This document shows, one piece after another, positions 1 through 64,000 of a DNA stretch of 64,000 nt; position 1 is the first letter of the stretch; each line of letters begins with the position of its first letter. The position numbers and the translations under genes are program-made. Origin of the DNA: Selaginella tamariscina (Eukaryota; Streptophyta; Lycopodiopsida; Selaginellales; Selaginellaceae); NCBI GenBank assembly GCA_003024785.1, contig PUQB01000032.1:124001-188000 (forward strand), written 5' to 3'. Under the pieces are notes generated by a model. It was not told the DNA's origin and did not search any database. It saw only the letters and a program-made list of their open reading frames with translations.

Positions 1-61
1 TTGGTTTATGACAACGGATCTAAATTGTTCAAAGAACACATCAAACTCATAATAACACACA

Positions 62-697
62 TCATATATTCACATATATAAAAGGTATATGTGTCAAGCC
101 ACGATCCAGGAACCAGGAAGGGAACAGGATTCCAAGGACAGGAAGGCCTGACTCAGGAACAGGACCGAGAGCAGGACAGGAACTGAAATAGGAACAGGAC
201 GGATCTAAGAGCAAGACAGGATCAGGATAGATCCGGGAGCGAGACAGGAACACAGGATCCCGGAGCAGGATAGGATCCAGGGCAGGACAGGAAACAGGAG
301 CGAGACAGGAACAGGACAGGAAACAAGACGAGAACAAGACAACGAAATTGATCGTAGTAAGACTGGTGTTGATAGTAATTGATTGTACAACAATTAGGTC
401 GGAGCTTTTATGCTCACAACTCCAAGAGCTAATCTAGGCATGCATGCAAAAGTGGTTGCATGCATGCAAGAGTGTTTGCATGCATGCAGAGGCTAAGATG
501 AGTCCACATGTCCCTTATCCTCTAGGCATATCCTTGGCATATCCTGTAGGAATATCCTGCAACCGAATCCTGTGTCCGGAATCCTGGTAGGAATATCCTG
601 TAGGAAAATCCTGCAACCCATATCCTGTATCCGGAATCCTGTAGTCCTGCAACCCATGTCCTGTATCCGAAATCCTATATTCTGTATCGGGTCGTGA
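62..697. repeat. Minisatellite-rich segment, possible end of a larger repeat
   Basis: Bases 90-340 are a purine-rich array built on variants of GACAGGAACAG. Bases 440-490 hold three spaced copies of TGCATGCATGCA. Bases 530-690 repeat ATCCTGTA/ATCCTGCAACC units. The small reading frames across it only reflect the repeats and are not genes. Read on the reverse strand the block begins TGTCACGACCCG at about 697, which resembles the start of many plant LTRs, so it may be the end of an LTR element running off the window. That reading is tentative. Confidence 0.55.
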
Positions 698-759
698 CAA
701 TATGTAGTTTAGTAACTTAAAGTAAATAATAATTATAAACAAGTTAATTAAAAGCAATA

Positions 760-1270
760 TGTTTTACATGTACTTAGACTTATATATATGGTAATACATT
801 GAGAAGATATTGTAAAATATTGTGATTTTATATAATTATTATTTTTAATAAAATTATGTATATATTATATATATTTATTTAAAACTTTAAATAATACATA
901 ATTTAGTTTCATTTAACATACATTATATATTAAACCATTCATTTATAAATGACACAAATATTTATATTATGAATGAACATTTGCTTTTGTACGAAACAAT
1001 TTTAAAATATAGTTTGGGTTCAATCAAACTTAAATCTTTAAATGAAATTAAATATGTCCAATGAAAATATATGTTAAACTATAGTATCTTTTTTTTTTGA
1101 AATCAACTCTAATGTTGAAATTGCATATATCGATATTTATATCCAAGATATTATAAGATATTTTTATAATTAATATTTTTTAAAGTAAATTTTGAAGTTT
1201 AATTAAATCCAATTAGCATATATATGTTTTTAAATAGACTTTTAAGTTCAAAAATTACAAAAAAAAAACA
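760..1270. other. AT-rich spacer, no gene seen
   Basis: Very AT-rich sequence without a credible reading frame, RNA gene or ordered repeat. It separates the minisatellite from the left end of the Harbinger element. Confidence 0.6.
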
Positions 1271-1851
1271 TATCCTTATTTTCCACTAGCTGGTGATTAA
1301 TTGCCTTGACCAATTAAATTTTAATAAATTATTTATTCTACCAACATTTTGAATTTCCACTTGTAAGTTATTTAAAATTTAATATCCACATGGCACCTAT
1401 GTGGTGCTTCATGGCTTTTTCAGTGGTAGCCAAATAACCAAGCAATTTTGCCTAGTTAATAGCTACTATGCATAAAATATACATGTGTATAATAATTTAA
1501 CCTGCAGGTTATTATTCGGCTTTCCTTAATCATTAGAATGGATGCAACATTTGCGGAGGTGCATGATCATGTAAAGACTTCTCTAGAGTTACTGATGGTA
1601 CTGCTTGTGGTGGTTATCAATCGATCTCCTTTGTTGTGCAGGTGCTCTCTTTTCTATTTTTATTACTTCTTTTTTTATAAACATTAGGAAAAGGCGTAGT
1701 AATCCTCTCAAGGTTCAAGAAGGCAAAGAAAAATCCTAATAAAATAAAGACATCAAGATAGAAGGATAAACATATGGAGCTCCTCATTTGTTTTAAAAAT
1801 GCTAGAAGAATTTAATAAACCCCTCAAAACAAGGTATCAATTTGTGACAAA

Positions 1852-2300
1852 TTGTGCAAACAAAAATTGTTAATAAGTAATTTTTGTTATTTTTTAAACC
1901 TTTTTAATATTAAATTTTGTATAGCACAATCTCTAGATTTTAAAAAGGATGTAGAGGCATGTGGTAGTAAGTGGAAAGCAAAGTATACAAAATATAAAAA
2001 GCTGAAGGTATATAATGAAGTATCTAGCAACAACATGGAAACAAACAAATAGTATTATCTTATTAATAAGTTCATGAGTAACAGGCCCATGTAATCAAGG
2101 GAAGTCCATGGTGGTGCTATTGACAATGAAGGCATTGGACTACTTAGGACTAATGAAGATGCACAAGAGACAAAGAAAGGACAAGGAAATAAAGCTTCCA
2201 AACTAACAAGGACTTTCATTTTAAACACAGTTAACCAATGGGATGTTCTGGACTGTCTTGAGGAGATTCTACAGCAGCTTGTGAACAAGCTGTAAAATTG
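1852..2300 (+). pseudogene. Remnant of Myb/SANT-like ORF1 of the Harbinger element
   Basis: A 66-residue frame includes KKDVEACGSKWKAKYTKYKK, which looks like the last helix of the Myb/SANT-like (trihelix-type) domain that PIF/Harbinger elements encode beside their transposase. Past the stop, the same strand reads on as an acidic stretch (about 2090-2300) including GAIDNEGIGLLRTNEDAQE. Its place between the inverted ends and opposite in direction to the DDE remnant supports the assignment. Similarity is short, so the family call is moderate. Confidence 0.4.
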
Positions 2301-2494
2301 TACTTTGTTTTGTAATGCATGTATTTGGACACACACTTTATTTTGCAGACACTATTGGTATATGATTAAATATATATATATACACACACGTTATACATAC
2401 ATATATGTACATTCATGCCTACATACATACACAAACATATATTATGATATATGACATATGATATAATATCCCATAATGTGTGTGTGAGAGAGAG

Positions 2495-2600
2495 AGAGAG
2501 TGTTTTAACGATCGAACGCGGGACTCATCGATTGGTGGATCACCTTTTGGTAACCCAGGTGTTTAACATACCTGTGAATAAAGTCTTGTAAGCATCCCTT
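2495..2600 (-). repeat. Possible tRNA-derived SINE-like fragment
   Basis: The reverse strand reads CCTGGGTTACCAAAAGGTGA, then GATGAGTCCCGCGTTCGATC, then a (TC)n run. The GTTCGATC core resembles a Pol III B box and the layout resembles SINE heads that end in a pyrimidine run. No second copy was found in the window, so this is only a suggestion. Confidence 0.2.
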
Positions 2601-2683
2601 GTTCAAGTACACGTGCGTGCCCACACACAACAAACACACACACAGACCAGGGAGAGAAACTAACTATTCTTTTTGTATTATTT

Positions 2684-3774
2684 AGCCAAACAGTCTGCCA
2701 CAAGGGGACGAGGAAACCATGGCTAGAAATCTATCCTTCGGAAAAGATAGAGTTATTGTAAGTGTGTATATATACGTATATTGTATATTATGTTTTACCA
2801 GTGTGTATATATTTGTGTATGTATATGTATGTCGATGTGATTATTTGTGTATACTAACGTTGCTTTCCAGCTTGGATTGGTGGGAAACCTGAAAAACTAC
2901 GTGTTTGTCAATTTCAAAGAAATATACATGTGTATATACATACATATGATATATGTATATCAACATGTATAATATGTGTGTACGTGTACATTTGCAGATG
3001 AAAGGTGCAGAAGTTCTTACACACGATGGCAAACCTGTTGCATATGCTGCGGCACCAATTGAAACAGTACGATAATCTTTTTGTTGCCTTTGTACATTTA
3101 CATGTACATGCTACGTCCGTCCGTATGTGTGTGTGTTGACATTGTCATTATTAACTGATTAATCTCTTCTCTGTGCAGATCAAGTATGTCTCGGCTATAA
3201 TATTTGCTCTATTTATATTATTATAAAAACTATAATATTTTATCTGACAGGCTTGATATCTCATCCGAAACAAACAATTGGGGTGTTGGTTTACCACCAA
3301 AGAGCAAGAATGGAGAAAAATGGCCAATGTGTGTGCCAAAGTCATATTCTCGTATCTGTGGCGAACTTTGAAGATCTTTAAACATCAGATTCTCTTCTAG
3401 TGTAAATGCTGTATATGTGTGTGTGTGTGTGTGTGGGTGTTTAACAGAAATAGAGTCACTGGTAAAAGACTAATAATATAATATCTCTAATTTAATAATA
3501 AATAATAATATACTGTATATACAGGCAAGGTGGAGTTTCACAACGCAGGTCCTTCAAGTGTTCCTGGTGTCATTGTAACGAGCCTTTAAGATAAACTCCA
3601 AGTAAGTGTGTGTATACACACACAAACATGCATGTGTGTAGACTGTTACACATAATTGTTTTTTTTTTTAATTATAAATTTTTGCAATTATCGGATTATA
3701 GTGGTTGTTTTCAATGCACCGCCGGACGACGCAACAGTGTGGATTGAACATGGAACTGCATCATGTCAGGTAGC
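2684..3774 (+). pseudogene. Limit dextrinase (pullulanase-type debranching enzyme) C-terminal fragment
   Basis: Short exon-like blocks, in the correct order, match the C-terminal half of plant limit dextrinase, the plastid enzyme that cuts alpha-1,6 links in starch. About 2684-2758 gives DRVIV; 2870-2925 gives LGLVGNLKNYVFVNF; 3000-3070 gives KGAEVLTHDGKPVAYAAAP; 3180 gives IKYVSA; 3250-3350 gives TNNWGVGLPPKSKNGEKWP; 3525-3590 gives FHNAGPSSVPGVIVTSL; 3700-3770 gives VVVFNAPPD. Some blocks keep GT/AG borders. The catalytic half, the residues after YVSA (normally HDNETLFD) and other internal exons are missing, and frames stop. It is a non-functional gene piece lying between the two ORF remnants of the Harbinger element, so it was probably captured by it. 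Confidence 0.75.
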
Positions 3775-3789
3775 TGATAAGCATACCTT

Positions 3790-4490
3790 TGTATACATGA
3801 ACATATGCAGGTACATTTGATAAAATAATGTTTTTATTAAATTAATATATATAGAACCACGGCTGTCTTTGTTGAAAATCGGACATAAATATATAAATTA
3901 TATTTTTTATTTTATGTAATGTTGAATCTAAAATAATTATCAGTCACTCATTTAGAAGTATATACCTTCTACCTTCATTTACAAGTATATATTATGGAAA
4001 ACAGTAATTAATTTGTAATTTATGATATTAAGCTTCAAAACACAACTAATTAAATATATATATATTGAGATATTTAAAATATTCTGGTATTTATAAATCA
4101 CTCTATTTCATTTAAATTTACTATAAATTAATTATACTTAAAATTTAAAATGAAATATTATGAAGTTTTGAATTAAGCTTTCTCGGTTTAAAGAGTAAAT
4201 TTTAAACTTCCGGGGTAAATATGTAAATAAGACTATTAAAAAATCTGTTATATTGATGATTACATAGAGGGGTGTTTCCATATAGATTTTCAACGTACAT
4301 GGCCAAATTGTAGGTGACCATGGAATACGAAAGAGAGAGTTCTTTAAGAAGCTGCTCATGTTTTAACATTCTATTCTCATAGACAAGCCTCACAAAGTTA
4401 TATACATATAAATTACATTAAATACTATAAAAGCATATAGCGTTCCGAAGATACATAATATATATAAAAGCGAAATTAAATAATAGACTC
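3790..4490. other. AT-rich interior of the Harbinger element, no gene seen
   Basis: AT-rich sequence between the limit-dextrinase fragment and the transposase remnant. Small frames here have no family resemblance. Confidence 0.5.
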
Positions 4491-4499
4491 ACTAATTAT

Positions 4500-5545
4500 T
4501 ATTTAACTTTTACAAACATTATTAAAGTCCTTAAAACACATTGTTATAATTTTAACCCAAATTGCCAACATGTATTTCTCATCCTTCCAAGAACTCTCCT
4601 CCTCAGCTTTTATTGTAACTTCCAACTGTTTTTCAGCTTCAGTCATCCAAGCATCATTAAAATTATCACTATGTAGAAGACATAAGTTGTAAAAAACACA
4701 ATATGTAACCACTTGATCATGCACATACTTTAACTTGTTACTTCATAAGAATTCTGAAATGAGCTTTTAATTCATCAATTACACACTTTACTGACATACG
4801 AGTGCTATATTGAATAAAGTTCCAATAATACTTCGTTCAATTTAAACTTTATTTACTTCCTTTGTAATCTAAAGTTTAATAGTATATGCAACATCTCCAA
4901 CTAAACAATATAATCTAAGATATTCTTTCTTAATTCTCAAACCAACTATTGACCTATTAAAAACATTAGAATCGTGTAAATTACCTACCTATTTAATGTT
5001 ATAATCCCATATATATTTCTTTGTTAAAACAATCAACTGAAGTATAATAGAATGAAAATCTTTCCTGTTATAATAATCTTATGGATAAAGTTTTGATGCA
5101 ATCACTTGTAAATAACTTTCATTAATAACTCCAACAACACTAGAAATGCCTCTGATCCTCTCAAACTCTTTAGATAATTTTCTTAACCTTTGTGGTGATG
5201 GACAAATAATGCATTTATTTCAAAATTTTATTTTTATTGCATTAAAAAAACTCCTTAATTATCTTGTGCACCATTTTCATTTTAATACCGTACTTATTCG
5301 CAACATCTTTAATGAGATTACTGGTGCATAACATGGTAAGGGCAACACAGTCTCTTCTCGAGTGGAATGACTTGTCATAAATGAGTGTCATGCCGTTGTA
5401 AGTATGGAACAAATTCTATACATAAAAAATAAGAAGGTATCTCGTGATATATGCATTCTTAACTTGAACATAACATCATTATAAAAACAAGAAGTGTTCT
5501 TTCAACATACACATTAGGCATATCATACATTCAAATAAATGGAGA
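4500..5545 (-). pseudogene. PIF/Harbinger DDE transposase (DDE_Tnp_4 type) remnant
   Basis: Reverse-strand blocks follow the order of the Harbinger transposase. About 5360-5440 gives FVPYLQRHDTHL and IPLEKRLC, like the helical N-terminal region. About 5080-5170 gives LSKEFERIRGISSVVGVI, the usual IRGIPNVIGAIDG block, followed by YYNRKDFHSIILQLIV. About 4880-4970 gives GLRIKKEYLRLYCLVGDVAY, the usual GDSGYP region. About 4560-4720 gives YCVFYNLCLLHSDNFNDAW, the C-terminal helix. The normal first catalytic Asp (IGAIDG) appears changed to Asn (VINES). Several stops and frame changes break it, so it is inactive. Confidence 0.75.
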
Positions 5546-5800
5546 ATTCCGCCTTGCTATGCCATCGTATCTAATGGTCAATTCAAATGCTTTAAGAAGT
5601 AACTCAATTGCTAACATACATATGATGTTAATAGTTTCTTGTAACATATCTTAAATGAAAATCATAATCGCAATTATAATTCGAATGAGTTATTTACGGT
5701 TCATTTTTATATGCCTAAAATCCATAACCAAATGTTGCCAAGCCTCTCCTAAGTGCAAATCTACCTAAATTATAGTTAATTAAAAAAACTTTCTTAATCA

Positions 5801-8800
5801 TGAAAGAGCAGATATATTCAGAAAACGTCGGCCCTCTGCCACGTGGCACACATGCGACACATGGTGCTGACTCATGGGAGCCAGATCACCACCCATGTGT
5901 CACTACGCATGTGTGTTATACACATGCGTATATACAGTATGTTACATATATACAGTATCTTACATTATCCTCCCCTCTGCGGCTGTGTAGATGGTGATGG
6001 ATCTGATGGTCCTGGATCGTGTGAGCTGGGCCATCTAAGGTATGACCAAATGTACTCAACGAGTCTCGAACGACAAACCGTTTCATTCGAACCACGTGAA
6101 CTATCTCAACCTCATGAGATCCCACCAACTATACTTGATATACCTAAGGACCAACCTTTCGGAGTACTCGGTAGGGACCAAGCCACTTATGTAATAAACC
6201 AGTTGCAAGCCTAGGTGCAGGCAGCTTGGGAAAACGTACCAGGACTAAGTCACCGTCAGCAAAATCTGGTGGAATTTGATGTCGTGCATTATAAAAAGAT
6301 TGTTGCCGCATTTGAGCTCGACCAAGATGTTCAACAGACTCTGCACGCAGAAGAGGCAAAACAGCATCCAAATGTCGAGCCCACATCTTGCATCCTCAGC
6401 ACGTGGCAGATTCGATGATAACCCCAATTCACTAGGCAACTTAGGATCATATCCATACAATGTCTTAAATGGAGAGATACCAATCGAACTCTGAATGCCT
6501 GTTACATAAGTAAATCTCAAACATCGCAAATACCAATCCCAGTCCGTGTGATTGAAGTTCACATACTTCGAGATCATACCCTTGAAGGTCCGATTCAATC
6601 GCTCCACCAAACCATCAGTTTGTGAATGATACGGAGAGGCAAATGAATGTTTTACCCCTAACCTCTCACACAACACTCGGAATACCTCTGCAATGAAAGC
6701 GGGGCCATTGTCTGATAACATCCGCTCTGGACAAGAATGCTGCAAAACCACATTATCGAACAGAAATAAAGCTGTTGACATGGCAGTTGCATCTGGAAGA
6801 GCACCAACCTCCACCCATCGAGTTAAATAATCGGATATAACAATGATGTACTGGTTACCGTGAGAAGAACGTGGAAAAGGTCCCATTAAATCCACTGCAA
6901 TTAACTCAAAAGGGCGAGAGACATTAATGGATTCCAACACCCCCATGGCCTGAGTCGTAGAGGAATTCCGAGTTTGACAAGTGGGACAGCTTTGAATATA
7001 CCTTCAACAAGCTTCTCTAGACGTAAAGGAACAAACTGCAGAGACACAGACTCCAAGCGTAATACAGGAGGAGAGAGTGAAAAATCACACATACCTTTCG
7101 ACTGCTTCAACCAATCACATCCCAGAATAATGTCAAAGACCTGGGAAGGACAACCCTAAGAGACCCAGAGGGAAACTTACGATTGTCACTCAAAACCAGC
7201 ATAGTCGAAGTGGTGTACTGTGATACTGCACGAGACTGCCCATTACCATATAAATGTGCAAAACCTTATCTGCACGTCTTAAAGGTAACGAGCACTGATG
7301 CGCTAGAGAAGTAGTTATGGAAGACATACTGGATCCTATATCCACAAGCACTGTGACTGAAAGATCATTCACTTGTGCAGAAAATGTGAAAACTGGATGA
7401 TTTGGTGGAACTTGCAAACCTTGATATGCATAGCGAAAAAGCATGGAGGTGAAGTCTCCATTGCACGGGATCCTCCGTCGCCCGTACGATTACTAGTTTT
7501 CTGCAACAGATCCATCTGCAAGAGAGGCTTCGTCATTTGGAAGCTCATCATCAGACATAATGGCCGCCATATGCACACCATCCGGAACATATGATCGCCA
7601 GCCTGGATGTGGTGGACGCCAATCAGGATACACATCGCATGCCCGTCAAGTATGTCCAGGCGCCCAACAGGCCCAACAATGAACTTGATTGGGTCGACCT
7701 GCATTGTTCCGATTCCTCCTGTCACGAATTCGTGGATTTTGACCACCACGGGCAGGTATTGGAGCAGGTGCAGGATGATTTCGTGGAGGTGGTCCATGGG
7801 GTGGGCCCCGAGGTCGACCACGAAAGGCTTGCCATGCAGGCACATATGCAGCAGCATCAACCTCCATTGGATCAGCACGCTGAACAAGAGGAGCAGGTAA
7901 CCCAAGGGGACCATGGCCTTCACCAGGCACCAACTCAAAATGTTGAGCTAGTGCAAAAGCTTCCTCCAATGTGGTAGGACGAAGAGCCCGAACGAATCGA
8001 ACAAGTTCGGTCGCATAGTTGGCCATAACATACCGAGCTTAATAGGCTCAGGCATGTTAGGATATGCACGCCGAACTAAATCCCCGAACCTAATACTGAA
8101 CCGCATCACAAACTCACCAGATGTTGTCGTATCGCATGCAGTTGTTGGAAAGCATCATCTGAATCCTCAACTTTGCCAAACGTATGTTTGAGGCATTTCG
8201 TCAACCAATTACTATTGGCTTGAATCTCTACAACCAATCCATTATACCACTTGAGTGTAGGGCCTTCCAAACATGTAGGGAATTCTCTGAGAGCATGGGC
8301 CTCATCCCAACCATGGTAATGAACAATGACTTGGAAATGATCAAACCAATAGTATACATTATCTCCTGGATCACCACAAAAGATCGGGGTCGAACCCTTG
8401 GATTTGTGGCCTGTGAAGAAGATGAAGGAGCAGATCCCCCGGCATGAGGCTCAGGCGGGGAGGGAAGAGAAGGACGAACCCTCAACAAAGCGCTCCAACA
8501 ACTTAATTTGTGCATCAATAGCAGTAGCAATAATGTTAAAAGCCGTCTCCATGTTCATTGTCATGGAAACAAGAAAAGGAAAAGGCGAAAGAAAGGAATA
8601 CCCAACTTCTCCACCAATGAAAGAGCAGATATATTCAGAAAACGTCAGATGTATTCAGCTACAAAACCCTGCTTATATATAGGAGGCCCTCTGCCATGGC
8701 ACACATGCGACACGTGGCACTGACACATGGGAGCCAAATCACCACCCATGTGTCACTACGCATGTGTGTATATACACATGCGTATATATAGTATGTTATA

Positions 8801-8816
8801 TATACAGTATCTTACA
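5801..8816 (-). mobile_element. Short-LTR Ty3-type retrotransposon, broken
   Basis: Two direct terminal repeats bound the element: 5801-5964 and 8618-8816, about 164 and 199 bases. The same four bases, ATCA, flank it on both sides (5797-5800 and 8817-8820) as a target duplication. On the reverse strand the repeats run TG...CA and a purine tract (about 5965-5980) lies just inside the 3' repeat. Parts seen in reverse-strand order are a gag-like region with a zinc knuckle (8026-7646), aspartic protease (7444-7190) and integrase (about 6946-6144). No reverse transcriptase/RNase H segment was recognised. Gag, protease, integrase order fits Ty3/gypsy. The copy carries several breaks and its repeats have diverged, so it is a moderately old fossil. 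Confidence 0.8.
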
Positions 8817-8929
8817 ATCACAATTAAATAAAAATTATTCAATGGTAGTTTAATTTTTTAATTTAATAAACCATTCCAATGTAAAAACAGTGGTAATTAC
8901 TATTAATGACATGACATTTTTTTAGTTTA

Positions 8930-8990
8930 CCATGGACCAAATAACCACCTGCTACACTTTCCATTAGCGGGTGGTTATTTCTATCCTGGT
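8930..8990. repeat. Two Harbinger ends abutting in inverted orientation
   Basis: AAATAACCACC is followed 16 bases later by GGTGGTTATTT, a perfect 11-base inverted repeat. The left half is the right end of the 1.3-9.0 kb Harbinger element. The right half (from about 8954, CACTTTCCATTAGCGGGTGG) is another end of the same family facing it. It may be the stub of a second copy or a product of aberrant transposition. Confidence 0.5.
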
Positions 8991-9333
8991 AAATTGTTGA
9001 GTCAAGTTTAAATTAATTTATATGAAACTTTACTTGTTTTGTTATTACATACACCCACAAATAACAAACACATGTAAATTTTATATAAAAAAAATAAAAT
9101 TGATGCAAATTAATATGATAATTAAATATTTATTTTGGTAATTTTTAAACTTTCATGTAATTTAAACAATATACCTGCCATGTCACTGCCTTCTACGTCA
9201 CCTGCCATGTCACTTAAACTGACGTGACAGGTGGTGAAAACCCTAAACCCTAACTGACTGACGACGCACAAGAAGAAGAGAATATTCCAGTAATAAGGTC
9301 TAAGGATCACTTCTGCTAGGCAACAACAGAGCA

Positions 9334-9390
9334 ATGGCGATCATGAAGAACAGAGCTCCATGGGCGCTTCGGTACTATACTCCTACTTGA
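9334..9390 (+). CDS. Upstream ORF in the DEG15 leader
   Basis: An 18-codon frame (MAIMKNRAPWALRYYTPT, stop at 9388-9390) lies 22 bases before the DEG15 start codon. It has no recognisable product. If the transcript starts upstream of 9334 it could lower translation of the main frame. Confidence 0.3.
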   Translation: MAIMKNRAPWALRYYTPT

Positions 9391-9412
9391 CACGTAGCAA
9401 TTCAATTCCAGA

Positions 9413-9919
9413 ATGGCGGAGATCGAATCTCTACCGCTCGCTGTTATGGTGCGCGTACACGGTCCTGTAAGTTCTCTTAATTTTGATAATTTTTGCGATA
9501 TTATTTATTTATTTATTTAAATTTCTTACTACATTTTAGGACCCCAAAGGCAGGAAATACGGCAGCATGCTTTCTACTCTATGGAGTATGTTCTAACAAA
9601 TTATAGTATATAAATAAATATTTATTTTAATAATACATATACGCGTATATATACTGTATTTATTAAACTACAGTTCGGGGATACTACACTCTCAGCGTCA
9701 GGTACCTTGTTCTGGAGTGAAACAGAATATTCGGCTGTGGTGACTTGTGCATCGCTTGTGGAGCCTTTTCTTTCTTCTAGACCACAAGCGGTAAATGTTT
9801 CTTATATTTATGCAATATAATTATAATTATAAATATATATATATATATTATATATATATATATATATATGGAAGTATATACATATATTTATCTATATTAT
9901 AGAGCTGTATAATCTCTCT

Positions 9920-9952
<33 letters not shown>

Positions 9953-10049
9953 GTTTATTAAGTAGTCTACTGCCCAGGAGGATTATTCACTTGTTCATGG
10001 GACGGAACTAGAAGTACTCATAGAGGTAAGTTTCCCTTAATACACAGGA

Positions 10050-10084
<35 letters not shown>

Positions 10085-10958
10085 GCACGCACGCACGCAC
10101 CACATGACACACGCACACGCACACAGAGTTTTTGTGACCCGTGTAGGTGTCTGCTGAGAAGCCAACCTGGTTGCCAGCTCGACTTCTGAAACTGGTACTG
10201 AGACATATATATCTTATCAGTAGTTTCACGCACACCACACAACTAATCACAACCATTATTGTTTTTTATTGATTTGCATGTTCATATTTTTAAAATATAT
10301 GTATATAGGTATGGATCCAATATATGCATGTGTAAATAATACACATGCTTTATGTATATGTTTAGGTGGATGTTTATAACGCAACAGAAGCATTAAAAGG
10401 TTTGCTGGATGCACAAGGGAGTGAAGGCGTTTGGGAAATAGGCTGGACATTATCTAAATTTGAGGATAATCAGCTTAGTGCAGATTTAATTTCACAAAAT
10501 AGAACAAAGGTTAAGATAAAGTAATATTTTTTATATTTAATTATTTTATCTTATGAATATTATATGATTAACTGGAATGAAATAAATTGATCTATTTTTT
10601 ATTTAGTAATTTTTATTTGTTTTACTTTATAAGGATTTAGGAATATGGGCGGGCAATAATAAAGAGGTTGCACTGGAAGGTCTTGTTAAAACTACTGCTG
10701 ATATTGCAGCTGCATGTACAAGGCTGGCTGTTTTCAGTTTCAACAATAAGGTGTGTGTGTGCGTGTGCGTGTGTGTGTTACGCTCGTCTATTTATTCAAA
10801 TGTATGTATTTATTATTTGGTTTATTTTAATTTCATTTACTTATTTTCATCTAGTTTGAGTTTAAGCATGAGTTGAGGCTTTCAAAGCCTTGCAAACCAG
10901 GGGATTACTATAAGGACCATTGGATCGCCCTTCGGAGTTTTATCACCTTTCATTTCTT

Positions 10959-11030
<72 letters not shown>

Positions 11031-12898
11031 GTTTATTTATTTTTTGCCAGTGTTTTCAGTTGGTGTGGTCTCCAACTGCTGGCCTACGTCTTCTTATGTA
11101 ATTCTAATGGCTGATATTCGCTGTCTCCCTGGTAAGTAAATAGTTATTTATGTAATATATAATTAAAATATAATTGATATATATTAGATACCTGTGGTGT
11201 TTATATATACATAGGAATGAGGAGGGACCAGTGTTCAATAAACAAGGGACTTAGTTGGTATCTTCTAAGACCTCTTCGTCAACGTAACTCTGGAGCGGAA
11301 GTACAGGTATAATAATGTTAATAGATAAAATTAATTAATTAAGTTTATAAATGATTAATATTATATTCGATGCAGCTTATATTGACAGCAAGTGTTTTAC
11401 TCTCGGCTTTAAAAGAAGCATCCATAATAAACTTATTGCCATCAGTGAAACTCCCATTAGCAAAAGGTGGTAACCTTACCTCATGCAAATGAAGAATGTA
11501 TGCAGCAAACAAGGTTATCAGTGGTTCTTATAACAGGTAACTTCAATTAGCTATTACTATTTAACTAATTCATTAACTTTACTAAATTATTACTATTTAA
11601 TTAATTTACCGAATTATTAATTTGCTACGATTTAATTAAACAGTTGGAGATGGAGCATGGGCCTCAGGAGTTGTGTTAACAAAAAGCGGTCTTATTTTAA
11701 CAAATGCACATCTTGTTGAGCCCTGGAGGTTTGGCAAACCTAAACCATATAGTAAGTATTTACATTTCTAATTACTTAACGTTTAGTATTTGAATATGAA
11801 ATATTAAGCATATAGATAAATTCATAAAGTAATTAAGAAACTATGAGCATATCTTTGATATTTAAATATATATATATTAATTATCACTTGATATATGTCA
11901 CTTTTAAATAAAACGTATTAAGTGATAGATCAAGATGGACAAAGAGCAGATAAGCGAAGGCCAATGATCCGCGTCGCGTGGAGAATACGTGGCATGGTGC
12001 TGACTGGTGTTGTTCGCGAGGGACCGTTGGATGTTGCTATTTTGCAAATCAGTCACCCTGCATCGTCGATTCGACCAATAATGGTGCAAGAAATGGAACT
12101 GTTCCTGGTTCTCCAGCGTTCGTTATTGGTCATGGACTTTTTGGTCCTCGCTCAGGTGTGTGTGTGTGTGTTTAAAACTTGCTTATATTTATGTGTTTTA
12201 CAAAAAGAAAAAACTTTAATTTATATATACGTACATTTTAGTATATAACTAAATACTTGGATATATATTAATTACTTTGTTTTTGTAGAGCTTAGCCCTT
12301 CTGTAACAGCAGGTGTTGTTTCTCGAGTGGTTAAAGAACGAATAAATACACATTTAAATGGAGCTGTAATGCTTCAAACTACAGCAGCTGTACATCCTGG
12401 TGGCAGTGGGGGCGCAGTTGTAGATGACAAAGGTTACATGATTGGCCTCGTCACAAGGTACACAACACACACACGCACACACACATGTACATATTATCAT
12501 TAGTGTATATATGTCTTGTCGCAGTAATACAAGGCATAACAAAGGAACAGTGATGCCATACTTGAACTTCAGCATTCCTTGTGCAGCTCTGAAACCTGTG
12601 TTTGAGTTTGTTTGCTCTAGTAAGTAGAGAGAGAAAGAGAGACGACTATATGTTTTACATATATACATATGGTTTATAAGTATATATTATAAAACTTACA
12701 TTAAAACAGGGATATGTCAAAACTTGGTGTTAAATGAGCAAACGAGGTATTATCTGCAGTGGGGCACTTGTGCCTCCAATAAAGAGCACCAACCAGTTTC
12801 CATGGCAAAGAGATGGAGAATCTCAAAAGGGCTCCAGGTTTGCCAAGTTTATATTTGACAACAATGACAAAACACCTTTCCTTAGGAGTTCCTTGTAG
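9413..12898 (+). CDS. DEG15: Glyoxysomal/peroxisomal processing protease DEG15
   Basis: Trypsin-like serine protease that in plants cleaves the PTS2 presequence from peroxisomal matrix proteins. The start ([18 protein letters not shown]) aligns with the family N-terminus, followed by [15 protein letters not shown] and [10 protein letters not shown]. The triad contexts are visible: His in [12 protein letters not shown] (about 11690), Asp in GPLDVAILQ (about 12020) and Ser in [20 protein letters not shown] (about 12390). C-terminal blocks [19 protein letters not shown] and GSRFAKFI also match. The gene is split into about 12 exons by short introns, one carrying a (CT)31 run. Taking the acceptor near 12746 restores a family-like tail ending SSL, a minor plant PTS1 form where Arabidopsis has SKL. 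No frame break was found in the conserved parts. Confidence 0.88.
10965..11026. repeat. (CT)31 microsatellite in a DEG15 intron
   Basis: Uninterrupted CT dinucleotide run on the coding strand close to the 5' splice site (AACAG/GTCTCT). It sits inside transcribed sequence and is likely length-variable. Confidence 0.9.
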
Positions 12899-12899
12899 T

Positions 12900-13274
12900 G
12901 GTATGTTGTATTTTCCTCTCCGTTAATAAATCTCTCTTCTCTCTCTTTCCCATGTATGTTACATATATGTATATACACACATATGCAAGTATATATATAA
13001 TATATAGAGAGTCCTTACATAACTCACCGTGTGTGTGTGTGTGTGTGTGATACAAGAGCTATATACATAACTTATGTATATATATGTTGCAATATGTATT
13101 ACACACGTATGCACGTATATATATGTGTACAGGCTACGGTTTATGGAGAGAGGATATCATATCAAAAAGCCCATTAACGTTCTTATATACATAATAGTTA
13201 CTTGTCATTGGAATAATATGGGTGAGGAAATATACCATCAGGTAAATCTTATTGAACACCAAATCAATAAGTAT

Positions 13275-13306
<32 letters not shown>

Positions 13307-13341
13307 ATATATATATACGAGAAGAGAGAGAGAGAGAGGAG

Positions 13342-13398
<57 letters not shown>

Positions 13399-13470
13399 TT
13401 AACATATATTATGTATGTTAATATATATATATAAAAAATTATATATTGCTATAAACCACTAAACTTCATT
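12900..13470. repeat. Microsatellite-rich spacer between convergent genes
   Basis: Contains (GT)n near 13030, (AT)n at 13274-13317 and a long (GA)n tract at 13320-13398. Bases 13138-13250 are of normal composition (ACGGTTTATGGAGAGAGGAT) but I could not assign them to either neighbour. This is the 3' overlap zone of DEG15 (+) and the LivJ-like gene (-). Confidence 0.7.
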
Positions 13471-13476
13471 AAACCT

Positions 13477-16135
13477 TTAAGTTCTTTGTTTACATATAAA
13501 ACTATATATTAAATTCTGATTTTTTTTAATTAAAAAAAAAGTATAAAGATATTTATCTATATTATGATCTAACTGGCATTCGGAAAAAGCCATTGGAGAG
13601 TTTTGTCTGAAACGGTAATATAACACAAACGCTACCGAAACCAAAACAAAGGCACTTGAGAAAACTACTATCGCTGCCACCAATGCCTTATTGACTTTAC
13701 CATGGTGCCTCCATTAGCAGGTCCAATATAAATCTTTATTAAATAAAAACACAAAATCAGTACACACGCACGTACACACACGCGCACACGCACGCACACA
13801 CACGTATATATTAATAAATATACCTCTCCATCGGCTGGGAAAGTACCGGGCCTTTGTAAAGGCTGTAAACTTGTGAAGTTACCATCGGCAATTCTTCCCT
13901 TAAGCTGTACATAATTAAAATAATTACTATAAAATTATTAAATTAATATTTAATAAACTTATTAAATAAATAAGATAACTTACTTGCCAAGAGTCGTCCA
14001 TATACGACACAAAGTCGTAGAGTGCACCGGACGTTAGTTGACGTGAGCCTGTTCGAGCATCGAACCGTACATTACCGGTGCACCCCTAAAATATATTAAT
14101 TAATTTTATTATTGTTTACTACGGACAAAGTTATCCACCAGACTTATTATAAGATAGAATTAAATTAATAATTAAATTAATTAATATATTTAATATATAC
14201 CTTATAACCAGGTTGTGATCCCAATGCTCTTGCTACATTTGAAGCATCAACCTTAATGCCACTTTTTAATAAGTTATCTACAACTTCAAAGAAGGAGATA
14301 TACACTATCAATAACATATGGTATATATGAGCTGGTCCTGTTTGTTAAACCCGCATATGCATTTTCACTCCAGTGTTGATAAAACCTTTGACAAAATATA
14401 TCATCAGATGAGTCTCCACCTGTATATAATTAATTATTAATTAATTAATATTTAATTAATATTTAATTAAAAAAATATTTAATAAGTAAATATTAATAAT
14501 AACTTACTGTAAGGAGATATGCAACTTCTCCTTCCAGAGCGTTTCCTTCAAATTCTCCATGTTAGAACTTGTATCTAATATGTGTTTAACATATTAATAG
14601 ATGATTAATGGTTTTAAGTAATATAAATACCTTTATATGAGCATCTACTGATGTAACTCCATCTGAGCCCAAGTACCACCATGGATAATTTGATTTTCCC
14701 TGTTCATATTAATATTAATATTAATATGTGTGTGTAATTATCTGAAACTTATTAAATTCACCAGAAAAAAAAAATAATAATTATTATTTTATTTAATTAA
14801 ATATAATTTACCAACTGGACCACAAGCTCCCAAAACTTCTTTGCCACATTGGTTGAAGAACAAGGACTAGAAAACTGTAAGGCTCTATAGAGTTAAACAT
14901 TCCTTCAAGCTCTTCTGCATTAACTGTCGAATTAACCAGAAGCTGCATTTTAAATATGTTTTCCCCACATAATTCTGCAATTATATATTAATATATAGAA
15001 TTATTAATTATTAATCGACTAACCTTGATTCGTCTGGATAGAGGCAAACTGTATTGATCACTGTGTGTGAACAATAGTGAGATTTGTCATTTGTAGCTGG
15101 TTAATCTGTTAATTGTTTATAATAATATAACTCTAATTTAATCACAAATATCACCTACAGTAGTAGCTATTGCAGAAGCTTGATACTCATCACTGTACCT
15201 GCACATTATTCATCAACAATACGTACTTTAGTCCCCTCTCTCTGTATCTCTGTGTCTCTCTCTCCTCCCCCTCCCCTCTCTCCCTCTCTCTCTCTTTTCT
15301 CCTCCCTCTCCCTCTCTCTCTCCCCCTCTCTCTCTATGTGTGTGGAACTGTAAACGTACACGGTTCTGAAGAAGTTGGGGTACATATTCCTATTTGAGAG
15401 CTGAGATGATGTAGCAGCGAAGGAGATGAGAGGGATTCCAGATTCCTGGAGGATCTTGGCTGCTGCCATGGCTGCCTCGCTGCAAGCAGGCCCAACCACC
15501 GATGACACCTTTCTTTACAAGCTGACTCGCTGCATTGGCTGCTGATTCTGCGTCACATGTACACATCTCGGTAACCTGCTTCAGTCTGAACCCGTCCTTG
15601 TCCGAGTTCATCAGCTCCATTGCAACTTGAAATGCAGATCCCCTGACAAGGAACCATTCATAAAATACTATATACTCTACATCTGCATCGTATATGTACG
15701 TATGTATCGTAATGAAACAAGTACAGTACCAGTTTCAATACATATATAAAGATTTTGTTTCTATATGTAGAGAAACACATGTACGTACATATATACATTT
15801 TATTATAAATAGAGCAAGTACTTGCGAATTGGTTTTCCATAAATGTTGATGTAATAAACACACGCACACACAAACGTGCATATACACATAAATAGCCGAA
15901 TGGGACCACACTTAGAGGCCGAACTTCTTAAAATAATATGATGTTTCTGTGTAGCACGTACGACAAGCATGGCAGTTTCTCCATGTGTCCTCGATCCTCA
16001 TATATGAATTATATGTATTATACGTACATATGTGTGTATACAGCAGCATAATTTGTAATTAGCCACGCAATTAGAAGATTGAGCTATAATCACAAAATGT
16101 TGCAGTAATACAAGCGATAGCATAAGATTAAACAT
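13477..16135 (-). CDS. Membrane protein with LivJ/ANF-receptor-type ligand-binding domain
   Basis: About ten short exons on the reverse strand give a periplasmic-binding-protein fold of the kind in LivJ, class C GPCRs and plant glutamate receptor-like proteins. Blocks in order: AFQVAMELMNSDKDGFRL; CDAESAANAASQLVKKG; VVGPACSEAAMAAAKILQE; GIPLISFAATSSQLSN; YPNFFRTV; SDEYQASAIATTV; DQYSLPLSRRIK; NYPWWYLGSDGVTSVDA; GCTGNVRFDARTG. A start at 16135 (MFNLMLSLVLLQHFVIIAQS) gives a signal peptide, but its link to the first conserved exon is uncertain. Near the end one helix (VAAIVVFSSAFVLVSVAFVL) is followed by a short tail. No ion channel, seven-helix or kinase part is seen. One base appears missing near 15510, between the KKG and VVGPACS frames. 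Function unknown; a ligand-sensing or co-receptor role is inference. Confidence 0.6.
15235..15345. repeat. Polypyrimidine microsatellite in a receptor-gene intron
   Basis: Alternating TC and CCCTCT runs on the forward strand, hence a GA-rich tract in the transcript of the reverse-strand gene, close to the 5' splice site after FFRTV. Confidence 0.85.
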
Positions 16136-16339
16136 ACCATTGCATGGATAGAGACTCCGGAATAGCCGAATCCTGTACAGAAGAGAGAAATCCGAGATAG
16201 AATGTCGGATTATCTTGTGCTGCAACATGGTGTGATAAGAAGGCGAGCACTGAACAGAAGCATACAATTCTGTGAATCCTCGCGAAACCCCACATTCTCG
16301 CAGACAGAGAGGAGCCTGTAGACGCACAGGAAACCCAGT

Positions 16340-17098
16340 TGTAAAGCGGCGATACTAAGATGTTTACAGCGGGAAATAGAAGTTAAATTTTTATATTTTA
16401 AATTTTTTAATTTGTCACAGGTTCGATACCCGAGGAAGAAAGCGAGAAGTGTAAGCTACCTAAATGGACTAATGCCATGTGCAGTCGTTGCGGTGTCGGG
16501 AAGTAATGGGGACCATGTCTCCATTTTAGCATACATCGATTGTTTGATTTAAACTAATTATTTGCTAAACCATAGTGTTTATATGGTTTATAAATCGATA
16601 TTCTCAGTCAAAGATAGTGGTTGAATGTACTGGGATTTAAGAGATCTTAGCATATCACCCTTTTACCCTTGAGCAGATCCCAGATGGGAATATATCAACC
16701 TTTCACCCTTGATCAGATACTAAAAGAATATGTCACCTTTTTACCCTTGAAAGAATGTCCCTTTTGCCCTTAATTAGATTCTAGGCATATCTACTACGAT
16801 ATTATACCATAGAAAATATGTACATAATTCTATCATGTTGCAAGAATATAAGTTAAGAACACACACGTCACTGGATGAGAAAGAACAATATTTATTATGT
16901 ATATTATAAGAATGGACTTATCTTCAGAGTTCGTAGGGAAGTTTTATTTATTAATGTTAATAAGAAATAAAATGATTTTATTACTAATATTTAAATATTT
17001 ACTTACTATTATTATTTACGATCGACAATGAGAAATTATTACATTTATAAATACGATATCCGAAACTTATATATCACACTGATACATATATGGTAGGG

Positions 17099-17132
<34 letters not shown>

Positions 17133-18720
17133 AAGCTACTTTCAGATATGAATATATTCAATCAAGCAACAGAGAACAAAGAATTTAGGACGCACCAGAA
17201 ATGCACAAGGCAGAGATTGCCTGAAAGCTTGTTCCAACTTCAAAGGGAAATAAAAATTTAATAAAAGAAAATAAATTTTATTAAAAGAAAAAAAATAATA
17301 TTAATCTTAAAAAGCACATAGAGAAAGTTACTATTTAACCATTTCAATGTACAAATTATTATCCACATTTTGTACTGTAGACATGTGGAATATAATATGA
17401 AGGTACTTGTATACTTTATTATAATAATAATTGAAACGTCCAAAAAGATTAAGAATTTTAAATTAAACCAAGGGATTATTATTTCATAAATAATAAATTA
17501 TATATATTGTTAATAATATTTATAATAAAGATATTCATGAAATTAAAGAATTACGAACGTGTCATTTGAAATAAGGCAGTGGGATACGACCAATTTTAAA
17601 ATCCAATTTCTAAATCAGTTATGTAAAATTAAGTTGAATTAAAGTTTATAGAAATTGAATATGTAGTCTTGAACTTTACTTTTAAACAAGCCTAATTTAT
17701 AATGTTCAAATTCTGTTTCACATTTCCAGCGGGCATATAATGTTAAACATGAATTTGTTTTATCATTCCTCCATATGTCTAAATATGCAAAAGATCTAGG
17801 GTTTACATAGGCTAACTTAAGTAGACTTAAAAGATATTTAAATAAACTCGTGCTCTATATATCATCTTAGCATTATAATAATAATATATTATATTATTTA
17901 GGGTTTTAGTTTAAGGTTTAATTATACTTTTTAAACTTAGGTAATACTAAATGATAAAAGAGTGTGCACATTAGGCAAACATAAATTTTATTAAATAAAT
18001 TCTTATAAATATTAGTGACCATGTAAATATTTCATGAAAAGACCTTGTTAATGAGCTTATGTTGTTACCTTATATATTTATATATTTTAAAGATGAACAC
18101 TCCTTAATTAAAATTGAATCATAAGGGTTGTTTTATTAAAACATTATTTAGTATCAACTTATACCAATTACTAAATGTGAATTAAGATCATTTTTCATTA
18201 AAATCTAAATATTTAATAATGAAATTTATTAAATAATAACAATTAAATTCCAAAATAAAGGGTAATTATGGGACTATATCAAAGAGAATTAATAAAAGGC
18301 TTTCAATTAAGTACCTATGAAAAATATGCTCTAAAACACATTTATTAAATATTCATCATTTATTCTAGAGTGTTCTCTTTAATATTTTATTATGAATAAT
18401 GTATCAACATCATCACGAGTGTGACTAATCATCGTGAAATCTGTACATACCTATAATATGTTTAACAATTAGAATACATAGGTGCCTTAGGACAATGTAT
18501 AAGTATTAAGTATCCACTATATTGTATGTAACAAATCATTTAACTACTCATATGCACACCATAGATGAATTCTTCTCTTTAAATTTTAATATAACTAAAT
18601 TATACTTTATAATAATTATATTATATTGATATTACATATGTGCAAACGCAACAGTATGTAAACAAGTGCTTATTGGAAAAGTGTCAAATTATGTACACTC
18701 CAGAAGATTTACAACTAATA
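16340..18720. other. AT-rich intergenic region with small repeats
   Basis: No gene seen. About 16620-16800 carries three to four degenerate copies of a 35-45 base unit built around ACCCTTTTACCCTTGAGCAG. About 16422 has GGTTCGATACCCGAGG, a B-box-like motif without the rest of a tRNA. (GT)14 lies at 17101-17128. The rest is AT-rich sequence without credible reading frames. Confidence 0.6.
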
Positions 18721-18742
18721 AATGAATCATTTATTAGTCGAA

Positions 18743-20757
18743 CTAGCCCTTCAAAGAATATTTCTTCCCTGTGAACGCCTGGAATTTAGATGCTTCCTCC
18801 TTCGGTGCCTCTTCTTTCTTCACTTCTCTTTCTTTCTTCCTCTTTGGGTTTGGGGCCGCCTAATAAAACACATGTTAGAAAACAATGCATGCGTGCGTGC
18901 GTGTGTTTGTATCATATCTACATGTCACTAATTGATACAACGAGTCACAACACAAACCACACATACACACACAAGATGGACTCTTATGTCCAGCGTTACA
19001 AAACTGAGAGATGGATATATATGTATATAGCAGTAAATTTAGCTGTACACAATACTATTGATAGATTTATACATACATTCTCTCTCTCTCTCTCTCTCTA
19101 TCAAATGTACCTTTGTGGTACCATTTGCGCCAAACACAAGCTTGCCAGAGGGCTTTTGAGGGGCAGCTACGGCGGGTGTAGCTGGGGTAGGAGCGGTAGA
19201 CGCTGGAGTGGCTGCCGTAGGATTTGCCGTTGATACCTTTGCGGGTTTTCCATCCAATCTCCTTCCCACACCTGCAAATGGATTGAACTTCGGCTCCTCT
19301 TTAGCTTCAGCATCCCCTTCGCCTGTATAGAAGATTCATATCAATACAGTACATATTAAGATACATATACCGTATAATATATAAGCATAGTATCTATATA
19401 TGAAAGTACAATATGAATAAGAGGCATGTTTCGTGTGTTGAACATGTCTTGATATTATATGTAAGATATTCTTATGGACTATGCTAAAAAGTGAATTTCG
19501 GGAATATGTATATCTAAACTATTGTAAACTTGACATAAGATAACTACAAGTGTGTATCATGGTATATATACTGGTTAAAACTTTAAGAAACCATTAATGT
19601 TATTTAAGAACTATAAACTCGAATAACTATAATACTCTGCGTGCGTGCGTGCGTGCTTACTTTGTTGAGTAACGGGTGGTGCTTGAGGAACAACCTTCTC
19701 GGGTTCTTTGTAGTCCAGAGGAGGAGCAAAATCAACCTCACAATCCGTCTCAATAATTGAAATTGCCGATGATGGTTTAGCTTCCACGATATCAATGTAA
19801 TACTTCTTGTTGTTGTATGCAACCATTATGTTATCACCCACAGTCAAACATGAAAAGCTTCTAAGCGTGGTCTCTAGCCTGCAAATTGGTAAATAAATAT
19901 TGTATATAGTCATTATTACTTCTCAAAGTATTAAAAAGCGACTCTATTGCTATTGCGAGAAGCAAGCACTTAAGAGAACTTACACAGCCTTCGGGTTTGA
20001 TATGTCCAGGAAATCCTTTGTGTGAGGTTGTAACTTCACGTAGCTTCCCTTAGGCAGGGTTGCACTCTTAACTTTCACAAGCTCACCTTCTTGTAGCAAC
20101 AAATTTTGCATCATCTGCAAGGAAAATTAAATTACAAGTCAGAAATGTTAATTCACACATAGCACACAATGTTCATTTGACTGATGTGTAACAACTACAT
20201 AAGAACGCTCTCTCCCCACTCCCACACATGCAGACCAATATATGTGTAAATGTGTATTACGTACCCAGTAAGGCATGATGATTATGCCTTCATCTGCAAC
20301 GAACTCCAAGACTCCACAATGTGAGGTCCGTTGAGTCGCTGGATTGTGTATCTCAAAGAGCATGGGATAGTCAATTCTCAGTGAAGCTAGCCGGTCTAGA
20401 GCCGATGGGGCATGATCACTGAATTTTTTTTAAAAAAAAGGGGAATTATGCAAACACACACACACGCGCGCACACGCACACAAAAACATACCTTTATCAC
20501 CATTCTCTAGATGAGGCTGAAACAAAAATACAAGAATTCAGTATCCAAATTGAACCCAATCAAAGAATAAACGAACCTTGTCAATGAATGAGGCTGAATA
20601 ACACCGATAGTTCTGCTCGAAAGGCATTGAGAAATTGAATCCATATCCACCATAAAACTACCAAAAGACACACATTTTCAGCTTAAATCAACGAATAAAT
20701 ACATCTACTGCAGCTAATCAAATTGATTAAACTCTCCCTCTCTCTCTCACTCACCAT
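18743..20757 (-). CDS. UFD1: UFD1, ubiquitin fusion degradation protein 1
   Basis: Ubiquitin-binding adaptor that with NPL4 brings substrates to the CDC48/p97 unfoldase. The first exon ends exactly at the ATG (20757-20755), followed by a GTGAGT donor. Exon 2 (from 20657) continues [20 protein letters not shown], matching the family start. The UFD1 double-psi barrel follows: [88 protein letters not shown] low-complexity Ala/Pro linker with GRRLDGKP is next. The tail is [14 protein letters not shown] and stop, the conserved plant ending. Introns hold TC, GT and GCGT repeats. All conserved blocks are in frame, so it looks functional. Confidence 0.92.
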
Positions 20758-21654
20758 GGCGCTCCAGGATCTCCTACGCTGCGTCCTCTGCCTAGACCCT
20801 AAGCCTTGCCCTAATTGTGCTCCGTATGGATGTGGTCTTATTTATGCCGTCCTAATTAACCTTTACATTATTCCGAAATTCCATTTAATATTAGTAATAG
20901 ATTTCTATTTAACAAAAATATTTCTAGCCAGAAATATTTATAAAACTATATGAAATCGATGGTTTAAGAGAATTTATTATATTATTTAAAATCGAGACGT
21001 GCAATAGAAATATACGTAAAAAATACGTTAATTAGTTGGTTGCGTTACGCATAATAATCCGACGTGGGATCCACGTTGGATAGAAAAGGAATATCCCGCC
21101 GCGCGCTCACACTTCCGGTTTCTTTCCAGAAAAGACAGACGCCATCTTTCCCGGGGATATATATGTATTGGATTTCTTTCTGGCTTCTTTTTCTTTGGGT
21201 TAATCGCATTCATTCTTCCGCGAAGAACACAATGGTGGAGGCGCTATGGTGTTGAATCCGAAGCAGCCGCTTGAATCCATGCCAGGTATGCTTTCGCATC
21301 CGCTTGAATCCATGCCAGGTATGTTTTCGCATCCGCTTGAATCCATGCCAGATATGTTTTCCTATCGAAATCACTCCCAAAGTCTCCCGAAAATCCCAGA
21401 AAATCCCCGCATTGCGTAAAAAAGAAGGCTTCTTTTGAAGAAATCTCTTATACCAAAGTCGGATTTTCAATCACTGCCCTTTCAGAATCAGGATTTCACC
21501 GCAAGAGATCCCCGTAATCTTGAATCCACAGTCGCATCTGTTGAATCAATCTCTCGTTCGTATCTCGCTCCGATTTCAAAATCCCACATCTCCAATCGCA
21601 TTGCATAGAAAGAGGCTTTTTTGGCCCTAGACTCATGTCCGCCTCACAGATTCA
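20758..21654. promoter_or_regulatory. Shared upstream region of UFD1 (-) and CHY-RING (+)
   Basis: About 900 bases separate two divergent start codons. The last 400 bases are GC-richer than the surrounding spacer and probably include the CHY-RING leader. That leader has several ATGs ahead of 21655: one opens a 7-codon frame at 21231 and one at 21635 overlaps the main start in another frame. No clear TATA box was chosen. Confidence 0.4.
21267..21362. repeat. Three tandem copies of a 33-base unit in the CHY-RING leader
   Basis: Copies begin at 21267, 21300 and 21333 with CCGCTTGAATCCATGCCAGG and then a short T-rich end. They are nearly identical. The 33-base length keeps every copy in one frame, and each contains ATG triplets on the forward strand. 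Confidence 0.85.
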
Positions 21655-22455
21655 ATGGAAGACGAAGGATCGCCGGACGCGTCAACGCGCGGATTGCTCA
21701 AGTTCGGATGCAAGCACTACCGGAGGCGCTGCAAGATCCGCGCGCCGTGCTGCAACCGGATCTTCAACTGTCGACACTGTCACAATGAAGCGGTCTCTGG
21801 CGAGGAAACAGATCATGAGCTCCCGAGACACAAGGTGAAGTTTGTAATCTGTTCTCTGTGCGACACGGAGCAGGAAGTCCGGCAGATCTGCAGAAGCTGC
21901 GGGGTATGCATGGGCCAGTACTTTTGTCCCAAGTGTAGGTTCTTCGACGACGACACAAGCAAGGCGCAGTACCACTGTGACTCTTGTGGGATATGCAGAG
22001 TAGGGGGAAAGGAGAAGTTCTTCCACTGTGACCGATGCGCTTGCTGTTACTCGATCGCGCTTCAAGCCGGGCATTCCTGCGTTGAGAAATCCATGCACCA
22101 GAATTGTCCGGTATGTTTCGACTATCTCTTCGATTCGGTTAAAGATATCACGGTCTTGCCGTGCGGTCATACCATGCATACTGCCTGTCTCGAGGAAATG
22201 TGCAATCATGAACAGTTCACTTGTCCGGTGTGCTCTAAATCTATCGGGGATATGTCGGATACGTGGAAACAGTTGGACGAGGAGGTTGCGTCGACTCCAA
22301 TGCCTGAGGAGTACAGGGCTAAGTTGGTTTGGATTCTGTGTAACGATTGTTCTTCCGTCAGCCGGGTACAGTTCCATATTATCGGACAGAAGTGCGGCTC
22401 CTGTGGTTCTTACAACACCAGACAGACCAAAGAGGGCCCTTCCACTTCGCCTTAA
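21655..22455 (+). CDS. CHY zinc-finger and RING E3 ubiquitin ligase (RCHY1/MIEL1 type)
   Basis: A single 266-residue reading frame of the PIRH2/RCHY1 family, known in plants as MIEL1 and RZPF34, which transfers ubiquitin to substrates such as MYB factors. Domains in order: CHY zinc finger (about residues 15-85, [18 protein letters not shown] and CRHCHNE); CTCHY zinc finger (about 90-150, [14 protein letters not shown] and [11 protein letters not shown]); RING with [19 protein letters not shown] and CPVCSKS (about 155-200); C-terminal zinc ribbon CNDCSS...[11 protein letters not shown]. All cysteine pairs are present. The ATG at 21655 gives a family-like N-terminus. The coding part has no intron, unlike its neighbours, and is GC-richer. 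A GT splice donor may lie just after the stop (22459). Confidence 0.92.
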
Positions 22456-22459
22456 CAGG

Positions 22460-23300
22460 TACTTTCACCTTCTATAAAATATGCATATATAAACTTTATA
22501 TACTCTTTTGCGTCGTGCATCATTATACCCGAAACTTCGCATGGTGCAACACACTACGTTTCTGGCAAATGCATCACTTGTTTTACTTGCTTTAGTCAAA
22601 CAGTCTATTTAACACGACAACCATTCTAATCAGCCGGCCACCCACCCACACCCACGCACATGCACACACACATACACACACACGCACAGAGGAGTGATAT
22701 AAATGAAATTCTTACTTACAGGTTGCTTTGTGGAATGGGATTGACACAACACAAAGACGAAACACGTAAGCTTATGTACAAAATATATTGGAGGGAAACC
22801 CAAAATGGTTTTTCAAACTCCCATTTAACAACATTTAGAGAAGCTGCTCTAGATGGGACTGATTATTTTTTGAGACATAAATGAAATGAAAGGTTTCTTT
22901 TAAGAACTAAAGCTTAATTAGAACATGTTAGTAAGAAGTGTGGGATTATCCTTGCCTTTGCTGGACACTGGAAGGTATGCTGGTTTTTATATACCTCATT
23001 TTAATATTTACATATATAGATTCTGTTAGTAATGCCTTTTTTTTTTCTACTATTCCAGGCAGGAGTTGCCTTCTCCAGACAGGATTTGCCAAGGCGCTTG
23101 TCGTTCTCTTCGTAGTAAAGGTACACACCTCGTCTTGTGTGTATGTTAGCTGTTGATGTTATATCACACACACACGTGCCGTGTTCTTTGAGTAATACAT
23201 AGCTATACTACATACAGATGCATATATATATATATAAATAAGGTGTTCATTTCTATATATTAATGTGAAGTAAATGCAAGCACGATGAGAGAATGATGAG
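22460..23300 (+). other. Downstream region of CHY-RING with exon-like blocks
   Basis: After a possible donor at 22459 there are blocks bounded by AG and GT, for example 22722-22766 (TTACAG before, GTAAGC after) and about 23060-23120 (CCAGGCAGGAG to GTAAAGGTAC). Neither resembles a known protein. They could be spliced 3' untranslated exons of the CHY-RING gene or part of an unrecognised gene. CA and GT repeats are scattered through it. Confidence 0.3.
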
Positions 23301-25204
23301 ATAATGTGTTAAGTAGAATGGCTAGATTTGCAAACAGCTCACATGAGTCAGGTGCATTGTTTGTCCATTGCCAGCACATCGGTTGTTGTTGTTCTCATCC
23401 ATTCAATATTCTCTGTGATCGTGGCACATGGAAATTATATGTGTATACCAGCAGTACACGCTCATACACATCCACACTGTGTGTGTGTGTGCGTGTAGTT
23501 GTGCGTGTATTTCTGGATGAGAATATCAAAGTTTTGATATTCAAACCTTTATTCATAATAATAACCAAGGGGATAAATGTAGATTCGCACTTATATTCTA
23601 CCAGATTAGCATTTTGTATACATATTAAATCAGCTTTTAAAACAAACATTAAATTTTATTAAAATATAATAAATATAATCAAAATTCATAATTAAAAGGG
23701 ATTTTGCTTAATAAATTTTTTATTAGCAGTTAAACTTTATATATATTAGTTTTTATCATGTTTTTATAATTTAACATTAATAATCTAAATTATATTATGC
23801 ATATTACAAAGTTATCATTTCATCATAATAGAAATCTTAGTTGAATATGAAGCAACCTTTAGAACCTTAAGTTAATTATATAAGTTTTAAATTAAACTAT
23901 GTAATTCTTATACCTGGATGACGATCCATAAGTGTGTCATATATGCATGCCTGCTTTAGAACTGCATATTCAAACTTTTGTTCATATATAAATATATAAT
24001 ATGGCACTTTCCTATGAACCGCTTACATATATATAGAGGTTATGTAATTAATTAAGTTTTATCACATTGATAGTGAAGCTGTTTTTAATTATAAAATAAT
24101 TAAAATTCACGTTTAAATTTAATAATATCGTAGGGAAAGTATAAATCTAAAATACCAATTATGTAGTATTCTCTATGAGCATATCTTAACGTGTGTCAAA
24201 ACACACACACACACCTACGTGTATAATTCTCTATTTCATATTTTGAGAGTATTATACCTCCTTATTAGGAAAAAATAATTATTTTAGTACTTTATAACAT
24301 GCGAGCACTTTTAAATTAAAATACACTTAAGTTTCATGAATGAATATTTTAATTGCTCAATAATGACAACAAGGTATTTTAATATTCATAATAAAAATCA
24401 TTTTAAGATTGTTAATACATAGACTATAAATTATAATTTTATTAAGTATAAATAAATAGATTATAAATGTCAAAACTTTCAACTTATAATGGATTACTTT
24501 TAGAGGCCACTGGCACACATGTTCATCATTATTGTAACATTCACGTGCACCGAATCTAAAACTTAAAATTTTCTATTATAAATTTTCTAGTGTTATTAAT
24601 TATTTGACTTCTTCAAATTTCAAAATTAATAATTATATTTTTTAAATTAAAAATATTTTTGCTTATTTTGTATTTGACTTGTATTTGATGGTTCAGTTTT
24701 GTTAACTTCACTTTAAAATGCATTGTTCTCTAGTAGATTTGATGACTATTTCAGATTTATTTTTTTTTGTTTTTAATTTACACTGTTTAAAATAAATTAT
24801 TTAAAAGTTTTTTTCAAAGAATATTCTTCTGAATGTGATTATATTAACTCACACCACTTATACACTAAACTTTAATAATAGTGATGTTGTAACATCAATT
24901 GTCTGTTCTTTTATAATTTTAAGATTCACAAATTTACCCTTAGGTTTAGAACAACTCATCCTATGCTACTAGTTATTATGAAAGGAAATCCAGTTTTTAA
25001 ATGTCAGAAATTATTAATATAATTTCAAGATATTTTTCTAAACCACTCAGTTTATGTGAAGAAATTCCCTATGCTGAAGTTTCACACCCACGCATTTGCA
25101 TTTGTAGTTTATGAATTTAGAAATATGATTTGTCATTGTTAATCCTAGTATGGAATATTTAAAGAGTATTTTAATATTTATAAGTATGCTCACAAATTAT
25201 AAAT

Positions 25205-25345
25205 TATAAGCAGTGATTAAATCCGTAGTCAAAAAATGCTACGGAAATATTTAATTACTAATTGAATTATTAATTTATTAATTATTAATTTAATTTAATT
25301 ACTAATCCGTAACATTTTTTTACTACGGCATATATCACTTTTTAT
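25205..25345. mobile_element. Small foldback (MITE-like) element
   Basis: Left arm CCGTAGTCAAAAAATGCTAC (from 25221) and right arm GTAACATTTTTTTACTACGG are near-perfect inverted repeats, extended on both sides by AT-rich complementary sequence, with a centre of TTAATT repeats. Total length is about 130 bases with no coding content. The superfamily is not clear and no certain target duplication was found. Confidence 0.5.
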
Positions 25346-26284
25346 AAGTTTAAAAGGAACGGTTCGTCAATAAACACCCAATCAATGTTTTAGAAATTTT
25401 TAATTTAAAATTCATCACTGATTGAAGCCATTATTTTAAGTTCACCTCCATGACCAATCTACATATATACAACATACACACACACATATATGCACACACA
25501 CGCACGCACACATGTACGCACGTTTATAGTTATGTGTGCGGTCAACAGATGATTTTATTTAAACCACACAAAAACTTGCTTGTTTTGTCACTGAATAATA
25601 ACTATGTAGATAAAACATTATTAAACTATATAATTTTTTTCATATATTATTTGGGTAAGATAATCTGATTTTATAAATCCGTTGAAATTTAAAATATTTT
25701 TATTTGATATCAAACCATGTATAACAGATAATACTTTTCCATATTAATATCAAGAAACTCAAAAAATGTGTGTTTCACTCTCTCTCTCTCTCTCTCTATC
25801 TTGTTTAAATTTGACGTTAACCATTTTAAAAATATGAATAATATAATAAATATTTTAATTAACAATTAAAATTAAGTATTAATAATAAAATAATTTTAAT
25901 AATTATTTTTATATTCTTTTTTCTTTAAATTATCAGAAAACATTTATAAGGTACTTATTACAAATAAACAACCAGCATAAATATTCACACAGTGTATATA
26001 CAACATACTTAGCTTAAAACACCTATATCACATAACACACACACACACACAGTTGTGTACATTTACATATGATTATACCTCAACGAAAACCATAAGAAAA
26101 CCTTATTTATATTTTCAATAATTATCACCGTGTTTTTAAAGGTGTAAAGTCAATGTATGGTATTATCGTAATAAAAATATTTTAGTAATGGTCTTATAAT
26201 AAAAATATTAATATTATTTATTTGTTAATACCATAAAAAAGCCAAAAGATTATAATTTAATCAACATCTTAGTTTTGAAACACA

Positions 26285-26400
26285 TGCTCTTTATACAAAT
26301 ATATCACATATGTACGCGCGTGTATGTGTATGCATGTGTACGTGTGCTCTTTATACAAATATATCACATATGTACGCGTGTATAAATAGATTGTGTGTGT
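26285..26400. repeat. 60-base tandem duplication
   Basis: TGCTCTTTATACAAATATAT and the following bases recur exactly 60 bases later (26285 and 26345), near-identical for about 35-40 bases into CACATATGTACGCG before the copies diverge. Confidence 0.85.
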
Positions 26401-28709
26401 ATGCATGTGTACTTATGATGCCAATATCGTATACAGAGTTTTTTAAAATAATTTGAAAAAAGTAAACAGAAAGAAGATCTAGTTTTAAAGTTATATAAAA
26501 CATAAAAATATAATGGAAAGTTGTCAACATGTTACCAACATTGATGGGATTTCAAAAATTCCAGTTTCATAATATTTTTATTTATTATTTTTATCGTATT
26601 GATAATATACTAGTAATATTAATAATGTCTTTAGATACAATCGCTAGGGTTTAATAATAATTAATTGATTAAAATTTAATAAATACTAAATATTAAGAAA
26701 AAAACATGTATTCGAGAAAATTTATATATGAAATTAACTTTGAAGGTCTTTTTATTTATATCTTCTAAAAAATCGTTAAAATAATCAATTTAATTATTTA
26801 TGATTAAGGGAGAATTAAAGATGAATAAAATGATGATTATATGCATGGCACTTATATTTTAATAGCATTTAATTAATACTTGTTTTGTTTTTATCATTCT
26901 GGGTGTTTTTTAAACTTATAATAGCTTGTTCTTTAACGTTTTATATATATGTGTGTGTTTAATACATATACATATATTTTGTTTACTCGTATTGTAAATA
27001 TAGGAGATATAGATTGTCTTAATTATAAGATTTATTTATGTTATAATGTATCATGGTTAACTTTTATATTTATTCTATTATTTTTATCTTTACCATGTTT
27101 AAATGATCAGATAGCTTCCAAATTATACCATATGTATAAATATTAAATATTTATCTTATTATTTTTATTTTATACATGGAAGATATATCCTTTACCATAT
27201 TGAAGTTGTATCATAGATTATTCTAATTATAAGATTAATCACTTCCAAACTATATCATTGTTAACCTTCGTACATGTATAATTTTTAAAAATAATATATG
27301 TACCTAGGTATTTTTACAAGTCTTTTAGTACAATATTTTAATGTATTATAATTCATTACTATAACATAATTTAAAGTATATATCACTGTATAAAATACAC
27401 TAAAATATTTAGATATTATTTATAAATCACACACACACACACGTGTGTATGTGTGCTGGAAAATGGAACTCCACATTAAATGATAAATTATCAGAATAAA
27501 AATTTTATATATATTAAAGTAACACTTTTAAAAATATCATATAATGATTTCTAATATAACGATTTAATATTAACCAAGAAAAATATGAGTTTAAAATATA
27601 AATTCATAAAGAAATAAATATTAAACAAGAAAAATATAAGTTCATAATATAATATACTCAGTATATATGTATATTGGAAATTGTTTCATTTTAACAAAAA
27701 TCTGATTTACATATGTATATATATAGTTTACACACACACTACTCTTATTGGTTTTTGAGAAAATATATAAAGTTCTTTTATAATATGTTTAATGTACATA
27801 TGTATTCTTCACAAGTTTTTAATATTTATAATTAAATTACTTACTATTTATATAATTACTATTTTTTTAATTACTTATAATACAAAATGCTGAATATATT
27901 GATATATGGAAAATTACATACACCATTGAAATTTCTGTTCTTTACATATATGCTCCTCCTTTCAAAAGTTTTATATTTCCATAAATACTCTTATCAGCTA
28001 TTCTTAACAATTAAATATAATAACAGGGACTGCAAGGAAATTATTAAGTATATGCACACATAAACACACATACACAATAAAATATTCACACATGCATATA
28101 TGTACATCCACGCGCACACACACAATGAACATTTACATATACATATATAAACATATACACTAAATAAAGCATTTACACACACACATGCACACACATTGTA
28201 CAATAAAATATATTATACACATATATCAGATACATACATGTGTCATATATACACGTAATAACTTTCATAAACACATATATGAATGCACACACATATATAC
28301 ACATACACAAGTCAAACACAATAACACACACATTTTATCTTTAGTATATATTACCTTCAATCTATTGTAAGTCTTTACACTTTAATAATAACTATTGTAA
28401 ATGTTACATAATGTATTCCGGATTATTAAAATTCATATAAATAATTAAATTCATACATTAAATTATTAACTAGTGTATTTATTAATAAATATATTATAAG
28501 TTAGCTGAAACTTGAATCTTAAATTCCAACCACCGTATCCATAATAATAGATACTTTTAATAATATTGTTAATATAGATAATTATTAATATTTAAAAGCT
28601 TCACATAATTAATAACAATAAACTTATAAGTTCATGTATTATCACCATTTCTCATTATTATTCCATACCTATATAATAAAAATGAATCTTTTTATAATTT
28701 TTATAATTA

Positions 28710-28713
<4 letters not shown>

Positions 28714-28752
<39 letters not shown>
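28714..28752. repeat. (TG)n microsatellite
   Basis: Uninterrupted TG run of about 39 bases in intergenic AT-rich sequence. Confidence 0.9.
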
Positions 28753-28755
<3 letters not shown>

Positions 28756-29321
28756 TTATAGCAAAATATCTTTATTAACATATATATTTAAAAATGTGTA
28801 TGTATATAACATTTGCTCATTCAATTTATAATGAAATATATACTAAGGTTATGTTTCTAATTGAATGGGATAGATTTTATTATATATTAAATTTTAAACA
28901 TATATATCAAAACTATACTGACTAATCTTAAAGGTTAATCATAAATATTAAAAAACTTACGAAGTTCATACATACTTTTTAATCGATGTACATACACGTA
29001 TAAAAGATTTTAAATCTTTCTAAAGCGTCAGCAACATGTGCATAATCATAGTTGTATTTATACACCTTTTTAAAACTTTTAAATTTACATATCTCTTATT
29101 ATTTCTAAAACTATGCATATGTATGTGAAATTTATCTATTTATTTATTTCTTTTTTATAAATAATACCTTAATATTTTAATATATATATATATATATATA
29201 TCATTAATATCAACCATAACCAAGCTTGTTTATGAAATCTGTTCAACGGTGATGCGTCAGATTAAAGAGATTCAAGATAAGATGTGGACTACCTTGAATT
29301 ACATGCACACTCGTGCGCACA

Positions 29322-29366
<45 letters not shown>

Positions 29367-29942
29367 CTTGTAAGGAGGTAAAGTGTAAAGAACTACAATA
29401 AAGAGGAGAAGTCTATGCATATTACTAGAAAAATATATATATATATATATATATATATAAACAGTCAACAAACGACAATTCGGACCCGAAAAATTCTCCT
29501 CAAAGATGTGATATATTAGTATCTAAATTGGTCACTTGCACTATCTTAGTGTCGTTTTGCATGAAAAAAACAGCCAAGCTGCCAATAATTTCAACACTTT
29601 TAGAGATTCAATGAAAAATCTTTGCCAACGCATCCTTAACCACCTTAAACAGTTTGAACTTCTATCTTTATAATTGTTTATATATATATATACACACACA
29701 CACCTACATGTAAGTTATATACATATGTATATATCTATGTTTGTTTGTGTCTGTATGAGTTCGTGTAGTACATTCATAGAAATATGTAGGTACACATGAC
29801 ATTATTACATACAGAATTTCACTATAACAACTAGACTTATTATAAGAAAGATTCGTGATATTGTATATATTTCGATAATTATTATAACAAAAAGAATATC
29901 ATCATTATCAATAAATAAAAATATTTACACAATCACCTGCAA

Positions 29943-31791
29943 TTAGTGGAGAGTCCTACCGGTACCATTGGTAGCCATCTCCACATTCCTCTCCTTGTCC
30001 TCCTTATATGGAATAACAGGCGGCGCTTCACGCGGAACAATCCGTTTCCAGAACCAATGCCGCCTCCATACATTGACCATCTCCTCAATCGGTACATTCT
30101 TCGTCTCAGGAGGAAGAAATACACGAACAAGGACATGATCACCACCCATCCGCGAAGAACAAGAATATCCCATATTTGAAATGACATAGCATAGTTAAAA
30201 ACACTTGCGCGATCACGAACGTGAACAACAGGTTCACTGCAACAGTCACTGCTTGCCCTGCCGAGCGCGTCTCTAATGGGAAGATCTCGCTGGGTATTAA
30301 CCATCCCAGAGGTCCCCACGACCACGCGAACGCCGCCACGTATATGCATATGACAACCACTACCACCCACGCGAGGCCCGTTGAGAGAACCTTGGTTCCT
30401 CCAAACTTCGTTCCCAGTATGGCCGCTATTATTACCTGTTCCAATCCAATATGTTAAGTAAGTAAGTCTTACAGAAGCAATATCGGATAATTCATATACA
30501 ATGTGTGTGTGTATATATGTCACCTGGGAGATGACCATCTGGAACCCAGCCTCAAGGAGCAGCACTCGTCGTCCCCAGCGATCAACGGTGACAACAGACA
30601 CAGATGTTGCGAGGAGATTGACAGCCCCGATGATAACAGCAGAATACAAGGAAGCATCGCTTCCGATTCCAATGGTCTGGAGTAAGACAGGAGCGTAGAC
30701 GTGATCACGTTAATCCCGGTAAACTGCTGGAAGAATGGTAGCATGCACGCCATTACGAGCTGTGGCCTATCACGCTTCTTCAACAGCTTCTTGTATGGAT
30801 TACCAACCGCATTTGCGATCTCACTTGCCTCCTTGATATCTTCGTACTCTGCTTCTACCTCTTCCGTACCTCGGATCCTTACCAACAACTTCCTTCCTTG
30901 TTCGTACTTACCTCTCTCGATCAAACTGTTAAGCACATACACATCGTAAGGTTGTGTGTGTGTGCGTGCGTGTGTGTTTACCTGTTGGGTGTGTCGGGTA
31001 AGCATAAGCCACCAACGGTCATTAAGATTGCAGGAACACCAGCAAGTCCAAGTGATAGTCTCCAACCCCATGGATGAATTTTTGAAGTTCCATAGTTAAT
31101 AAGGTTTGCACATAATATTCCAAGTGTAATTGCTAGCTGAAACATTATGTTCAATCCACCCCGAAGCTTGGCCGGAGCCATCTCAGATAGATACAAAGGC
31201 ACTGCCTGTCAAACCGAACTAGTTAGAAAAGAAAAAGATTTGAGACAATAATCATTGTTACCTGGTTACCGAATCCGACACCGATACCGAGCATAATTCT
31301 GCCGAAAATAAGCATGCCGAGGTTCTGGGCAGCACCGGTAAGAGCAGCCCCAATTAGGAAACTGATGCCCCCAATGATGATGGAGGGCCTCCTACCGTGT
31401 TTCTTCGTCACATACGATGCGAAGAAGCTGGCAACGAGCCCGGCAAGGTAGAGACACGATGTGAAGGCGGTGAGCCCCTGGTCGTCGAATTGACAATAGT
31501 CCTTGTCCGATGTCTTCTCGTTCTGCTTCTTGCGCAGTACTTTGGGGAAAAACTTGCGGAGAAAATCGTCCATAGACGTAACTCCCCCTACATAAACAGA
31601 CATTCCATGTTAGATGTGTGTGTGTACGGATGCAATTATGCAAACGATGTACCTGAGATCCCGAGGTCATATCCGAAGATGAGCCCGCCACTGGCTGCAA
31701 CAATGCAAGCAAGGATGACATAAGGAGTAGTTCGTCCTTTGTATAGATCCGCTCTCCCGGATTTGGCAGATACCACTCCCCCACCAGCCAT
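29943..31791 (-). CDS. Sugar/H+ symporter, STP (monosaccharide transporter) family, copy 1
   Basis: Twelve-helix plasma-membrane hexose/proton symporter of the major facilitator superfamily. It starts [19 protein letters not shown], the usual STP N-terminus, then [20 protein letters not shown], the [10 protein letters not shown] loop, [106 protein letters not shown] and [10 protein letters not shown]. Introns are short and sit at the same places as in the copy at 35.8 kb. Compared with the family, one base is missing near 30698 (INVIT to YAPVLLQ) and there are further one-base shifts near 30155 and 30105, so the frame breaks two or three times. Either it is a young pseudogene or these are assembly errors. 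Confidence 0.8.
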
Positions 31792-31799
31792 TTCAACTC

Positions 31800-32670
31800 A
31801 GATACAAACTCTGGAATTTCTTAAAGAATCCCCTCAATCCTGTTCCATGTGGAGTACATACAAACAGGGGGCATATATAATATATATATATGCAGAGTGG
31901 ACACAACTTGTTAATCCAGATTGTTAAGTGGATAAGCATATTGTTTTAACTTGTTAATCCAGATGTGTTAAGTGGATAAGATTTGTTAAAACTCTCCAAA
32001 ATGTTACGTGTCCTCGTGAAACTCAAGATCTCGTAGACTTTTAAAACAAAAACTGTATTATTATCAAAACAATACGTATTAAAGTTGGTTGAAATATCAA
32101 AATGCGTAAACTTAGGATTCTGAATTGTTTATTACTCCCACCTAATGTGTGCGTGACAACACATTAATACCTTATCTTATTAGCTTAATTTATTATCGAC
32201 GTTTAAAGAAAAGTTAATAATAATGTTACTTATTAAATAAAAATTAGATATTCTGGTATATTCGAAAGGTCAAAGTCGTGCATTGACTCGTGCTGGAGAA
32301 GGAGATTCCGGGTCAAACTGCGTAGGACAACTAGATGTTTTATTTATACAGGATTATAGAATATTAAAAAAGCCCATGTTGGTTGACTTTTAAAGATTTT
32401 TATTGATCAATAACCGCTCAGCTTTAAAAAGTGTGACACGCATTCACATGTGTTTTTCATGCATGAGCTTGCCGACATATAATCGTTCTTTAGGGCAACG
32501 TCATTTCCAATAACACACGCGTCATATATGTATATGTGTAAATTTACAGGTGTACGTAAAAGTTACACACGGCAACGCCATGAGGCATCTTGGATTTAGA
32601 CATACATCAGATTTTGTCATTACAAACTAATTCCAACACGTAACATATTAGAGAATATTCACATAATATA
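31800..32670. promoter_or_regulatory. Divergent upstream region of STP copy 1 and PPR gene 1
   Basis: AT-rich spacer between opposite start codons. About 31907-31981 holds a tandem duplication of TTGTTAATCCAGA...GTTAAGTGGATAAG. No other gene or motif was assigned. Confidence 0.45.
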
Positions 32671-32681
32671 CTTTGCCATCG

Positions 32682-35346
32682 ATGAACCCTAATGTAGGAA
32701 CCCTAATGGAAGAGACACAAAGGTACGCAAATCTGCTACGGGAATGTGGGAAACACGGAGATATCTCGAATGCCAGAAGCGTTCATGCTCGAATTGCTGC
32801 AACACAACAGAACACAGGCAGTTATTTGGCTAATCTCATAGTCCAGATGTATGGGAAGTGTGGGAGTGTGAGAGATGCACGTAATGTGTTTGATCGCATT
32901 GGCAACAAGGATGTGTTTTCATGGACTATCATGATCACTGCATATGCCCAGAACGGGCATTGCAACGAGGCTTTGAGTCTCTTCCGGCAGATGAACATTC
33001 TCCCGCATGAGGTATATCTATGCATGTTTATATACATAGGTACACACAACTACAGTTTTGTACTGGAACAGGCGACTTTTGTGGGGGTTCTTGGCGTGAT
33101 AGCGAAACTGGGCTCCTACAAAGATGCAGTAGAAGTTCACAAGCAGATGTCTGCTTTATGTGTCAATCCAAGTGTCACTATTAGGAACACCCTGATTAAA
33201 ATGTACGGGAAATGCCAAAGCTTGCGTGATGCTAGGCTGGTCTTCGACAGCATGACACACCGTACAGTTGTTTCGTGGAATGCAATCATTGGAGCCTGTA
33301 CCGAGGTAAGCTCTTTTATCTTATAATATATATACATATGTAAGATGGACATATAGACAAACACATACATTAATTATAGCGTGACTTATAAGTTGTCACC
33401 TGTTTACTAATCTATATTATATGCTTGATCAGTAGAATGGAAAGTACACAGAAGCCTTGGTACTGTACATGGAGATGCTTGCTCGAGGTTTTGTCCCTGA
33501 TGAGATCACATTACTTCCAGTAATCCAGTCATGCACCGGCACACGGGATTTGATCTTTGGCAAAGAAGTTCACAAGTTGGTAACTACGCAAGGTTTAGAG
33601 TCCAACACAGTGATAGGAAACGCACTTGTAAACATGTACGCGAAATGTGGATGTATACAAGAGGCAAGAACGGTGTTTGACAAGATAACAAAAGACAGTG
33701 GTGAGTATCAATACAATGATATCTGGATATGCAGTAAACTCTCGAGGACAGGAGGCAGTTGACGTTTACAAGAAGTTTATCGTCTGTGGTACAGTGGATC
33801 CCAGTGATGTCACATATGTTATGCTTCTTGATGCATGTGCAAGCATCTACTCTCTTGAGGACGGAGCATTTATACACGATGAGATTGTCTTGAGGGGATT
33901 TGACGGGTTTGTTAACGTGCAGAATGCACTTGTTAACATGTATGGGAAGTGCCGGAGTGTGGAGAATGCTAGAAGTGTGTTTAGAGAGATTGCTGTGAAG
34001 GATGTCATCTCTTGGACAAGTATGATATCTGTATTAATGCAGAATGGGCAGGATAGAAATGCAATGGTTTTATTTCATGAGATGGAGGTTGAAGGTGTAA
34101 AGCCAAATAATGTCACTCTAGCTGTGGTTCTAGATGTTTTAAGTAGTCTGGGGAGAGTTGCAGAAGGACGAAGGGTACATGACAGGATTACTGAGATCGG
34201 TATGAAGGTGGATATGGTTCTCGGACAGTACTCATTGGATTCTATGTAGAGTGTGCTCGAGACTTGGTGACTGCAAGGAGTGTATTCGAGAAGACTTCAC
34301 CAAGGAATGTTGTTACATGGAACTTGATGATTACAGCAAGTGCCCAAACTGGGGATATTGAGGAAGCCTTGGCTTTATATCATGAGATGGATGCCCGTCC
34401 TAACGAAGCTACATTCTCTGGGATGCTTGTGCAACCGAGGGACATTGGAGAGGTCGAGAGAATACACGAGGAGGTGAGATCCCACAAGCTGGAAGCGAGT
34501 GCTGTATCAGGAACCGCTATTGTGAGTGCTTATGGGAAACTGGGGAGGTTACGGGAGGCAAGGGAAGTGTTTGATGGGATTCTTGTGAAGGACGTTGTGT
34601 CGTGGAACTCGATGATATCTGCATATGCACATAATGGAGCAGGAAGAGAAGCCTTAGAGGTGTACTACACAATGAGCCTTGAAGGAACGAAGCCTTCAGA
34701 AGCCACGTTTGTGAGTGTTCTTCTTTCGTGCACAGAGATGAACATGACACACTATGTTTCACGGACACGATCGCTTTGTTTATCGATCTTCAACAGTATT
34801 CTGAGTGCAGGATTTGAGAACGAGTTATCTGTTGCAAACTCTCTCGTGACGATGTTCGGCAAGTGCGGGGATATCCATCTTTCGAGATGGATCTTTGATA
34901 AAATACAGAGAAAGAACGCTGGAAGCTGGAGTTCCCTCATAACAAGCTATGCACAAAACTGGGTAGTGGAGGAATCCTTGCACTTGTTTCATTGCATGTT
35001 TCTCGAGGGAATGGAGCCGGGGGAGGCTACATTCACAAGTATTCTTCATGTATGCAGTCACAGTGGGCTCCTGGAGCAAGGCTTCATGTGGTTTCTGAGC
35101 ATTTTCAGGGACTTTGCAAAGATGCCAAACTGTGACCACTACCACTGTATGGTTGATATGCTGTCGAGGGCCGGTAAGCTCGCGGAGGCCGAGGAGCTCG
35201 TACAGAACATGCCTTTTCACCCTGATGCTGGAGCTTATAAGACATTACTTACGTTTAGTAATAATAAGAGTGTTCATGCTGCTGAGGAGATACTCAAACT
35301 TGAACCTGAGAACAGCTCTTCATATGTTCTATTCCCACATAGCTGA
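32682..35346 (+). CDS. PLS-class pentatricopeptide repeat protein 1
   Basis: PPR proteins bind organelle RNA through tandem 31-36 residue repeats and take part in editing, splicing or stability. The ATG at 32682 opens MNPNVGTLMEETQRYANLLR, and repeats such as LIVQMYGKCGSVRDARNVFD and VVSWNAIIGA recur to the end, about 20 of P, L and S type. Two short introns are likely: about 33010-33071, and 33307-33434. The frame shifts near 33702 (one extra base before VSINTMISGYA) and near 34226 (one base short before TVLIGFY). The tail (PDAGAYKTLLT) is an incomplete E-type end with no DYW domain. An N-terminal organelle signal is not obvious. It may be a decaying gene or carry assembly indels. Confidence 0.78.
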
Positions 35347-35786
35347 GGTAAACATTTTGTAACACACACACATGCATGTATTATATTTTATTTTCATGAT
35401 CTTTTTGAGATATCAATGACCTTCGTAACATATTCTTAAAGGACCCACCGTCTTGACTTGACTTGCATTGACTATTCACCATATGCATGAAGACAGCAAA
35501 GCGTTCAACGCTCTACATGACTTTTGCTGGTTGGCTTTTGTCGGGTATCCAACCCCATTGGTCTGTTTCTTTTTTTTTTTCTATATATATATGTGTATAT
35601 ACACACACATACGCACGCACTCACGTACAGCTTGTCAAGATGGTCATGAGTTGTCCAAGTCAAGATATTAGATAAGCTCCATGATGATGCTAGTTCCCAT
35701 ATAAATTTCTTCTAGTTCCTTAAGTATAGGTGATGTTCATTTAGGAATTTCCCTTCTTCTGTGTAGCAGGAATTGAGTAGCCGGAC
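35347..35786. promoter_or_regulatory. Spacer upstream of STP copy 2
   Basis: 440 bases between the PPR stop and the STP start, with a poly-T run and TA/CA repeats near 35570-35620. It must hold the promoter of the STP gene; no element was identified with confidence. Confidence 0.3.
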
Positions 35787-37774
35787 ATGGCTGGGGGAGG
35801 AATAGCTGTAGCTATGCCAGGATCCCGCGCTGCGGAGTACAAGGGAAGGATGACTGGCTATGTTGTTCTTGCTTGCATAGTTGCTGCCACCGGTGGTTCA
35901 ATCTTTGGATACGACATTGGGATATCCGGTAATTTGTATATATATTAAGATCTCATTTACATAGATGGTTGATGAAATTCTGTGTAGGTGGTGTGACGTC
36001 TATGAATGATTTCCTGGAGAAATTCTTCCCAGTTGTATACAGGAAGAAATTGGGAATCTTGAAGGAGGATGACTACTGCAAGTACAACAACCAGAAGCTC
36101 ACTGCATTCACTTCTTCACTGTATCTTGCCGGGCTCACTGCTACATTCGGGGCGTCTTACACAACGAGGAACTATGGAAGGAGGCCTTCGATTCTCATTG
36201 GTGGGTTCAGTTTCCTCATTGGAGCTGCTCTTAATGCTGCTGCTGAAAACCTTGAGATGCTCATCATTGGTCGACTTATGCTTGGTGTTGGTATTGGATT
36301 TGGAAACCAGGTATGTTTCAAAATGCCTGCTCTCGGTATTTGCTGCATACTGTGTGTAGTTGTGTAGATCTTATATGCGTACACTGCAGCGATAAGTGGG
36401 AATTGTATTGCAGGCAGTGCCGCTGTACTTGTCCGAGATGGCCCCTGCTCGGATGAGAGGGAGTCTGAATCTCATGTTCCAGCTTGCAACTACGATTGGG
36501 ATTCTGGCAGCCAACATCATAAACTATTTCACACAGAAGTTGCATCCATGGGGATGGAGGTTGTCGCTTGGTCTTGCTGGCGCACCTGCACTCTTCATGA
36601 CTGTTGGTGCATTCTTTCTTCCTGAGACTCCAAATAGTCTTATTGAGCGAGGCCGTATTGATCAAGGAAGATCGGTCCTTGAGAAAGTTCGGGGTACCAA
36701 GGATGTAGATGCTGAGCTCGAGGACATGGTTGAAGCTAGCCAGGTTGACACATAGTGTGTGTGTGTGTTTCGTTAACAATAACCTGTGTGTTTTGATTAA
36801 CTTAACCAGATAGCGAATGCAGTACAGCATCCATTCAGAAATATATTACAGAGAAGGAACCGTCCTCAGTTAGTCATGGCAATCTTCATCCCTGCCTTTC
36901 AGCAGCTAACAGGTATCGTAATAAACATATGTACACATGCTTGTGTGTGTGTGTGCGTGGGTGTTTACACTTACAAGAGCGTGTATTTGACAGGGATAAA
37001 CTCCATATTGTTCTACGCACCTGTTCTGTTCCAGAGTCTAGGTTTTGGTGACAATGCCTCTCTCTACTCAGCCGTCATGACTGGAGCTGTTATTACTTTT
37101 GCAACACTTGTTTCCATCGCCACCGTAGATCGATGGGGACGCAGATTCCTCTTTCTTGAAGGTGGCCTGCAAATGTTGATATGTCAGGTATGTGTACGTG
37201 CGTGCGTGTGCGTGTGTGAGAGATAACTATATTTTGCTGCAGACAATTATCGGAGTGATACTGGCAGAGAAATTTGGTGGGGATAAGGAACTCTCGAAGG
37301 GGTATTCTATTGCTGTAGTGACGTTAATATGCACATTTGTAGCTGCATTTGGGTGGTCATGGGGTCCTCTGGGTTGGCTGGTTCCCAGTGAAATATTTCC
37401 TCTAGAGACACGCTCTGCTGGCCAAAGCATCACTGTCTCCGTCAACTTGCTCTTCACATTTGGCATTGCACAGGTGCGTGAGTGTGCGTGTGTGTGTGTG
37501 TGTACGTCCTCATGGAGTTTTTTTGAACTACCAGGCTTTTCTGTGGCTGCTGTGTCACCTTAAATACGGCATTTTCCTGCTCTTTGCTGCACTTGTATTC
37601 ATCATGTCAGTATTTATATACTTTCTGCTGCCGGAGACAAAGAATGTCCCAATTGAGGAAATGATACACGTGTGGAGAAGGCACTGGTTATGGAAGAAAT
37701 ATGTGACTCCGGAAGGATACACTGCTGATAATGATGAAGAAAGCATTATCAAAAACAAGCTTCAACAACCATGA
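35787..37774 (+). CDS. Sugar/H+ symporter, STP family, copy 2
   Basis: Intact twelve-helix hexose/proton symporter. Exons in order: [20 protein letters not shown] to [29 protein letters not shown] to [28 protein letters not shown] with [18 protein letters not shown] and [53 protein letters not shown] with [53 protein letters not shown] and KNKLQQP at the end. Six short introns carry GT-rich tracts close to their 5' splice sites. It is the paralogue of the copy at 29.9-31.8 kb, in opposite orientation. No frame break was seen. The substrate cannot be read from sequence, though the family moves glucose and other hexoses into cells. Confidence 0.92.
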
Positions 37775-37922
37775 AATAGTTTTTATATATTTAATGATAC
37801 GAAGACCAAGTTTAACTATTTGCATATGTGTGTGCGTGTGTGTGTGTGTATGCTTAAAACCTTTAAAAGAAGTCAGCTATTCATACGTGAGTGTTCTATG
37901 TATAGATTCATGTTATCTTTTG

Positions 37923-37923
<1 letters not shown>

Positions 37924-37960
<37 letters not shown>
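37924..37960. repeat. (AT)n microsatellite
   Basis: About 37 bases of AT dinucleotide between the 3' ends of the STP gene and the zinc/NAC-like gene. Confidence 0.9.
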
Positions 37961-37963
<3 letters not shown>

Positions 37964-38033
37964 TGTGTATATATGAGTAGTATATAAACACACACCGTCT
38001 CACACACACATTAATATACAGTTTATAAGAAAT

Positions 38034-39296
38034 TTAGTTCATCTTAAATAGAGTTAAATCTATACATAAGAAAGTCCACACAAGTACTTCACGAAGTTTA
38101 CGGGTGAGGTCTATGAAGTCGTCCTCTAGTTCCGGAAGTAAACTGAGGAGCTCAGAAACATTCTCCTTTCTTTTCTTTGACTTAAGGATTATCTTATCTT
38201 CACTAGCTGCCTTCCTGGTTATCTTAAACACTGACCAATCTCGTAGATTATCATGGTTTATGGTATACTCCACTGCAGTGAACTTCACCGTGGTGAAAGA
38301 CTCGGTGCGGTTCATGTATGTCTTGTTCTTCTTATCTAATACAACTCCTGAACAAATGTGTGTGGCAACCTTGCCTTGCTGTTTCCAGAAGCATTTTTCA
38401 ATCGTGGTATACTTTACTCGCTTCTCATTCTGTCTCAATGGTACTATCCGGTACATGCAGCTGGATGCTGTAAGTAAACCATTTGATTATATATAGTAAT
38501 CTGTACATATATGCAACATTCATATGTGTGTGTGTGTGTGCGCGTGTGTGTTGTTTCATGGTCATATATATATATATATTATGTAGCAAGCTACACATTC
38601 ACGTATACACTCAAGTGATGTAGAGAGGAGCGAAACTCACATTGTGGCATCATCTGCCAAGGATGCTTATTGAAGAAATCTTTATCCACTATGATATTTC
38701 CTCCTTGTCACTTTGGATCCAGTTCTTAAGCGAATCAACAAGGTCTTTCTCCGACAAATCGATATCCTGTACATTATACACACACATGTATCACTTACAC
38801 ATACATGCATAGCTCATCAATCTACGAAATCAACTATCTAGAAAGCTAGCATATAATACAATGTATATTTACATCTCTCACTCTCACACACACACAAGAT
38901 TACCACTGGAGGAATACTGCAGGACTTAGACATACTGAAGAAAGTTGCATGAGACCAACCGCAGAAGTCATGTACTCTCACACCAAAACTTGTTTTTTGA
39001 ATATATGCAGGCATTGGGCAGCCAGGTAAGCGACATCTATGAGTGATCTGCTTGCTCAACTCTTCCATTCCTTGCAAAGCATGGAGTTTAGAACAGTAAT
39101 CGAAGCCGGGCTGCTTATCGGCATTGCAGGTAGAGAGTTGGCACTGGCTTCCATTGAAGATCTCGCTGTTCAGCCCATTGCTTCTTAAGATCATGTTCTT
39201 GATGTGGTGGGATTTACTGCAACATTCATGTTTCTTCCATGTGGGCTCTACAAATGCGAGCCTTGTGCAGCCCGGAAGTGCACAGATTTCATCCAT
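38034..39296 (-). CDS. Zinc-module plus divergent NAC-domain protein, copy A
   Basis: Three exons. Exon 1 (39296 to about 38900) has three Cys/His modules: CALPGCTRLAFVEP...CCSKSHH, CQLSTCNADKQPGFDYCSKL and CRLPGCPMPAYI...FCGWSHA, each of the form C-x3-[GT]C...C[SG]xxH. Exon 2 (about 38775-38640) reads DLSEKDLVDSLKNWIQSDKE then HPWQMMPQCE, resembling NAC subdomains A-C (DEELV.YLK, EPWDLP). Exon 3 reads IVPLRQNEKRVKYTTIEKCF, WKQQGKVATHICSGVVLDKK and DWSVFKITRKA, resembling NAC subdomains D-E (YWKATGKD, VVGMKKTLVFY, DWVLCRIF). A basic patch (KSKKRKE) could be a nuclear signal. One base seems missing near 38685. I know no described family with this arrangement; a nuclear DNA-binding role is inference. 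Confidence 0.65.
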
Positions 39297-39329
39297 GAAG
39301 ATGTACTGAACAGTGCGATTCAAATGTTT

Positions 39330-41990
39330 TAGAGACTATTCGTAATATTAATTTAAAATTTTATTAGTCCATCTAGATGGCTGTTTTATCTTTAATACTT
39401 CTAAAAAGCAGACATATATTTATTATATGAGACGATGGTTCATTGTTTAGTCAACTTTAAACATGCTTAATGCAATTGTCCACGGTGATAAACTAAAATC
39501 TATTATACATATAAATGCATGTGCATATAGACATGCATACATCATTCAACAGGTGTACGGTGAGAGATGTGCATGTGAGCCAAGTGTCATGATTTGGTAA
39601 TTCTAGACTGAAATATGACATGACAAAGCATATTCCTTTAACTTTTCCGGTCTGCCGGAAAATTTCAAATATCGATGCAATATGATCCGTAGGATAATGA
39701 AATACTTCATTCAGTTAATAGTGGTTATGTCAAATTATAAACTGTTAAATAGTTAAATAAAAATATTAAAGAATTTATAATTATTTATTTAAACTAGTTC
39801 TATTAACTATTACTTTATACTTATTTATTCTGCCAATTGTTTATAGTTATAACTATTAAGTAGTTTAAATTATAAACTATTAAATGGTTTAAATTATTAT
39901 TTTATGCTCTACTTATTCTGTGTAGCCCAAAATTAAGGATTTTACCTCATTACAAACCGCATGCTAAATATAAATGAGCTAGCATACAATTTGGTACAAG
40001 GATGAAAATATACACACATGGCCTGTGTATGAAGGTGTTTAGGTCACAGACTGACTTTGCATTGTGCCTTATATGGCTTTTAATGTAGGACACCATAATA
40101 TTCCATCCAGAATTGTCTACTGAATTTTTGTTATGTATGTGTTGCATACAAAGCTTACATGCATATATGCTTTGGTACCCATTTCTCATAGTTTCTCAAG
40201 TATAAAGAAGTTGTAGATGTGCATGTGTATAATTAGTGTTTACAGGTGTACTTGAATATTCGTTCGTTCACGTTACCCTAGTACATGCTATGGTGACGAT
40301 GCGGACTTCTTATGCGTTGTTTCTATGTTCTGGTAGGTGACATTTGTCACTGGAAATGCTATGGGAGTAGAATTGGGTGGAGAGCTTGCTGCAGGAAGGA
40401 GACACAATGGATAACATTTCAGTTCATCTTTACCGTGCTTGTGTATGCAGCGTTATCGCCAATGGGTTTTATACATGTCAGTCACTTCTTCTAAGGCCAG
40501 CATAATACGAGGAATATTCAGTATATTTTATATAAAAAGAAAGTAATTTGATTTAATAAAAAGAAGAAAATAATAGAATTTTCTCTTTAAATTTTCTTCA
40601 CAAAAAAACTTATGTTGGTCCTTTTTAGGACGTTGGTAGAATCTAAAACAAAACTCTTAGTTCAAGATTTATGATTTCCTTATTAGTTAGATATTCCATT
40701 AATACATTTAGAATATTATTGATGGGCATATGAGAATGTGTAATTTCATTCTCACAAAATCACAATTACGTTCAATAATACAACCATGCTACACAAAGTA
40801 TCATGTTCAATGCACTTATTTTACACTTGCATAAATCTCTCTTCTATATTTAATATGTTATACAAGTAACCTGTGAATATGTAAAACCTAAAGGAACTAT
40901 TTCGTCTTCTCTTTATTAATTATTTCCCATGCACTAATGAAACTCTCTACAAAGTTAATGTTTCATTTAAAATTAAATTCATGAATGGGGATATTAACAT
41001 TCACATAGTTGAGATGATGTTGTTGTTGAAACTAATGTGAGATGTGTCACAAACATTTCTTTTCTTATACATTACATGTTCATTTTCACATATTTTTATA
41101 ATAAACCCATGTTTGAAATTCTCCTATTAATTTATTTTCTCTTTCAATTACTCATTAGTTCACTAAATTTCTTAAATATCAAGTCAACAATTGTTGGTCT
41201 TTGTTATGGAGATTTTTTAAAAAAAAAATTAAATGGATTGTTTTGCAAAAATACCTTTGAAAAATTATCATAATAAGAATTGTATAATCTAGTGTGGAAC
41301 TTGTAACTTCTTGTAATTAACCATTAATTATGCTTCATTTTTACATGATTTATTTTTGAGATTTGAACAACTTTTATAAGTGTTTTTCTTGCATAAATAA
41401 AAAAAAAAATTAATAAATATTGTGGTTGAATAGGAAAATGTTTATATATATATATATAACATACACATAACATAATTATAAATATTACATATTTATATAT
41501 TGATAATTATATTTTCTTCATTTATAAATGTGATAGAAATCTCATGGATAACATTATAAAGGCTAATGAGTTAGACATAACATAATAAGTTCCTTACATA
41601 TTAAAGTTAAAACTTGAAATTAAAGCTCCTATCACATGGTTATTAATGTTGTTCACGCCGACAAACATTATTAATGGGTGCTCAAGCCAAGATAGATATT
41701 TAATAATGAATTTAAAACCCCATCTCCATGTGAATTTATAATTCAAATTGACTATACAAATTAAAATTTACTTATTCTTTTAATACATAATAAAATGTTG
41801 AGATTTAACAAATGGCTTACAAAGCTTCTTGATACAACAGACAACATCATCGGTTGTGGATTCGGTATTATATGTTAATCATATGATGTTGTAATAAGAA
41901 TTGAATTATTACACGTAGGTGTGATTGTTAAAGAAATCATAATCGTGGCTTTTCAATTTTACTAGAATGAACTTATGTAATAACATATTC
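39330..41990. other. AT-rich intergenic region
   Basis: No gene seen apart from an unassigned coding-like stretch at 40270-40495. About 39720-39910 contains degenerate internal repeats of TTAAATTATAAACTATTAAA. The rest is AT-rich without ordered features. Confidence 0.55.
40270..40495 (+). pseudogene. Unassigned coding-like fragment
   Basis: Composition differs from the AT-rich surroundings. One forward frame reads VTFVTGNAMGVELGGELAAG, another WITFQFIFTVLVYAALSPMG with a hydrophobic stretch. Neither is complete and I do not recognise the family. It may be a fragment of a membrane-protein gene. Confidence 0.25.
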
Positions 41991-41995
41991 CTAAG

Positions 41996-42443
41996 GCCCA
42001 CTTTCCACTACGGGTGGTTAATTGCCTCAACTAATCAAAATAAAAGAAATTATTTATTCTACCGTGGGTTTAGTTTTCTACTTACTGGTTATTATAATTT
42101 ATAATCTACATGGCACTTACGTGGCACCTATATGGCTTTTTCATGGTATCTAATAACCAGGCAATTTTGCCTGGTTGTATGGCTACCGGGCATAATTGAA
42201 TGACACGTGTATCAAGATTAATGAAATTAGGTTTTATTTTTTTTAGCTTTCAAAAAAATCAATGAAAAACAAATAAATTAAAACTTTAAAATAAAAAGCA
42301 AACATGAGATTTAACAAAATATCACTCATTTACATGTAAGAATATTATATATATATAGACACATTAGTTGATATACTTATTTTGCAGAAAGAACATAAGT
42401 ATTGTAGATCTCTCTTCTCTCAACACACTCACATGTTTGTGTA

Positions 42444-42501
<58 letters not shown>

Positions 42502-42817
42502 ATTGTTATACACATACATATAGAAAGACATTAGTAAACTATAATTAATGATTCTATATAAAAAAATAACAATGAAAAGTTGGAGTTTTAATATATTTTT
42601 TAATTAAAAATACTGAGTAGGTGCACATTTATTACATATGTATGTGTAAATATATATGTTTATAATAATCGATTAAATAAATATTGTGCACTACTAGTTT
42701 ATTTTTTAATTCAATTAACCACTCTAATGGAAAAGTACAGTGGTAGTAATAATTAATGACGTGGCATTATTTTAATTTACCACCGGCCAAATAATTACCC
42801 GCTAGTGGAAAGTGGGC
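41996..42817. mobile_element. Non-autonomous Harbinger deletion derivative
   Basis: Left end GCCCACTTTCCACTACGGGT (41996) and right end CCGCTAGTGGAAAGTGGGC (to 42817) are inverted repeats of about 30 bases. The outer 210 bases on the left and 130 on the right match the ends of the 1.3-9.0 kb element, while the centre shares nothing with it and has no coding frame. Near the left end is a 20-base near-palindrome around AACCAGGCAATTTTGCCTGG. A (TG)n run lies at 42465-42498. Movement would need transposase from an intact relative. Flanking TAA/TTA triplets are near but an exact target duplication is not clear. Confidence 0.75.
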
Positions 42818-42819
42818 AT

Positions 42820-44560
42820 TAGTTGAAATGCCTAAATGGAAGCAGATTCTTTCCTTTGCTAAATACTAGTCAAGATTTGGATGGACAACTAGAGTCATTG
42901 TCAAACACATCAAAAATATTAAAGCAAAAGTATGTCTCCACCTAAAGAAGTTGCAATTATAAAAGATTCAATATCACACGTTGCATTAATGAATTGTTAC
43001 AATAGGTAGTGTTGCCAACACGCTGAGTGTGAAACAATCTTACAAGTATAAACCATGTATCACCAGTTATATTTAAGTGAAAAGGTTTAACATGTGTATG
43101 GTGCCCTTAAGTCAATTTATTGACATAAATGATCAAGATGATACAAATTGGGATTTAGTATTTGATAAATGTATTGTTTACATAAAGGCATGATATACAA
43201 TATATAACATATCAAGATTCATATTCTCTAAGTAATATCCAAGGGCATGTACTTTTCATTTAATATGTATAATTCAAATACAAGAGCAATTGAATAAATA
43301 ATGTAAAATGTGTTGAATATGACAATTATGGCTTAGATAAAATAAGGTCATATGTTTGAGTAACTATGTAAGTTATTAAAGATTTTGTGGACAACAAGAA
43401 TGTCTTATAAGAGCCACACAACAAACAAAGACATTAAAGAGACTCAAAAGGTGATTTCATCAACATACACTTAAGAGATAATTTGTGAGGAAACAAAAGG
43501 AATCCTAAAATTAATGAGTGTTCAACTGATTAGTTTATCCACATTCAATAAATTGTAAAATTTTAAATACAAGAATGTCACTGTTGCAAAGCACAACAAT
43601 TTATTTAAATATAACAAGTGTATCATCCATCAAAGCGAATATTTGGTTGTTAAGAACATAGTTGAGCTTGGAGCATACGTTAACAAATGCATATCCACAT
43701 AATTAACAAAAGAGTTGTTAAAATGTGTACTATGCAAATTGACAACAATCATTAAAAAAACCCATTAAAATACCTTTGTGTTATTATTGATAAAATGGAT
43801 TAGTATAAGACTTGCATTCAAGGTTGGAACAAACGTTAAAGAGTTACCAGGAGTTGCATATCGCATTATCTAAGATACTAACAGATAGTCGTGAAGATGG
43901 TACGTATGGTAATTCTCATTGCCATAATGGTCAAGTGACCCAAACTTCATAATTAGGTCAAAGCCAAGTGTTTTGTAAGTTTTGAAAATCATAAGAAAGG
44001 ATATATTGGAGATCCGAAGGACAACAATGAGTAAAACTAACCCTTGCACTCAGTCGTGATGAATTTGGTACCACTTAAGGTTCACTAGAAAATGGACAAG
44101 GCAAACCAAAACACGACACCAACATTTTTTATTCCTTTCACACCTCCACCATCATAAACTTTCATTTTCACTCACCATCAAAAGCTTCCACTTCATCTTC
44201 ATTATCAAAAGCTTCTACTTCACCATTATTGTTAAATGCTTTTACATTAGACCTTCATTCTCAGCATTCACACTATTATTAAAAAAATTATTATTTTAGA
44301 TATACAATTGTAGGAGTAAGAACAAAAAGTTCATGTTGTCTACTTGAGTTTATTAGTTGCCAAGGTGTTCGAGATAGTTACACTAGGTTTTCTTATGATG
44401 GGATGCACACACAAAAATATTGATGCACTCTTCAATAAGTTGTCCGACTTTTCAAAGTGATTAAATAGTTTCACATTACTAAACACATAGTTACCATCAT
44501 ACATTTCATACATCATATGCATACGTGATAAACATGTATGCATAAGTATATAAACTTGTC
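42820..44560. other. AT-rich region with possible degraded repeat sequence
   Basis: Less AT-extreme than the neighbouring spacers but without a usable reading frame. Short stretches near 43900-44100 look coding-like but I could not assign them. It may be the remainder of the hAT-like element next to it. Confidence 0.35.
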
Positions 44561-44689
44561 ATATGTATCATATGTGACTAGAAAAAAAACTTAGAGAAAA
44601 CTTAAAGAAAACCTAAAGAAACCTTAAAGAGATAAAATATATTCAAACATCTATCCCCATGTCTTCCATGCCAACGTCTTACATGTTAA

Positions 44690-45510
44690 GTTTTTCATCA
44701 CTATCCTTAATCTCTTGGCCATTATCCTGGTCATTTTCATTTGTCACATCTTCAAGGGATTTCAAGTACCGGTTTTACATATCAATCAATTACAACCATT
44801 AAAGTTTTAAATTTAAAGCATGTAAGTCAACTTTTAAAAGTTTGAAACCTTCTTTCTCCACACGTTCAATATTTATATAAATATTGACCAGCATTTTCAA
44901 GTTAGCCGAGAGCAATCAGTTGTATTGTTTGATTTAAATGTAATTCCAACTGCTCAAATTCCTCTCATAAGGTAAAGTACACACTCCTTAACTAAGGATA
45001 TGAAGTACAATTTTTTTTAACTTAGGCATTGCATTATTAAATGAATTCCACTAGCTCACAACAAACTTTTGCTTCTCCTTGCTTTTGTGCAAGTGCCTTA
45101 TTCATCACCACACAAATCCATGAAAGTCATTAAACTGCACATCAATCTTTGCTTTCAATTTAAGGTCACCATCAAAATATTGAATTAAGAACTCTTGCCA
45201 ATTGACATTTGCTTTAATATCCAACTTTGAATCCAAAACAATGGATTTAAAGTATGTGCAACACCATGAAGCACATTATACATCATATGTGAGTGTGCTG
45301 GTCTTTGACCAAGTTTTTCCAAAGGATTTATATTCTCTACTCTTTCTACCTTTATGATATGATTTGTTGCCATCTTGTCCATGCATTCCACCATTTTCTT
45401 CGTGACTTCAAAAATCAAGATTGAAGTTACACCTTCGTGGTCAGCAAGCTTCAACACCTTTAAGATTGGAGTAGTATGTACCAAAAGTTCATAACACTCC
45501 AACTAAATAA
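44690..45510 (-). pseudogene. hAT-like transposase remnant
   Basis: The reverse-strand frame from 45502 reads LLVHTTPILKVLKLADHEG, then VTKKMVECMDKMATNHII and HSHMMYNVLHGVAHTLNPLF. These follow the pattern of plant hAT transposases just before the C-terminal dimerisation domain (a 'PLVRVLRLVD' block, a 'LHAAGYFLNP' block). Beyond 45185 the strand continues with AKIDVQFNDFHGFVW and NSFNNAMPK before stops accumulate. No intact transposase, zinc finger or terminal repeats were identified. Confidence 0.45.
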
Positions 45511-45761
45511 CCTTTTATAACACTTGTTAAAGTTTTAATTCAAAGGGTTAACACGTAGTAACACATGGCTGTTAAGGGCCATTTGGAATCGTCACAAAGC
45601 AGTGAGAATACTTTTCAAAACTTTCGGTGGTAATCAGCCTTATTAACTTTCGGTGGTGGGGAATAAAATCTGATGACCTAATTTAATTGTTATCGGCCAT
45701 GTGGCTGATTTCTAAAATGGACTAATAAAATCTAAAACATTTCAATCACACTGTTTCAGCC

Positions 45762-46656
45762 ATGGATGATGAAATTTGTGCACTTTCAGGCTGCACAAAG
45801 CTCCCATTTGTAGAGCCCAAAGAAGCATGAATGTTGCAGTAGATCCCATCACATCAAGAACATGATCTTAAGAAGCAATGGGCTGAACAGCGAGATCTTC
45901 AATGGAAGCAGGTGCCAACTCTCTATCTGCAATGCCGATAAGCAGCCCGGCTTTGATTACTGTTCTAAAATCCATGCTTTGAAAGGATTGGAAGAGTTAA
46001 GCAAGCAGATCTCTCATAAGTGTCACTTTCCTGGCTGCCCAATGCCTGCATATATTGGCAAAACAAGTTCTAGTGTGAGATTCTGTGGTTGGTCCCATGC
46101 AACACTCTTTAGTCTGTCTAAAGCCTGCAGTATTTCTCCAGTGGTAATCTCGTGTGTGTGCGTGTGCTTGTGTGTATATTGTAAATGTACATCCTCTTGA
46201 TGAGCTACGCATGTAAAGACGTTTGTATGTGTAAGTGAATGTGTATATATATGTGTATGATGAATATATCATATACAGGATACTGATTTGTCGGAGAACG
46301 ACCTTGTGGATTCGCTTAAGAACTGGATCCAAAGTAACAAAGAGGGGCATATCAAAGTGGATAGAGATTTCTTTAAAATGCATCCTTGGCAGATGATGCC
46401 GCAATGTGAGTTTCGCTCTTCTCTCCCTCTCTGATCAGTATGTTATAATAGACAGTAGGTGAGAGGGTGCATGAGAAAAGGAAGATATGTGTATATACAT
46501 ACATCACTTGAGTGTATATATATTAATGTAATGTGTGTGTGTGTGTGTTGCATAAGTTTCACGGTCACACACAATCGTATATGTATATCAAAAGGTACAA
46601 TGAATCTATTACACATTAATAGCCGATTTTTCTCTATTCAAGTAAACTAGTTCCTA

Positions 46657-46692
<36 letters not shown>

Positions 46693-47069
46693 AATGGTTT
46701 ACTTACAGCATCCAGCTGATAGTACCATTGAGACAGAATGAGAAGCGAGGAAAATATACCACGATTGACAGTTGCTTCTGGAAACAGCAAGGCACGGTTG
46801 CCACACACATTTGTTCGGGAGTTTTATTAGACAAGAAGAACAAGACATACATGAACCGCACGGAGTCTTTCACCACGGTCAAGTTCACCGCGGTGGAATA
46901 CACCATTAAGGATGATAATCTGCCAGATTGGTCAGTGTTTAAGATAACCAGGAAGGCAGCTGAAGATAAGATAGTCCTTCCTTCAAAGAAAAGAAAGGCG
47001 AATGTTGATGAGCTCCTCAATTCCCTTCCGGACCTAGAGGAAGACTTCATACAGAAGTATGTTCCGTAA
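45762..47069 (+). pseudogene. Zinc-module plus NAC-like protein, copy B
   Basis: Inverted paralogue of the gene at 38.0-39.3 kb, with the same three-exon plan. Exon 1 starts MDDEICALSGCTKLPFVEP, then loses five bases relative to copy A. This puts CCSRSHHIKNMILRSNGLN in another frame and leaves the first zinc module split. Modules 2 and 3 (CQLSICNADKQPGFDYCSKI, CHFPGCPMPAYIGKTS...FCGWSHA) are kept. Exon 2 (46280-46404) gives LSENDLVDSLKNWIQSNKEG and KVDRDFFKMHPWQMMP, intact where copy A is shifted. Exon 3 (about 46713-47069) gives the NAC-like end, DWSVFKITRKAAEDK, stopping at IQKYVP. Similarity to copy A reaches into the upstream region. A protein starting at the ATG near 45862 would still hold two modules and the NAC part. 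Confidence 0.6.
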
Positions 47070-48559
47070 TCGTGTGGACAGATATAATCACACATGAGTT
47101 GAGTTAATGTGTGTATATGCAGTATGAATATCTACCAATGTGTTGAGTTTGTATGACCGTTTTATCCCATTAAACCTCCGTATCAAACAATTTAATCACT
47201 TATAATAATAAACTATTTTATTATCTATTGCGTACAAAGTTAGCCATATAGAAATAATCATTTTTTAAAATAGTAATAATAATAATAATGAAGTATTTTA
47301 TTATTTATTACGTGCAAAATTATTTATAGGACTTATTATGATAGAGAATTTATATTTATATACGTAAGTCATGCATTATCTGAAGTTTGACGATATAAAA
47401 ACCTTTCATTATTGATTAGTCATTTTCAATTAGTTTAAGAACATTTCATATTATGTGTGTTTTTCATATTCATTTTTAATAAGAATTAAGTTCACTAACA
47501 AATTATTGTTAATAGTAAATAACTTTTACAAGTATTTTATGTATAATTCTTTTACTAAAACAATATTTTATTTTGTTAAAATAATGCATATTCACCTACT
47601 TTCTCTCTAATTAAATAAGCATTTTCAAAATAGAAGTAAGATTTATAAAAATTATTAATTTTTACATAGTTAATATATATCTTTTAGGAAAAAAAAACAT
47701 TTTTATTAATTTTTAATTTAAAAAATATAATACATTTATATTTCCTTCTAACCCTCCGTTATAGTACCTATTCAAAATTATGACATTAAAATCTAGAAAT
47801 TTACATGTTTAATATTTAATTAAATTCTTAATCATTAAAATAATTGTAATCTTAAGTATTAACACGGCAATAAGAATGGAACTACGAAATTTTGTTATGG
47901 ATCAAAATATAAGAAGGCCTATTAAGAATGCGGGATAAGATTATTGTTACACGTGAATGTGAATAATTATAAAATAATTAATAATAATAAGAAAATTATA
48001 TCTATGGAAATGTTATAACAAAAGATATATATGGATATAAATATTAAAAGTGAAGTTAAAAATGATATTTAAAAGAAGGGAATATATACATGCTTCTGTT
48101 GTAATTATTTAATTTAAGAATGTGTCATTAATTTAGGTAATTTAACATATTTATATCCTAATTTTATATTCCAGCTTTTATTTTTAATAATGTATTTATA
48201 TTTCAATTTCATATTTCATCTTTAATTCTCAATAATATAATTTTATATCTCATTTTTAATTTTTATTAATGTATTTTAAGTAAACTGATTTAAATAAATA
48301 AAATGTTAAATTATATGCTATAGTACTTATATAAAATACACACACACACATGAATGTGAAAACCAATGTAATTAAAATATAATTATGAACTAAATAAAAA
48401 AGAGAAGTCATGAACCAATAACAAATGAGATATGGAAAAACCACAACACTGAAAACTATTATATAAAACAAGAATTTAGATTATCTAAACACAGGCATAA
48501 ACTGCTGCGGTACATTCATTTGTATGTTATACTTGTATCGAATCTCCCTCTCTCTCCAC

Positions 48560-48598
<39 letters not shown>

Positions 48599-49185
48599 GT
48601 AGGAAACTCAACTAAAAATATAAGCTATGTCGACTGCAACAAACGTGGAAAAAAGAACTATGCCTATATTATATACAATCTAGAGACAGTGGAGGAGATG
48701 GGATACGATGGGATCCAGGAGAATCTGGTAAGTTCTAAGTTGACAAAAAGTATGCGATTCGAATATATGTTTAGGAATATTGCATAGCTCACCATGCAAT
48801 CTTGAAAAATATGTCTAGTTTGTGCCGGCACACCACATTAATAATATTAACATGCTTATTCCCTACGTTATACTTAGAAAATAATATATATATAAATAAA
48901 ATAAAATAAAAAATCGTAGATACCTTGACACTCATTTAACGAATCTCTTGATGAAGAATATGTACAAATTACTATTTAAGTCTATATTCTTTTTGACTTC
49001 ACAAAGGTCATCAACTGCAGTGATTCTAAGATATGCATGTGCCCTATTTGATAGCTAAAGTTAGTAATCAACGTCTAATCTATAACACACCCACACACGC
49101 ACGCACGCACGCACGCAAATTGCTTTGCATCTTGGACTAAGCTTTTTCAAAGGTTCAGTATTAGATACTTTAGTTTGTGGTGTTT
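47070..49185. other. AT-rich intergenic region
   Basis: No gene assigned. A (CA)n run lies at 48557-48596. It is followed by an exon-like stretch (48600-48728, including NISYVDCNKRGKKNYAYIIY and ending at a GTAAG) that I do not recognise. GCAC repeats lie near 49090-49120. Confidence 0.5.
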
Positions 49186-50299
49186 CTAAATTTCCTTTGT
49201 ACCAATTTGCAAGAGTAAACTGTCTTCGGCCTCAGTAACATCCCCATCGTCTTCTTCCTCACAAGATGCCTTAAGAATATGCTCGTTTTCTGGCAGTTTT
49301 TTGAAGAACTGTTGTTGATATGGAAGATGTGTATGCGTGTATTGCTGGTGTGTAAACTCCTGAGGCATCCAAATGCCACCTACAACTACAACTTGTGGAG
49401 ATTGCGGCGCTGCAGTGGTCACTGTAGCTGGCCTTCTTGTGTGAAGTCTGTACTTCTGTATACATGTTTCTATGTCATTAAGTTTCATTAAACCATCCAG
49501 TTTACCTGAAGATGGCTCTTAACCTCGTCGTTAGTGAGACCATCCACCTTCATAAGCTCTCTGATTTGCTTCGGAGTCGCAACTAATAAAAAAATCTATC
49601 AAAATTTGCTACACACACACACAAAGTGTGTATATGTACCTTGAGAACCACCAAGCTGCTGCAAGGCATTTATAAAACGCTTATGCAGCTCAGGTGACCA
49701 ACACCTTCTAGCTTTTCTTTGTTGGTTTCCATTACTGCATATGCCCAACACAGGCAATTTCTGTAGAATCATTCTCTCACTAGACACTGTACGCTTTGCG
49801 TCTTCATATCCCAATTGATCAAAGACCATCTTATTATTTGATAGCCTCAGATCAAAAGCATCGCTAGATACGTTCTTTGATCTCGCATATGATTCACTGA
49901 GCTGATGAGTAAACACAATCCAATGGATATATGTGTGCGTGAATGTGTGTATATACCTTCAATTCTGAGACTTGATTCAACTGTGGAGGACTTTCAAGCT
50001 TTCCAGTACCAAATTTCTCCTGGAACAGCTCTAATTTGAGATTTAAGCTGCTCATACCATCTCGTTTAATCTTAGATTCTCTTAAACAACCTGTGGCTGC
50101 ATCAATGGCTGAAAATACAACTAATTAAGTATTGTGGTATATATATATAGTCATTACCTTCATTAAGCAATTGCATGCAGTAAGGAAGTTCTTTCTTAAA
50201 AGCTTCAATCTTTTGTTTCTCCTCTTGCAGAGATTTAACATAGCTTTCTAGCCGTTGGATATGAGCTTCTTGATCAAAGGTTCCTAATGAAAGATCCAT
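49186..50299 (-). CDS. GARP-type transcription factor, HHO/NIGT1 (HRS1) family
   Basis: Nuclear repressor family that in flowering plants links nitrate and phosphate signals. The ATG is at 50299 ([20 protein letters not shown]). Residues 10-60 form the family's coiled segment, [20 protein letters not shown] then LLNE, the 'KRELP.CM.LLND' signature. After a linker ([14 protein letters not shown]) comes the GARP Myb-like domain over three exons: [60 protein letters not shown]. The tail is [20 protein letters not shown] and an acidic end, [18 protein letters not shown]. The VVVGGIW patch is typical of the family. Five exons with short introns and no frame break. No ethylene-response-type repression motif was picked out. 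Confidence 0.88.
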
Positions 50300-50707
50300 G
50301 AACAAAAACTATAGCTTGCTGAAGCTTCATAGATTTGCGGAATGTATAGTGTCAAGGAAGACTTGGATATTCCTTGTCATTTCAAGGAATATCCAAATAT
50401 TTTAAATATTAAAGTACTGATGGTTAAATGGAAATTAAACAAGAATCAAAGTGGCTAAAGATTCTATAGATTGTGATGACAAGATATCCAAACCATGGGG
50501 ACCCAATTGGAACTATATTTAATTAAGAATATTCGTATCTTGAGGACCCACTATACCATATGTAAATATACGTACGTAAACGCTATAATTGGAATATAAA
50601 GATTATGGTCTTTTTCGTATTAGTGAATCTTGATCCAAAATTTAGAATCTTAAGACCCACCAATCAATCTGATTGAGGGACCACTTTACTCCACTAACAC
50701 CAATTGC

Positions 50708-50756
<49 letters not shown>

Positions 50757-50912
50757 GTGTGTGTACGCATAATGCGTATGTATGTGTATATAGTGACCCA
50801 GTGGGAGAGAGAACAGGTGTTTAAAGCTTTAGGGGATTACTTATTACAACTGAAATAATCGTCCACTGTACAACGCAAAAAAAAGGGTGTAACAAAACCA
50901 GCTATTACCTTT
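50300..50912. other. Spacer between HHO gene and DRP3 gene
   Basis: Upstream region of the HHO gene and 3' flank of DRP3. It holds a repeated GGAATATCCAAATATT-like segment near 50360-50400, and (AT)n then (AC)n at 50713-50756. No gene seen. Confidence 0.5.
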
Positions 50913-53769
50913 CTCATAGCTTGATCGTCGGATAGTTCCCCAACGACGCGCTATCCAACGATGCCGATTTCCTCGGCTTCCCTGACTTTGGTGATGACGT
51001 GTAAAACTCCCCGTTAGCAAGGTTCGATCCCCGGGGAGGAAGCCCCGTTGCATCGTATGCCCCCCGTGATGGCAGATCGTAATCCAACGGCAGCTCTTCA
51101 ATCGTCTGCAGTTCGTCATTAGCACTTCAGTACACTAGTTTATTATTATCATTAGTAGAAAGATGTAATCTTTCTTTATGTATGTATGCATGTAACCATG
51201 TCTATTTCCATCCATAAATATATGTACGTCTAAACATCTACTTGCATATATATTATCTGTACATAAGAACGAACACACATGAATATATGTCTCTCTAGTT
51301 TTTGTATTTGCAAATTAGACATGTATAGCTATGCGCCATATTTACAATTGTACATACACCCTTGTAAGCGTGCACACGCACACACACAACAACGATGACA
51401 CATACGATATTCACATGATTGCAGACGTACGACACATACATTATTCTACGTAACATATACGTCTATCTGCTTACTTGAAATTTCTTTGAAAACTACGTAC
51501 GACCTTAGAAAGTGTGAATATACGCATGAGGCAGATTATTATTGCAACTAAATCGTGTTTGTGTAAATACTTTTGTATATACATGCGTTACAAGTATACT
51601 GATCTATCTATCTATCTATCTATGATAGATAGGTAATATGCAGGTATATATGACCAATAACTCACATAAGCAGCCTGTTGCAGTACTTTAAGCACCTCCT
51701 TACATCTTTTTCGCTTCACCGCTATTTCTTCTTTCTCTTGGAGCAGATCCTCAAAAAGTGATTCCCTAGTATTTATGAATTTATATAAGAAGTACAGATG
51801 TATATAATGTATAATTTCATATGTACCTGTACAACTTCCTAATGAAAACATTGTGAAGTTCCCGTTTCGCATTGTTCACCTGGAAACCAACTTTATACAG
51901 GTTTCTGTGTGCGTGTGCGTGGCATGTATAGGTTACGTACCAAAAAGTGCATTATCGCCTTGGGCACGGAGTCCTGAATGTTCTTCCGTACAATATCGTA
52001 GTAGGACTTCAACAATAAACGCGTAACAAGAATCTCTATTGACTCTTGCTCTGTTTGAGCATCTGTAGCCCTCAAAACTGTAGGCGGCTATATAACCACA
52101 ACAATTAAAACATATTAGAGCAGATATTGTCATATACATATACAAAGACAACTGAGTTTCCATGTATTTGATATGGTGAAAGAGCTAGGGAAATGTAAAA
52201 ACACGTATATGGACAACACATGTATACAAATACTAGTCGCAAATATAAAGAACAAACCTCACGGAGCTGAATCGTGGCATATGTATGTTCCGGTGTATGA
52301 GCAGGCTCAATGAGGTGTCTGCTGGTGTTTGTTTTCTTTTCCATTTCCCTTCATATCACTCCCAAATATTGCAGATATTCCCCAGTGTGACCCAGTGGGA
52401 ATTCCTGTCAAAAATCATAAATAAAAGCGCACAGAGAAAGAGATAATTGCCTACCTGTATGAGCTGGTCTGTCTAGCTGAGGAGCCACGGACTTCGAAAC
52501 CTGCTATGATTAATTTAATTCGCCATACAATAAATATACAGATAATAGATAATATTAGACCTACGCATAGATATAATAGACATACATAGATACCAATGTT
52601 ATTTGATGAGTTTATCAGTTACAAACACGTACATGATCAGCAACAGATGACGGATTATTTCTTGCCAGAATTGCACGTGCTTTGCTACTATTTTTGTCGG
52701 CTAACTCAACCTCCTGCACAGGATATATATTATGCCAATGTGCACGTACGTGCATACACATACGTGGGAAGGTACATAACACTTTATAAGTATATAAACT
52801 GGATTTGACTCACATATGGATGGTAAAGTGATATATATACACAACAGTTTCATAGTACCTTTGCTTTAATGTTTGAGGAAGTTAGCACGGAGCCTCGTTG
52901 TTGTTGCAACGCCAGCTCCACCGCTTTACTCCCACCTATGAATCCCGGATGCGATGTATTTATGTAATCCATCTAAAATATCATGTTAGTCAAGTTCAAT
53001 ATATAGTTATCATACATCATATAATTATCATACGAGCACAGAACTTTTACCTCCATTTCGATTAAATGGCCAATCATGGTCTCTGCAGGAGCAAGACCCT
53101 CTCGTAAAAAACTTGCAATGACTTCTTCAATATTACGCCTTAATACTGGGAATCTCTGCAACTCCATGGTCTCACACCGATGAGATATCTGTTTATGTTT
53201 AGAACCCGTTACTGACACGCACACGCACACGCACACACAACAAACGCACATCCAAAAACACACGCCAGAGACACAATGCAACATAAAACCTTGACCAGCT
53301 CGTCGTAGATAAATCTTGCACACTGTAGACTTGGCTCTAACAAACGTGCAATCTGCCTGCGAACCAAGACTTCAAACGGCACCTGCAACAAAACATAAAT
53401 ATATATATATAGACAGGTGTGTGTGCAAATATATGCGAAGATCATCGTACAGTAACATATTAGTTAATCAAAGGTAACACACCTCAGGTACGAACAAGAC
53501 GTTCTTTGGACCAGTAGCATTTTGTATAGCAGTCCTAATGTCCTCATCCGATAGGTCATCACAGGGATCAACCTCCTAATCAATAGACAATATATATATA
53601 TATATCGCTGTATTACATACTCACATCTAAGCTTTTGACAAATATCGACTGGAAAATGTAGTGTATTCTTGCACCTCCAGAAAGCTCGGTTGTCGACATC
53701 TCTTCATTCTTCCCATCCACAATAGATGTAAAACCTACATACAAAACAGTTACTTATGGATATAGTACA

Positions 53770-53812
<43 letters not shown>

Positions 53813-55375
53813 TAAATCTTCACACAAACCTACCATGTGAATACTTCGTGATGATGCCGAGAAGCACAACACCCTGTCCAAACTGTTGCGTGTCAAGACC
53901 AGAGAAAAAGAAAGTTAAAAACTGACCTTTGATTCGTTGAGCTCCCCGTAAGTTGCAAGCTCTTTCTGGAGTGTAACCATTTGAGCATTTATCCGAGTTT
54001 TCAGCTCAGGTAAAATATTTTTTATATGGTGCACCAAAATCTGAAACAGGAAAGACGCTTTTAATACGTAACGTATGTATAAATGTCTGTTAAATGATAA
54101 TATGTATATAACAACTAAAGACGCTGAAATAAGAAACTAGCCTGATTCAGCTTCTTTGCCAACTGAGGAATACCACATCGGTCTGAGAGGCTATGATAAA
54201 CCGGCCGAGTACGGAAAAATTGCTCCTCGTAAGCGAGAGCGTCTTGAATGCTTCTGTTGGTAATGATATCCTGCAAATATACATTAATAAAATATACAGG
54301 AAACTTTCTGTAAGTAGAAAACTATACCTCCTGACTACGATTCACAACACCAACATAGCCAAGGCGCAAAGGAATCACTTGCCCAAGCAAGAAATGACGA
54401 GCATCCGTACCCCTATCCATGATATCAAGCTGAAAAACGATAAAGTCCAGGGGTTTAGAATTCTAAAGTTATCGCAAAACTAACCTTAGTAATCACTCCA
54501 ATCGTACGGGATCCTGTCAAAATAACATTAGTATGCACGAGCTGAAATTCCTTGATATACGCAATGCACTTGTGTGAGCGACACACGCGCGTGCAAGCAC
54601 ACACACACACATGTACAACAACGTTTACCATCGGGATCTGCAATGCGAGCCATTTGGAGAGCATCTGAATTGGCCAAGTCGGCATTAGCAGGAGAAACAG
54701 CCAGAATGATACATGTGTCGTGCTTGATGTAGGAAAGAATCATGGTTCGTATGCGGGCTTCAATATCTGAGGGTTGATCTCCGACAGGCACTTTTGTGAT
54801 TCCTGGCAAGTCCACTAAAGTGATATTCAGCACCTTTGGTGAAAATATCTTTAGCCGGATTTGCTTATCCGATACTCCTTTATTCGTTCCAAGTTCTCTC
54901 TCCGTCTCCGCCTACAGATAAAATCAATACTCAGGTCCATGAAAAGCATGACGTGTGTGTATGCATATATAATAAGTTTCATATATATCTGGATACACTT
55001 ACCTGGATTTCTGTGCGGATAGCTGAGAAGTCCGTGAATCTCCGATTGGGCAAGTGCAAGAACTCCCCCCATTCCGATTTCATCCGATCGCCTGCTACTC
55101 GTCTGGACAAGTTGCAACACTAAAGGACGCCGGGTACAGATGTCGGAACCCCGGGGCAGGAAATCGCGGCCGACTAGAGCCTCAAGAACACTGGATTTTC
55201 CGCTGCTCTGGCTGCCGACAACCGCTACCTGTGGGAGTTCGATAGTGGAACCGCTTCCTAGCTGCGAAAAGATATCCTGAAGCTTGTTCACAATCGGAAT
55301 CACGTCGTGCCCGAGCGTAGGAGGTTGAATAGTCGAAGACGGAGGCGCAGTTCCGATAGGATTACCCGAATCCAT
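50913..55375 (-). CDS. DRP3: Dynamin-related protein DRP3 (mitochondrial/peroxisomal fission)
   Basis: Large GTPase that assembles around mitochondria and peroxisomes and drives their division. Start [14 protein letters not shown] at 55375. GTPase domain: [20 protein letters not shown] (P-loop), TRRPLVLQL (switch I), [14 protein letters not shown] (DxxG), [15 protein letters not shown] (TKLD), VGVVNRSQ. Middle domain: [80 protein letters not shown]. GTPase effector domain: [55 protein letters not shown]. Tail [20 protein letters not shown] then PTIKL and stop at 50913. About twenty short exons, all conserved blocks in frame. The insert between the middle and effector domains fits DRP3 rather than DRP1 or DRP2. 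Confidence 0.92.
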
Positions 55376-55922
55376 AAGATCTAACCCTAAGATGACACCT
55401 TAAAAAGAAGTGATTTTTCTTTCTTGTCTCTGAAGCAACCTGGATTGAAGAACAATCCGAAACCGGAACAATTCACCGATCGAGCCAAAAACGAATGGAG
55501 TAAGTAACCTCAGACGCAGAAACTCACCGATTTAATGCGCGAGTAGAAGACAGCAAAACCTTGAAAAGAGCGGATTTTGCTTCTCCCGGAAGAAGAACAA
55601 TGCCGTAGCCGAAAACTCACGATTCAATGCGGGCTCCGAGAAGAAGCTAAACATTGCGATGAACAAGAGCCCTAATTCCAAAACCCTACACAGTAGAGAA
55701 AGTTTGGTTTTGTTTGTTTGATTGGACCTCTGGTCGCCGTTGGATCCTCTATTCAATCTGGAACACATGTTGGCTGGCAATCAAGTCGACCTGGACCAAT
55801 CACTGGATTCTTCCCAACGGTACCATGAATATCCCTTCTACTTACATTCAAATTAACAATAATCGTCGAATATTCCTTTCGGTTTGGAATTTGCCCTAAC
55901 CCTAACAAGAATGATGTAGCTG
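55376..55922. promoter_or_regulatory. Divergent upstream region of DRP3 and the dynein light chain
   Basis: 547 bases separate the two opposite start codons. GC content is nearer that of the coding parts and includes likely 5' leaders on both sides. No specific element was identified. Being shared, it could co-regulate a fission dynamin and a dynein subunit, but nothing in the sequence proves this. Confidence 0.35.
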
Positions 55923-56503
55923 ATGGAAAAGGTGCTGGACAAGCTTACAAATGTTCCAGAAGGCGAAGAAAAGCATACTAGGGTATTATGTGTTGGTGTA
56001 TAAGTGTGTATGAACACACACATGGATGCGTATATTCAATTTCTCAAGTACGTGTATATAATACGTATATATACATATAACTATTTTATACAGGTAGTGG
56101 TTCAGAGTAAGCTGCCGTATATACCAACGAATGCGTTTATGCCTGAAAAGGTTAAGGAAGTGATTAAAGACGTGCTTATACAAAAGCTTACTGGAGTACA
56201 ATATGATGGAGAACAGGCCCCATACCTTGTCCGTGACATTGCAGATGAAGTCAAGAACCGTGTCAAAGGTATGGCCATATATGCACGCACTTACACATAT
56301 ATATATGATTTATTAATGCAGAGTATGAGTTTGAGAGATATAAGATCGTGGTACAGGCAGTCATTGGGGAAACGAGGGGCCAAGGATTACAAATGGCTTC
56401 AAGGTGCTTTTGGGACAAGGATACAGATGATTATACACGAGAGACGTTCCAAAATGATAACATGTTTGGAATTGCTGCGGTGTTTGGCTTGTACATGTAT
56501 TAG
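55923..56503 (+). CDS. Tctex1-family dynein light chain (DYNLT2B/TCTEX1D2 type)
   Basis: Three exons (55923-55982, 56094-56268, 56322-56503) give 138 residues, the usual Tctex-1 domain size. Blocks: MEKVLDKLTNVPEGEEKHTR; YIPTNAFMPEKVKEVIKDVL and QKLTGVQYDGEQAPYLVRDI and ADEVKNRVK (helices); EYEFERYKIVVQAVIGETRG and QGLQMASRCFWDKDTDDYT (beta strands, with the VQ.VIGE and SRC.WD signatures); NMFGIAAVFGLYMY end. All three splice joins keep frame. In animals and algae this light chain belongs to dynein-2, the retrograde intraflagellar transport motor. Flowering plants lack it, while plants with swimming sperm keep it. Assignment to this subfamily rather than other Tctex members is by overall resemblance. 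Confidence 0.88.
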
Positions 56504-56772
56504 TTAAACTGTATTTATACTAGTATAAATGTACTATATATAACTAATATTAATGTAAATGTGAATTTAGTACTTACACGATTTCTAATTCCTTAGTAAA
56601 CATTGCGTTACCTGGTTTTGTACGCTCCATATTCTCTGCATCTCACCGTTAGCTCTCCCTCCTCTCTCTGCCCACACACAGAATTCATTTCTGTCCGTCG
56701 GTGGCAGGAACCCTGGCGTACCGAGCAATTTAGCTTACACGTGTGTGTGTGTGTGTGTGTGTGATACACATA
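56504..56772. other. Convergent 3' spacer between the dynein light chain and cyclin H
   Basis: Short 3' flank with a (GT)n run at 56741-56763. The cyclin H frame may continue into it. Confidence 0.4.
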
Positions 56773-57216
56773 CATGGGTGAGACATCCTGTGTTGCACGT
56801 TTCGTTTTGTGTTTGCCTTTGCGATCACGTTTCTTGCTCCTTAAGGAAAATAATTGTTATACACACCCGCACACACACATCATATAATAATATGTATACA
56901 TACATCATTATATAACGTACTCATCTTGGAGACCAGGATTTCTACAGAACTTAAGCTTTCTATCAATACGTTTTACTTCCTCTTCAATTGGTGGCCTTGA
57001 AGCATCAGTCTGAAAAGAAGGTGAGTTTGCTTGCGTGCATGCGTGCGTGTGTATGTGCGTTATGTAGCATCTTTGTGCGTGTATAATATGACGGTATCAG
57101 TGTGTTTAGAGCTTACCAATGACTTGATCTGATTCAGCATGTTCACAAGCTCTGAGTAAGTGTGCTTTTGTAATTGTCGTTCGCATACACCCCGCAGGTA
57201 CCTGATAGATATACTT

Positions 57217-57264
<48 letters not shown>

Positions 57265-59156
57265 GTATGTATGTATGTTTGTATATATACTTACTTTTCC
57301 ATGTCTATTGCTCTTTCTTGAAGATTAGCTGTCCGTAAAGCTGATAAAGCCAACTAAAGAAAAAGCAAATGATTTAAAAGACAACCTGTATGTGTGCGTG
57401 TACGTGAGTGCATGAACAATCAGCCCATATGGACACGCTATAGCCATTTCCTTATTTTATATAATACATCAAAGTTGTGTGTATGTGGTGCGCTTGTGTG
57501 TGTGCATAACTTAATTGTTAAACTACCTGTCCAGGAGGAAATAGAAGTGGACAATCCGTCAAAAGTATATTGTCAACTAGAGCAGATGCAACTGTTTGCA
57601 GGTCCTACAAACATAAACAATATATACATGTAAGCAAGATATACATATACATGCCTCTGTGTGTGTACGTGTGTTTTTTACAAAAGAGCACGTACCCTTA
57701 TCTTTTGCATACTACTTTCATCCTTAGCTTCCATCCATCTCTGCACATCAAACATAAAAAGCTATCGCCACAAAAATACTATAGCACAAAAGTTACATAT
57801 ATGCATGCATGTTATGTATATCTCTTGCTCTCTCGGTCCCTCTCTCATATAACATAATTCAGTGTGGTGTTACCGACTTGTATGTCGAGGATGAAGCCAT
57901 TGAGGGCTCTGTATGGAGCATATACAATGAGATCGAAATTTAAACCCTTGAAAAACGATTAAAATTAATGATATCAGCAGAGAGAGAGGGAGAGAGAGGG
58001 AGAGAGAGCACCTGTAATAGACTAAGTTCATTTTTGAGAATGACTTGGTGGTCTTGTTGAATTCCCTTCCCGAGTTCTTCAGCCGAGACATGAAACTCTT
58101 CCACCTTGCAGGATATGTATATACATGTCAACCTATAAAACAAATACATAAACAAATGAATGTAAGGTTACATAACTTACATAATGTGCTTTGGATCGTG
58201 TTCCATCACTGACCACGAGAGATAAAAACGCTTGAAATATAAAACTGCTGTTGCCTGTGTACTCCCTAGAGTTACATTTTTGCAATATATTACAGGCATG
58301 TGTGTGTGTCGAGTCGAAATATGATATTATTTTCGCAAGTGTTGAACTTATACTTTTAATATAAACGTAATATATAAATTCTATATACTTGGTATATACC
58401 AGTTTGGAGTATTAAACAGTATAAATATATCTAAATAAAAGCATGTATAATATAAATGCGATTTACTTAAAACCAGCATCAAGTTTAAACAAGTGATTAT
58501 CAATCTCGACATGAATACCTCTCAGACATAACAATATACAAGTGTATGTAATATGTATTTTATATGTAGAATATAAACGAAAAAACCTGGATTTTGTTTG
58601 GGAAAGAGAATGCTCCACACACTTGTTGAATTTTCTGCTCGTAGTATCTGCGAATAAGTAGTTCTTCTTCAATGCCCAAAGGCTCAGGCAACCTATTTGG
58701 CCTCACACCTAACAAGAAACAATACTTATTTAATTGAGACGTTTGCATTGTTCTATACAACAGCGATTTGAGAGAGAGACCCACCTTCTTGTGGTTCCGG
58801 ATATGCCAATGAACCATCTGGCTGAATCTCAACACGAGTCGCACCGTGCTGAAAACAACAATACCATGTAATGCTTCCATTAAATATGTAATACTCATAT
58901 CTCTCTCTCGCACACGCACACGCACACGCACACGCACACGCACACGCACACACACAGTGTCTTACTTGTCGGAGAGCTTCAACAGCTCTTTCATTTGAAG
59001 CCCGGGCTTTATCGACCTGAATACGATCACACACATTAGGATTTAGAGAATCCGGGAATCCTGAACGGGATTCTTTGGGATTTAGACTCCTCTTACCAAG
59101 TCTTGTGTGGTAAAAATCCAGTGATCGCGGTGCGTCGATGTCAAGAAATCCGCCAT
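56773..59156 (-). CDS. CYCH1: Cyclin H, regulatory subunit of the CDK-activating kinase (TFIIH)
   Basis: Partner of CDKD and MAT1 in the kinase module of TFIIH. Start [20 protein letters not shown] at 59156, the family N-terminus. Then [53 protein letters not shown] and [13 protein letters not shown] (first cyclin fold), [20 protein letters not shown] and [43 protein letters not shown] (second fold), [44 protein letters not shown]. Reading on at 56910 gives a stop after EYVI. Using the donor at GA/GTACG and an acceptor near 56840 restores the conserved basic tail [19 protein letters not shown], which I prefer. The exact stop after that is uncertain. About twelve short exons; one intron carries a (GTGTGC)n-type tract (58909-58956). 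Confidence 0.9.
58909..58956. repeat. (CACACG)n microsatellite in a cyclin H intron
   Basis: Eight or so CACACG units then CACACA. On the coding strand this is a GTGTGC tract directly downstream of the 5' splice site. Confidence 0.9.
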
Positions 59157-59325
59157 TCCGCAAAAGACCTAAAACCTAAAAATATAATTAACTTTTCTAG
59201 GGTTCTTCCTAAATCTCACGTACAAACATCCTATGAAACTGTATATATAGTAAAAGTATATACTATCGAATCATCTCACGGACAATATATTATTCTTACA
59301 AACCCTAAAAATAATCTACTAAAGA
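59157..59325. promoter_or_regulatory. Compact divergent promoter of cyclin H and the DYW PPR gene
   Basis: Only 169 bases lie between the opposite start codons at 59156 and 59326. The sequence includes AAACCCTAAAAATAAT (about 59299) and AACCTAAAAAT (about 59173), telo-box-like motifs common near plant housekeeping and translation-related promoters. Function is inferred. Confidence 0.4.
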
Positions 59326-61172
59326 ATGAGTTCAAAGAGAGCAATCTCAAGCTTCATATCAGCACTGAAGACGTGCAAAGACGTGATACGGGCAGGAGCA
59401 TACACGCGTCGTGCATTCAAGCAGGGTTTCACACCAACGTCTTCCTGGCGACCAGCCTCATCAAAATGTACGCCAAATGCAGACACATGTCAGAGGCACG
59501 GAGCCTGTTCAATACATTGAGACACCCCGACGTGTTTTCCTGGACGGCAATACTTCTGGGATACGCGGAGAATGGGGAAGGCCACGAGGCCTTACATCTA
59601 TTCAGACAGATGCAGAACCACGGCTTTGTACCCGATACACGGTCTTTCCTCGGAGCGATAATGGCATGCTCGAGCCTCGCAGAGAATGAAAGCGGTGAGA
59701 AACTTAACGGGAAAGTCGTCAAGTTGAAGTCGTTAGAGAAGGGTATGAACATCCATTCTCAAGCCGCTGCACAAGGGTATATGTCCGACATATTCATTGG
59801 TACATATAATAGCTGCTTATATATATATCCTTGTATAATCTGTATAATCTTTACAGGAAACTCTTTGGTGGACATGTATGCAAAATGCGGGAGCATGAGT
59901 GACGCCAGCATGGTCTTCAGCAAGATGCCCATACTTGACGTGGTCTCGTGGAATGTCCTAATGCTGGGATACGTGTTGAACGGTGAGAGTGAAACAGCAC
60001 TGGCAGTCTACAAACACATGAGGAACTCGAACTGCACGGTGAACGGGCAGACTTTTGTAGCCGCTCTCAAGTCATGTGCGACCTTGGGTGCACTCGAAAC
60101 AGGCGAAGCGATCCGAGGGGAGTTACGGCTTGCTGAACTTAACAGAGATCCCCATGTCCGAGCCAGCCTGGTCGATTTCTATGCTAAGTGCGGTAGAATG
60201 GACTCTGCCAGGGAACTATTTAACGAAACCCCATGTCGGGATCTGGCTTTCTGGACGTCGCTTATCTATGGATATGCCCGACAGGGTGATTCTAACGAAG
60301 TGATGCTTCTGTTTGAGAGGATGGTGAGAGAGCAAGTGCCCTTAGACGGCGTTATCTTCCTCGCAGTACTCACCGCGTGTAACCACGCCGGTTTGTGTGA
60401 GCAAGCAAGGGAACTGCTCCAATCGATGTTGACAAGGTACCGAGTGAGACCGACTATTGAGCACTACCATTGCGTGGTCGATATGCTGGGACGCCTTAAC
60501 CAGGTTGAGGAAGCAATGGAAGTGGTTGGTGCAATGCCATTCCAGCCGAATGCAGTCACGTGGAGGATCGTTCTCAGCGCATGCAGGAGATGGAGAAACT
60601 CCGAGGTCGGGAAGGTTGCGTTCGAGTCTCTTGTCCGTCTCGATGACAGGCAGTCTGCGGCTTACTTACTGATGGCTGATATATACGCGAGCCTGGAAAT
60701 GTGGGAGGAAGAAGCACATGTACTTCGTATGAAGTCTGAGGCCGGGGCCTTGAAACCTCCCGGACACAGCTGGTGGACGGACGGTGACGGGAATGTTCAC
60801 CGGTTCATGATCGGAGATACAAACCATCCCCAGGGGGACGTTATACGTTCCAAGCTGAGGGAACTGCTTACACGTATGAAGACGGAGGAGGGGTACATTG
60901 CAAATGTTGGTAGTGTTCTTCACAACATCTCCCAGGTTTCAAAGGAAGATGCACTGTGCGAGCACAGCGAGAGGCTGGCTATCTCGTGTGCCATTGTTAA
61001 CACTGAGCCGGGGAAGAGTATACGGGTTGCCACCAACCTTAGAATGTGTGAGGATTGTCATAAGGTCGTCTCGATCATTTCAAAAATGGAACGCAGGGAG
61101 ATCGTTTGTAGAGATTCAAGCCGGTTTCATACTTTTAAACTCGGCAAGTGTTCTTGTAGAGATTTTTGGTAA
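59326..61172 (+). CDS. DYW-class pentatricopeptide repeat protein 2
   Basis: PLS repeats followed by E and DYW domains, the arrangement of organelle C-to-U RNA editing factors. The likely start is 59326 (MSSKRAISSFISALKTCKDV). About 60 bases later the frame changes by one to RDTGRSIHASCIQAGFHTNV, which then stays open to 61172. Repeats include SLIKMYAKCRHMSEARSLFN and SLVDMYAKCGSMSDASMVFS. A 57-base intron (59800-59856) inside the open frame is likely, joining FIG to NSLVDMYA. The E motif (EHYHCVVDMLGRLNQVEEAM) and the PGHSWW-type start of the DYW domain are clear. The deaminase-like zinc site is present: HSERLAIS and CEDCHKVVS. The protein ends CSCRDFW, a Phe variant of DYW. Confidence 0.88.
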
Positions 61173-61207
61173 ATTTCTAGTATATATATGTATATATAGA
61201 GAGAGGT
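61173..61207. promoter_or_regulatory. 35-base gap between two same-strand PPR genes
   Basis: TA-rich gap (TATATATATGTATATATAGA). It is too short for a full 3' end plus promoter, so the second gene must start from inside the first or the two share a transcript. Confidence 0.3.
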
Positions 61208-63272
61208 ATGGATGTGAATGGCTTTGCAATACTTCTCAAACAATGCAGAACACTATCACAAGGTAAACACCTACATGCCGAGCTTGTTAAGCATGGCTGT
61301 GTAAACAACCAGTATCTTGGGAATCTCCTCATTCAAATGTATGGAAAATGTGGAAACCCACAGGAAGCACGGACAGTCTTCGACAAGATGCCGGACAAGA
61401 ACGTTTTGTCGTGGGACATGATGCTTCTTGCATATAACCAGAATGGATGTAGTCGTGACGCTCTTAAACTCTTTAAGCAGATGGATCTTAAACCCACACA
61501 GACTGCCTATACATGTGCGATATCTGCATGCTCCACGTTGAAACTCTTGGACGACGGCAGGAAATCCACAAAGAGATATACTTCGAATCGGTGAGTGTAT
61601 CCAATTCACTGATGAACATGTACACGAGATGTCGATCCTTGCAAGAGGTAAAACATGTGTTCGATAGCATGCAACACAAGGACGTAGTCTCCTGGACTTT
61701 GGTAATCACCGCATTTGCTCAGATTGGGCATCCCCAGACGGCCATGACAATCTTCTACAACATGGACTTGGAAGGTTTTGTTTCTAATCAGGTTACGTAT
61801 CTGGCAATCTTGGGTACTTGTTGCACTTACGAACAAGGTGCCAAGTTACACCACCGTATAGTTGCCACCGGATACGACTGCAGTGTGACCATCTTGAACT
61901 CGTTAATGAGCATGTATGCGAGGTTACACTCAGTTGGTGAAGTGAAGAAGCTCTTTGATTCCATGTCAGAGAGGGCAACAGTTGTGTCATGGACTACAAT
62001 GATCTCTACATATGCACGCTGCAACAGACACTGCATGGCTCTGAAGCTCTACCATGATATGAACTTGGCAGGTGTGCATGCAGACGCATTCGTCTTTGTC
62101 ACGCTTGTGGATGTGTGCTCAGTTCTGCACATATCGAGAACGGTAAAAAGATCCACGAATGCATCTTGTCGTGTAGATTCGAGTCCGACGTCGTCGTTGG
62201 GAATTCATTGATTAACATGTATTCGAAGTGCAGGAGAACAGATGTTGCGAGGCGAGTCTTCGATGAGATGGTACACAAGGATAGCATAACATGGAACTCA
62301 ATGATCTCTGGATATGATGCAGGATCACCACGACTTGGCAGCGCTCGAGCTCTTTGGGGAAATGATACAGGAAGAGTCTGTCGTACCCAGTGAGGTGACA
62401 TACATTAACGCTCTTTGTGCTTGCTCCAATACTGAATCTCTACAAGATGGTAAAGAGGTACACGCACGTATAGTTGCCAGTGGGATGGAGAACCACGACG
62501 ATGTTGCGATCGCACTTGTGAACATGTATGGGAAATGTGGAAGTTTTGAAGATGCAAAAGCGGTGTTCTACAAGGGTTATGGATCAATGAACGAGGGGCT
62601 ATGGAACTCAATGATCGTGATTTACATGCACCAAGGGAGGTATAAGGAGGCGATAAAGATGTTTAAGAAGATGGACTTGGAGGGTGTTAAGGCTAGACAT
62701 GTTACATTCTCTAGCGTGTTAGGAGCGTGCTGCAGTACGGGGGACTTAAAACAAGGAATGCAGCTTCATAAGCGGTTTATAGACTCGGTTTTGCTACAGA
62801 TTCCATCCTCCAGAGCACGCTAGTGAACATGTATGGAAAGTGTGGGAGTCTCAGATTGGCAAAGGTTCTATTTGATCAGATGAGTACGAGAGATGTGCTT
62901 TCATGGAACACTCTAATCACTAGTTATGCTCAATACGGGCAAAACAAGGAGGCTTTGGACTTGTTTCATACAATGATTGTGGAAGGTTTGAGGCCCACCG
63001 AGATTACGTTTCTCAGTGTCACGTATGCTTGTGGACAAGCAGGATCCATCGAGAAGGCTCGAGCATTTATGGTGGATATGGTTGGTGAATACGATTCCCT
63101 GCCAACGCAGGAGCATTACAGGTGTATGATCGATCTTCTTGGGCGATCCGGTCGGTTGCAGGATGCCGAGGATTTGATCGATAACATGCCGTACGAGTGT
63201 GACTCCACAGCGTACACGAGCTTTCTTGCTGCTGCAGACTCCAGCTTAATGCTGATCGAGCCACCACATTAG
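61208..63272 (+). CDS. PLS-class pentatricopeptide repeat protein 3, frame broken
   Basis: Starts MDVNGFAILLKQCRTLSQGK, a typical first repeat, and continues with about 18 PLS repeats such as LLIQMYGKCGNPQEARTVFD, SLINMYSKCRRTDVARRVFD and LVNMYGKCGSFEDAKAVF. The frame moves four times, near 61562 (DDG to QEIHKEI), 62125, 62308 (SGY to MQDHHDL) and 62795 (IDS to FATDSI). Each site looks one or two bases short of the expected codon. The end (EHYRCMIDLLGRSGRLQDAE then ECDSTAYTSFLAAADSS) is a cut-off E motif without DYW. As written it is a pseudogene. As the repeats are otherwise well preserved, sequencing indels are an alternative. Confidence 0.7.
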
Positions 63273-64000
63273 CTGCTGATCATGAACATCCAAGCCACTC
63301 CGCTCCGTATATTTTTTGTCTAATATAGGGACTGCAGTCGATTAAATAATTTTACTGTTTATTATTTAAAACTCAAAAGAATTAAACATCATATATATAT
63401 ATATATATATAAAGAGGTATATATATACATATATCCTCATACTATTTGCCCACGGGTCACCTAAAGTGGGAGCACAAGGATGGTGACGAGGGTTGTTGGG
63501 ATTTCGCATACTCATTAACTTATGTCCTTATATTAAAATGGAAAAGAAATAGAGATTCCCAATATATCATGAATAGTCTTTACTATTTTTCAAACTACAT
63601 ATTCAACCAAATTCTGGGGTTTAACATTTTCAATGGATATTATATAAAACATGCATCCAGACAACATATACGTGTATATCTGTAGAAATGATGTCAGACG
63701 TATATATACGTTCGTTTTGGTTCATATGAGAGCGAATCTAAGCACATGTAAGCACCCACACAGACGTACACAATCCATACCCCGACCACTTGCATTCTGT
63801 ACAGTTCAGTAGTACCGCATACTACACACACTCACACACATGTGCAAAATGCTGCAATACATATAAATATGAATTGGTGAATTAAAATAAGATGTGATAG
63901 CATCTAGGTTACATTGAACTCGTACATACAATACATACACGTGTGTTAGTTTGTCAAACATTAGAACAACAGAAATGTATTGTATTGTCCCTAGTATACG
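63273..64000. other. AT-rich spacer at the window end
   Basis: Short tandem TA runs (63390-63440) and CA/GT repeats. The 79-residue frame at 63446 has no family resemblance. No gene seen. Confidence 0.5.

What the first reader, a model, noticed from the sequence alone, without database searches (positions are those of the whole stretch)
38034..39296. Unusual fusion: three Cys/His modules joined to a divergent NAC domain
Seen: three C-x3-[GT]C...C[SG]xxH modules in exon 1, then blocks that follow the order of NAC subdomains A to E (DLVDSLKNWI, HPWQMMP, WKQQGK, GVVLDKK, DWSVFKITRK). Known: NAC factors normally begin with the NAC domain and have a variable tail; I know of none with this N-terminal zinc array. 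Inference: a lineage-specific DNA- or RNA-binding family.
Basis: partly seen in the sequence, partly recalled or inferred. Interest (0 to 1): 0.72.

Follow-up and report, generated by a model that had tools for sequence, protein, structure and literature searches.

The report
Three-zinc-finger VOZ-like plant gene pair
A plant gene, present twice in the window, joins three small zinc-binding modules to a very divergent NAC-type DNA-binding domain; this is the layout of the known VOZ regulators but with three zinc fingers instead of one, and neither copy is intact as assembled.

Summary
Three minus-strand exons (39296-38904, 38766-38641, 38467-38034) encode three C-x4-C-x10-18-C-x3-H modules, then a NAC-like region. 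(1) Copy A exon 2 has a 1-base frameshift between DLVDSLKNWI and HPWQMMP. (2) An inverted second copy at 45762-47069 keeps exon order and splice sites and has exon 2 open, but lost five bases in exon 1. Exons are about 90% identical, introns 54-61%, dN/dS 0.36 (0.22-0.59): one constrained gene. (3) The layout resembles VOZ, a CCCH finger before a NAC-like region. Module 2 matches the recalled Arabidopsis VOZ finger beyond shuffles. The NAC match is weak: Pfam NAM E=3.9e-5, 24.6 bits, cut-off 27, copy A only; recalled VOZ1/2 behave alike. Our NAC part is not significantly similar to VOZ2 pairwise, so VOZ descent is likely, not shown. Folds failed (pLDDT 30-34). New variant of a known kind.

The parts
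38904..39296 (-). Copy A exon 1: ATG and three C-x4-C...C-x3-H modules (131 codons)
39207..39284 (-). Module 1, C-x4-C-x15-C-x3-H
39081..39143 (-). Module 2, C-x4-C-x10-C-x3-H, the one closest to the recalled VOZ zinc finger
38949..39035 (-). Module 3, C-x4-C-x18-C-x3-H, closest to module 1
38641..38766 (-). Copy A exon 2: NAC subdomain A-B-like blocks, split by a 1-base deletion relative to copy B
38034..38467 (-). Copy A exon 3: NAC subdomain C-E-like blocks, KKRK basic motif, C-terminal tail, stop
45762..46143 (+). Copy B exon 1, with a 5-base deletion in module 1 and a 9-base in-frame deletion in module 3
46279..46405 (+). Copy B exon 2, open through both blocks
46709..47069 (+). Copy B exon 3, 10 bases shorter at its start; in frame with exon 2 only if the donor lies 4 bases further on (after 46409), an alternative inferred by eye

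Best explanation
The locus is one of two inverted copies of a plant transcription-factor-like gene of VOZ-type architecture: C3H zinc modules followed by a divergent NAC-type beta-sheet domain and a short basic tail (KKRK). Shown: exon structure inferred from two copies, three modules, joint purifying constraint, sub-cut-off NAM match of copy A. Inferred: each module binds one zinc ion through C,C,C,H; module 2 is the original VOZ-type finger, and modules 1 and 3 are a related pair added later; the NAC-like part binds DNA, perhaps as a dimer, with the fingers extending or stabilising the contact, as in VOZ; the protein regulates transcription. As assembled neither copy gives the full protein; sequencing indels or recent decay are both possible.
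For: Three modules in one frame, far above chance. Copy A NAC part hits NAM at E 3.9e-5 and 6.4e-5, and 1.8e-4 in the full length, collinear over profile 10-120; 0 of 9 controls do. Recalled VOZ2 and VOZ1 hit NAM equally weakly: 4.5e-4, profile 37-121, and 7.3e-4, profile 13-121. Module 2 against the recalled VOZ2 and VOZ1 finger: 0 of 5000 free shuffles each, and 2 and 6 of 5000 with Cys/His held fixed; copy B module 2 gives 0 and 0, then 1 and 3 of 5000. In a scan of 1534 window ORFs (25 aa or more, stop to stop), a profile of the two recalled VOZs ranks exon 1 of copies A and B first and second, though with E only 0.19 and 0.26. VOZ domain-B is described as holding a CCCH zinc finger essential for DNA binding (passages of PMC12753073; three Cys and one His, passages of PMC7139294). 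Both copies keep exon order and splice sites; dN/dS 0.36 with 0 of 1000 bootstraps at 1 or above.
Against: The NAC part is not significantly similar to the recalled VOZ2 NAC part: 145 of 1000 shuffles reach it for copy A, 203 of 1000 for copy B, and the VOZ NAC-part profile gives exon 3 only E 7.6, eighth of the rows printed. The finger-only VOZ profile ranks an unrelated ORF first (E 0.058), exon 1 of copy B second (0.25) and of copy A fourth (1.2). The NAM score is below the curated cut-off, and copy B gives none. Modules 1 and 3 are not clearly VOZ-like once Cys/His are fixed. The VOZ sequences are recalled, not fetched; a string search for them in papers found none. Frameshifts in both copies. 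Three zinc modules, not one, and no room before residue 5 for a VOZ domain-A in this gene model.
Confidence: 0.55

Rival explanations
1. Independent fusion: three C3H modules of a more general zinc family were joined to an ordinary, fast-evolving NAC domain, and the resemblance to VOZ is convergence.
For: NAM match reaches into subdomain A (profile from position 10). Pairwise, the copy A NAC part is no closer to recalled VOZ2 (145 of 1000 shuffles) than to ANAC019 (69 of 1000) or 3ulx (63 of 1000); for copy B, VOZ2 203 against ANAC019 27 of 1000. Modules 1 and 3 pair with each other, not with VOZ.
Against: Module 2 is close to the recalled VOZ finger beyond its Cys/His pattern and the domain order is that of VOZ.
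Confidence: 0.25
2. The C-terminal part is not NAC-related; the NAM match is a chance best hit and the protein is an unknown zinc protein.
For: Score below cut-off; no match for copy B or exon 3 alone; a porin family (PF16946) also scores at E 0.01-0.03 on exon 3; hhalign not above shuffles; no PDB sequence hit for the composite; fold not confident.
Confidence: 0.12
3. Both copies are decaying pseudogenes of a gene that works elsewhere in the genome. This concerns expression and is compatible with the other readings.
For: Each copy has at least one frameshift.
Against: dN/dS 0.36 between copies; by my reading two other genes of the window, dynamin-like and PPR, also change frame inside coding stretches, which points to assembly indels.
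Confidence: 0.4

Closest known systems
[quoted passage not shown]
   Same: CCCH zinc finger N-terminal to a NAC-like region; sub-cut-off NAM match; module 2 similar in sequence to the recalled VOZ finger
   Different: Three modules instead of one; no domain-A upstream in this model; two introns here against three reported for soybean VOZ genes (PMC7139294 passage); NAC part not significantly alike pairwise
NAC (NAM/ATAF/CUC) transcription factors
   Same: Block order of subdomains A to E; NAM profile 10-120 of 122 in copy A
   Different: NAC-like part is C-terminal, preceded by zinc modules; below the curated cut-off, and undetected in copy B
EsV-1-7 cysteine-rich motif (Pfam PF19114) and CxC6 cysteine cluster (PF18721)
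   Same: C-x4-C and later C...H; module 1 touches PF19114 at E=1.4 and module 2 touches PF18721 at E=0.04
   Different: Far below cut-offs; EsV-1-7 ends C-x2-H (recalled), here C-x3-H

Membership tests
VOZ | CCCH zinc finger before a NAC-like region | tested here: met
   Modules C,C,C,H in exon 1, sub-cut-off NAM match of copy A exons 2-3; zinc binding itself not tested
VOZ | A single zinc finger | tested here: not met
   Three modules
VOZ | Finger sequence like VOZ1/2 | tested here: met
   Module 2 only: 0 of 5000 free shuffles, 2 and 6 of 5000 with C/H fixed; a finger-only profile was weaker (E 0.25 and 1.2, behind an unrelated ORF); reference sequences recalled
VOZ | NAC-like part closer to VOZ than to NAC | tested here: inconclusive
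   Copy A: 145 of 1000 shuffles reach the VOZ2 score, 63-231 of 1000 the NAC scores
VOZ | Domain-A upstream of the finger | tested here: not met
   First Cys at residue 5 of the model and the frame closes 13 codons upstream of the ATG; upstream exons not excluded
VOZ | Binding to GCGTN7ACGC | not testable with these tools
   Needs protein; in the window 8 matches, each with one mismatch, 5.6 expected, 20 of 100 shuffles reach 8
NAC | NAM profile above the curated cut-off | tested here: not met
   24.6 bits at best against 27
NAC | Subdomains A-E in order | tested here: met
   Collinear match to profile 10-120 for copy A; copy B none
NAC | NAC domain at the N-terminus | tested here: not met
   Preceded by 131 residues of exon 1
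NAC | Twisted antiparallel beta-sheet fold | tested here: inconclusive
   Exon 3 model pLDDT 33.7; three strands predicted, not confident

The most novel reading that the evidence does not exclude
A multi-finger VOZ family in an early land-plant lineage: the VOZ finger was tripled and the NAC-like domain drifted so far that homology searches call VOZ absent, so reported VOZ absences (for example in Selaginella moellendorffii, PMC6204039 passage) are partly missed divergent relatives.
Probability: 0.3. Interest if true: 0.6.

Novelty: new variant of a known kind. Interest (0 to 1): 0.48.

Why it matters
If confirmed, it would show that the 'one zinc finger' architecture of VOZ is not fixed, give a possible intermediate between NAC and VOZ, whose relationship is disputed (PMC6204039 discussion passage), and question reported absences of VOZ in non-seed plants. 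One paper places the VOZ origin in Anydrophyta, from Zygnema and Mesotaenium genomes (PMC12866927 passage), so an old, divergent member in another streptophyte lineage is plausible.

Tried and rejected
Two separate genes: rejected, because both copies keep the exon order, splice sites and constraint. Alternative splicing to avoid the copy A frameshift: by reading the sequence I found no plausible intron within exon 2; the in-frame route I found drops the first NAC block. Viral, phage or bacterial relatives: none in viral contigs (exon 1: 9 pattern hits, none confirmed; exon 3: 88 pattern hits, none confirmed), genome contigs (exon 1 only: 56 pattern hits, none confirmed) or phages (exon 1 only). 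PDB by sequence: exon 1 gave 15 weak matches, E 0.09 or worse, mostly GCN4 coiled-coil fusions and methionine aminopeptidase; NAC-part composite none. hhalign to three PDB NACs: score 14.2, shuffle mean 12.1, at least 5 of 100 shuffles higher; reversed 10.8. A three-sequence NAC profile against 1534 window ORFs put copy B exon 2 first, but at E 2.6, and exon 3 is not among the 12 rows printed. AlphaFold on exons 1 and 3, two-sequence alignments: uninformative; a fold search never ran. VOZ target-site scan: not enriched. Papers: two sequence-string searches found nothing relevant. One dN/dS script timed out and was rewritten. A reversed control was mistyped and incomplete (118 residues); replaced by an exact one.

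Full report
Anatomy. The locus is on the minus strand with exon 1 39296-38904, exon 2 38766-38641 and exon 3 38467-38034; both introns are GT...AG, 137 and 173 bases. Exon 1 encodes 131 residues with three modules, C-x4-C-x15-C-x3-H, C-x4-C-x10-C-x3-H and C-x4-C-x18-C-x3-H. Five of the 11 such motifs in six frames of the window lie in exon 1 of the two copies; 20 Markov-simulated windows gave 0-2 each. The six other matches show that this control is lenient. By shuffles with Cys and His held fixed, modules 1 and 3 are similar to each other (1 of 5000), but module 2 is not clearly like either (272 and 622 of 5000).

Second copy. An inverted copy lies at 45762-47069. It shows that copy A lacks one base in exon 2, so the two NAC-like blocks of exon 2 are in different frames, and that copy B lacks five bases in module 1, nine bases (in frame) in module 3 and ten bases at the start of exon 3. 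Copy B exons 2-3 can be read through if the donor lies 4 bases further on, which I inferred by eye. Exons are 89-91% identical (exon 3 over its alignable part), introns 61% and 54% over aligned columns. Over 261 aligned codons, indels left out, dN/dS is 0.36 (bootstrap 0.22-0.59; 0 of 1000 at 1 or above); by exon it is 0.38 (0.16-0.93), 0.21 (0.06-0.87) and 0.41 (0.18-1.02). By my reading, frame changes also occur inside coding stretches of a dynamin-like gene and a PPR gene in the same window (unrecognised introns not excluded for the PPR gene), so indel errors of the assembly are a serious possibility; I cannot decide between that and recent decay.

Is it NAC? With X at the frameshift, copy A exons 2-3 match Pfam NAM at E 3.9e-5 (128 aa) and 6.4e-5 (160 aa), and the full length at 1.8e-4, over profile positions 10-120 of 122; 24.6 bits is below the cut-off of 27. 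A composite with copy B exon 2 gives 0.0011. Exon 3 alone gives none in 2 of 2 forms and copy B none in 3 of 3 forms tried. A porin family, PF16946, also scores at E 0.01-0.03 on exon 3, surely by chance. Of 9 controls (8 shuffles, 1 reversal) none hits NAM, and the best E for any family is 0.011. Pairwise tests against three single NACs (27 to 231 of 1000 shuffles reach the score) and hhalign against three PDB NACs are not significant, and a profile of those three puts copy B exon 2 first of 1534 ORFs but only at E 2.6. My reading: a real but very remote NAC-type domain.

Is it VOZ? VOZ domain-B holds a CCCH zinc finger described as essential for DNA binding (PMC12753073, passages; PMC7139294, passages); VOZ has been filed under NAC, but that filing is disputed (PMC6204039, passages; PMC13023065, passages). 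They hit NAM at 4.5e-4 and 7.3e-4, as weakly as our protein. Module 2 matches their finger in both copies: 0 of 5000 free shuffles in four comparisons, 1-6 of 5000 with Cys and His fixed. A VOZ1+2 profile ranks exon 1 of copies A and B first and second of 1534 window ORFs, but with E only 0.19 and 0.26; the finger-only profile ranks an unrelated ORF first, and the NAC-part profile gives exon 3 only E 7.6. Modules 1 and 3 against VOZ are weak with Cys/His fixed (200-674 of 5000 for copy A, 293-1222 for copy B). The NAC part against VOZ2 is not significant (145 of 1000 for copy A, 203 for copy B). So the architecture and one module point to VOZ, but descent is not proven, and two VOZ traits tested, a single finger and domain-A, are not met. 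I call it VOZ-like, not a VOZ.

Literature. PMC6204039 states that VOZ is absent from Marchantia polymorpha and Selaginella moellendorffii (passage); PMC3880041 says VOZ evolved with Physcomitrella (passage); PMC12866927 places the VOZ origin in Anydrophyta (passage). In ten library searches I saw no report of a VOZ or NAC protein with three N-terminal zinc modules; these show capped lists (20 of 736 papers, 30 of 444, 10 of 48) and start-of-abstract text, and I read passages of six papers only.

Host. The window holds PPR genes including one with a DYW domain, sugar transporters, a CHY/RING zinc-finger gene and a dynamin-like gene, with GC 0.36. From this I infer a land plant, possibly a lycophyte of the Selaginella kind; the species is not established, and the genome search tool did not complete.

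Mechanism, inferred. Zinc modules stabilise or widen DNA contact by a NAC-type beta-sheet; a KKRK motif kept in both copies may serve nuclear import. No experiment or confident structure supports this: folds of exon 1 and exon 3 had pLDDT 29.5 and 33.7, and the fold search could not be run.

Noticed in passing
45762-47069 (+): Inverted second copy of the gene, about 90% identical in exons, with its own indels.
   Followed up: yes
54400-55420 (-) and 61181-63300 (+): By eye, a dynamin-like gene with a frame change inside an exon and a PPR gene needing about four frame changes; suggests assembly indels or decaying genes in this region.
   Followed up: partly
29933-31820 (-) and 35933-37774 (+): Two sugar-transporter genes in opposite orientation on either side of PPR exons (32667-35346), the second next to copy A.
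   Followed up: partly
6245-7003 (-): Retrotransposon-type integrase core (rve, E 3.5e-12).
   Followed up: no
59043-61169 (+): Open 709-aa frame with PPR repeats and a complete DYW deaminase domain.
   Followed up: no
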